From Streptomyces griseus subsp. griseus (GTDB lineage: Bacteria > Actinomycetota > Actinomycetes > Streptomycetales > Streptomycetaceae), in assembly GCF_000720255.1 (NCBI RefSeq), contig NZ_JOJE01000062.1, positions 1 to 36,120 of the forward strand: a DNA stretch of 36,120 nt, read 5' to 3'. The translations under genes and the position numbers were made by a program. Below are positions 1 to 36,120 of this stretch, piece after piece. Below the pieces are notes generated by a model. That model saw nothing but the letters and a program-made list of their open reading frames with translations, was not told the DNA's origin and searched no databases. Position 1 is the stretch's first letter, and each line of letters opens with the position of its first letter.

Positions 1-2
1 CC

Positions 3-683
3 ACCCCCACCCCGGACACGGCGCCGGCGCCGGCGCCGGCCGAGGAGCAGGCTTCCTCCTCCCGCGTGACGATCCTGTGTGCCGTCGCCGTGCTCGCCCT
101 GGGGCTCACCCTGCTCGGCCGCCACGACGACACGCCGGCCCCCGCTCCCCAGCCGCCCCGCGCCGCCCCGGCCGCGCCCACGGCACGGGAGTCGACGGCG
201 GCCGACACGCCGGAGCGGTCCGGCAAGCACCTCCCCCGTGCCGAGCCGCTGCGTCTGCACATCCCCAAGATCGACGTCGACGCCCCCTTCACCGACCTCT
301 CCATCGCCGCGAACGGCCATCTGGAACCGCCGCCCGCGGACGACACCAACCTCGTCGGCTGGCACGCCGGAGGCGCCTCGCCCGGGGAGATCGGCACGTC
401 GATCATCGCCGGACACGTCGACACCAAGACGTCCGCCGCCGTCTTCGTCCGCCTCGGCGAACTCGACAGGGGCGACACCTTCTACGTCACCCGCGCCGAC
501 GGCCGCAGAGCGACGTTCCGCGTCGACAGCGTCGAGACCTTCGACAAGGACAGCTTCCCCAGCGACCGTGTCTACGACGACACAGATACCGCCCAGGCCC
601 GTCTGATCACCTGCGCGGGCGACTACGACCGCTCGGTGCGGGACTACACCGACAACCTCGTCGTCTTCGCCCACCTGATCTGA
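3..683 (+). CDS. Class F sortase, 5' end probably outside the window
   Basis: Membrane-anchored cysteine transpeptidase of the class F (actinobacterial) sortase family, expected to act outside the membrane on sorting-signal proteins. A single hydrophobic segment (VTILCAVAVLALGLTLLG) is followed by a Pro/Ala-rich linker and a sortase domain. The catalytic His lies in IIAGHVDT and the catalytic Cys in LITCAGDYD; the following Arg residues in DRSVRDY would supply the third catalytic residue. A GTG at 66 could serve as start, but it has no well-spaced ribosome site and would put the membrane segment at residue 1. The frame stays open to the window edge with an acidic Pro/Ala stretch, so the true start is probably upstream. 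Substrates cannot be told from here. The gene ends in a strong hairpin shared with the convergent hydroxylase. Confidence 0.88.
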   Translation, partial: TPTPDTAPAPAPAEEQASSSRVTILCAVAVLALGLTLLGRHDDTPAPAPQPPRAAPAAPTARESTAADTPERSGKHLPRAEPLRLHIPKIDVDAPFTDLSIAANGHLEPPPADDTNLVGWHAGGASPGEIGTSIIAGHVDTKTSAAVFVRLGELDRGDTFYVTRADGRRATFRVDSVETFDKDSFPSDRVYDDTDTAQARLITCAGDYDRSVRDYTDNLVVFAHLI

Positions 684-693
684 CGCACGCTCG

Positions 694-737
694 CCACAGC
701 ACCGTGGCGCCCGGTATGGGGCGCCACGGTGCTGTGG
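694..737. terminator. Bidirectional intrinsic-type terminator hairpin
   Basis: A perfect 19-bp inverted repeat (arms 694-712 and 719-737) with a 6-nt loop lies between the convergent sortase and FAD hydroxylase genes. There is no long T tract, as is usual in Streptomyces. The length and perfection of the stem make a shared terminator the simplest reading. Confidence 0.85.
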
Positions 738-753
738 TGGTTCTGTGAGGGCG

Positions 754-2412
754 TCAGGGCCGCGCCAGCAGCCCGCCGAGGACCTGCCGGAGCGTCGACT
801 CGGGGTCCCGGACCGTGACCAGGGAACGCCAGGCGACGAAACCGTCGGGACGGACGAGCACCGCGCCCTCGGCTGTGACGCCGTGGAGTTCCGACCAGTC
901 CGTGTCGCCCTCGGGCATCAAGTCGGCGTCGGTGCCGTCGCCCACCCGGTACGAGGTGAGCGGGACGGACAGTTCCGCGGCGACGCGAAGGGCGGCCTCG
1001 TGCCATCCGCTCCCGGCGGTGGCGTCGCTGAGGAGGACCAGGGAGCGCTCGTAGAGGTCGAGGGTGGAGACCCGCTCGCCCCGGTGGCGCAGCCACAGGT
1101 GCGGTGCCCTGCTGCCGGGCTCCCCCGTCAGGCTCAGCCCCTCCGGGACGACCGGGGTCTCGGGGTCGGCGCCGACGACCGCGCCCTGCGGATACCGGTA
1201 GCCGAGGGCCACGTTGAGGATGCCGCGCTGGGGGCCGCCGCCACCGGTTCCGGGCGCCGGGGCGAAGCCGGGGTGGCTGTGCTCGACCGACCGGGCGGCG
1301 GCGCGGGCGCTGGTCGCCTCCGCGACCGGGCGGCGCTCGGCGTCGTACGTGTCCAGCAGGCCCTCCCCCGCCCAGCCGCCCAGCACCGCGGCCAGTTTCC
1401 AGGCGAGGTTGTGGGCGTCCTGGATACCGGTGTTGGAGCCGAACGCCCCGGTGGGTGACATCTCGTGGGCGGAGTCGCCGGCCAGGAAGACGCGTCCCGA
1501 GCGGTAGCTGCGGGCGACGCGCTGGGCTGCGTGCCAGGGCGCCCTGCCGGTGATCTCGACGTCGAGGTCCGCGACGCCGACGGCGCGGCGGATGTGCTCC
1601 ACGCACCGCTCGTCCGTGAACTCCTCCAGGGTCTCGCCGTGTTCGGGGTGCCAGGGGGCGTGGAAGACCCAGTTCTCCCGGTTGTCCACCGGCAGCAGGG
1701 CGCCGTCGGCGTCGGGGCTGGTGAGGTAGCAGACGATGAAGCGACGGTCGCCGACCACGTCGGCGAGGGCACGGGAGCGGAAGGTGACGCTGACGTTGTG
1801 GAACAGGTCGCCGGGACCGCTCTGTCCGATGCCGAGCTGTTCGCGGACGGGGCTGCGGGGGCCGTCCGCGGCGACGAGGTAGTCCGCGCGGAAGGTGGTG
1901 TGATCGCCGGTCTCACGGCTCTTGACGACGGCGGTGACGCCGTCGCTGTCGGCGTCGAACGACATGAGTTCGGTGTGGTAGCGCAGATCGCCGCCGAGCT
2001 GGCGGGCGTGGTCGAGCAGGACGGGCTCCAGGTCGTTCTGGCTGCACAGGCACCAGGAGCTGGGGCTGAAGCGGGCCAGTCCGTTGCCCGGGTCGATCTG
2101 CCGGAACAGCCACTCGCCCGCGTCGCCGACCAGGGTGGGCGTCTGCAGGATGCCGTGGTTGTCGGCCAGCGTGGCCGCCGCCTCGTGGATCGCCGGCTCG
2201 GTGCCGGCGACCCGGAACAGCTCCATCGTGCGGACGTTGTTGCCGCGGCCCCGCGGGTGGATGGAGGTGCCGGCGTGGCGCTCCACCAGGGTGTGCGGCA
2301 CCCCCAGCCGGCCCAGGAACAGCGAGGTCGACAGGCCGACCAGGGAACCGCCGACGATGAGGACCGGCACCCTGTGGGTCTTGTTGTCGGCCTGTTCGGC
2401 TCTTGAGTTCAT
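754..2412 (-). CDS. FAD-dependent aromatic hydroxylase (polyketide/spore-pigment type)
   Basis: Predicted flavoprotein monooxygenase of 552 aa in the PF01494 (PheA/TfdB) family, the group containing aromatic-polyketide hydroxylases. Visible motifs are the N-terminal dinucleotide fold ([12 protein letters not shown], then VERH), the segment [19 protein letters not shown] typical of the polyketide hydroxylases, the DG motif ([14 protein letters not shown]), and the GD motif ([15 protein letters not shown]) that binds the FAD ribityl chain. A C-terminal thioredoxin-like extension from about residue 400 is normal for the family. ATG at 2412 was chosen because GGAGG lies 6 nt upstream; a longer reading from 2484 has no such support. 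It is divergent from a cupin gene, an arrangement resembling whiE ORFVIII and the whiE operon of spore-pigment clusters. Its substrate is probably an aromatic polyketide, but no PKS gene is present here. Confidence 0.87.
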
Positions 2413-2671
2413 CTCTCGCCTCCAGCATGTCGTGTCCGCCGAATCGGCCGCGTGCGGCACGGCCTGGCCCTTGATGCATGCCACCCGGGGCGGACGGCGG
2501 CTCAGGCTTCACCCGCTTGACGCGCCTGGTTCGCGGTGTTCCCGGGCACGACCCACGATCGTCGTGACGCGTTCACGAGGAACAGGTGTGCACCCCTGTA
2601 CGTCCGCCTCCCTCCCCTCCCCCTTCCTCTCTCGCCCTCCTCTCCCGCTTCTCGTCCTCGGAGTGACTGAC
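2413..2671. promoter_or_regulatory. Divergent promoter region with inverted repeats and a pyrimidine tract
   Basis: This 259-bp gap separates the divergent hydroxylase and cupin genes and must hold both promoters. It contains a perfect inverted repeat CACGA-TCG-TCGTG (2554-2566), an imperfect palindrome GTGACGCGTTCAC (2564-2576), and a dyad from 2583 to 2598 with CAGG and CCTG ends. From about 2600 to 2660 the plus strand is almost pure C/T and would be part of the cupin leader. Convincing -10/-35 pairs were not identified, and the protein that would bind the dyads is unknown. Confidence 0.45.
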
Positions 2672-3091
2672 ATGACAGAGCGACAGGCCCGCATCGTCTC
2701 CCTCGCCGACGCCGCGCCCAACCGCCGGCGTGGTGGTGACGTCCGCGCCCTTCTCACGCCCACCACCGTCGGCTCGACCAGCGGGTTCATGGGCGTGGCG
2801 CTGGTGCAGCCCGGGGAACGCATCGCGGAGCACTACCATCCGTACTCCGAGGAGTTCGTGTACGTCACCCACGGCACCTTCGAGGTGGACCTGGACGGCG
2901 AGCCGCACCCCCTCCGCATCGGTCAGGGGCTGCTGATCCCGCCGTACCTGCGCCACCGCTTCCGCAACGTGGGCACGGACGAGGCACGACTCGTGTTCCA
3001 CCTGGGGCCGCTGGCCCCGCGGCCCGACCTCGGGCACGTGGACACTGAGGGAACGGCGGAGGGGTCGGTGGAGGCGGCGGAGACGGTCTAG
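2672..3091 (+). CDS. Cupin-domain protein resembling WhiE ORFII / SchB / CurC
   Basis: Small single-domain cupin of 139 aa. The metal-binding motif is visible as [18 protein letters not shown], followed by a second cupin motif ([17 protein letters not shown]), so a metal ion held by the HYH-E and H residues is expected. The N-terminal stretch [15 protein letters not shown] and the length match the cupins of aromatic polyketide and spore-pigment clusters, whose exact role (cyclisation or tailoring) is unsettled. ATG at 2672 was chosen for a GGAG about 8 nt upstream; GTG at 2663 is a possible alternative. In known clusters this gene is followed by KS-alpha and KS-beta genes. Here it is followed by a terminator and an unrelated tRNA-like gene, so the pair with the divergent hydroxylase stands alone. 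Confidence 0.88.
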
Positions 3092-3098
3092 GACGCAA

Positions 3099-3132
3099 CG
3101 AGCCCCACCCCCTGATATGGGGGTGGGGCTCG
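3099..3132. terminator. Hairpin terminator between the cupin and tRNA-like genes
   Basis: A perfect 14-bp inverted repeat (arms 3099-3112 and 3119-3132, loop TGATAT) starts 7 nt after the cupin stop. It also lies just past the 3' end of the minus-strand tRNA-like gene, so it can terminate both transcripts. Confidence 0.85.
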
Positions 3133-3139
3133 CATCCGG

Positions 3140-3209
3140 AGCGCCGGGCAGGCCTTGCACCTGCATTTCCCCGCAGGAAGCGGGGCGTCTTTCCTTGGAC
3201 CACCAACGC
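3140..3209 (-). tRNA. Atypical tRNA-Gly(UCC)-like gene
   Basis: Read on the minus strand, 70 nt fold into a full cloverleaf. The acceptor stem is 7 bp (GCGTTGG/CCGGCGC, two G-U pairs) with discriminator T. The D arm is short (GTC/GAC) with a loop keeping AAGGAA. The anticodon stem is 5 bp (CCCCG/CGGGG) with loop CTTCCTG, which places UCC at 34-36. The variable loop is 4 nt, and the T stem is 5 bp (GCAGG/CCTGC) with loop TGCAAGG. G1-C72, C2-G71, G3-C70, U73, C35 and C36 are all glycine identity elements. Unusual points are G instead of psi-U at 55, a pyrimidine at 37, and no encoded CCA (the 3' flank reads CCG). It may be a specialised or weakly translating tRNA, or a decayed copy. Upstream sequence overlaps the kinase promoter region. 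Confidence 0.68.
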
Positions 3210-3284
3210 GCGGCACCGCCACCGGAGTTCCGGCGGCCTGCTCAAGATCAAGCCTACCTCATCCTCGTGGGTACGCTGACCGGA

Positions 3285-3827
3285 ATGACGACTCCTCCCT
3301 CCTCCACCCGGCTGGTGATCCTGCGCGGCAACAGCGCGTCCGGGAAGAGCTCGGTGGCCGCCGGACTGCGTGCGCGGTACGGACGGGGCATCGCCCTGGT
3401 GAGCCAGGACGTCCTGCGCCGTGAGGTGTTGCGCGAGCGGGACATCCCCGGCGGCGCCAACATCCGCCTGATCGACCTCACCGTCCGGCACGCCCTCGAC
3501 CACGGCTTCCACACGGTGCTCGAAGGCATCCTGTACGTCGCGCACTACGGCGAGATGCTCGCCGGGCTGCTGGCCGACTACCCGGGTCGCAGTCACTGCT
3601 TCTACCTGGACGTCCCCTTCGAGGAGACCCTCGTCCGGCACGCGACCAAGCCGATCGCCGACGAGGTCGGCGCGGCCGAACTGCGCTCCTGGTACCGGCC
3701 GTCGGACCTGCTGCCGGGCGGTGTGGAGACCGTGGTCCCGGCCGACAGCTCGCTGTGCGCGACGATCGACCGGGTGATGCGGGCGTCCGGTCTCGACGTG
3801 TCCGCCGAGGCGCCGAGCGGCACCTGA
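3285..3827 (+). CDS. P-loop kinase-like protein (AAA_33 / zeta-toxin-like)
   Basis: A 180-aa single-domain nucleotide-binding protein. The N-terminus has a beta-strand plus Walker A, VILRGNSASGKSSVA (about residues 11-24). It is followed by LVSQDVLRREVL, which in this fold positions the phosphate acceptor, and by a lid-like Arg-containing C-terminal half. The family includes zeta toxins, chloramphenicol phosphotransferase and small-molecule kinases; the acceptor substrate cannot be told. No antitoxin-like small gene precedes it, which argues against a classical epsilon/zeta module. ATG at 3285 fits the fold; the frame is open further upstream but would run into the tRNA-like gene. It converges with the TetR gene, whose stop is 10 nt away. 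Confidence 0.75.
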   Translation: MTTPPSSTRLVILRGNSASGKSSVAAGLRARYGRGIALVSQDVLRREVLRERDIPGGANIRLIDLTVRHALDHGFHTVLEGILYVAHYGEMLAGLLADYPGRSHCFYLDVPFEETLVRHATKPIADEVGAAELRSWYRPSDLLPGGVETVVPADSSLCATIDRVMRASGLDVSAEAPSGT

Positions 3828-3837
3828 CGGCCGGCAC

Positions 3838-4395
3838 TCACCGCAGGGCCGCCGCCACCAGCCCGCGGAGCTCCGCGTCGGACACGCTCCCGCCGGCCAC
3901 CAGCCTGTCGAAGACCAGCCCGTCGACGCACGCCAGCAGGGTGACGGTGCGCTCCTCGGCGTCCGCGTGCCCCCGCCCCGTCAGGAAGTCCTGCACGGCC
4001 TGCCTGGCCGCGTTCTCGCGCGGTACGAGGATCTCCCGCAGCTCGGGCTGGCGCACGCTCTCGATGGCGCAGGCGTAGCGGGCGAGGGAGCGTCGCCGCC
4101 CGGCTCCCGTGAGCCGGCCCTCGATGAAGACGCCGAGCCCCGCGACGAGTTCCTCCGCGTTCCGCAGGGCGGGCGTCCGCTCCCCGATCGCCTGGAGTTC
4201 GGCCTGGTCGAGTGCGACGAGGCGCCGGACGAGCGCGGTGAGCAGCGCCTGGCGGGTGCGGTAGTACGCGGAGGTCGTGCCGGGCGGCAGCTTCACGGCC
4301 CGGTCCACCGCGCGATGGGTCAGGCCCCGCATTCCGGCCTCGGCGAGCACGTCGATGGCCGCGTCGGCGAGGACGGTGCGTCGATCGGTGGACAT
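3838..4395 (-). CDS. TetR/AcrR-family repressor
   Basis: A 185-aa transcription factor with a typical TetR N-terminal helix-turn-helix (residues about 10-55: VLADAAIDVLAEAGMRGLTH, then AVDRAVKLPPGTTSAYYRTRQ) and a helical ligand-binding C-terminal domain. ATG at 4395 is preceded by AGAGGGG. It is divergent from a FAD monooxygenase, and the 154-bp gap holds two near-identical palindromes (TTCTAC-N4-GTAGAA type). The most direct reading is that it represses itself and the monooxygenase until a small aromatic or drug-like ligand binds. The ligand is unknown. Confidence 0.9.
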   Translation of the reverse strand: MSTDRRTVLADAAIDVLAEAGMRGLTHRAVDRAVKLPPGTTSAYYRTRQALLTALVRRLVALDQAELQAIGERTPALRNAEELVAGLGVFIEGRLTGAGRRRSLARYACAIESVRQPELREILVPRENAARQAVQDFLTGRGHADAEERTVTLLACVDGLVFDRLVAGGSVSDAELRGLVAAALR

Positions 4396-4420
4396 GCCCC
4401 TCTTTCTACACGCCCGCCTT

Positions 4421-4434
4421 TCTACACCCGTAGA
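4421..4434. promoter_or_regulatory. Predicted TetR operator O1
   Basis: TCTAC-ACCC-GTAGA is a 14-bp perfect inverted repeat 26 bp upstream of the tetR start. A lone half-site (TTTCTACA, 4403-4410) lies between it and tetR. Sequence and spacing match the second site at 4479. Confidence 0.7.
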
Positions 4435-4478
4435 GGGACGGAGCAACCGGACGGAGTAGTCTCCCGTCTCGCCTCTTT

Positions 4479-4494
4479 TTCTACATCCGTAGAA
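4479..4494. promoter_or_regulatory. Predicted TetR operator O2
   Basis: TTCTAC-ATCC-GTAGAA is a 16-bp inverted repeat with the same arms and 4-nt spacer as O1, 58 bp away (centre to centre). It lies about 55 bp before the monooxygenase start, so two dimers could control both divergent promoters. Confidence 0.75.
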
Positions 4495-4549
4495 GGCGAG
4501 GCGAGAGATCTCCGCGAGGCGGCGACACGGGGTGGACGGGAGGCCGGGC

Positions 4550-5713
4550 ATGGGTGGAAGTGCGGTGGTGGTCGGGGGCGGCATCGGCGGGCTGGCCGTC
4601 GCGATCGGGCTGCGTCGGGTGGGCTGGGAGGTGACCGTCGTCGAACGCGCGCCCGTCCTGGCCGACGTGGGCGCGGGGATCTCCCTGCACGCCAACGGCC
4701 TGCGCGCGCTGGACGCGCTCGACGCCGGCCTCGGTGCGCGGGTGCGCGCGGCCGCCCGCCCCCAGTACACGGGGGGTACACGTGCCCCGGCGGGCCGCCG
4801 ACTGGCCCGGATGGACGGGGCCGCGCTCGAACGCGAGCTGGGCACGCCGATCGTCGGCATATCGCGCGCCGAGCTGCACCGGCTGCTGCGCGCCGCATTG
4901 CCTGCGCAGTGCCTGGTCGTCGGGGTCGAGGTGACGTCCGTGGTGGGCACGGACTCCGGGCGGGTGCGCGTGCCGGTGGGGAACGGCGTGAAGGAGGTGG
5001 ATCTGGTGGTGGCCGCCGACGGCGTCCACAGTCGGCTGCGCGCGCAGCTGTTCCCCGACCACCCCGGGCCCACCTACAGCGGTTCGACCGTGGTCCGCGC
5101 GATCACGGAACGGCCCGTCGGACTGGACGCCGACTTCGAACTGACCTGGGGCGGGGGCGCCGAGTTCGGTCACATCGCGTTCGTCGACGGCCGGGCCGAG
5201 TGGCACGCGGTGTACAACGCGCCCGTCGGTGTGCGGTACCCCGACGTCCTCGCGGAGATGCGTCGCCGCTTCGGCTCCTGGCACGAGCCGATCCCGGCGC
5301 TGCTCGACGGCACGCGAGCGGACGCCGTCCTGCACCACGACATCCATGAGCTGGTGACGCCCCTGCCCGCCTTCGCCGCGGGGCGGATCGCCCTGCTCGG
5401 CGACGCCGCCCACGCGATGACGCCCCACCTCGGCCAGGGTGCCTGCCAGGCACTGGAGGACGCGGTCGTGCTGGCCGCCGCGCTCGCCGCCGAGCCGACG
5501 GTCGACGCGGGGCTGTCCCGTTACGACGCCGAGCGCCGCCCGCGCAGCCAGGCCGTCGCCCGCGCCGCGCGCCAGGCCGGACGGATGGGCCAGCGGCTCG
5601 CCCATCCGCTGGCCGTCGCCGTGCGCGACACCGCGCTCCGGCTGGCGCCGTCCCGCGTGACGGTCCGCGCCGTCCTGCGGCACGCCGACTGGAGGCCGCC
5701 TGAGCTGGGGTGA
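4550..5713 (+). CDS. FAD-dependent monooxygenase (UbiH/HpxO-like)
   Basis: A 387-aa single-component class A flavin monooxygenase. Motifs seen: AVVVGGGIGGLAVAIGLRR with the acidic end of beta-2 in VVERAP (FAD adenosine binding), VVAADGVHSRLR (DG motif, about residue 150), and GRIALLGDAAHAMTPHLGQG (GD motif, about residue 280). Length and motif order match FAD-dependent urate hydroxylase and salicylate hydroxylase-like enzymes, but the substrate is not predictable. ATG at 4550 has GGAGG 6 nt upstream. It is the only structural gene divergent from the TetR regulator and downstream of its operators, suggesting an inducible catabolic or detoxifying oxygenase. Confidence 0.88.
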   Translation: MGGSAVVVGGGIGGLAVAIGLRRVGWEVTVVERAPVLADVGAGISLHANGLRALDALDAGLGARVRAAARPQYTGGTRAPAGRRLARMDGAALERELGTPIVGISRAELHRLLRAALPAQCLVVGVEVTSVVGTDSGRVRVPVGNGVKEVDLVVAADGVHSRLRAQLFPDHPGPTYSGSTVVRAITERPVGLDADFELTWGGGAEFGHIAFVDGRAEWHAVYNAPVGVRYPDVLAEMRRRFGSWHEPIPALLDGTRADAVLHHDIHELVTPLPAFAAGRIALLGDAAHAMTPHLGQGACQALEDAVVLAAALAAEPTVDAGLSRYDAERRPRSQAVARAARQAGRMGQRLAHPLAVAVRDTALRLAPSRVTVRAVLRHADWRPPELG

Positions 5714-5758
5714 CCGCGAGGGGGGCGGGGTGGTCGGTGGTGGTCCCCGCTACCGCTA

Positions 5759-5773
5759 TGTTCGACGCGAACA
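5759..5773. promoter_or_regulatory. Inverted repeat upstream of the permease operon
   Basis: TGTTCG-ACG-CGAACA is a perfect 15-bp dyad ending 14 nt before the permease start codon at 5788. Its position is right for a repressor site over the transcription start. No cognate regulator gene is adjacent. Confidence 0.4.
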
Positions 5774-5787
5774 ACCAAGGGGTGGGG

Positions 5788-6825
5788 ATGCAGAAGACAG
5801 ACGAACGGAACGAGGAGGCGGAGGCGGCGCTCGCGGACGCGGTGGCCCGCGACGACACCTCTGTGCGGGGCCGGCCCAGCTCCTGGGGGCTCCTGCTGGT
5901 CGCGGCGGCCGTCGTGCCGGGCACGGTGCTCTTCGTCGTCGGCCGGTTCCTGGAGGAACCGGCCCTTCAGGCCTGGCGGACGGTGTGTCTCGCCATCACC
6001 GTGCAGGCGATGCCGTTCCTGCTGCTGGGCACCGCCCTGTCGGGGGCGATCAACGCGTTCGTCCCGGCGCGGGTGTTCACCCGGGTGCTGCCCCGGCGGC
6101 CCGCGCTCGCCGTCCCGGTCGCCGGGATCGCCGGAGTCGTCCTTCCGGGCTGCGAGTGCGCCTCGGTGCCGGTGGCGAGCAGCCTGATCGGCCGCGGTGT
6201 CACCCCGGCCGCCGCCTTCGCCTTCCTGCTGTCGGCCCCCGCCATCAACCCGGTGGTGCTGACCGCCACCGCCGTCGCCTTCCCCGGCAGCCCCGCCATG
6301 GTGCTGGCCCGGCTGCTCGCTTCACTCGCCACCGCCGCCCTGATGGGCTGGCTGTGGCTGTGGCTGGGCCGCGCGGAGTGGCTGCGGCCGTCCGTACGGC
6401 ACACCGGGCACCGGCCGGGGCACAGCCGCTGGACGGAGTTCCGCCTCGGCTTCCAGCACGACTTCCTGCACGCGGGCGGCTTCCTGGTGGTCGGGGCCAT
6501 GGCGGCGGCCACCTTCAACGTGGCGGTGCCCCGCTCCGTACTCGACACCTTCTCCGGCTCGCCCTGGCTGTCGGTGCTGTTCCTGGCCGCGCTCGCCATC
6601 GTCCTCGCGGTGTGTTCCGAGGCCGACGCCTTCGTCGCCGCGTCGCTCACCGGCTTCTCGCCCGTCGCACGGCTGGCGTTCCTGGTGGTCGGCCCGATGG
6701 TCGACCTGAAGCTCATCGCCCTTCAGGCGGGCACGTTCGGCCGGGCCTTCGCGGTGCGTTTCTCGGCCGCGACGACCGTCGTCGCCGTCGTGTGCAGCGT
6801 GCTGATCGGAGGGGTGCTGCTGTGA
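5788..6825 (+). CDS. Permease of the DUF318/ArsP-like (UPF0718) family
   Basis: A 345-aa polytopic membrane protein with about eight hydrophobic segments. The family hallmark is visible twice: LPGCECASVPVASSLIGRGVTPAAAFAFLLSAPAINP in the first half, and a second repeat around VCSEADAFVAASLTGF. The conserved Cys pair in GCEC and the Cys in VCSEAD are typical. Members move organoarsenicals or are proposed to handle metals; the substrate here is unknown. ATG at 5788 was chosen because AAGGGG/GGTGGGG precedes it; a longer reading to 5710 would overlap the previous stop. It overlaps the next gene by 4 nt (GTGA), so the two are translationally coupled and probably form one system. Confidence 0.85.
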   Translation: MQKTDERNEEAEAALADAVARDDTSVRGRPSSWGLLLVAAAVVPGTVLFVVGRFLEEPALQAWRTVCLAITVQAMPFLLLGTALSGAINAFVPARVFTRVLPRRPALAVPVAGIAGVVLPGCECASVPVASSLIGRGVTPAAAFAFLLSAPAINPVVLTATAVAFPGSPAMVLARLLASLATAALMGWLWLWLGRAEWLRPSVRHTGHRPGHSRWTEFRLGFQHDFLHAGGFLVVGAMAAATFNVAVPRSVLDTFSGSPWLSVLFLAALAIVLAVCSEADAFVAASLTGFSPVARLAFLVVGPMVDLKLIALQAGTFGRAFAVRFSAATTVVAVVCSVLIGGVLL

Positions 6826-7637
6826 GACGGTTCGTACAACTGGTCCTGCTCGTGCTCATCGGCCTCGCCCTGCTGCACGCCTCGCTCTTCACCGACCTCT
6901 ACCTCAGGTACGTCAAGCCGGGGATGCGTCCGATGCTGATCGCGTCGGGGGCTCTGCTGCTCGTGCTGGGAGCGGCGGAGGCATGGTCGTACCGGCGGCG
7001 GTCCGGAGGCGGTGCCCGGCACGGGGACAGGGACGACCACCACGACCCGGACGGCGACCCGGCCACTCATGACCACGACAGCGCCCCGGCCGCTCATGAC
7101 CACGGCCATGACCACTCCGGCACACCCCGGGTCGCCTGGCTGCTGCTCCTCCCCGCGCTCAGTCTGCTGTTCTACGCTCCGCCCACGCTCGGCGCCTACA
7201 CGGCCTCCCGCGCCGAGCCCCAGGCCGTGGCGAAGGTTCCGGAGCGGGAGGGCTTCGATCCGTTGCCCGCCACCTCGCCGCTGCCGATGACCCTGACCGA
7301 CTTCACCGAGCGGGTGCAGCAGGACCGCAAGCAGGCCATCAAGGGGCGCAGCGTGCAGCTCACGGGGTTCGTGACCCCGGACGGGGCGGGCGACAGCTGG
7401 GATCTGACCCGGATCATCTTCTCGTGCTGCGCCGCGGACGCCCGGTCCGTGAAGGTACGGGTCCACGGCTCCACCGCTCTGCCGGCGAACACCTGGGTGA
7501 CGGTCACCGGCACCTGGCATCCAGGCGGGACCCTGGGCACGAGCTCCGCCGGGGCCGCGCTCGACGCCGTCGCGGTCAAGAAGATCGAGCGCCCCTTCAA
7601 CGCCTACCTCGACGCTCTTCCGCCCGCCCCGCGCTGA
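6822..7637 (+). CDS. TIGR03943-family membrane protein, partner of the permease
   Basis: A 271-aa protein of the TIGR03943/DUF1980 (YcgQ-like) family, usually found beside a DUF318 permease. It has two N-terminal membrane helices, then a striking His/Asp-rich loop (HDHDSAPAAHDHGHDHSG) that looks able to bind metal. A third helix (AWLLLLPALSLLFYAP) is followed by a C-terminal extracytoplasmic domain holding the conserved IIFSCCAADA motif and a G-rich OB-like barrel. GTG at 6822 overlaps the permease stop. The His loop together with the Cys pair supports a role in metal handling, which is inference. A hairpin follows the stop. Confidence 0.82.
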   Translation: MRRFVQLVLLVLIGLALLHASLFTDLYLRYVKPGMRPMLIASGALLLVLGAAEAWSYRRRSGGGARHGDRDDHHDPDGDPATHDHDSAPAAHDHGHDHSGTPRVAWLLLLPALSLLFYAPPTLGAYTASRAEPQAVAKVPEREGFDPLPATSPLPMTLTDFTERVQQDRKQAIKGRSVQLTGFVTPDGAGDSWDLTRIIFSCCAADARSVKVRVHGSTALPANTWVTVTGTWHPGGTLGTSSAGAALDAVAVKKIERPFNAYLDALPPAPR

Positions 7638-7646
7638 AAGGCGACA

Positions 7647-7671
7647 CGCCCGGCCACGCATGAGCCGGGCG
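7647..7671. terminator. Possible terminator after the permease pair
   Basis: A perfect 8-bp stem (CGCCCGGC at 7647-7654, GCCGGGCG at 7664-7671) with a 9-nt loop begins 9 nt after the stop. It is shorter than the other hairpins in the window and has no T tract. Confidence 0.45.
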
Positions 7672-7691
7672 ACCTGGGTTACCCCGCCCAT

Positions 7692-8717
7692 ATGGGACGA
7701 ATCGCGAAGTCTGAACACCGAGAAGGCCGACCATCGGCGCAGGTCGAGCAGGAACAGCGGGCGAAAGGGCGGGAGCCGGACCAGCCGACCCAGTTGCCCA
7801 AGCAGTCCTGGGTGGCGGTGCTGAAGGGGACGGTCAAGGAGTTCGAGGACGACGAGCTCACCGACCGCGCCGCGGCGCTGACGTACTACGGGGTCTTGTC
7901 GATGTTTCCGGCGCTGCTCGTGCTGGTCTCGCTGCTGGGGATCGCGGGCAAGTCGGCCACGGACCAGGTCCTGGACAACATCAGGACGCTGGCGCCCGGG
8001 TCGGCCCGCGACATCATCAGCGACGCGGTTCAGCAGCTGCAGGGCCGGGGCGGCATCGGCTCGGTCATGGCCGTCCTGGGCCTGGTCCTGGCGGTGTGGT
8101 CGGCGTCCGGCTACGTCGCCGCCTTCATCCGCTCGGCCAACGCCGTGTACGACATCCCGGAGGGCCGCCCGGTCTGGAAGGTGCTGCCGGTCCGCCTGGG
8201 CGTGACGGTGTCGCTGCTCGTGCTGGCGGTGGTGAGCGCCCTGATCGTGGTGTTCACCGGCGACATCGCGCGCGAGGCCGGTGCGACGCTGGGGATCGGG
8301 GACACGGCGCTGACGGTGTGGGCGTTCGTGAAGTGGCCGGTGCTGGTCGTTCTCGTCACTGTCATGATCGCGCTGCTGTACTGGGCGGCGCCCAACGTGA
8401 AGGGGCGCGGCTTCAAGTGGATCACCCCGGGCAGTGTGCTGGCCCTGGTGATCTGGCTGATCGCCTCTGCCGGGTTCGCCTTCTACGTGGCTAACTTCGC
8501 CTCCTACAACAAGACGTACGGCACCCTCGCCGGGGTGATCGTCTTCCTGGTGTGGCTGTGGATCAGCAATATCGCGATCCTGCTGGGTCTGGAATTCGAC
8601 GCGGAGCTCTCGCGTCAGCGCGCCGTCCTCGGGGGCATGCCGGCCGATGAGGAGCCGTACGTTCCGCCGCGGGACACCCGGGCGTGGACCGAGGACGATC
8701 AGCGCCGGATGGAGTGA
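7692..8717 (+). CDS. YihY/virulence factor BrkB family membrane protein
   Basis: A 341-aa inner-membrane protein of the YihY/BrkB family (PF03631, UPF0761). A polar N-terminus of about 45 residues is followed by the family signature DRAAALTYYGVLSMFPALLVLVSLLG. Five more membrane helices follow, with the conserved YWAAPNVKGRGFKWITPGS and SYNKTYGTLAGVIVFLVWLWISN segments, and then a charged C-terminal tail. Despite its old name the family is not ribonuclease BN; its function is not settled. ATG at 7692 has no obvious ribosome site, and a TTACCC element lies close upstream, so a short or absent leader is possible. It appears to be a monocistronic gene. Confidence 0.9.
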   Translation: MGRIAKSEHREGRPSAQVEQEQRAKGREPDQPTQLPKQSWVAVLKGTVKEFEDDELTDRAAALTYYGVLSMFPALLVLVSLLGIAGKSATDQVLDNIRTLAPGSARDIISDAVQQLQGRGGIGSVMAVLGLVLAVWSASGYVAAFIRSANAVYDIPEGRPVWKVLPVRLGVTVSLLVLAVVSALIVVFTGDIAREAGATLGIGDTALTVWAFVKWPVLVVLVTVMIALLYWAAPNVKGRGFKWITPGSVLALVIWLIASAGFAFYVANFASYNKTYGTLAGVIVFLVWLWISNIAILLGLEFDAELSRQRAVLGGMPADEEPYVPPRDTRAWTEDDQRRME

Positions 8718-8755
8718 CCGGGGGCGTACCGACGGGGTGCGGTGCCGGTGGTGCG

Positions 8756-8851
8756 GTGCGCGGGTGGTGTCGTGCGCGGGTGGTGTCGTGCGCGGGTGGT
8801 GTCGTGCGCGGGTGGTGTCGTGCGCGGGTGGTGTCGTGCGCGGGTGGTGTC
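8756..8851 (+). repeat. Six perfect copies of a 16-bp tandem repeat
   Basis: The unit GTGCGCGGGTGGTGTC occurs six times head to tail without a mismatch, followed by a partial GTGCGC. It fills most of the gap between the YihY stop and the ribosome site of the next gene. The perfection suggests recent copy-number change by slippage. Confidence 0.95.
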
Positions 8852-8902
8852 GTGCGCCTCGAGCGGTCTCGTCGTGCACGTGATGATCAGGAGAAGTGAC
8901 CC

Positions 8903-9616
8903 ATGACCGGTACCCAGCCCACCGTCGTTCTCGTGCACGGGGCGTTCGCCGAATCCTCCGCCTGGAACTCCGTGACCGAGCGTCTCCAGGCGGCCGGGCA
9001 CCGGGTGATCGCGTTCGCCAACCCGCTGCGCGGCCTGTCCGGTGACGCGGAGGCACTGCGGAGCCTGCTCACGTCGATCGAGGAGCCGGTCGTACTCGTC
9101 GGCCATTCCTACGGTGGGGCGGTCGCCTCGAACGCGGCACGTGGCGTGCCCGGGGTGCGGGCGTTGGTGTTCGTCGCCGCGTTCGCCCCGGAGTCCGGTG
9201 AGAGCATCGGTGAGCTGACCGGCAAGTTCCCCGGCAGCACCCTGCCCGACGTCCTGCACGTCGTGCCGCTGGCGGACGGCACCAATGACTTCTACATCCG
9301 CCAGGACGCCTTCCACCAGCAGTTCGCCGCCGACCTGCCGGCCGAGGAGGCCACGCTGAACGCCGCGGCCCAGCGCCCGCTGCGCGACACGGCGCTCAAC
9401 GAGGCCTCCGGTGAGCCCGCGTGGAAGACCGTCCCGTCCTGGTTCGTCTTCCCCGAGCTGGACCGCAACATCCCGCTGGAGGCGCACCGCTTCATGGCCG
9501 AGCGCGCGGGCGCCAAGGAAGCCACGCTCGTGCCGAACGCCTCCCACGCGCTGCCGGCCTCCAGCCCCGAGGCCGTCACCGCCACGATCCTCAACGCGGC
9601 CGCCGGCGTCGCCTGA
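8903..9616 (+). CDS. Alpha/beta hydrolase
   Basis: A 237-aa alpha/beta hydrolase of the small esterase/salicylate-esterase-like group. The oxyanion region is VVLVHGAFAESSAW, the nucleophile elbow is GHSYGG (Ser at about residue 71), and the catalytic His is in NASHALPAS near the C-terminus. The acid is probably the Asp in FPELDRNIP. There is no signal peptide, so it is cytosolic. ATG at 8903 follows AGGAGAAG by about 6 nt. The substrate is unknown. A compound hairpin terminates the gene, so it is probably transcribed alone. Confidence 0.88.
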   Translation: MTGTQPTVVLVHGAFAESSAWNSVTERLQAAGHRVIAFANPLRGLSGDAEALRSLLTSIEEPVVLVGHSYGGAVASNAARGVPGVRALVFVAAFAPESGESIGELTGKFPGSTLPDVLHVVPLADGTNDFYIRQDAFHQQFAADLPAEEATLNAAAQRPLRDTALNEASGEPAWKTVPSWFVFPELDRNIPLEAHRFMAERAGAKEATLVPNASHALPASSPEAVTATILNAAAGVA

Positions 9617-9620
9617 GCCC

Positions 9621-9674
9621 GACCGCGAGGCATCGGGGCGCGCCTGTCCGGGCGCGCCCCGAGTCGTCGCGGTC
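9621..9674. terminator. Compound hairpin terminator
   Basis: An inner perfect 12-bp stem (9633-9644 with 9651-9662, 6-nt loop) is nested in an outer perfect 8-bp repeat (GACCGCGA 9621-9628, TCGCGGTC 9667-9674). It begins 4 nt after the hydrolase stop. Confidence 0.8.
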
Positions 9675-9817
9675 GGTGTCGTCCGTCCCCGGGTCGAACC
9701 ACGTCGGCCTCGCGCCCGCTCCTCACCACCGCACCAGGACTTCGCGGTCCGTCCGCACCGGCCGGTCCCGGGGCCGCGCGCGTCCCCGGCCGGAGCGGCA
9801 CGAGGTATAACCGGACC

Positions 9818-10180
9818 ATGATCTATCACCTCGTTCCGCACGCCGAATGGCATGCCGTCCCCGGCCGGCCGTACGCCCCCGCCTCCCTGGCGGAGGACGG
9901 CTTCGTGCACTGCTCCCCCGACGAGGAGACGACGCTGGCCGTCGCCAACGCCTTCTACACGGATGCGCCGAGGCCGTTGCTGGCCCTGGTTCTCGACGAG
10001 GACCGGCTCACCACCCGCGTGGAGTGGGAGGCCGCGGCCCCCGCCCCGCCGCCCGGGGTCGCCGGGGACGTCTCGTTCCCCCATGTGTTCGGGCCCCTCG
10101 ACCGCGACGCCGTCGTACGGGTCCTGGAGGTCCGGTGGGACGAGGCGGGACGGGCCGCGGGGTTGGACGAGGTGAGGTGA
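9818..10180 (+). CDS. DUF952-domain protein
   Basis: A 120-aa protein matching the DUF952 family (PF06108). It opens with IYHLVPHAEW, carries the family's GFVHCSPDEE segment at about residues 30-40, and ends with FPHVFGPLDRDAVVRV. The fold is related to ADP-ribose-binding or glutathione-transferase-like proteins, but no activity is established. ATG at 9818 has no ribosome site. A TATAAC element (9806-9811) sits only 6 nt before it, so a leaderless transcript is likely. The MarR gene starts about 65 nt further on. Confidence 0.85.
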   Translation: MIYHLVPHAEWHAVPGRPYAPASLAEDGFVHCSPDEETTLAVANAFYTDAPRPLLALVLDEDRLTTRVEWEAAAPAPPPGVAGDVSFPHVFGPLDRDAVVRVLEVRWDEAGRAAGLDEVR

Positions 10181-10244
10181 CGACACCCCGCCCGAGCCGC
10201 CGGATCTACAATTTGGTGCCGAACGATCAAAGGAGCGTGTGCTT

Positions 10245-10817
10245 GTGCCCGGTCATCGGTCCATCACCGAGGCGGAGAAGCTGGCGGCGGCGAAGCTCGG
10301 CGGCATTCCCGTCCGACGCGAGCAGATGGCCGTCGTGGCCAACATCTACCGGGCCGCCTCGGCGGTCCGGCAGCACCTCGAGAACTCGGTGCTGCGCGGT
10401 GCCGATCTGACCTGGACGGCGTTCGTCGTGCTGTGGGTCGTCTGGGTCTGGGGCGAGTCGGAGACCCGGCACGTGGCGGAGGAGGCCGGGATCTCCAAGG
10501 GGACGCTCACCGGCGTGTCGCGCACGCTGGAGGGGCGGGGGCTCGTCCGCCGGACCGGGCATCCCACCGACGGCCGGCTGGTCCTGCTGAGCCTCACCGA
10601 GGAGGGGGAGGCGCTGATGCGGCGGGTGTTCCCCGCCTTCAACGATGAGGAGGCGTTCGTCGCCGGACGGCTCAGCGACGAGGAGTGCCGGTCCGTCGCC
10701 GAGGGCCTGCGGCAGGTCGTACGGCAGGTGGAGGAGCACGGCGAGGAGCGTCGCCTCACCCTGCTCGACGGCGCCGACCCGGCTCCCCGACGCAGCGGGC
10801 GCCGTCCGAAGGCCTGA
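10245..10817 (+). CDS. MarR-family transcriptional regulator
   Basis: A 190-aa winged-helix regulator. The DNA-binding core is at about residues 45-110: LTWTAFVVLWVVWVW, then VAEEAGISKGTLTGVSRTLEGRGLVRR for the recognition helix, and the wing TGHPTDGRLVLLSLTEEG. A basic tail (APRRSGRRPKA) is unusual but not disruptive. GTG at 10245 was chosen because AAAGGAG ends 9 nt upstream; GTG at 10239 would leave only 3 nt. A TACAAT -10 candidate (10207-10212) precedes it. The target is unknown; the neighbouring DUF952 and coiled-coil genes give no clear clue. Confidence 0.87.
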   Translation: MPGHRSITEAEKLAAAKLGGIPVRREQMAVVANIYRAASAVRQHLENSVLRGADLTWTAFVVLWVVWVWGESETRHVAEEAGISKGTLTGVSRTLEGRGLVRRTGHPTDGRLVLLSLTEEGEALMRRVFPAFNDEEAFVAGRLSDEECRSVAEGLRQVVRQVEEHGEERRLTLLDGADPAPRRSGRRPKA

Positions 10818-10838
10818 CCCGACCCCGGCCGGGCCGGA

Positions 10839-11099
10839 TCAGCAGTTCTCGCTGATCACGTCCTCGAGGGTCTGAAGGGACAACTCGTCCTGTTCGAGTT
10901 TGACCCGCAGGCTGTCCCGTCGTTGCTTGAGGGCCGCGATCGCCTGCTGGTCCGGGTCGGGCTGTCCGCCGAGTTCGGCGATCTCCTGGTCGAGGTGGCT
11001 GATCTGCTTTCCGAGGCTTCGGATCTCGGTGCGGGCGGACTTCGCCTCGCGGCGCATCATGGCGCAGGGAGTCTCATGGGTCACGGGCTGGGCTGCCAT
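10839..11099 (-). CDS. Small coiled-coil protein, function unknown
   Basis: An 86-aa protein not assigned to a family. From about residue 15 to 80 it is almost entirely charged helix with heptad spacing (EIRSLGKQISHLDQEIAELG, then QQAIAALKQRRDSLRVKLEQDELSLQTLEDVI), so an antiparallel hairpin or dimeric coiled coil is likely. It has one Cys near the N-terminus (ETPCAMM) and one at the last residue (ENC). ATG at 11099 has GAGGAG 7 nt upstream; the longer reading to 11165 lacks support. It converges with the MarR gene. Confidence 0.68.
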   Translation of the reverse strand: MAAQPVTHETPCAMMRREAKSARTEIRSLGKQISHLDQEIAELGGQPDPDQQAIAALKQRRDSLRVKLEQDELSLQTLEDVISENC

Positions 11100-11211
11100 C
11101 TCGGTGCTCCTCGCGTATCCGGCGTTCGATGAGCTCAGGATGGGGCCCGGGCCGGTGCGCATCACCTGCTGGCTGCCCGCGTTGCTCCGTCCGGGGGGAA
11201 TGACAACGCTC

Positions 11212-12447
11212 TCAGCGGGAGTCCGGGGCGAGCTCGCGGCGTCTTCGTTCCAGGTAGCCGCGCTCGGCCGGGCTCTCGACGAGGGTGAGTGCGGTGTCGT
11301 AGGCCCGTACCGCCTCCGTGTCGCGGCCCAGGCGGCGCAGCAGGTCGGCGCGGACCGCGTGGAGGACGTGGTAGTCGGCGAGGTCGAGACCGTCCAGCGC
11401 GGCGAGGGCCGGGGCCGGGCCCTCGGTCTCGGCGAGCGCCACGGCGCGGTTGAGGGCGACGACGGGGCTCGGCGCGAGGGCCATGAGCTGGTCGTAGAGA
11501 CGCAGGATCTGGCCCCAGTCCGTGGTGTCCGCGGTCGGCGCGTCGCTGTGCACGGCGTGGATCGCTGCCTGGATCTGGTAGGGGCCGGGCTGGTTGCGGC
11601 GCAGGCAGCGGCGGACCAGCGACTGGCCCTCGGCGATCAGATCGGCGTCCCACCGGGTGCGGTCCTGTTCACCCAGCGCGACGAGTGCGCCGTCGGCGCC
11701 GACGCGGGCGGGCCGGCGCGACTCGACGAGCAGCGTCAGCGCCAGCAGCCCGGTCGCCTCGGGTTCGTCCGGCATCAGCTCGGTGAGGAGCCGGCCCAGT
11801 CGTACAGCTTCGGCGCACAGTTCGGGGTCGCCCGTGTAGCCCTCGTTGAAGATCAGGTAGACGACCGCCAGGACGCCCCGCAGCCGGTCGGGCAGATCGG
11901 CGTCGCGGGGCACCCGATAGGGGATCCGGGCGTCCCGGATCTTCGCCTTGGCGCGGACCAGACGCTGGGCCATCGTCGGTTCGGGCACCAGGAAGGCCCG
12001 GGCGATCCGGGCGGTGGTGAGTCCGCCGAGGAGGCGCAGGGTCAGGGCGACCTGGGCTTGGGCGGCGAGGGCCGGATGGCAGCAGGTGAAGATCAGTCGG
12101 AGCCGGTCGTCACGCACGGGACCCTCCTGTGCCGGTGCGTCGGGTGCGTACAGCAGGGCCGCCTCGGTGTGCCGGGCGCCCCGGGTGGCCTCCCGGCGCA
12201 TCCGGTCGATCGCGCGGTTGCGAGCGGTGGTGATGATCCACCCGGCCGGGCTGGGAGGGACCCCGGTCTCCGGCCACTTCCGGACGGCCGTCGTGAAGGC
12301 GTCCTGGACCGCTTCCTCGGCGAGATCGATGTCGCCGAGGAAGCGGACGAGAACGGCGACCGCGCGGCCGTACTCCGCGCGGAAGACGGTCTCGACGTCG
12401 AGGGGCGGTGGCTGTGCGCCGCCGGCTCCCCCGCCCTCGGTGTGCAT
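11212..12447 (-). CDS. ECF42-group RNA polymerase sigma factor with C-terminal extension
   Basis: A 411-aa sigma factor. Region 2 spans about residues 15-90 ([55 protein letters not shown]). Region 4 is at about 115-175 ([22 protein letters not shown]). A long helical extension of about 220 residues follows, beginning [20 protein letters not shown], the DUF6596/TPR-like part that defines the ECF42 group. No anti-sigma factor is adjacent, as expected, because in this group the extension controls activity. The start ATG overlaps the stop of the upstream DGPF gene by one base (TGATG), so they are coupled. It probably transcribes its own operon from the promoter at 12849-12875. Confidence 0.9.
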
Positions 12448-12800
12448 CAGACGGCCTCGCCCATGAAGGGGCGCACCTCGATGGGGAGGGTGGTGGCCCA
12501 GGCCGCCCGGCGGCCCCACCGCAGGGCCGCGTCCAGGTCGGGGGCCTTGATCAGGCAGATGCCACCCAGGTACTCCTTGCCCTCGGCGTACGGGCCGTCG
12601 GTGATCAGCACGTCGCCGCCGTCGGGCCGCAGCACGGTGGCCGTCTCCGGGCCGTGCAGTCCGCCGGCGAAGACCCAGGCGCCGGCCTCGCGCAGTTCCT
12701 GGTGGAAGGTCTGGAGATTGCGGTTGATCTCCGCGAGCGCCTCGGGCGCGGGACGCTCGCCCTCGCTGGGCTGCACCACGCTGAGCAGGTAGTACTTCAT
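12447..12800 (-). CDS. DGPF/YCII-related protein, partner of the ECF42 sigma
   Basis: A 117-aa ferredoxin-like alpha/beta protein of the YCII/DGPF family. The family motif appears as [19 protein letters not shown] (about residues 65-83). ATG at 12800 has AAGGAGA 6 nt upstream; the frame extends to 12842 without a better start. DGPF genes are the standard companions and targets of ECF42 sigma factors; the biochemical role is unknown. It is the first gene of the two-gene operon. Confidence 0.9.
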
Positions 12801-12848
12801 GACGGTCTCCTTGGCGTCGGTGGTTCGCTCGGCTTGTGTCACCTCCTA

Positions 12849-12875
12849 CACGAACAGCGGGCGGCCCGATCGACA
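12849..12875 (-). promoter_or_regulatory. Predicted ECF42-dependent promoter
   Basis: On the minus strand, TGTCGA (12875-12870) is followed by a 17-nt spacer and CGTG (12852-12849), about 49 nt upstream of the DGPF start. Described ECF42 targets have TGTCGA at -35 and a CGA/TC-type -10. The exact TGTCGA in the right place and orientation supports autoregulation; the -10 match is partial. Confidence 0.6.
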
Positions 12876-12906
12876 CCCTGGCCCGAGACGTCGAAGAATC
12901 GTCCCC

Positions 12907-13938
12907 ATGACCACAACATCGCACCCTCTCGTCGGCCGTGCGCGGCAGATCGCGGACGACCTCCTCGCCCCGCACGCGGAGCGCGTGGACCAGGAGGGCG
13001 TACCCGAGGAGCACATCCAGGAGATCAGGCGGTCCGGGCTGCTCGGCGTGGGCGCGCCGAAGGCGTACGGCGGTGCGGGGGCACCCGCCGCAGTGGGCCG
13101 GGAGACGGCGGAGATCCTGGCCGGGGCGTGCTGTTCGACGTGGTTCGTGCAGACCCAGCACCACACGCCGGTGGCGACGCTGGCGAAGAGCGGGACCGCC
13201 GTGCGCGAACGGCTCCTCGGCCCGCTGGCCCGCGGTGAACTGCTGTCCGGCGTGGCCTACGCCCACCTGCGCGGCTACCCGCGAACCCCGGTACGGGTCA
13301 CCCGCGAGCGCTCCGGGTGGCGGTTCGACGGCACGGTGCCCTGGTACACCGGATGGGGTCTGAACGACGTGATGCTGCTCGCCGGGGTCACCGACGCCGA
13401 TGAGGCCCTGTTCGCGTTCACGGAGGCGCGGGAGCAGCCGGGTCTGCGGGCGTCGGCGCCGATGCGGCTCGTGGCTCTCACCGCCGCGCGGACGGTGTCG
13501 CTGGAGCTGGACGGCCTGTGGCTGCCCGAGGAGTCCGTGGTCCTGCGCCGGCCGTACGGGGAGTGGGCCGCGACCGACCGGCTGAAGACCCTCAACGCCT
13601 CCCCCGCGGCGTTCGGCGTCACGGAGACGGCCCTCGGCCTCCTGGACGACGACACGGCGGCCCCGTTGCGCTCCCGTCTGGAGGAGATCCGCGGCAGGGC
13701 CTATGCCCTCGCCGACCACTCGGTTCCCCACGAGCACGAGGAGGAGCGGCTGGCCCTGCGCACTCAGTCGTTCGAACTGCTCCGCGCGGCCACCACGGCG
13801 GCCGTGGTGACGGGCGGCGGCCGCACCATGGCCCTGAGCAGCAAGGCCCAACGCCTGGCCCGTGAGGCCCTGTTCCTCCTGGTCCAGGGCCAGACCGCCG
13901 AATCACGCAGGGCTCATCTCAACGCCCTGATCGTCTAG
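12907..13938 (+). CDS. Acyl-CoA dehydrogenase-like flavoprotein
   Basis: A 343-aa protein with the acyl-CoA dehydrogenase/group D flavin monooxygenase fold. It has an N-terminal helical domain ([21 protein letters not shown], then [19 protein letters not shown]), a middle beta domain ([40 protein letters not shown]), and a shortened C-terminal helical domain. The usual catalytic Glu of true dehydrogenases cannot be placed with confidence, so it may be a monooxygenase or use a non-CoA substrate. ATG at 12907 begins the conserved N-terminus; the upstream open frame overlaps the divergent ECF42 promoter. It is divergent from the ECF42 operon and might share its control. Confidence 0.8.
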
Positions 13939-14077
13939 GGACGCGGCACTGTGCGGCTGCGTCGCGCGGGCACGATCGGGGCTTCCGGGTCGACTGCTCC
14001 TCGACACTGCCTGGCGCAGCCATGTGTGTGCCGGGTCGGCCAGGAGACCGGGCCGGTGAGGCGCTCACCGAGCAGTG

Positions 14078-14660
14078 GGCCCACCGCGCCCAGCCGTCGG
14101 CACACCGCTGGTCGCCACGCTGCTGAGGCGGCGCGGTACGCGCACGGCGCTGTGGCTCAGCGCGTCCCGACGGCCACGTCCCAGCGACCGCGCTGCGCTC
14201 CCGTCTCTTCCGCGGCTCGGTTCTGATCGCCCTCGCCCTTTCCACTTCGTATTTCACCCTGCTGTTCGCGATCCCGCAGCTGATCTCCGACCGCGCGGAC
14301 TGGGCCACCGGATCGGTGGCCGCGGGCCAGATGATCGCCATGATCGCCGGGTCCGCGCTCACCCTGGCCTTCGCGGCCGTCTCCGCCCGCCTGAGTCGGA
14401 CCGGGGTGGGAGCAGTCCTGCTCGGAGCAGGAGCAGCGGCCGCTGTCACGGCGGTCTTCGCCCACAGCCCTGTCGTCCTGTTCCTCGCAATCGGCCTCGC
14501 CGTCTTCAGCCCCACCAGTGACAACGCCACCCAGTCCATGACCGCCGCCTCCGCCGTGCCGGAAGGCCGGCGCCCGACCGGCATCGGTGTGTTCCTACTC
14601 GCCCACCTCATGGGCGGAGCCCTCGGCCCGGCCCTTGCCACACTGCTGGTCCTCGGCTGA
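14078..14660 (+). pseudogene. Decayed MFS transporter (C-terminal part)
   Basis: Only the C-terminal portion of a major facilitator superfamily exporter is recognisable. From about 14157 the frame reads PDGHVPATALRSRLFRGSVLIALALS and then about five membrane helices (ending LLAHLMGGALGPALATLLVLG). The sequence just upstream (TPLVATLLRRRGTRTALWL) continues sensibly only in another frame, which implies a frameshift near 14155. The N-terminal half is missing. The region from 13939 to 14077 holds nothing recognisable. ATG at 14316 is the first in-frame ATG and would encode only three helices. A remnant is more likely than a functional short gene. Confidence 0.7.
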
Positions 14661-14760
14661 CAACGGAGGAGGGGCCGCTGCGGGCCGCGGTGACAGGCCC
14701 GGGGATGATCATGACCATCCTATTCCGACGAGCAATTCCCAGAAAGGCAGATGAGTCCCC

Positions 14761-15147
14761 ATGCGCGTCATAGCGTTCGACCACCTGGTACTCAATGTGA
14801 CCGATGTCGACAGGGCGCTCGCGTTCTACACCGGCCCCCTGGGCCTGGCACCCGAGCGGGTCGAGGAATGGCGGGCCGGCAAGGTGCCCTTCCCGTCCGT
14901 ACGTATCGACGAGAGCACGGTCATCGACCTGTTCTCCCGCCCCCGGGGCGAGTCCAACGTCGACCACATCTGCCTGGTCGTGGACCCGCTCGACTGGGAG
15001 GAGGTCATCCGCTCCGGAACCTTCGACGTCATAGAGGGCCCCGTCCCGCGCTGGGGCGCCCGCGGCTCGGCCCAGTCCGTCTACGTGAGGGATCCCGACG
15101 GCAACACCGTCGAACTGCGCTGGTACCCGCAGGACGCCGAAGCCTGA
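14761..15147 (+). CDS. VOC-family (glyoxalase/bleomycin-resistance-like) protein
   Basis: A 128-aa vicinal-oxygen-chelate domain protein with two beta-alpha-beta-beta-beta repeats: FDHLVLNVTDVDRALAFYTGPLGL at the N-terminus, and NVDHICLVVD plus SVYVRDPDGNTVELRW in the second half. Metal-ligand candidates are His8, the His in VDHI and the Glu in TVELRW. Members include dioxygenases, glyoxalases and antibiotic-binding proteins; this one cannot be assigned. The neighbouring decayed MFS gene hints at a former resistance pair, which is only inference. ATG at 14761 follows AGAAAGG. Confidence 0.87.
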   Translation: MRVIAFDHLVLNVTDVDRALAFYTGPLGLAPERVEEWRAGKVPFPSVRIDESTVIDLFSRPRGESNVDHICLVVDPLDWEEVIRSGTFDVIEGPVPRWGARGSAQSVYVRDPDGNTVELRWYPQDAEA

Positions 15148-15187
15148 TCCCCGGCTGCCGGTGAGGTGGCCCTCCAGGTGCGGCACG

Positions 15188-15215
15188 GGGGTCCGTCAGC
15201 CTACTGACGGGCCCC
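15188..15215. terminator. Convergent terminator between the VOC gene and ssuD
   Basis: A 12-bp stem (15188-15199 with 15204-15215, one G-U pair) with loop CCTA is followed by TTT on the plus strand. It ends both the VOC gene and the minus-strand sulfur operon. Confidence 0.8.
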
Positions 15216-15279
15216 TTTGGTCCACCCCTGTCGGATCCGCTTCACCACGGCGGTCCCAGAGGGAAGACGGCCACCCCGC

Positions 15280-16419
15280 TCACCCGGCGAAGGGCACCTG
15301 CACCGACGGCGCCTGCTGGGCGACCGGGTGCGTCCACACCCCGTCCCGGGCCAGCCGTGGCAGCACCCCCTCGCCGAACCAGTAGGCCTCCTCCAGATGC
15401 GGATAGCCGGACAGCACGAACTCCTCGATACCCAGCGCGGCGTACTCCTTGATGCGGTCGGCCACCTCCTCGTGACTCCCGACGAGCGCCGTCCCCGCTC
15501 CCCCGCGCACCAGCCCGATGCCCGCCCACAGGTTGGGATGGATCTCGAGGCGGTCCCGGTTGCCGCCGTGCAGCGCGAGCATCCGCTGCTGGCCCTCGGA
15601 CTCGCTGCGGGCGAGCCCGGCCTGTACGGACCGCACGGTCTCCGTGTCGAATCCCGCCAGCAGCCGGTCGGCCTCCGCCCACGCCTGCTCGGACGTGTCG
15701 CGGGTGATGACGTGCAGCCGGATGCCGAAGCGCACGGTGCGCCCCTCGCGCGCGGCCAGTCCACGGATCCACGCGATCTTCTCCGCGACCTGTGCGGGCG
15801 GCTCGCCCCAGGTGAGGTAGACGTCGACGTGCCGAGCGGCGATCTCACCGGCGATGGGTGAGGATCCGCCGAAGTAGACCTCGGGCACCGGGTCGGGGAC
15901 CCGGGCCAGCCTGGCCTCCTCGACCTGGAGGTGCTCGCCCTTCAGGTCGACGGTCTTGCCCTCCCACAAGCCCCTGACGATTTCGAGGAATTCGCCGGTA
16001 CGGCGGTACCGGTCGTCCTTGTCGAGGAAGTCGCCGTAGGCCCGCTGCTCGTGGCTCTCGCCGCCGGTGACGACGTTGAGGAGCAGCCGTCCGCCGGTCT
16101 GCCGCTGGAAGGTGGACGCCATCTGCGCGGCGAGTGTCGGCGAGACGAAGCCGGGCCGGAAGGCGACGAGGAACTTGAGGCGCTCGCTCGCCTGGCTGAC
16201 CATCGCCGTGGTCAGCCACGCGTCCTCGCACCAGGCCCCGGTGGGGGTGAGCGCACCCACGAAGCCCAGATCCTCCGCGGCTCGGGCGATCTGACTGAGG
16301 TAGGCGACCGTCGGCGGCCGGTCCCGTCCGGAGGAAGTCGCCGGTGTGCCGTGGCCGCCGCCGACGACATGGCGGCTGTCGCCGTTGGTGGGGAGGAACC
16401 AGTGGAAGGTGAGGGACAC
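15280..16419 (-). CDS. ssuD: FMNH2-dependent alkanesulfonate monooxygenase
   Basis: A 379-aa bacterial-luciferase-like (LLM class) TIM-barrel enzyme. It splits the C-S bond of alkanesulfonates with O2 and reduced FMN, giving an aldehyde and sulfite. It follows E. coli SsuD closely by eye: FHWFLPTNGDSRHV at the start, PTGAWCEDAWL, LKFLVAFRPGFVSPTLAAQ, YFGGSSPIAGEIAARHVDVYLTWGEPP, GIRLHVITRDT, and the C-terminal VLSGYPHLEEAYWFGEG. The active-site Cys in CEDAW and the insertion Arg in the HGGNRDRLEIHPNLWAG loop are present. GTG at 16419 has GGAGA 7 nt upstream. It is the last gene of the sulfur operon, 53 nt after sfnB. No ssuABC transporter is in the window. Confidence 0.93.
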   Translation of the reverse strand: MSLTFHWFLPTNGDSRHVVGGGHGTPATSSGRDRPPTVAYLSQIARAAEDLGFVGALTPTGAWCEDAWLTTAMVSQASERLKFLVAFRPGFVSPTLAAQMASTFQRQTGGRLLLNVVTGGESHEQRAYGDFLDKDDRYRRTGEFLEIVRGLWEGKTVDLKGEHLQVEEARLARVPDPVPEVYFGGSSPIAGEIAARHVDVYLTWGEPPAQVAEKIAWIRGLAAREGRTVRFGIRLHVITRDTSEQAWAEADRLLAGFDTETVRSVQAGLARSESEGQQRMLALHGGNRDRLEIHPNLWAGIGLVRGGAGTALVGSHEEVADRIKEYAALGIEEFVLSGYPHLEEAYWFGEGVLPRLARDGVWTHPVAQQAPSVQVPFAG

Positions 16420-16472
16420 GTGGGGTCTCCGATCAGGAAGGTCCGCGGTAACTGGTCACGGGGGTGTGCCCT

Positions 16473-17657
16473 TCAGAGCAGGCCGTGGCGGGGTGGCCGG
16501 GTGCCACTGAGCACGTACCGGCCGATGTGCTGGATCTTCCAGCGGACCGGGTCGTGCAGGGTGTGGGTGCGTGCGTCGCGCCAATGGCGATGCAGATTGA
16601 GCGAGTTGAGGGCGGAGCGGGTGCCGGACACCTCGAACAGGGCGCTCGCGACCTCCACGGCTGTCCGAGCGGCCCGCACCTTCGCCGCGGCGACCGCGAT
16701 GGACGCCTCGGCGGCCGAGTCGTCGGTGAGGTCGGCACGCGCCGCGTCCACCGCGCGGGCGGCCTCACGCAGCAGCGCCTCGGACGCGCGTACCTGGAGG
16801 GCGAGTTCACCGAACCGCTGGATCAGCAGCGGGTCCTCGGCGGCCGTCTCGACCCCGCTCTCGAACCATGGCCTGCTCTTGGTCCGCACGAACTCGACGG
16901 CCTGGACCAGTGCGTCGCCGGCGATTCCGGCGTCGATCGCGGCATGCAGCAACTGTGCTACCGCGCCGTGGAGTTGGGGGCCATGGAAGGTGAGGTGGTG
17001 GGGCAGCACCCGGTCGGCCGGTACGGGGACGTCGTCCAGGCGGACGGTGCCGCTGGCCGTCGTACGCTGGCCGAGGCCGTCCCAGTCGTCGATCACCGTG
17101 AGGCCGGGGGCGTCGCGGGGTACGCAGGCGACGTGCAGGGTGTCGTCCTCGGCGCGGGCGAGTACCGGGATCCAGTCGGCGAAGAGGGCGCCGGTTGCGT
17201 AGTGCTTGACGCCGCTGAGGACGTACGATCCGTCGGGGCGTGGGATCAGGCGGGTGCGGATGTCCTGGACGTGCCGGGTGCCCGCTTCCGACTGGGCGTT
17301 TCCGAGGCGGCGGCCGGCGAGGAGTTCGGCGAAGAAGAACTTCTGCTGCTCGGGCGCGCCCTGACGGCGGATCACGTTGACGTAGACGAAGTGGCTCTGC
17401 GGGATCTGGGCGAGGCTGCCGTCGGCGGAGGCGAGCAGCCGGAAGATCTCGGCGAGGGTCCCGGCGCCCACGTCCGCCCCGCCGTGTTCGGCGGGGACGC
17501 TGACGGCGAGCAGCCCGGACGCCGACAGGCGGTCCAGCTCCGGGCGGGGCAAGCGCCGCCGGGCGTCGCGTTCGCAGGCGCCCGGGCGGAACTCGTCGGC
17601 CAGCGCGGCCGCGACCGCGAGCGCCTCGGCCTCGTCGGCGATGACGTGGGCGGACAT
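16473..17657 (-). CDS. sfnB: SfnB-family sulfur-acquisition flavoprotein
   Basis: A 394-aa acyl-CoA dehydrogenase-like protein of the SfnB family, which is linked to sulfur acquisition and probably works as an FMNH2-dependent oxygenase. Visible segments are LLAVSVPAEHGGADV, LAQIPQSHFVYVNVI, RRLGNAQSEAGT, YVLSGVKHYATGALFADWIPVLA and the C-terminal LYS-poor RHWRDARTHTLHDPVRWKIQHIGRY, characteristic of SfnB/DszC-type proteins. It starts 5 nt after the ssuE stop, so the two are tightly coupled. The precise step (for example methanesulfinate or a related C1/C2 organosulfur compound) is not established. Confidence 0.88.
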   Translation of the reverse strand: MSAHVIADEAEALAVAAALADEFRPGACERDARRRLPRPELDRLSASGLLAVSVPAEHGGADVGAGTLAEIFRLLASADGSLAQIPQSHFVYVNVIRRQGAPEQQKFFFAELLAGRRLGNAQSEAGTRHVQDIRTRLIPRPDGSYVLSGVKHYATGALFADWIPVLARAEDDTLHVACVPRDAPGLTVIDDWDGLGQRTTASGTVRLDDVPVPADRVLPHHLTFHGPQLHGAVAQLLHAAIDAGIAGDALVQAVEFVRTKSRPWFESGVETAAEDPLLIQRFGELALQVRASEALLREAARAVDAARADLTDDSAAEASIAVAAAKVRAARTAVEVASALFEVSGTRSALNSLNLHRHWRDARTHTLHDPVRWKIQHIGRYVLSGTRPPRHGLL

Positions 17658-17662
17658 GGCGC

Positions 17663-18217
17663 TCAGCCCGCCGCTGCCAGGAGCGGGGTGCGCCCGAGGG
17701 CTGCCGAGAACTGGTCGACCACCTGGGTGAGCGACTCGGAGGCACTCGGCGCGACGCTCAGCGAGCCGTCCTCGTGCAGGGTGATGTCCTTGTCGAGGGT
17801 GAACCAGCCCTGCACGATGTGGGCGGCGCCCATGGACGTGAGGACGGGACGCAGGGCGTAGTCGATGGCCAGGACGTGGGCGACGCTGCCGCCCGTGGCG
17901 AGCGGGAGCACTGTCTTTCCGGTGAGGGCGTACTGCGGGAGCAGGTCGAGGAGCGCCTTGAGGACGCCGGAGTACGACGCCTTGTAGACGGGTGTGCCGA
18001 CCACGACCGCGTCGGCCCGCTCGAACAGTTCGGTGGCCTCGACGATCGCGGGGTGCCGGAAGTCCGCTCCGAGCAGGGCCTCGGCGGGGATCGTGCGGAC
18101 GTCGAGCGCGATCACCTCATGTCCCTGTGCGACGAGCCGCTGGTCCAGGTGGCGCAGCAGGCGGTTGGTGCGGGAGGAGACGGACGGGCTGCCGGAAACG
18201 GACAGGACGATGGCCAT
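17663..18217 (-). CDS. ssuE: NAD(P)H-dependent FMN reductase
   Basis: A 184-aa flavodoxin-like reductase that supplies reduced FMN to the two-component monooxygenases SfnG and SsuD (and perhaps SfnB). The FMN phosphate loop is SVSGSPSVSSRTNRLL at residues 6-21. The SsuE signature GTPVYKASYSGVLKALLDLLPQ is at about residues 74-95, followed by GKTVLPLATGGS. Length and motifs match SsuE. ATG at 18217 has AAGAGA upstream. It lies between sfnG and sfnB, with a 16-bp tandem repeat in the 95-nt gap before it. Confidence 0.93.
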   Translation of the reverse strand: MAIVLSVSGSPSVSSRTNRLLRHLDQRLVAQGHEVIALDVRTIPAEALLGADFRHPAIVEATELFERADAVVVGTPVYKASYSGVLKALLDLLPQYALTGKTVLPLATGGSVAHVLAIDYALRPVLTSMGAAHIVQGWFTLDKDITLHEDGSLSVAPSASESLTQVVDQFSAALGRTPLLAAAG

Positions 18218-18234
18218 GGGTTCTCTTTTCGAAG

Positions 18235-18326
18235 AGGCGCGGAGGCGAACAGGCGCGGAGGCGGTCAGGCGCGGAGGCGGTCAGGCGCGGAGGCGGTCAG
18301 GCGTGGAGGCGGTCAGGCGTGGACGG
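18235..18326 (+). repeat. 16-bp tandem repeat spanning the sfnG 3' end
   Basis: Five units of consensus AGGCGCGGAGGCGGTC (first unit ending GAAC, fifth with GCGT in place of GCGC) plus a partial sixth run from the ssuE leader into the last codons of sfnG, covering its stop codon. The period equals that of the repeat at 8756, but the sequence differs. Confidence 0.92.
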
Positions 18327-19434
18327 GAACGGAAGCGCTCTCGGTGTCCGGCAGCTGGGCCTCCAGCTCGCGCACGAGGGGCAGGACGCGCTTGCCGAAG
18401 TACTCGACCTCCTCGTGGTAGTGGAGGAAGCCGAGCAGGAGCAGGTCGACGCCGAGCTTCTTGTAGGCGACGATGCGTTCCGCGATCTGCTCGGGGGTGC
18501 CGATGAGGCCGGTGCGGAAGCCGTCGTTGTACTGGACGAGGTCCTCGAAGCTGGAGTCCTGCCACATGCCCTTGCCGTCGGCGGTGGACTGACCGGCTTG
18601 CTTCACGGCCGCGCCGAAGCCCGCCACGGCCTCGCTGTCGGCCCTGGCGACGATCTCGCGGAGGGTGTCGCGGGCCTCGGCCTCGGTGTCGCGGGCGATG
18701 AGGAAACCGTTGAGGCCGAACTTGGGTGCCGTACGGCCCGCTCCGGCGGCGGACTCGCGTACGTCCGCGATCTGCTCCGTCACCCCGTCGAAGTCCTTGC
18801 CGTTGGAGAAGTACCAGTCGGAGACCCGGCCGGCCATCGCGCGGGCGGCGGTGGAGTTGCCGCCCTGGAAGATCTCCGGGTGGGGGCGTTCGGGGGTGTT
18901 GAGCGGCTTGGGCTTGAGGGAGAAGTCCCGCAGTCGGTAGAAGTCACCGGCGAGTTCGGTGTGGTCCTCGGTCCAGATCTGGCGCAGGGCGCGGATGAAC
19001 TCCTCGGAGCGGCGGTAGCGCTCGTCGTGCTCCAGCCATGGCTCACCGAGGGCGGTGAACTCGCCCTTGAACCAGCCGGAGACGACGTTGACCGCGAAGC
19101 GGCCGTTGGAGAGGTGGTCGGCGGTGGCGCCGAGCTTGGCCAGGACGCCGGGGTGCCACAGGCCGGGGTGGACGGCGGCGATGACCTTCAGGCGTTGGGT
19201 GGCGAGGAGCAGGGCGAGGCTGAAGCTGGTCGACTCGTGCTGGTACTCGGCGCCGTAGCCGGCCATGTAGCGAACCTGGCTGAGGGCGTAGTCGAAGCCG
19301 TTGTTCTCAGCGAGGACGGCGAGTTCGCGGTTGTACTCGTACCCCCAGTCGGTGCGCTGCTCCATCTTGCTGGTGACCAGTCCCCCGCTGACGTTGGGGA
19401 CCCAGTAGGCGAATTTCACGGGCTCTGCGGGCAT
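18313..19434 (-). CDS. sfnG: FMNH2-dependent dimethyl sulfone monooxygenase
   Basis: A 373-aa LLM-class flavin monooxygenase that oxidises dimethyl sulfone to methanesulfinate and formaldehyde. It shows the SfnG signature throughout: VKFAYWVPNVSGGLVTSKMEQRTDW at the start, GYGAEYQHESTSFS, LKVIAAVHPGLWHPGVLAK, FAVNVVSGWFKGEF, WLEHDERYRRSEEFI, FYRLRDFSLKPKPL and HPEIFQGGNSTAARAMAGRVSDWYF. ATG at 19434 has CAGGAG 6 nt upstream; a frame open to 19467 is not needed. It is the first structural gene after the leader peptide, 144 nt downstream of the leader stop, and is oriented divergently from the LysR gene. Confidence 0.93.
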   Translation of the reverse strand: MPAEPVKFAYWVPNVSGGLVTSKMEQRTDWGYEYNRELAVLAENNGFDYALSQVRYMAGYGAEYQHESTSFSLALLLATQRLKVIAAVHPGLWHPGVLAKLGATADHLSNGRFAVNVVSGWFKGEFTALGEPWLEHDERYRRSEEFIRALRQIWTEDHTELAGDFYRLRDFSLKPKPLNTPERPHPEIFQGGNSTAARAMAGRVSDWYFSNGKDFDGVTEQIADVRESAAGAGRTAPKFGLNGFLIARDTEAEARDTLREIVARADSEAVAGFGAAVKQAGQSTADGKGMWQDSSFEDLVQYNDGFRTGLIGTPEQIAERIVAYKKLGVDLLLLGFLHYHEEVEYFGKRVLPLVRELEAQLPDTESASVPVHA

Positions 19435-19466
19435 GCGGAACTCCTGTTGCGGAATGCTTTCGGGCA

Positions 19467-19528
19467 CGCCGAATTCATGAACCGGCGCCGGGCACCGTGA
19501 CGGTGATCAGGCGCGCGTGGGCGCGGTG
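19467..19528 (-). promoter_or_regulatory. Possible attenuator structure between leader peptide and sfnG
   Basis: CGCCGAATTC (19467-19476) can pair with GAATTC-A-GGCG (19518-19528), a 10-bp stem with a single bulge. It encloses two further dyads, CCGGCGCCGG and CACCGTGACGGTG. The nested stems sit between leader stop and sfnG start, where an attenuator would lie. The fold was judged by eye only. Confidence 0.35.
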
Positions 19529-19578
19529 AATTCAGGCGGGAAAAGGAGAGGAAAGCGCGGCGGATCCCGGAAGGGTGA

Positions 19579-19662
19579 TCAGGCCGCGGGGCAACAGGAG
19601 GCGCTGGAGACGCGCGCGAGGTCGACATGGCGTCGCCGCGTGAGGTCCAGTCGCATCTTCAT
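19579..19662 (-). CDS. 27-aa cysteine leader peptide of the sulfur operon
   Basis: Short ORF read from ATG at 19662 to TGA at 19579-19581, giving MKMRLDLTRRRHVDLARV followed by SSASCCPAA. Short peptides of this shape (basic R/H start, HVDL-RVSSA middle, a Cys pair near the end) stand before many actinobacterial sulfur genes. They are thought to sense Cys-tRNA supply by ribosome stalling at the Cys codons. The -10 element ends 7 nt before the ATG, so transcription should begin at the start codon (leaderless translation). Low cysteine would stall the ribosome at the tandem Cys codons and let the operon be read. The sensing role is inferred from family and position. Confidence 0.75.
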   Translation of the reverse strand: MKMRLDLTRRRHVDLARVSSASCCPAA

Positions 19663-19669
19663 GTCGTCG

Positions 19670-19699
19670 ATCGTGGCAGCCGCCGGTCTCGGCCGTCAA
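19670..19699 (-). promoter_or_regulatory. Promoter of the sulfur operon
   Basis: On the minus strand TTGACG (19699-19694), an 18-nt spacer and CACGAT (19675-19670) form a good vegetative-type promoter. The predicted start is at or next to the leader-peptide ATG. Two direct copies of CCGGTCTCG (19683-19691 and 19711-19719) flank the -35 box at 28-bp spacing and could be bound by the LysR protein. Confidence 0.6.
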
Positions 19700-19799
19700 G
19701 GTAAACCCGACCGGTCTCGCATCGCGGACCATTGAATTTCACGAAGGTGTGACAGGGATTCCCTTGAACCGCCGTCGAAGAGGCCCGCATTCTTCAGCT

Positions 19800-20777
19800 G
19801 TGCGAACGGAACAGCTCGAATACATCGCGGCGGTGACACGGCTCGGTTCACTGCGTCGGGCCGCCGATGAACTCCGACTTTCCCAGCCCGCGTTGAGCGA
19901 GACGGTGCGCAACCTGGAACGCGAGTTGGGGGTGGATCTGCTCGAACGCAAGCGTTCCGGGGCGACCATGAGCGCCTCGGGCCGTGAACTGCTGCCGCAC
20001 ATCATCGACGTCCTGGACGCGGTGGACCGGTTGCGGGCGGCGGCCGGTGAGCAGCACCGCATCAGCCGGATGGTGCGGGTCGGCACGGTGAACGCGGCGA
20101 CCGTGCCGCTGCTCATCCCGGTGGTCCGGGAGTTCCGCGCCGCGCACCCCCTGACCCAGGTCGAGGTGGTGGGCGCGCAGCAGACGGACATCCACCGGGC
20201 GCTGCTGGAGGGCGCCTTCGATCTGGGTCTGGTGAACCATCTGGAGGGCGACGACATGCCCGCCGACTTCGAGTCCACGGAGTTGCTGCGCGGCAGGCCG
20301 GTGGTGTGCGTGCGCCCGGACAGCCCGCTGGCGTCCCTGTCCTCGGTGTCGGCGGACGACCTGGTCGGCGAGCCGCTGATCGGCATGCGCTCGGGCTATG
20401 TGATGCACCGCTATGTGCACCGGCTCCTGGACGGCCGCGGCCCGGCCTTCGCCTACTCCACCGACGGCGCCGAGATGGGCAAGCTGATGGTCGCCGAGGG
20501 GCTGGGGGCGACGGTGCTGCCGGACTTCAGCGTGATCGGGGACCCGCTGGAGCGGCTCGGCGCGATCACCCACCGGCCGATCGCCGGCGACGCCACCCGC
20601 GTGCTGATGATGCTGCGGCGGCGCAGGGCGGAGTCGGTACCGCAGGCCGCGCGGGACCTGCACACGGTGTTCGTGCGGCGGGCCCGGACAGCGCTGGTCG
20701 GCGCCCTGCCGGGCCCGGTCAGTCGTCCTCCCGCGTCCGGACCACGACCAGGAAGGCGTCCGACTTCAGGTCCATGA
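19800..20777 (+). CDS. LysR-family regulator of the organosulfur operon
   Basis: A 325-aa LysR-type transcription factor. The N-terminal winged helix-turn-helix is QLEYIAAVTRLGSLRRAADELRLSQPALSETVRNLERELGVDLLERKR. The effector domain follows from about residue 90 (VRVGTVNAATVPLLIPVVREF, GAFDLGLVNH, LIGMRSGYVMHRYVHRL). GTG at 19800 fits the usual LysR N-terminus; TTG at 19764 or GTG at 19749 are in frame and cannot be excluded. It is divergent from the leader-sfnG-ssuE-sfnB-ssuD operon, the classic arrangement for activation of that operon. The coinducer is unknown. The last 59 bases overlap the convergent small gene. Confidence 0.88.
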   Translation: MRTEQLEYIAAVTRLGSLRRAADELRLSQPALSETVRNLERELGVDLLERKRSGATMSASGRELLPHIIDVLDAVDRLRAAAGEQHRISRMVRVGTVNAATVPLLIPVVREFRAAHPLTQVEVVGAQQTDIHRALLEGAFDLGLVNHLEGDDMPADFESTELLRGRPVVCVRPDSPLASLSSVSADDLVGEPLIGMRSGYVMHRYVHRLLDGRGPAFAYSTDGAEMGKLMVAEGLGATVLPDFSVIGDPLERLGAITHRPIAGDATRVLMMLRRRRAESVPQAARDLHTVFVRRARTALVGALPGPVSRPPASGPRPGRRPTSGP

Positions 20778-20985
20778 CGACGGTGGCGGGCTCACCCTCC
20801 GCGCGGCGAGCCGCCGCGAATTCCTCCGCCGGCCACGATCCGCGCGGAGCTCCCGCAGGAAACCGCTCCAACACCTTCGCGCCCATAGCGGCAGCACCTC
20901 CGGCATCCTCTGTCGAGTTGGACATTCCTCTTCCCCGTAACGCCTGCCCCGGATCGCCGTGTCCATGTTCATACGGGTTGGTCAT
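20719..20985 (-). CDS. Small protein, function unknown
   Basis: An 88-aa protein with no recognised family. Gly-rich, polar N-terminal residues (YEHGHGDPGQALRGRGMSN) precede a compact C-terminal part, RAEGEPATVVMDLKSDAFLVVVRTREDD, that looks like two beta strands. ATG at 20985 has AGGAAG 5 nt upstream. A second ATG at 20925 would give 68 aa and also has a purine-rich leader. It overlaps the LysR 3' end and is divergent from the NAD(P)-binding/photolyase operon. Both overlap and small size make it a moderate call. Confidence 0.6.
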   Translation of the reverse strand: MTNPYEHGHGDPGQALRGRGMSNSTEDAGGAAAMGAKVLERFPAGAPRGSWPAEEFAAARRAEGEPATVVMDLKSDAFLVVVRTREDD

Positions 20986-21101
20986 ACCGCTTCCTGCCAG
21001 GGGCGGACACCCTTTCGCCGCATCCGATGCCCGTCTCCCCGGGGAAGAGATCCGCAGGGGGGACACCGACACGCGGACGCCGACACGGAAGCGGAGACCT
21101 G

Positions 21102-22631
21102 ATGAAGGGTGACGAACGGGGCGCGGGCCCGCGCTGCCTGGTGACCGGTGCCACGGGGTACATCGGTGGCCGGCTCGTCCCGGAACTGCTCGCCGCCGGA
21201 TACCGGGTGCGCTGTCTGGCCCGCTCCCCCGACCGGCTGCGCGGCCATCCGTGGTCCGACGAGGCGGAGGCGGTACGGGGAGACGTCACGGATGCCGGGT
21301 CGGTCGCCGAGGCCATGCGGGACGTGGACGTCGCCTACTACCTGGTGCACGCGCTCGGCACCGGTGACGACTTCGAGGAGACCGACCGCAGGGCGGCGCG
21401 CGTCTTCGCCGAACAGGCCCGGGCGGCGGGAGTGCGACGCGTCGTCTACCTCGGGGGTCTCACCCCGGCCGGCGTGCCGGAGCGCGAGCTGTCGCCGCAC
21501 CTGCGCTCGCGGGCCGAGGTCGGCCGGATCCTGCTGGACTCGGCGGTCCCGGCCACCGTGCTGCGGGCGGCGGTGATCATCGGCTCCGGGTCGGCCTCGT
21601 TCGAGATGCTGCGCTACCTCACCGAGCGGCTCCCCGTGATGGTCACCCCGAGCTGGGTGCACACCCGCATCCAGCCCGTGGCGGTACGGGACGTGCTGCG
21701 CGCTCTCGTCGGCAGCGCCCGGATGCCGCAGGACGTGAACCGGGCCTTCGACATCGGCGGGCCGGACGTGCTGACGTACCGGGAGATGATGCTGAGGTAC
21801 GCGGAGGTCGCGGGTCTGCCCCGCCGGTTCATCGTGCCCCTCCCGGTACTCACCCCCGGGCTGTCCAGCATCTGGGTGGGTCTGGTGACGCCCGTGCCGG
21901 CGTCCATCGCCCGGCCCCTCACCGAGTCGCTGCGGCACGAGGTGGTCTGCCACGAGCACGACATCGCCCGGTACGTGCCCGACCCGCCGGGCTGCCTGCT
22001 CGGCTTCGACGAGGCGGTGCGGCTGGCCCTCCAGCGCGTCCGGGACGCCCGGGTGACGACCCGGTGGTCGTCCGCCTCCGTGCCCGGGGCCCCGAGCGAC
22101 CCCTTGCCCACCGACCCCGACTGGGCCGGAGGAAGCCTCTACAGCGATTGCCGGGAACTGACCGTCGACGCCTCGCCCCAGGCCCTGTGGCGGGTCGTCG
22201 AGGGGATCGGCGGCGAGAACGGCTGGTACTCCTTCCCCCTCGCCTGGGCGGTGCGAGGGTGGCTGGACCGGCTGGTCGGCGGGGTGGGGCTGCGTCGTGG
22301 GCGCCGGGACGCGTCACGGCTACGGGTCGGCGACTCGCTGGACTTCTGGCGGGTGGAGGAGATCGAGCGGGGCCGGCTGCTGCGACTGCGGGCCGAGATG
22401 CGGCTGCCGGGCCTGGCCTGGCTGGAGATGCGCTGCGAGACGGACGACGACGGCCGCACCCGCTACCGCCAGCGTGCCCTGTTCCATCCGCACGGGCTGC
22501 TCGGCCAGGCCTACTGGTGGAGCGTCTCACCCTTCCACGCCGTGGTGTTCGGCGGCATGGCCCGCAACATCGCGCAGGCCGCGGAGACGGGCGCAGCGGT
22601 CCGCAGCCGGGAACGCGCGCCGCTGCGTTGA
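21102..22631 (+). CDS. NAD(P)H-binding SDR-like protein with C-terminal DUF2867 domain
   Basis: A 509-aa two-domain protein. The N-terminal Rossmann domain carries CLVTGATGYIGGRLVPELLAAGY (NAD(P) binding, about residues 12-34), VAYYLVHALG and YLGGLTPAG, as in atypical SDRs of the NmrA/YbjT type. From about residue 345 a second domain matches the SRPBCC-like DUF2867 group (LYSDCRELTVDASPQALWRVVEGIGGENGWYSF to HPHGLLGQAYWW). ATG at 21102 has CGGAGA upstream. It precedes the photolyase by 76 nt and is probably co-transcribed. In actinobacteria such proteins are often beside photolyase and light-regulator genes; the reaction is unknown. Confidence 0.85.
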   Translation: MKGDERGAGPRCLVTGATGYIGGRLVPELLAAGYRVRCLARSPDRLRGHPWSDEAEAVRGDVTDAGSVAEAMRDVDVAYYLVHALGTGDDFEETDRRAARVFAEQARAAGVRRVVYLGGLTPAGVPERELSPHLRSRAEVGRILLDSAVPATVLRAAVIIGSGSASFEMLRYLTERLPVMVTPSWVHTRIQPVAVRDVLRALVGSARMPQDVNRAFDIGGPDVLTYREMMLRYAEVAGLPRRFIVPLPVLTPGLSSIWVGLVTPVPASIARPLTESLRHEVVCHEHDIARYVPDPPGCLLGFDEAVRLALQRVRDARVTTRWSSASVPGAPSDPLPTDPDWAGGSLYSDCRELTVDASPQALWRVVEGIGGENGWYSFPLAWAVRGWLDRLVGGVGLRRGRRDASRLRVGDSLDFWRVEEIERGRLLRLRAEMRLPGLAWLEMRCETDDDGRTRYRQRALFHPHGLLGQAYWWSVSPFHAVVFGGMARNIAQAAETGAAVRSRERAPLR

Positions 22632-22707
22632 CGCAGGCGCATCCGAAGGACCGCCTCACGGCGAAGTACCCCGGTACCGATTTCCTCTCCTCACCGGAGT
22701 TCGCCCC

Positions 22708-24117
22708 ATGAACGTCTCCGTCGTCCTGTTCACGGCCGATCTGCGGCTGCACGACCATCCGCCGCTGCGGGCGGCCCTCGACGGTCCCCACGACACCGGG
22801 GGCTCCCACGGCTCACAGGGCTCCCGCGAGGTGGTTCCGCTCTTCGTCCGGGACCGGGCCGTGGACGCCGCCGGGTTCGCCGTACCCAACCGGCTGGCCT
22901 TCCTCGCCGACTGCCTGCACGACCTCGACGCGGGTCTGCGCGAGCGGGGCGGGCGTCTGGTGGTCCGCTCCGGTGACCTCGTCGAGGAGGTGTGCAAGGT
23001 CGCCGCCGAGGCGGAGGCGGACGAGGTGCACATGGCGGCCGACGTCAGTGCCCACGCCCACCGGCGCGAGCGGCGGCTGCGGCGCGCGCTGGAGGCGGAG
23101 GGGCTGCGGCTGCACGTGCACGACACGGTGACCACGGCGGTCCCGCCCGGGCAGGTGACCCCGGCCTCCTCGGACCACTTCGCGGTGTTCACGCCGTACT
23201 TCGGGCAGTGGTCGCGGCACAGGACACGCGAGACGCTCGGCGCCCCCAGGTCGGTACGGGTCCCCGACGGGGTCGGATCCGAGGAACTGCCTTCCCGCGC
23301 GGACCTCTCAGGTGTGTCTCCGGGGGTCGCCCGCGGAGGCGAATCGGAAGGCAGGAGACGGCTGGTTTCCTGGCTGCGCGGTGGCATCGCCGCGTACGAG
23401 GACCGCCATGACGACCTCGCGGGCGACGCGACCTCCCGCCTCTCGCCCCATCTGCACTTCGGCACCCTCTCCCCCGTCGATCTCGTCCGGCGGGCGCGCG
23501 ACGTGGGCGGCCCGGGCGCGGAGGCGTTCGTACGGCAGCTGGCGTGGCGTGACTTCCACCGGCAGGTGCTCGCCGCGCGTCCCGGGGCGGCCACGGCCGA
23601 CTACCGCACCAAACGTGACCGTTGGCGGTCCGAGCGCATCGCGCGGGAGGACGTCGAGGCGTGGAAGGAGGGCCGCACCGGTTACCCGGTCGTCGACGCC
23701 GCCATGCGCCAGCTGCGGCACGAGGGGTGGATGCACAACCGCGGCCGCCTGCTGACGGCGAGCTTCCTCGCCAAGACGCTGTACGTCGACTGGCGGGTCG
23801 GCGCGCGCCACTTCCTGGAGCTGCTGGTCGACGGCGACGTCGCCAACAACCAGCTCAACTGGCAGTGGATGGCCGGAACGGGCACCGACAGCCGGCCGAA
23901 CCGGGTCCTCAACCCCGTCACGCAGGCCAAGCGCTACGACCCGGACGGGGCGTACGTGCGGCGCTGGGTGCCGGAACTGGGGGGCCTCGACGGAGCCGCC
24001 GTGCACGAGCCGTGGAAGCTGCGGGGCCTGGACCGGGCCGCCGTCGACTACCCGGACCCGATCGTCGACCTCGCGGAGGGGCTCGCGCGGTTCAGGCGAG
24101 GGCGAGACCGCGACTGA
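22708..24117 (+). CDS. phr: Deoxyribodipyrimidine photolyase
   Basis: A 469-aa FAD photolyase that uses blue light to split cyclobutane pyrimidine dimers. The N-terminal antenna domain begins SVVLFTADLRLHDHPPLRAAL. The FAD-binding helical domain is clear: SRLSPHLHFGTLSP, RQLAWRDFHRQVL, EGRTGYPVVDAAMRQLRHEGWMHNRGRL, SFLAKTLYVDWRVGARHF, and DVANNQLNWQWMAGTGTDSRP. The Asn-Trp-Gln-Trp run and the Arg/Asp pair near the flavin fit a class I CPD photolyase; the terminal electron-transfer Trp cannot be fixed by eye. ATG at 22708 lies 6 nt after an imperfect GGAG. The convergent MerR gene ends 68 nt beyond. The light-regulator context suggests photoinduction. Confidence 0.94.
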   Translation: MNVSVVLFTADLRLHDHPPLRAALDGPHDTGGSHGSQGSREVVPLFVRDRAVDAAGFAVPNRLAFLADCLHDLDAGLRERGGRLVVRSGDLVEEVCKVAAEAEADEVHMAADVSAHAHRRERRLRRALEAEGLRLHVHDTVTTAVPPGQVTPASSDHFAVFTPYFGQWSRHRTRETLGAPRSVRVPDGVGSEELPSRADLSGVSPGVARGGESEGRRRLVSWLRGGIAAYEDRHDDLAGDATSRLSPHLHFGTLSPVDLVRRARDVGGPGAEAFVRQLAWRDFHRQVLAARPGAATADYRTKRDRWRSERIAREDVEAWKEGRTGYPVVDAAMRQLRHEGWMHNRGRLLTASFLAKTLYVDWRVGARHFLELLVDGDVANNQLNWQWMAGTGTDSRPNRVLNPVTQAKRYDPDGAYVRRWVPELGGLDGAAVHEPWKLRGLDRAAVDYPDPIVDLAEGLARFRRGRDRD

Positions 24118-24185
24118 CGGACCGGGCGTGCGGAGGGGCGGCGCGGTTTCGGCCACGACTACGGGTCCCGCCGTGCGTCACCGGC

Positions 24186-25172
24186 TCACGTCTCCGGCCC
24201 GGCGGGCGCCTCGCCGCCGTACGGGCCGGACAGGGTGTCCAGCGCATCCCGCAGGGTCGTCGGCCGGAGCATCCCCGGGGCGGGGCGGCCGAGCCAGCCG
24301 GGGCCGCCGAGTATCACCGTGGGCCGTCCGCGGGCGCCCCGGACACCCCACTGCGCGTCGGCGACGTGCCGGGCCAGGGGCACGCTCGCCGAGGAGCGGG
24401 ACTGCGCCCACAGCACGACGGCCACCGGGCCGAGCCGCTCCACCGCGGCGGTGAGTGCCTCGGCGGGTACGGCGGCGCCGAACATCCTGGTGGGCACCCG
24501 GAGCCGGGTGAGTCCGGCGTTGAGTGCCTCCAGCGGCAGGGTGTGCTGTTCGCCGGGTACGCAGGCCAGCACGACGGGCCCGGCGCCGGTGGTGCCGCCC
24601 GGTCCCGTCGGAGGGCGGGTGTGCCGACGCAGGGTGCTGGAGACGTGCCAGGACAGCAGGTGCTCGACCTCGACGTACCGGTCGCCGGAGGAGGCCCACT
24701 TGCGTCCCACGGCGTGCAGCGTCGGGACCATGACCTCCTGCCAGGCGACGACCAGCCCGTGGTCCGCGACGGCGGAGTCCAGCAGCTCGTCCACGACCGG
24801 CACGTCGAGCCGCACCGCGGCGCGGGCCAGGCCCCGGCACTCCTGGCGCACGTCGCCGAGGGGCGGCGAGCCCGCGGCACGCGAGCGGCCGCGGGGCTCC
24901 TCGGGGGGCGGCTCGGGTGCTCGGACCGCTGCCCCTCCCCTGGCCGTGCGGGCCGCCTCGGCGGGTGGCACTCCGGCGGACGTGAGTCGGCACATGGTCT
25001 CCAGCACGACCACGTCCTCGGGGCTCCACCGCCGGTGCCGGCCGTCGGCGCGGACCGCCGGCCCGATGCCGTAGCGGCGGTCCCAGGAGCGCAGGGTCGT
25101 GGGCGACACACCCAGGCGACGCGCCAGCGCACCGGTCGTGAGACTCACGGCAGCGTCCGTGCATTTCGCCAT
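24186..25172 (-). CDS. MerR-family regulator with B12-binding domain (LitR/CarH-like)
   Basis: A 328-aa photoreceptor-type repressor. The MerR winged helix is at residues 9-75 (LTTGALARRLGVSPTTLRSWDRRYGI). A four-helix bundle carries W159-x10-E170-H171 (KWASSGDRYVEVEH), one residue longer than the W-x9-EH cap motif of CarH. The C-terminal Rossmann domain has VPGEQH with His210 in the position of the lower cobalt ligand. CarH and LitR proteins bind adenosylcobalamin in the dark and repress; light breaks the Co-C bond and frees the DNA. The start at 25172 lies 7 nt after a TATAGT -10 box, so it should be leaderless. It is divergent from an ECF sigma gene and convergent with the photolyase. The Gly after the His ligand is replaced (HTLP), so cofactor binding is likely but unproven. 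Confidence 0.85.
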   Translation of the reverse strand: MAKCTDAAVSLTTGALARRLGVSPTTLRSWDRRYGIGPAVRADGRHRRWSPEDVVVLETMCRLTSAGVPPAEAARTARGGAAVRAPEPPPEEPRGRSRAAGSPPLGDVRQECRGLARAAVRLDVPVVDELLDSAVADHGLVVAWQEVMVPTLHAVGRKWASSGDRYVEVEHLLSWHVSSTLRRHTRPPTGPGGTTGAGPVVLACVPGEQHTLPLEALNAGLTRLRVPTRMFGAAVPAEALTAAVERLGPVAVVLWAQSRSSASVPLARHVADAQWGVRGARGRPTVILGGPGWLGRPAPGMLRPTTLRDALDTLSGPYGGEAPAGPET

Positions 25173-25179
25173 GGAACCG

Positions 25180-25204
25180 ACTATACGATGCAAAACCGAT
25201 GCAA
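25180..25204. promoter_or_regulatory. Divergent merR/sigma promoter with 11-bp-spaced direct repeats
   Basis: TATAGT on the minus strand (25185-25180) is the -10 of the merR gene. Just upstream, CGATGCAA occurs twice (25186-25193 and 25197-25204) exactly 11 bp apart, covering the -35 region. CarH-type regulators bind 11-bp tandem direct repeats, so this is the best operator candidate. Confidence 0.6.
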
Positions 25205-25261
25205 GTTGAGCGGCTCGGTCGGTTGCCCGGACGATGGCGGCACCTGAGAGGAGCCGTCTCG

Positions 25262-25840
25262 ATGAGATCGCATCCGTGGGCCCCGGTCGAGGAGTCGCTC
25301 GCCGACGAGGAGCTGGCGCGAGGACTCGTGGCCGGTGACGAAGCGTGTCTGGCCGCCGCCTACCACCGCTGGTCCGCCCTGGTGCACGCACTCGCCCGAC
25401 GCTCCCTGGGCGACCCTAGGGAGGCCGAGGACGTCACCCAGCAGGTCTTCCTCGGCGTGTGGTGCGGACGTCGGGGGTACCGGCCCGAGCGCGGCACGAT
25501 CGCCGGTTGGATCGTCGGCATCGCCCGGCGGAAGATCGCCGACGCCCTGTCCGCCCGCAGCCGCCGCGGTGAGCTCGCCACCTGGGCCGGATCCGCCCTC
25601 GCCCTCACCGATCCGCAGCGCGGCCGCCCCGAGGCCGCGCTGGACCGCGTCCTGGTCAGCAGCGAACTGGCCAAGCTCCCGTCGGCCCAGCGGCGGGTGC
25701 TGCGGCTGACCTTCTACGAGGACCTCACGCAGACCCAGATCGCGGAGCGCACGGGCTGGCCCCTGGGCACGGTGAAGAGCCACGCGCGGCGCGGCCTGGA
25801 CCGGCTGCGCCGTCGCCTGGAGCCGGAGGGGAGCGTCTGA
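25262..25840 (+). CDS. ECF RNA polymerase sigma factor (LitS-like by context)
   Basis: A 192-aa two-domain sigma factor. Region 2 is at about residues 25-100 (DEACLAAAYHRWSALVHALARR, DPREAEDVTQQVFLGVWCGR, TIAGWIVGIARRKIADAL). Region 4 is at about 138-187 (LPSAQRRVLRLTFYEDLTQTQIAERTGWPLGTVKSHARRGLDRLR). ATG at 25262 has GAGGAG 8 nt upstream; a longer reading from 25199 is unlikely. No anti-sigma gene follows. In S. coelicolor the MerR regulator LitR and sigma LitS are adjacent and drive light-induced genes; the same pairing next to a photolyase suggests the same circuit here. A strong hairpin ends the gene. Confidence 0.9.
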   Translation: MRSHPWAPVEESLADEELARGLVAGDEACLAAAYHRWSALVHALARRSLGDPREAEDVTQQVFLGVWCGRRGYRPERGTIAGWIVGIARRKIADALSARSRRGELATWAGSALALTDPQRGRPEAALDRVLVSSELAKLPSAQRRVLRLTFYEDLTQTQIAERTGWPLGTVKSHARRGLDRLRRRLEPEGSV

Positions 25841-25911
25841 GGCCCCGGTCGGCAACTCTGTCTGTTCCTGCATCCGCGGGCACTCCTCGGACGGAACTGA
25901 CGGACGGGGCA

Positions 25912-25949
25912 CCCGCCCTCGGAGAGGGTCGGCGCTCTCCGGGGGCGGG
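25912..25949. terminator. Terminator after the ECF sigma gene
   Basis: A 15-bp stem with one G-U pair (25912-25926 with 25935-25949) and an 8-nt loop starts 71 nt after the sigma stop. It is the only strong hairpin in the gap. Confidence 0.75.
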
Positions 25950-26005
25950 CTCACACCCGGCGCAGGGCGGCCCTTGCCGTCGGGTTCACCACGACACCCG
26001 GGCCC

Positions 26006-26140
26006 ATGTACGGGCCGAGCTGGTTCATGTGCGCGATGGGCGTCTGGATGATCATCGCCGCGTGGATCACCGGCGACAGCCCCGTAGCCGGGGTGATCTG
26101 CAACCACATCGTCATCGGTCATTACTCAGCTCTCGGCGGT
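26006..26140 (+). pseudogene. Possible remnant of an SPW-repeat membrane protein
   Basis: The frame from ATG 26006 reads MYGPSWFMCAMGVWMIIAAW and then VICNHIVIGHYSAL. This resembles one SPW repeat (two short membrane helices with Trp and an N-x-I-V-I-G end). It then runs antisense into the hydrolase gene without further membrane segments. There is no ribosome site. It may be the last surviving fragment of such a gene. Confidence 0.35.
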
Positions 26141-26935
26141 GACCCGGCCCACCCAGTCCTGGATGAGCCGGACGGTCAGCTCGGGCTGTTCCTCGTGCAG
26201 GTAGTGGCCGACATCGACCCAGTGGTCCACACGGGAGCCGGGTACGTGCAGGGTGTTCCGCTCCCAGTCGGCGGCCTCGGCCGATGTCCACACCGTCAGG
26301 GCCGGCTGCGTGCGTCGGCGCAGGTACCTCTCGCTGTGCGGGCGGATACCGACCGCGCCCCGGTCGGTGTACATGCCTGCGTAGGCCTGGGCGATGACGT
26401 GGTCCGGAGTTCCGAGCATGGTTCGGATGTGCGCGGTGCGCAGCCCCGGCGGGGCCTGAGGGGAGAACGCGCCCGCCACGAAGGTGGCCGCCGCCAGGGC
26501 CCCCCGCTCCCGGTACTCGGCCGACCGCCCCGGAATCATGTCCACCTCGGTGCCGTGCGCACCGTGGGCCGGGTCGAGGGCGATGACCGACCGGACCAGC
26601 TCCGGGTGCCGTACGGCGAGCAGGTTGACCACCTGGCCTCCCATGGAGTGGCCGACGGCCACCACCGGACCGCAGTGGAGGGCGTCGACCAGCGCGGCCA
26701 GGTCGTCCGCCATCTCCACCGGCGTGTTGCCTTGTTCCGGCACATCGGAGCGGCCGTGACCCCGCAGGTCGGGCACGATCAGACGGAACCGGTCGGCCAG
26801 GGTCTCGGCGTGGCCTGACCATTCCCTGCCGTCGCCGCCCCAGCCGTGCACCAGCAGCAGGGCGGTGGCGTCGGCGGGCCCGAGGCTCGTACAGAACAGC
26901 CTGACGTTGCGGTGCGGGAAGGGGATGTGGGTCAC
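26126..26935 (-). CDS. Alpha/beta hydrolase at the end of the polysaccharide operon
   Basis: A 269-aa alpha/beta hydrolase. Motifs: LLLVHGWGGDGREW (oxyanion loop, about residues 27-40), DLRGHGRSD, nucleophile elbow AVGHSMGGQ (Ser at about 96), a possible acid in LTVWTSAEAADWE, and a late His in VDVGHYLHEE. There is no signal peptide, so it is intracellular. GTG at 26935 has a weak ribosome site and lies 19 nt after the lyase stop, consistent with co-transcription. Likely roles are ester cleavage on imported oligosaccharides or related aromatics; the substrate is unknown. Confidence 0.86.
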   Translation of the reverse strand: MTHIPFPHRNVRLFCTSLGPADATALLLVHGWGGDGREWSGHAETLADRFRLIVPDLRGHGRSDVPEQGNTPVEMADDLAALVDALHCGPVVAVGHSMGGQVVNLLAVRHPELVRSVIALDPAHGAHGTEVDMIPGRSAEYRERGALAAATFVAGAFSPQAPPGLRTAHIRTMLGTPDHVIAQAYAGMYTDRGAVGIRPHSERYLRRRTQPALTVWTSAEAADWERNTLHVPGSRVDHWVDVGHYLHEEQPELTVRLIQDWVGRVTAES

Positions 26936-26954
26936 GGTCGGGTCCGATCAGCAC

Positions 26955-28121
26955 TCAGAGTGAGAACAGGAGGGTGCCGAACCCCGGGTGGTCGCACTGG
27001 AAGGGTGCGCCCTCCGGCCGTAGCCGGCCCGCCACCCGGGAGGTGTACGGGGCGGACCGGCCGGCCCGTTTCACATAGTGGTTGTACGCCATCTCGTAGA
27101 TGGAGCGGAACGTGCCACGCCCGTCGGTGGAGAGGGCGGGCCAGTGCCAGTCGCACCGGCCGAAGGCGGGGTCGTACGGGACGGTGTTGCCGAGGTTGTA
27201 CTTCGCCGTGTACTCGAAGCCGGACAGCAGCAGCGAGTCGGAGGCGCCGTAGAGGTCAAGGCCCTGGATCCAGCCGGTCTGGCAGATCTCGGCGAGTGAG
27301 CCGAGGATCAGCTGGGTGTGCGCCTGGTCGCGGCCGGACTCGCAGCACTGTCCGGTGCCCGGCTGGACCAGTTTGGTCAGCCCGCAGCAGCTGTGGGTGT
27401 AGAAGGCGTCGTAGGCGTCGTTGAACAGGGTGAGGTTGTTGCAGGCCACCGCGATCTGCAGCATGCCCTTGAGGCCCATCAGACCGTAGCCGCCGTCGCC
27501 GTAGACGTTGATCAGGGGCACGAAGATGTTCTCGAACATCGCGACCGTCCGGGCGAGTTCGGCGGGCGTCCAGCTGCCCGAGGGGCCCGTGTAGTGCATG
27601 ATCTCGACGGCGGCGGCCAGTTTGGCACCATAGATCCCGGCGGCGAGTTCGGCGTCCTTGCCGTTGATCTCCTGAAGGGCGTTCGTCCAGGACTTAATGA
27701 TCTCCAGGGCCTTGTTCGCGTGGGCGGTGTCCCGGGTGATGTACCACATGAGGGCGTTCTGGTAGGCGGCGTTGCAGTCGTACCAGAGTTCCGTGTTGCC
27801 GGCCTCGTCTGCGCTGCCCCGGGTCACGGTCTCCCGGCCGCCGGCGACGACGTAGGCCGACCTGGAGAAGAAGTCGGCGGCGAAGACCTTGTAGCCGTCG
27901 ATCCACGGTGCCGCGCCGGCCGCGACCTTGCCGCGGATGCGGTCGAGGTCGGCGCGGCTGTGCAGTACGCCCGGGTGGGTCAGCGAGGTCAGACCGGAGG
28001 TGACGGCGCCGGCCGGGCGGGCGGTGGCGAGTCCGGCGCCGGTGAGGCCGGCCGCTCCGGTTCCGACGGCGGTGATCTGCAGGAATCGGCGGCGGGTGGG
28101 GGTGGCGGGCGGCTCGTTCAT
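26955..28121 (-). CDS. Tat-exported alginate lyase-family protein (PF05426, PL38-like)
   Basis: A 388-aa secreted polysaccharide lyase candidate. The N-terminus has a twin-arginine signal (TRRRFLQITAVG, residues 9-20) and a hydrophobic Ala/Gly segment ending near ARPAGA. The mature part is an all-helical toroid: LTHPGVLHSRADLDRIRGKV, then WYDCNAAYQNALMWYITRDTAHANKALEIIKSW, and the signature ESGRDQAHTQLILGSLAEICQTGWIQGLDLYG, which carries probable active-site Arg, His and Tyr. This segment is typical of the alginate-lyase superfamily, including glucuronan lyases. Beta-elimination on a uronic-acid polymer is the best guess; the polymer is not identified. ATG at 28121 has GAAAGG upstream. It follows the 978-aa protein by about 90 nt. 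Confidence 0.83.
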   Translation of the reverse strand: MNEPPATPTRRRFLQITAVGTGAAGLTGAGLATARPAGAVTSGLTSLTHPGVLHSRADLDRIRGKVAAGAAPWIDGYKVFAADFFSRSAYVVAGGRETVTRGSADEAGNTELWYDCNAAYQNALMWYITRDTAHANKALEIIKSWTNALQEINGKDAELAAGIYGAKLAAAVEIMHYTGPSGSWTPAELARTVAMFENIFVPLINVYGDGGYGLMGLKGMLQIAVACNNLTLFNDAYDAFYTHSCCGLTKLVQPGTGQCCESGRDQAHTQLILGSLAEICQTGWIQGLDLYGASDSLLLSGFEYTAKYNLGNTVPYDPAFGRCDWHWPALSTDGRGTFRSIYEMAYNHYVKRAGRSAPYTSRVAGRLRPEGAPFQCDHPGFGTLLFSL

Positions 28122-28212
28122 GAAGTGGTGGCCTTTCACTCGGCGTTGAGTGATTGAGGGCTTGGGGGGTGGGCCGGTGCGGTCCCCCGCACCGCACCGG
28201 CCGCGAGGGGGC

Positions 28213-31149
28213 TCAGCCGCGGTACAGGACCAGGCTGCTGCGCGGGCCGAGCTTCGGCCGTTGACCGGGGCCGACCGTCCGGCCGGTGGCGAGGTCGCGG
28301 GCGGGGCCGAAGTCGGTTCTCGTCGGAAGGGTGAAGGCCTTGTCCGTGCTGGTGTTCATGGCGACGAGGTAGTCGCCGTACTCACAGAGGTAGAAGGGCG
28401 CGCGGCCGACCAGCATCGTCTCGACACCGTCGAAGTGCACGCCGAGGGTGGGGTCGGGGACGTCGGCCGGTACCGGGGCGAGGTGGTAGACGTCGCCGGC
28501 GAGGGCCTGGTGGAGGGTGTCACCGGGGGGCGGGAATCCACCGGGCGGGATGTGGGAGGCACCGGGGTCGTTGATGGCGTAGTCCCACAGGACCCAGTCG
28601 CGGGCCGTGAAGGTGTCGCCGGTGGTGCCCGCGCTGCGCTCGCGGATGGTGGCGGAGCGCTGGTCGACGGGGGTGATGTGGTGGACGCGGGCGTAGTTGT
28701 TGACGCCCTGGCGGGAACGGAAGTAGAGCGAGGCGAAGAAGAGTTCGTCGCCGTTCTTGACGGCCACGCAGCCGTTCTCCTCGTCGGTGAGGACGAAGTC
28801 GGGCTGGTCCCAGCCGGTGGGTATCCGGCCCGGGCGGGAGGCCAGCGCCTGGAAGTCCGGCCAGTCGCGGGAGAGGAACCGCAGGGCGTTCAGGCCGACG
28901 CGGGTCCAGGTGTGAGTGGCCTGGAGGTTCAGCTGCGGGTAGAGCTGGCCGTCGGCGGCCATCTCCTGCGTCCAGCCGACGATCTCGGGGTCCTTGAACA
29001 CGGCCGCCGACATCACGGGGTTGGAGTCCCAGGCGGTGCGGGAGGCGTAGGCGGTCTCGCCGGGGTAGACCTCGTTGCGCCAGCCGATGACGGTCTCGAT
29101 GCGGGAGATCCGGTGGTGGTCCTTGTCCACGTCGATCACCCGGAACTTCCCGCGCGCCTTGGTCATCATGACCATGTGGTCGCGCAGTTCGGGCGCTTCC
29201 TGGCCCTGGTACCCGCGCGTGACCGACTCGTACATCATGACCAGCCAGTCGATGACCTCGCCGTAGCTGCCGACGTAGCCGAGCTCGCGGGTCAGGCCCG
29301 CCCTGGTCACCTGGTAGTAGCCGTCGCCGAGGGGCTTGGTCGGCTTGCCGTCCTGGTCCTCGGGGCCGAGGTAGGGGACCAGACCGATCGACTGGTACAT
29401 GTAGTCGCGGGCCTTGTCCTCCGGGAGGGCCAGGTTTGGGGCGAGGAGCTTCAGGCCGCGGTTGGTCTGGTAGAGGCCGATGGCACAGATCTGGGCCTGG
29501 TTGCTGTAGTGCGGGAAGTGCCTGCGCCAGTAGTCGCGGCTGGACTTCAGCATGTCGACATAGGCGTCCTTGCGCACCGGCGGCACGGGCGTGGTCGTGT
29601 TCGCGGGGGCGACGAGAGTGACGTCGTCGAACCAGGCGGTGCCGGGACCGTTCAGGCGCAGTGTCATCTGCATCTGGGTCGCGCCGGCCGGGGTGTCGAA
29701 GACGAACTTGACGAACTCCCAGTCGTGCGTGCCCTTGGTCGCGTACACCTTGTGGTCGGTGCCCACCAGCTTGCCGCTCGCGTCGTAGAACAGCGGGTCG
29801 ATGTGGGCGCCGACGCCCGTGACACCCTCGGTCCTGATCCAGGCGCCGTAGGTGTACGTGCCTGAGCCGATCTTGGTCTTCCCGTCCGGGTAGACGTAGA
29901 CCTTGCCGTCGGACGCGGTGGCCGAGAGCTTCAGGGAGGCCGATCCGCCGCGGGCGACCGTGGTGTCGCGGGTACAGGTCGCGTCCGCGCTCAGCGCCCA
30001 GCCGGGTGCCGACCAGGCCTGCGGGGTGTCGCCGCCCGCTTCGAAACCGGGATTGGTGATGGCGTACGGCGAACCGGTCACCTGCGTGCCGAGACGGTCG
30101 CCGAGGTGCTCCCACAGCAGGGCCAGCACCAGGCCGACCCGGCCGAAGCCCTGCCACTGCTGGTCGGAGCCGGTCATGACGGTGCTGTCGGCCTTCCAGG
30201 CCATGTAGCGGCCGTCGATGGCCTGCAGCACCCGGTCGATCGCCTCCGGCCTGCCGTAGGCCGGGCTCCCCGACCACAGGTAGCCCTCGGCCAGCGACTG
30301 CATGGCCCAGCCGTCCAGGGTGGCCGGGTTGGCGGTGGTGAGGAGGTTCTGCTGGTCCTTCTGCACCCGCGTCCTGATGGCGTCCAGGACCTCCTCGCCG
30401 CCGGTGCGGGCGGTCGGTGTGGGCGCGGTGCCCTGGACCTCGCCCTTGGGCGGTACGAAGCAGGGGTCGGTGTGGGTGTAGAGACGGTAGATGCCGCGGG
30501 ACGGCGTGGTCATGGTGCGGTAGAGCTGACTCGCGTCCTGGCCGTAGGACCAGATGCGGCCCATGGCCCGGATCTCCAGCGTCACCTTGTCCTTGCCCGC
30601 GGTCATCTTCTCCGGCAGCGGCAGGGTGTGGAAGAAGAAGCGGCCCGGGGTGCGCGGGGCGGTGTCGAGGATGTCGAGGCTGTCGACGGCGCCCTGGTCC
30701 TCGTAGCCGACCTGCTGTCCCTCGCAGAAGAGCTGGAGGCGCCACATGTTGGTGCCGGACCCGGCCTCCTCGGAGGTGTCGTCGTAGTCGTCGCCCCAGA
30801 GGCGGACGGTGACGTACGTGGTGCCGGTGGGGTTGACTGCGACGTCGAACTCGAGGGTGCCGCCCCAGTACGAGGCGGGGGCGGTGGGGTTGAGGACACG
30901 TGCCGGCTGGCCGAGGCCGCCGGTGACCGTGTCGGAGAGGGTGGCGGTGAGGCCGTGCGCGGCCTCGGAGTCCGCGTCGCCGAAGACGACGACGTCGAGC
31001 GGTGCGCAACCGCGCGGGCCGGCTGCGGCCGGCTCATCCGGCTCGGCCGCGAGGGCGGGGGCGGCGGTCGGCAGTCCGATGGCGGCCGCGGCGACACCGG
31101 TGGCTCCGGCGTACTTCAGCACATCGCGTCTTCTGGGTGCGTTGGGCAC
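28213..31149 (-). CDS. 978-aa Tat-exported protein with jelly-roll module, probable polysaccharide-active enzyme
   Basis: Large secreted protein with a Tat signal (APRRRDVLKYAG, residues 4-15; cleavage near ALAAEP). An N-terminal beta-rich domain (about 50-240; PASYWGGTLEFDVAVNPTGT) precedes a helical region (about 255-355; LDAIRTRVQKDQQNLL, DGWAMQSLAEGYLWSG). A carbohydrate-binding-module-like jelly roll (about 365-520) opens with ITNPGFEAGGDTPQAWS and ends with NGPGTAWFDDVTLVAP. A second helical region (about 530-790) and a C-terminal beta domain follow. The layout (helical toroid plus beta sandwiches) resembles large polysaccharide lyases or hydrolases, but no family or catalytic residues could be assigned. 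GTG at 31149 has AAAGGA 6 nt upstream. It sits between the permeases and the lyase gene in one operon. Confidence 0.8.
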   Translation of the reverse strand: MPNAPRRRDVLKYAGATGVAAAAIGLPTAAPALAAEPDEPAAAGPRGCAPLDVVVFGDADSEAAHGLTATLSDTVTGGLGQPARVLNPTAPASYWGGTLEFDVAVNPTGTTYVTVRLWGDDYDDTSEEAGSGTNMWRLQLFCEGQQVGYEDQGAVDSLDILDTAPRTPGRFFFHTLPLPEKMTAGKDKVTLEIRAMGRIWSYGQDASQLYRTMTTPSRGIYRLYTHTDPCFVPPKGEVQGTAPTPTARTGGEEVLDAIRTRVQKDQQNLLTTANPATLDGWAMQSLAEGYLWSGSPAYGRPEAIDRVLQAIDGRYMAWKADSTVMTGSDQQWQGFGRVGLVLALLWEHLGDRLGTQVTGSPYAITNPGFEAGGDTPQAWSAPGWALSADATCTRDTTVARGGSASLKLSATASDGKVYVYPDGKTKIGSGTYTYGAWIRTEGVTGVGAHIDPLFYDASGKLVGTDHKVYATKGTHDWEFVKFVFDTPAGATQMQMTLRLNGPGTAWFDDVTLVAPANTTTPVPPVRKDAYVDMLKSSRDYWRRHFPHYSNQAQICAIGLYQTNRGLKLLAPNLALPEDKARDYMYQSIGLVPYLGPEDQDGKPTKPLGDGYYQVTRAGLTRELGYVGSYGEVIDWLVMMYESVTRGYQGQEAPELRDHMVMMTKARGKFRVIDVDKDHHRISRIETVIGWRNEVYPGETAYASRTAWDSNPVMSAAVFKDPEIVGWTQEMAADGQLYPQLNLQATHTWTRVGLNALRFLSRDWPDFQALASRPGRIPTGWDQPDFVLTDEENGCVAVKNGDELFFASLYFRSRQGVNNYARVHHITPVDQRSATIRERSAGTTGDTFTARDWVLWDYAINDPGASHIPPGGFPPPGDTLHQALAGDVYHLAPVPADVPDPTLGVHFDGVETMLVGRAPFYLCEYGDYLVAMNTSTDKAFTLPTRTDFGPARDLATGRTVGPGQRPKLGPRSSLVLYRG

Positions 31150-31159
31150 GGTGGTTCCT

Positions 31160-32047
31160 TTACTTGAGGCTGCCCATGAGGATTCCGCTGCGCCAGTACT
31201 TCTGGAGGGCGAACATGAAGACCGCCAGTGGGATGATCGACAGCAGCGACCCGGTGAGGACGAGGGTGTTCATGTCGCGGGCGGTCTGCGCCTGTTGCAC
31301 CCAGGAGAAGAGGCCCAGGGTGACGGGGAAGGAGCGCTCGCCGTTCAGCATGAACAGGGGGAGGAAGAAGTTGTTCCAGATGTTGACGAAGTCGAGCATG
31401 AAGATGGTGATGCCGCCGGTGCGCATCAGCCGGAGGGCGACCGAGAAGAAGATCCGTGTCTCGCTCGCGCCGTCGATACGGGCGGCCTCCATCAGCTCGG
31501 TGGGCACCGAGGTATCGGCGTACACCTTGCCGAGGTAGACCCCGAAGGGGTTGATGAAGTACGGGATCAGCACCGCCCAGACGGTGTTGGTGAGCCCGAT
31601 CTCCGCGAACACGAGGTACAGCGGGAACGCCAGCAGCGTGCTCGGCAGCAACGAGGCACCGACGATGACGCCGAACAGGGCGCCTCGGCCCCGGAACCCG
31701 AACTTCGCCAAGCCGTAGCCGGCGGCGAGCGAGACCAGGGTCGAACCGGCGGCGCCTACGGTGGAGTAGAGGACCGAGTTGAGGATCCAGCGGCCGAAGA
31801 CCCCGTCGTGGTAGTCCCAGATCGCCTGGAAGTTGTCGGCGAGGTGGTTGGAGGAGAACCACAGGCCGAACGTCGAGTACAGGTCCGTCTGGTTCTTCGT
31901 CGAGGCGACCAGCAGGAACCAGGTGGGTGCGAGCGAGTAGAGCAGGAAGACGATGAGCAGTGCGGTGGTCAGCGCCACCGCGCGGCGGGTCGGGCGCGCT
32001 CCCCCACCGGAGTCGGTTGCGGTGTTCGTGGCGCTGGCACTGCTCAT
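31160..32047 (-). CDS. Carbohydrate ABC transporter permease (MalG/UgpE-type)
   Basis: A 295-aa inner-membrane permease with six helices. The ATPase-coupling EAA loop is visible as ELMEAARIDGASETRIFFSVALRLM (about residues 190-214). The conserved end FMFALQKYWRSGILMGSLK is typical of the second permease (CUT1, MalG-like) of sugar importers. ATG at 32047 overlaps the stop of the first permease by 4 nt (ATGA), so translation is coupled. No ATP-binding subunit lies in the operon; Streptomyces often use the shared ATPase MsiK. Confidence 0.93.
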   Translation of the reverse strand: MSSASATNTATDSGGGARPTRRAVALTTALLIVFLLYSLAPTWFLLVASTKNQTDLYSTFGLWFSSNHLADNFQAIWDYHDGVFGRWILNSVLYSTVGAAGSTLVSLAAGYGLAKFGFRGRGALFGVIVGASLLPSTLLAFPLYLVFAEIGLTNTVWAVLIPYFINPFGVYLGKVYADTSVPTELMEAARIDGASETRIFFSVALRLMRTGGITIFMLDFVNIWNNFFLPLFMLNGERSFPVTLGLFSWVQQAQTARDMNTLVLTGSLLSIIPLAVFMFALQKYWRSGILMGSLK

Positions 32048-32997
32048 GACACTTTCCTGTTCGTGACGCGGTAGAAGACGAACGCGAGGACGCCGGTGAC
32101 GACGGCCAGGACGAGCGACTCGGCGGCCGCGTACTGGTAGTCGCCGGTCTTGAACGCCCGGTCGAAGATCTCCAGCATCGGGGTGAAGTCCGTGCTGATG
32201 GACTCGGGCGCCACGTACCGCAGGAACAGCGGCTCGGTGAACAGCTGAAGCCGGCCGATGAGTGAGAACATGCCGGTCAGCACCAGGATCCCGGTGATGT
32301 TGGGGACCTTGATCGACCAGGCGATCCGCCACTCCTTCGCCCCGTCGAGCCGGGCGGCTTCGTACAGCTCGCGCGGCAGCGCCTGGAGCGAGGCGGAGAT
32401 CAGGATCATGTTGAAGCCGATGCCCTGCCAGGTCAGCAGATTGCCCAGTGAGAGGTAGGTGTCGATGCCGCCGAAGAAGGTGACGCTCGTGCCGGCCCGG
32501 TTCGCGATGTCGATGATGGGACTGGCGGTCGGGCTGTAAAGAAACAGCCAGATCAGGGTCGAGACCACGCCCGGGATGACGTACGGGATGAGCAGTCCGG
32601 CCCGGAAGAAGCGCACCGCGCGGGCCGCGACGCCGTCGAGCAACAGGGCCAGCAGGAGTGAGACGCCCAGCATGACCGTGATCTGTGCGGCCCCGAAAAG
32701 CAGGGTGCGCAGCATGCCGGTCCAGAACGTGCCGTCCGACAGGATCGCGGAGAAGTTGGCGAAGCCCGCGTAGACGATCTTCGTCGGGCCGAAGCCGATC
32801 CCGCTGCTCTTCTTCTCGTGCAGGCTCTGGCTGAAGGCGTAGCCGATCGGCACGACGTAGGTGAGGAGGAAGCCGATCAGGAAGGGCATCATGAACAGCA
32901 GGCCCTTGGCGGCTCCGCGTCTCCCGGTCCGGCGGGGGGAGGTCCGCCGGGCCGGGGAGTCGGTGGCGACCTTCGCCGGTCGCGTGAGGGTGGACAA
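32044..32997 (-). CDS. Carbohydrate ABC transporter permease (MalF/UgpA-type)
   Basis: A 317-aa inner-membrane permease. After a basic cytoplasmic N-terminus, LLFMMPFLIGFLLTYVVPIGYAFSQSLHE begins six helices. The EAA loop is LPRELYEAARLDGAKEWRIAWSIKVPNI (about residues 205-232). It pairs with the MalG-type permease downstream. The start was set at TTG 32997, which has GGAGA 5 nt upstream and lies 22 nt after the binding-protein stop; the frame is open to 33033 but would overlap the binding-protein gene. Confidence 0.9.
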   Translation of the reverse strand: MSTLTRPAKVATDSPARRTSPRRTGRRGAAKGLLFMMPFLIGFLLTYVVPIGYAFSQSLHEKKSSGIGFGPTKIVYAGFANFSAILSDGTFWTGMLRTLLFGAAQITVMLGVSLLLALLLDGVAARAVRFFRAGLLIPYVIPGVVSTLIWLFLYSPTASPIIDIANRAGTSVTFFGGIDTYLSLGNLLTWQGIGFNMILISASLQALPRELYEAARLDGAKEWRIAWSIKVPNITGILVLTGMFSLIGRLQLFTEPLFLRYVAPESISTDFTPMLEIFDRAFKTGDYQYAAAESLVLAVVTGVLAFVFYRVTNRKVS

Positions 32998-33019
32998 CGA
33001 TGTCTCCAGGTCAGGTGGT

Positions 33020-34345
33020 TCAGCCGGCCGCAACGGCCTTGACGCCCTTGTTCTTCAGGTCGGCGAGCACCCAGTCCTGAAGGTGTGTCAGCATCTCCTT
33101 CACCGTGAGCTGCTTCTTCATGACCTTGCCCCACTGCTTCTGCATCTCGGAGTACATGGCCGCGTAGTCCGGCCCGTACTGCCACTGCTCTCCGACCCGG
33201 GAGGCCGCGGTGGTGATGATCTGCGCGCTGTCCGACTTCCCGTTGAACATCTCCGTCGGGATGATCTTGTCGACGTACGGGGAGACGTCCTTGACCGCGG
33301 GGAAGAGGCCCGACTTTGAGGCCGGGTCGGTGAGCGCGGTCAGGGATTCCTTGCTGCTGGAGAGCCAGGCGGCGAACTGGACGGCCCGATCGGGGTACTT
33401 GCAGCCCTTGAGTACGGCGGTGACGTCGAAGTTGCTGGAGGTCTGCGGCTTGGCCGGGTCGAAGAGGGGAGCGTCGGCGAGCTGCCACTTCCCTTTTGAC
33501 TTGGGGAAGTTGGTGTCGTAGATCGGCAACTGCCAGGTGGACGTGGTCATCAGGATGGTCTTGCCGAGGTCCCAGGTCTTGAAGACGCCCGGGTCGGCGT
33601 AGGAGGCGTTGGAGGCGAGATTGTCGTCGACCAGCTGCTGCACGATGTCGCCAGCCTTGAGCGCGTCGGGCGAGGTGAAGCCGATCTCCCAGTGGTCACC
33701 GGCGATCCTGTACCACTGCGCGCCGGCCTGCCAGGACAGGTCGACGAGCGTGCTCGGGTCCTCCCCCGCCATGTTGAAGATCTTGATGTTCTTGTCCTTC
33801 TTCTGCACCGCCTTACCGGCGGCGATCACGTCGTCCCAGGTGGTGGGGGCCTTGACGCCGTACTTCTGGAACAGGTCCGCGCGGTAGGCGGTGAACAGCG
33901 GGGAGGAGCCGGTGGGGATGCCGTAGGTGGCGCCGCCGGGGCTCACCGCGTTCCACGCGGGAGTGGTGTAGGCGTCCTGGTACTTCGCCGCATCCTTGGT
34001 GATGTCGGTGAGCAGGCCGTCGGCGGCGAAGTTCGCCAGATTCATCCCGTCCATCTTGGACAGACAGGGCGCGTTGCCGGACGTGATGGCGGCCCGCAGC
34101 TTCTGGTAGACGGTGTCGCCGGCCGCGTTGACGTACTTCACCTGGGTTTCGGGGTGTTCCTTGTTCCAGACCGCGACCTGCTGCTGGATGCCCTCGGTCC
34201 AACTCCAGAACTCCAGCTGGACCTTGCCCTTGGTGGTCTTCGCCGCCGAGTCGGTGTCGTCACCGCCGCCGCAGGCGCTCAGGGCGAGAGACAGGGAAAG
34301 AGCGGCGGCCGCGCCGGCGAAGGCTCTCGTACGGATGGTGCTCAT
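33020..34345 (-). CDS. Sugar ABC transporter substrate-binding lipoprotein
   Basis: A 441-aa extracellular binding protein of the CUT1 family (SBP_bac_1). The lipobox LSAC with Cys25 follows a hydrophobic signal, so the protein is membrane-anchored. Typical segments are LEFWSWTEGIQQQVAVWNKEHPE, KYVNAAGDTVYQKL, TYGIPTGSSPLFTAYRADLFQKYGVKAPTTWDDV and AVQFAAWLSSSKES. It would capture oligosaccharides released by the two secreted enzymes of the operon. ATG at 34345 has GGAGG close upstream. It is the first gene of the operon, facing a LacI-like operator. Confidence 0.93.
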   Translation of the reverse strand: MSTIRTRAFAGAAAALSLSLALSACGGGDDTDSAAKTTKGKVQLEFWSWTEGIQQQVAVWNKEHPETQVKYVNAAGDTVYQKLRAAITSGNAPCLSKMDGMNLANFAADGLLTDITKDAAKYQDAYTTPAWNAVSPGGATYGIPTGSSPLFTAYRADLFQKYGVKAPTTWDDVIAAGKAVQKKDKNIKIFNMAGEDPSTLVDLSWQAGAQWYRIAGDHWEIGFTSPDALKAGDIVQQLVDDNLASNASYADPGVFKTWDLGKTILMTTSTWQLPIYDTNFPKSKGKWQLADAPLFDPAKPQTSSNFDVTAVLKGCKYPDRAVQFAAWLSSSKESLTALTDPASKSGLFPAVKDVSPYVDKIIPTEMFNGKSDSAQIITTAASRVGEQWQYGPDYAAMYSEMQKQWGKVMKKQLTVKEMLTHLQDWVLADLKNKGVKAVAAG

Positions 34346-34440
34346 CAGTCCTCCGGAGAAGGGCGGACAGCGCCTGCGGCGGGGGAGGGCGCGGGCGGCT
34401 GAAGGCAAGCAGGACAGGGGAGACGTAAGATTCAGCGGTA

Positions 34441-34451
34441 GAAACCGTTTC
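34441..34451. promoter_or_regulatory. LacI-type operator candidate
   Basis: GAAAC-C-GTTTC is a perfect 11-bp dyad 96 bp upstream of the binding-protein start, of the kind recognised by LacI-family sugar regulators. No lacI gene is in the window. The rest of the 359-bp gap holds the plus-strand promoter at 34618 and a C/T-rich leader. Confidence 0.45.
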
Positions 34452-34617
34452 CCGTGGACCGTAAGACCTCAAAGGGGCGACCCACAAGAGTCCGGTGGTC
34501 AATTGTTTCGCAGGGCTTGCGAGCAGGTAACTCAAGGAGCGCCACTGACCTGCTGTTCGCTGCGCCGACCCGCTGCCGCACTTGGATCGTTCGGGTTTCA
34601 GCGAGCGGAAGGGAACA

Positions 34618-34647
34618 TTGACCGGCAGACTGAACGCGCTCTAGCGT
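34618..34647 (+). promoter_or_regulatory. Promoter of the hydroxyacid dehydrogenase gene
   Basis: TTGACC (34618-34623), an 18-nt spacer and TAGCGT (34642-34647) form a good vegetative-type promoter. The start would be near 34654, giving a leader of about 50 nt that is almost all C/T. Confidence 0.6.
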
Positions 34648-34704
34648 GGAATACGGTTACTACTCCGTTCCCCTCTCCTCCCCTCCCTGTAGATGCGGAG
34701 CTCG

Positions 34705-35709
34705 ATGCCCACTCCACAGCTGCCCCGCGCCCTGTTCGCCATGGACCCGGTGCACCTTCCCGCGCTCTTCCCGCCCCGGCTGATGGCACGACTGACGTCA
34801 CTGGCCCGGCTCGATCCCGCGCTGGTCGTAAGGGACTTCAGCGACCCGGCGGTGGCCGGGCCGCTGGCGGAGGCCGAGGTGCTGATCACCGGCTGGGGCT
34901 GCCCGCGTGTGGACGGGCACGTCCTGTCCGCGGCCCCGCGGCTGCGAGCGGTGCTTCACGCCGTGGGCAGTGTGCGCAGCCTGCTGGCGCCGGCGGTCTG
35001 AGGCCGGGGCGTCGAGGTGTCCAGCGCGGTCCGGGCCAACGCGATTCCGGTGGCCGAGTACACGCTCGCCGCGATCCTGCTGTCCGGCAAGGACGCTTTC
35101 GGACTGCGGGAGCGGTTCCGCTCCGACCACGTGTTCCCACCACTCGGCGACCACGCGCCGGTCGGCAACCTCGGCAGGGGTGTAGGGGTCATCGGGGCGT
35201 CGCGGGTCGGACGCCGCCTGCTCGAACTGCTGCGGCCCCTCGACTTCTCGGTGCGGCTCCACGACCCGTACGTCGACGCCGGAGAGGCCGCGGAGCTCGG
35301 TGCCGTACTCGACGAGCTGATGAGCACCAGCGACATCGTCACCTTGCACGCGCCGGACACCCCCGAGACGCTGCGGATGCACAACCGCCGCCGGCTGGCG
35401 CTGATGCGGGACGGCTCGGTGCTCGTCAACACCTCCCGGGGCGCGCTCGTCGACACCGAGGCGCTCACCGACGAACTGGTCACCGGGCGGATCGGGGCGG
35501 TGCTGGACGTGACCGAGCCCGAGCCGCCGCCCGCGGACTCGCCGCTGTACCGGCTGCCCAACGTCTTTCTCACCCCGCACATCGCCGGGTCGCTCGGCAA
35601 CGAGCTCGAGCGGCTGGGGCGTACCGTCGTGGAGGAGCTGGCGCTGCTGAGGGCGGGGGCACCGCTCGCGTGTGCGGTGGTTCAGGCGGACCTGGTGAAG
35701 AGCGCCTGA
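34705..35709 (+). pseudogene. D-2-hydroxyacid dehydrogenase interrupted by one in-frame TGA
   Basis: The reading frame from ATG 34705 to 35709 encodes a complete NAD-dependent D-2-hydroxyacid dehydrogenase except for TGA at codon 99 (34999-35001). Before it the protein reads LRAVLHAVGSVRSLLAPAV; after it GRGVEVSSAVRANAIPVAEYT continues in the same frame, where relatives usually have a Trp, Cys or similar residue. The NAD-binding loop (GVGVIGASRVGRRLLELL) and the catalytic Arg (NTSRGALVD), Glu (DVTEPEPPP) and His (TPHIAGS) are intact. A single G-to-A change in TGG explains it. The intact promoter and ribosome site suggest a very recent loss or a sequencing error. The 3' part has its own GTG at 35017. 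It is divergent from the sugar transporter operon. Confidence 0.8.
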
Positions 35710-35733
35710 GGGTGCGAGTGGCGTGCGGGGGGT

Positions 35734-35749
35734 GTCAGCGTCCGCTGAC
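35734..35749. terminator. Small hairpin between convergent genes
   Basis: GTCAGCG-TC-CGCTGAC is a perfect 7-bp dyad 25 nt after the dehydrogenase stop, overlapping the stop codon of the convergent gene. It is a weak terminator candidate. Confidence 0.35.
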
Positions 35750-36120
35750 GCCGAGCGCGTCGAGGATGTGCGGCCAGGCAGAGGCCCCCAGGAGTGCGTC
35801 GGCCTCGGGCGTGCCTCCGTACTGGAAGCGCGGAGAGGCCGGTGCCGGGCCCTCCCCTGGCAGTCGTGGTCGATGACCGGCATCGTGGCGGCCGATCAGG
35901 CGCACTGTGGCGCCGGCTGAGCGCCGGCGCTGCGCAAGCTGTTCGGCGAAGCGCAGGGACGGCCACATCGCGTCGGCGCCGCCTGCTACGAGCAGTAGGT
36001 CAGCGCGGGCCTTCTCGACGGGGATCTCCGCCGGCGGGACCAGGTGGGCGAAGGTTTTCTCGCTGAGTTCGTACCAGTCGCGGATGGCTACGGGGCAGGG
36101 GGCCGCGGCCGGGCTGGGGG
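35735..36120 (-). CDS. BAAT/acyl-CoA thioester hydrolase C-terminal family protein, 5' part outside the window
   Basis: The minus frame is open from the window edge to TGA at 35735-35737, giving the last 127 residues of an alpha/beta hydrolase of the BAAT C-terminal group (PF08840-like). Visible: YELSEKTFAHLVPPAEIPVE, the strand and acid region ADLLLVAGGADAMWPS (catalytic Asp), FAEQLAQRR, and the catalytic His in GRHDAGHRPRLP. The nucleophile lies upstream, beyond the window. Members cleave acyl-CoA or related thioesters and esters; the substrate is unknown. The ATG at 35968 is internal, not a start. Confidence 0.75.
   Translation of the reverse strand, partial: PSPAAAPCPVAIRDWYELSEKTFAHLVPPAEIPVEKARADLLLVAGGADAMWPSLRFAEQLAQRRRSAGATVRLIGRHDAGHRPRLPGEGPAPASPRFQYGGTPEADALLGASAWPHILDALGVSGR

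Follow-up and report, generated by a model that had tools for sequence, protein, structure and literature searches.

A dispersed tRNA-Gly(UCC)-like element of Streptomyces with a constant glycine identity set and a variable anticodon loop

A tRNA-Gly-like gene in the window

What is the role of a gene that can be drawn as a complete glycine tRNA and carries a G where the T loop should have its U55? The question is raised by a tRNA-Gly(UCC)-like gene in a stretch of 36,120 nucleotides from Streptomyces griseus subsp. griseus (NZ_JOJE01000062.1), hereafter the window. The gene occupies 3138..3209 on the minus strand, with tRNA positions 1-73 at 3209-3140 and encoded C74 and C75 at 3139-3138, and is one of three copies in the source genome. 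A preliminary description had placed a cloverleaf at 3140-3209 without giving a strand; this is borne out and equals positions 1-73 of the minus-strand gene. The glycine identity elements that it listed (G1-C72, C2-G71, G3-C70, U73 and C35-C36) were all read in the window copy, as were G55, a pyrimidine at position 37 (U37), a short D loop and the lack of a full CCA, U73 being followed by CCG. The anticodon loop, CUUCCUG (3174..3180, minus strand), has seven nucleotides including U33 and U37; its anticodon UCC occupies 3178-3176, and C32 and G38 are able to pair. In the T loop, UGCAAGG (3153..3159, minus strand), G55 replaces U/psi55 and U54, C56 and A58 are retained; U8-A14, A15-U48, G18G19 and U54-A58, read from the sequence, are also kept.

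The minus strand folds into the cloverleaf at -34.7 kcal/mol (z -2.0; 9 of 200 shuffles were equally good), and the plus strand of the same stretch gave no cloverleaf (z -0.46). The proposed check with gene finders gave a divided answer: ARAGORN calls a tRNA-Gly(TCC) at 3138-3209 on the minus strand, and the Rfam tRNA model yields no match to the window gene, either at the gathering score or at E<=5. When the source genome was searched with RF00005, 66 tRNAs were matched, none of the three element copies among them. A canonical tRNA-Gly(UCC) is also among the tRNAs of this genome, so decoding does not depend on the element. The sole Rfam match at E<=5, to b55 at window 3094-3146 (18.1 bits against a cut-off of 70, E 1.9), sits on the terminator hairpin and is probably due to chance. 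The tRNA-like gene on the minus strand is confirmed as real.

Signals of a separate transcription unit surround the window copy. A -10 box, TAGGCT (3251..3256, minus strand), spans positions -47 to -42 relative to the 5' end of the tRNA and would place the transcription start near 3243-3246, and a 5' leader hairpin, CCGCCGG-AACT-CCGGTGGCGG, was read at 3216..3236 (minus strand). A terminator-like hairpin of 14 bp with a 6-nt loop follows at 3099..3132 (minus strand), which is also downstream of the convergent gene for a cupin protein (PF07883; 2672..3091, plus strand). On the other side lies a divergent gene for a P-loop protein with a weak AAA_33 match (26.7 bits, cut-off 27; 3285..3827, plus strand). 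Neither neighbour is thought to be part of the unit.

Distribution in Streptomyces

The preliminary description had suggested a search of other Streptomyces for the same gene, and this search found near-identical copies and, across the family, compensatory changes in the stems. A 90-base DNA query matched 17 genomes of the 61 searched; every one of these belongs to the 37 Streptomyces in that set, the source genome included. Identity was 95-100% at 26 of the 29 listed places, and most matches started and stopped at the tRNA ends or a few bases from them, the core being almost constant and the flanks varying between copies. A covariance model of the element, R1, matched 181 of 246 Streptomyces genomes at E<=0.001, of which 137 had strong matches (E below 5e-15) and 44 a weak best match of about 40-50 bits; with strict filters and 20 candidates scored in each genome, these searches may have missed some copies. 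The five weak matches whose sequence was read are a second noncanonical tRNA-Gly, described below. The highest count for one genome was nine matches (G245), of which eight strong ones were listed, per-genome counts including weak matches.

Within a sample of the class, 16 of 28 Streptomyces genomes matched R1 strongly, and the 15 matching genomes outside Streptomyces were all weak (31-50 bits), the three that were checked being ordinary tRNAs. The element occurs in the laboratory strain Streptomyces griseofuscus DSM 40191 (L133), in at least one Actinacidiphila record (among the 80 listed of 120 matches) and on two Streptantibioticus plasmids. Altogether, 70 of 72,556 plasmid records carry it, at 136 places; among the listed annotated matches no annotated feature lay under a plasmid copy, in a table that carries no RNA genes. 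No match was found in the phage records searched, nor in the viral contigs searched with the exact pattern. Presence rises with genome size (9.07 Mb with the element against 7.95 Mb without, p=1.5e-11), from 29% of genomes smaller than 7 Mb to 88% of those of at least 10 Mb, a trend as for accessory genes. Two or three copies stand within about 1-3 kb of each other in S. mangrovisoli (L148), S. populi (L104) and contig G119:C4 (L301), and the multi-copy genomes G232, G260 and G115 have several copies near chromosome contig ends.

Conserved cloverleaf and glycine identity

The 303 loci collected gave 211 distinct copies, 209 of them full and 198 with flanks; because 121 of the 209 full copies lie in loci retrieved with an exact core pattern, core conservation is biased upward in this set. 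Nearly every copy appears to be a unit of its own, with a -10 box, leader hairpin, core and terminator-like hairpin. The motif TAnnnT was present at -60..-31 in 202 of the 209 full copies, usually at -47, compared with 3 in a control stretch at -160..-131, and in 84 of the 88 copies found without the exact core pattern. Leaders folded at a mean of -15.2 kcal/mol, against -10.0 when shuffled. The 50 bases downstream of the core folded below -20 kcal/mol in 207 of 209 copies (mean -33.5, against -16.7 kcal/mol when shuffled, where the shuffle average fell below -20 for 16% of copies).

Covariation was scored in two alignments. Among 18 aligned copies, 98.4% of cells were paired and four pairs carried double changes, against 0.6 in shuffles. 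A diversity set of 31 representatives (28 distinct sequences, the alignment gap in the anticodon loop being placed by hand) had 552 of 560 pair cells standard and double changes in 7 of 20 pairs, a count made without a shuffle control, for which the 18-copy alignment serves. The divergent copies fall into three clades, A, B and C, which preserve the cloverleaf through double compensatory changes. The minimum-energy fold was the cloverleaf for one representative of each clade (L284 of A, L287 of B and L290 of C) and was not a cloverleaf for L295, a divergent clade B copy. ARAGORN called tRNA-Gly in none of eight clade B and C copies; one clade C copy (L268) is overlapped by a tRNA-Leu call, probably a miscall. 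A related form of 74 nt at G157:C41:16946-17019 (L289) has a longer D loop and the T loop UGCGAGC, and no promoter was obvious by eye.

Bacterial glycine identity is given as G1-C72, C2-G71, U73, C35 and C36 (PMC9976931, excerpt). Across the 28 distinct sequences of the diversity set, U73, G1-C72 and G3-C70 are constant and C2-G71 is present in 27, the lone exception being one C2-A71; all 28 have CC within the anticodon loop. The loop itself is variable. Fourteen sequences have seven nucleotides (CUUCCUG in 10, CUUCCCG in 4) and fourteen have six (CUCCAA in 5, CAACCG in 4, CAGCCG in 3, CUGCCG in 2); clade A, which includes the window copy, has the 7-nt loop with U33 and UCC, and in clades B and C the loop is six nucleotides long. 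UGCAAGG is the T loop of 27 sequences and UGCAAGA that of one, and the D loop AAGG (G18G19) is retained in 27. Pair 49-65 is G-C throughout, and pair 51-63 is A-U in 24, A.G in 4 and never G-C. The canonical tRNA-Gly genes read in the source genome, with anticodons UCC, GCC and CCC, carry G49-U65 and G51-C63, both of which are named as strong pairs for EF-Tu (PMC4052509, excerpt). Two hallmarks of an elongator are missing, with G55 instead of U55 and no RF00005 match to any of the three own copies. Fixed glycine identity together with a variable decoding loop would be expected of a tRNA selected for charging and released from decoding. Each of 23 Streptomyces genomes has one GlyRS locus over the cut-off.

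Non-proteinogenic RNAs of this general kind are known. A tRNA-Gly(UCC) for the pentaglycine bridge has been described in Staphylococcus aureus and S. epidermidis (Giannouli 2009 and Stewart 1971, as given in PMC4052509, PMC8007984 and PMC3399842, excerpts), and in S. aureus three tRNA-Gly with changes at 49-65 and 51-63 are considered to evade EF-Tu and to serve cell-wall synthesis (PMC4052509, PMC8007984, excerpts). The Bacillus cereus pseudo-tRNA, tRNA-Other, is likewise a tRNA-like RNA with an extra-translational role, and unlike the element it has a Trp anticodon, is poorly charged with lysine and lies beside an island (PMC3399842, excerpt). Against the canonical Streptomyces tRNA-Gly(UCC) (L062 in the source genome), the element has the same glycine identity set and likewise U73 followed by C with no full CCA, whereas the canonical gene has the T loop TTCGATT, G51-C63 and A37-A38. 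The likeness to the staphylococcal RNAs that the preliminary description had drawn holds in part: both have glycine identity, an altered T loop, A51-U63 and UCC (in clade A for the element), and both are extra to a canonical tRNA. It fails at G18G19, which the element keeps and which is UU or CU in Staphylococcus, and the element further differs in G49-C65 (A49-U65 in Staphylococcus), in the 6-nt anticodon loops of clades B and C, and in being dispersed, multi-copy at many sites and carried on plasmids. The staphylococcal T loop reads GUGC, and the likeness is one of an altered loop.

Dispersal and neighbouring genes

The 198 flanked copies form 118 site clusters, of which 93 are singletons. 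At the 11 sites shared by 4-18 copies, core identity averages 95-99%, against 45-78% for terminators and 52-95% for leaders; two of the sites, where the leader and the upstream gene likewise exceed 92%, are recent. Cores differ by a mean of 1.9 bases within a genome (57 pairs) and 9.3 between genomes (3429 pairs), as counted in 84 copies of 52 genomes, the latter figure being raised since divergent genomes were fetched on purpose. Only 1 of the 52 genomes holds two clades. Of the 21,188 pairs that match, 13,921 have nothing but the core in common, 715 are homologous from promoter to terminator (over 35-109 bases before the core and 30-89 bases after it, where homology stops), 77 look orthologous and 6,475 are of other kinds. 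This pattern suggests that the unit may duplicate while everything but the core drifts. For an empty site, the flanks of the window copy matched 161 of 199 genomes; among the 150 matches listed, the window alone spans both flanking genes, so that these gave neither an empty site nor a target duplication.

Genes beside the element are mainly site-specific. The window's own neighbours were scanned against a family library, and those of other copies were clustered and read by eye. No common partner gene was seen around 29 loci or 198 copies, and the 30 largest neighbour families, judged by eye, gave no common partner, toxin or other. The largest of these, named by reading sequences without a database, are an 85-aa gene beside tsaD (18 copies), an LCP-type protein (11), groEL (5) and mdh (5). 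One called gene overlaps a copy among the 198 with flanks. Flanking genes mostly face the element, the upstream gene being co-oriented in 122 of 194 cases and the downstream gene opposed in 126 of 191. Four plasmid regions compared had no adjacent gene in common. An FAD-dependent monooxygenase lies at most 8 kb from copies in two of these four (L226, L227) and also in the window (754-2484); this family, common in general, is near 4 of the 29 loci. On an S. phaeochromogenes plasmid (L224, 10818-19370), the copy adjoins DUF2397, DUF2398, SbcC/MukB-like and DUF2399 genes, an arrangement which we take to be a Wadjet-type plasmid defence.

Possible function

The reading that we lean towards, with little more than even confidence, is that the element encodes a dedicated glycylated, non-decoding tRNA that would donate glycine outside the ribosome. 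The element would be transcribed from its own promoter, its leader and trailer removed and its CCA completed, and the cell's GlyRS would then load the RNA with glycine. The anticodon arm and T arm would exclude it from translation, including by escape from EF-Tu, and the Gly-tRNA would thereby be free for non-ribosomal glycyl transfer to a peptidoglycan branch, a lipid or a secondary metabolite. Transcription, processing, charging, EF-Tu escape and the glycine acceptor are all steps that we infer. Gly-tRNA-dependent antibiotic enzymes, DhpK and Orf11, exist in Streptomyces (PMC12945691, excerpt). Against such a carrier stand the 7-nt loop with U33 of the window copy, the departure from the staphylococcal pair at 49-65, the non-cloverleaf fold of L295 and the patchy presence (137 of 246 genomes), which is tied to genome size and argues against an essential housekeeping step. 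The preliminary description had put forward a Fem-type glycine bridge as an attractive possibility, a link that found no support: FemAB genes are in all 246 Streptomyces genomes with or without the element, their number is not associated with it (3.71 matches per genome with, 3.54 without, p=0.75, where matches are pieces, mostly two per gene, and at most seven candidates were scored per genome), and no common partner was seen by eye among the 30 largest neighbour families. Across the class FemAB is found in 138 of 296 genomes, wider than the tRNA element.

Other explanations account for some of the same observations. The element may be a decoy or regulatory RNA, with GlyRS, a tRNA-modifying enzyme, an anticodon nuclease or a glycyl-tRNA-acetylating toxin as its binding partner; the real tRNA-Gly would then be spared or tuned, and the element would have no part in glycine transfer. 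We consider this unlikely, although it is the strongest of the competing proposals. Many GNAT toxins target Gly-tRNA-Gly (PMC9177977, excerpt), the acceptor features G71 and U73 read by the toxin TacT are retained (PMC9976931, excerpt), and the element is carried on plasmids and has an accessory distribution; yet no toxin or other shared neighbour family was seen by eye, and a decoy for an anticodon nuclease should retain the anticodon loop, which varies here. For the regulatory role that the preliminary description had also raised, no positive support emerged: none of 21 genomes has a T-box over the curated cut-off, and all 21 have weaker hits, that of the source genome at C1:383643, away from glyS at C13:231363. 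This is weak evidence, as actinobacterial T-boxes may score low. Still less probable is a tRNA-derived mobile repeat that spreads from promoter to terminator like eukaryotic SINEs, with no host benefit. The many singleton sites, the 715 promoter-to-terminator pairs and the small differences within genomes would agree with it, whereas compensatory changes, and a glycine identity that stays constant from clade to clade, require selection acting on the RNA, and the 13,921 core-only pairs are the outcome expected of constraint on the core alone. No direct repeat of at least 10 bases flanks the three own copies, no terminal inverted repeat was found around the unit apart from the terminator and, in the window and L031, a single weak and distant pair, and some sites have copies common to several genomes.

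An unusual tRNA-Gly(UCC) that does translate GGA/GGG codons is very unlikely. Clade A, with its 7-nt loop, U33 and UCC, and the acceptance of the window copy by ARAGORN speak for it, against which stand the 6-nt loops of clades B and C, the pairable C32-G38, G55 and the existing canonical tRNA-Gly(UCC). To a decayed tRNA, a chance fold or an integration site we attach almost no probability. Decayed copies do occur, and in one locus (L057, 7977-8032) the 5' part of the copy does not match, probably a decayed element; however, covariation, conservation, and promoter-like and terminator-like signals in nearly all copies contradict decay or a chance fold, and the absence of a match in phage records, or to the exact pattern in viral contigs, argues against an integration site. 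The element is not the decayed tRNA that the preliminary description had kept as its alternative: glycine identity is retained, and decoding features are not.

Returning to the non-decoding glycine carrier, a broader version is possible but doubtful: a mobile tRNA-derived unit on chromosomes and megaplasmids could carry a GlyRS-charged, ribosome-excluded tRNA as a portable glycine supply, whose clades left decoding differently and kept the identity code. How aminoacyl-tRNAs leave the ribosomal route for enzymes of the cell wall and of antibiotics is described as unclear in most instances (PMC4052509, excerpt), and a natural tRNA family in which the charging code is preserved while the decoding loop varies makes this question directly testable in Streptomyces, major antibiotic producers. 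A bacterial tRNA gene here behaves like a dispersed repeat, with an unusual spread through genomes; the titles and starts of abstracts listed contained no report of this element.

A second noncanonical tRNA-Gly

A second noncanonical tRNA-Gly(UCC) was noticed in the source genome at G000:C36:61655-61727 (L092, L314) and elsewhere (L255, L273, L296-L298). Its T loop is UGC[A/G]AU[U/C] on a bulged T stem. Like the element, the own copy has G55 (T loop UGCAAUU), C32-G38 and, under a bulged pairing chosen by hand, A51-U63; unlike it, it has the bulged T stem, a different body sequence and mostly a place beside tRNA-Gly(GCC). It stands just upstream of tRNA-Gly(GCC) in five of the six copies examined; the remaining one, L273, has none within its 3 kb. 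L296 and L298 are called by ARAGORN, which misses the own copy. A model of this RNA, R2, scores at least 97 bits in all 28 Streptomyces genomes sampled from the class and no higher than 75 bits in the others, and the second tRNA-Gly may represent a housekeeping counterpart to the dispersed family.
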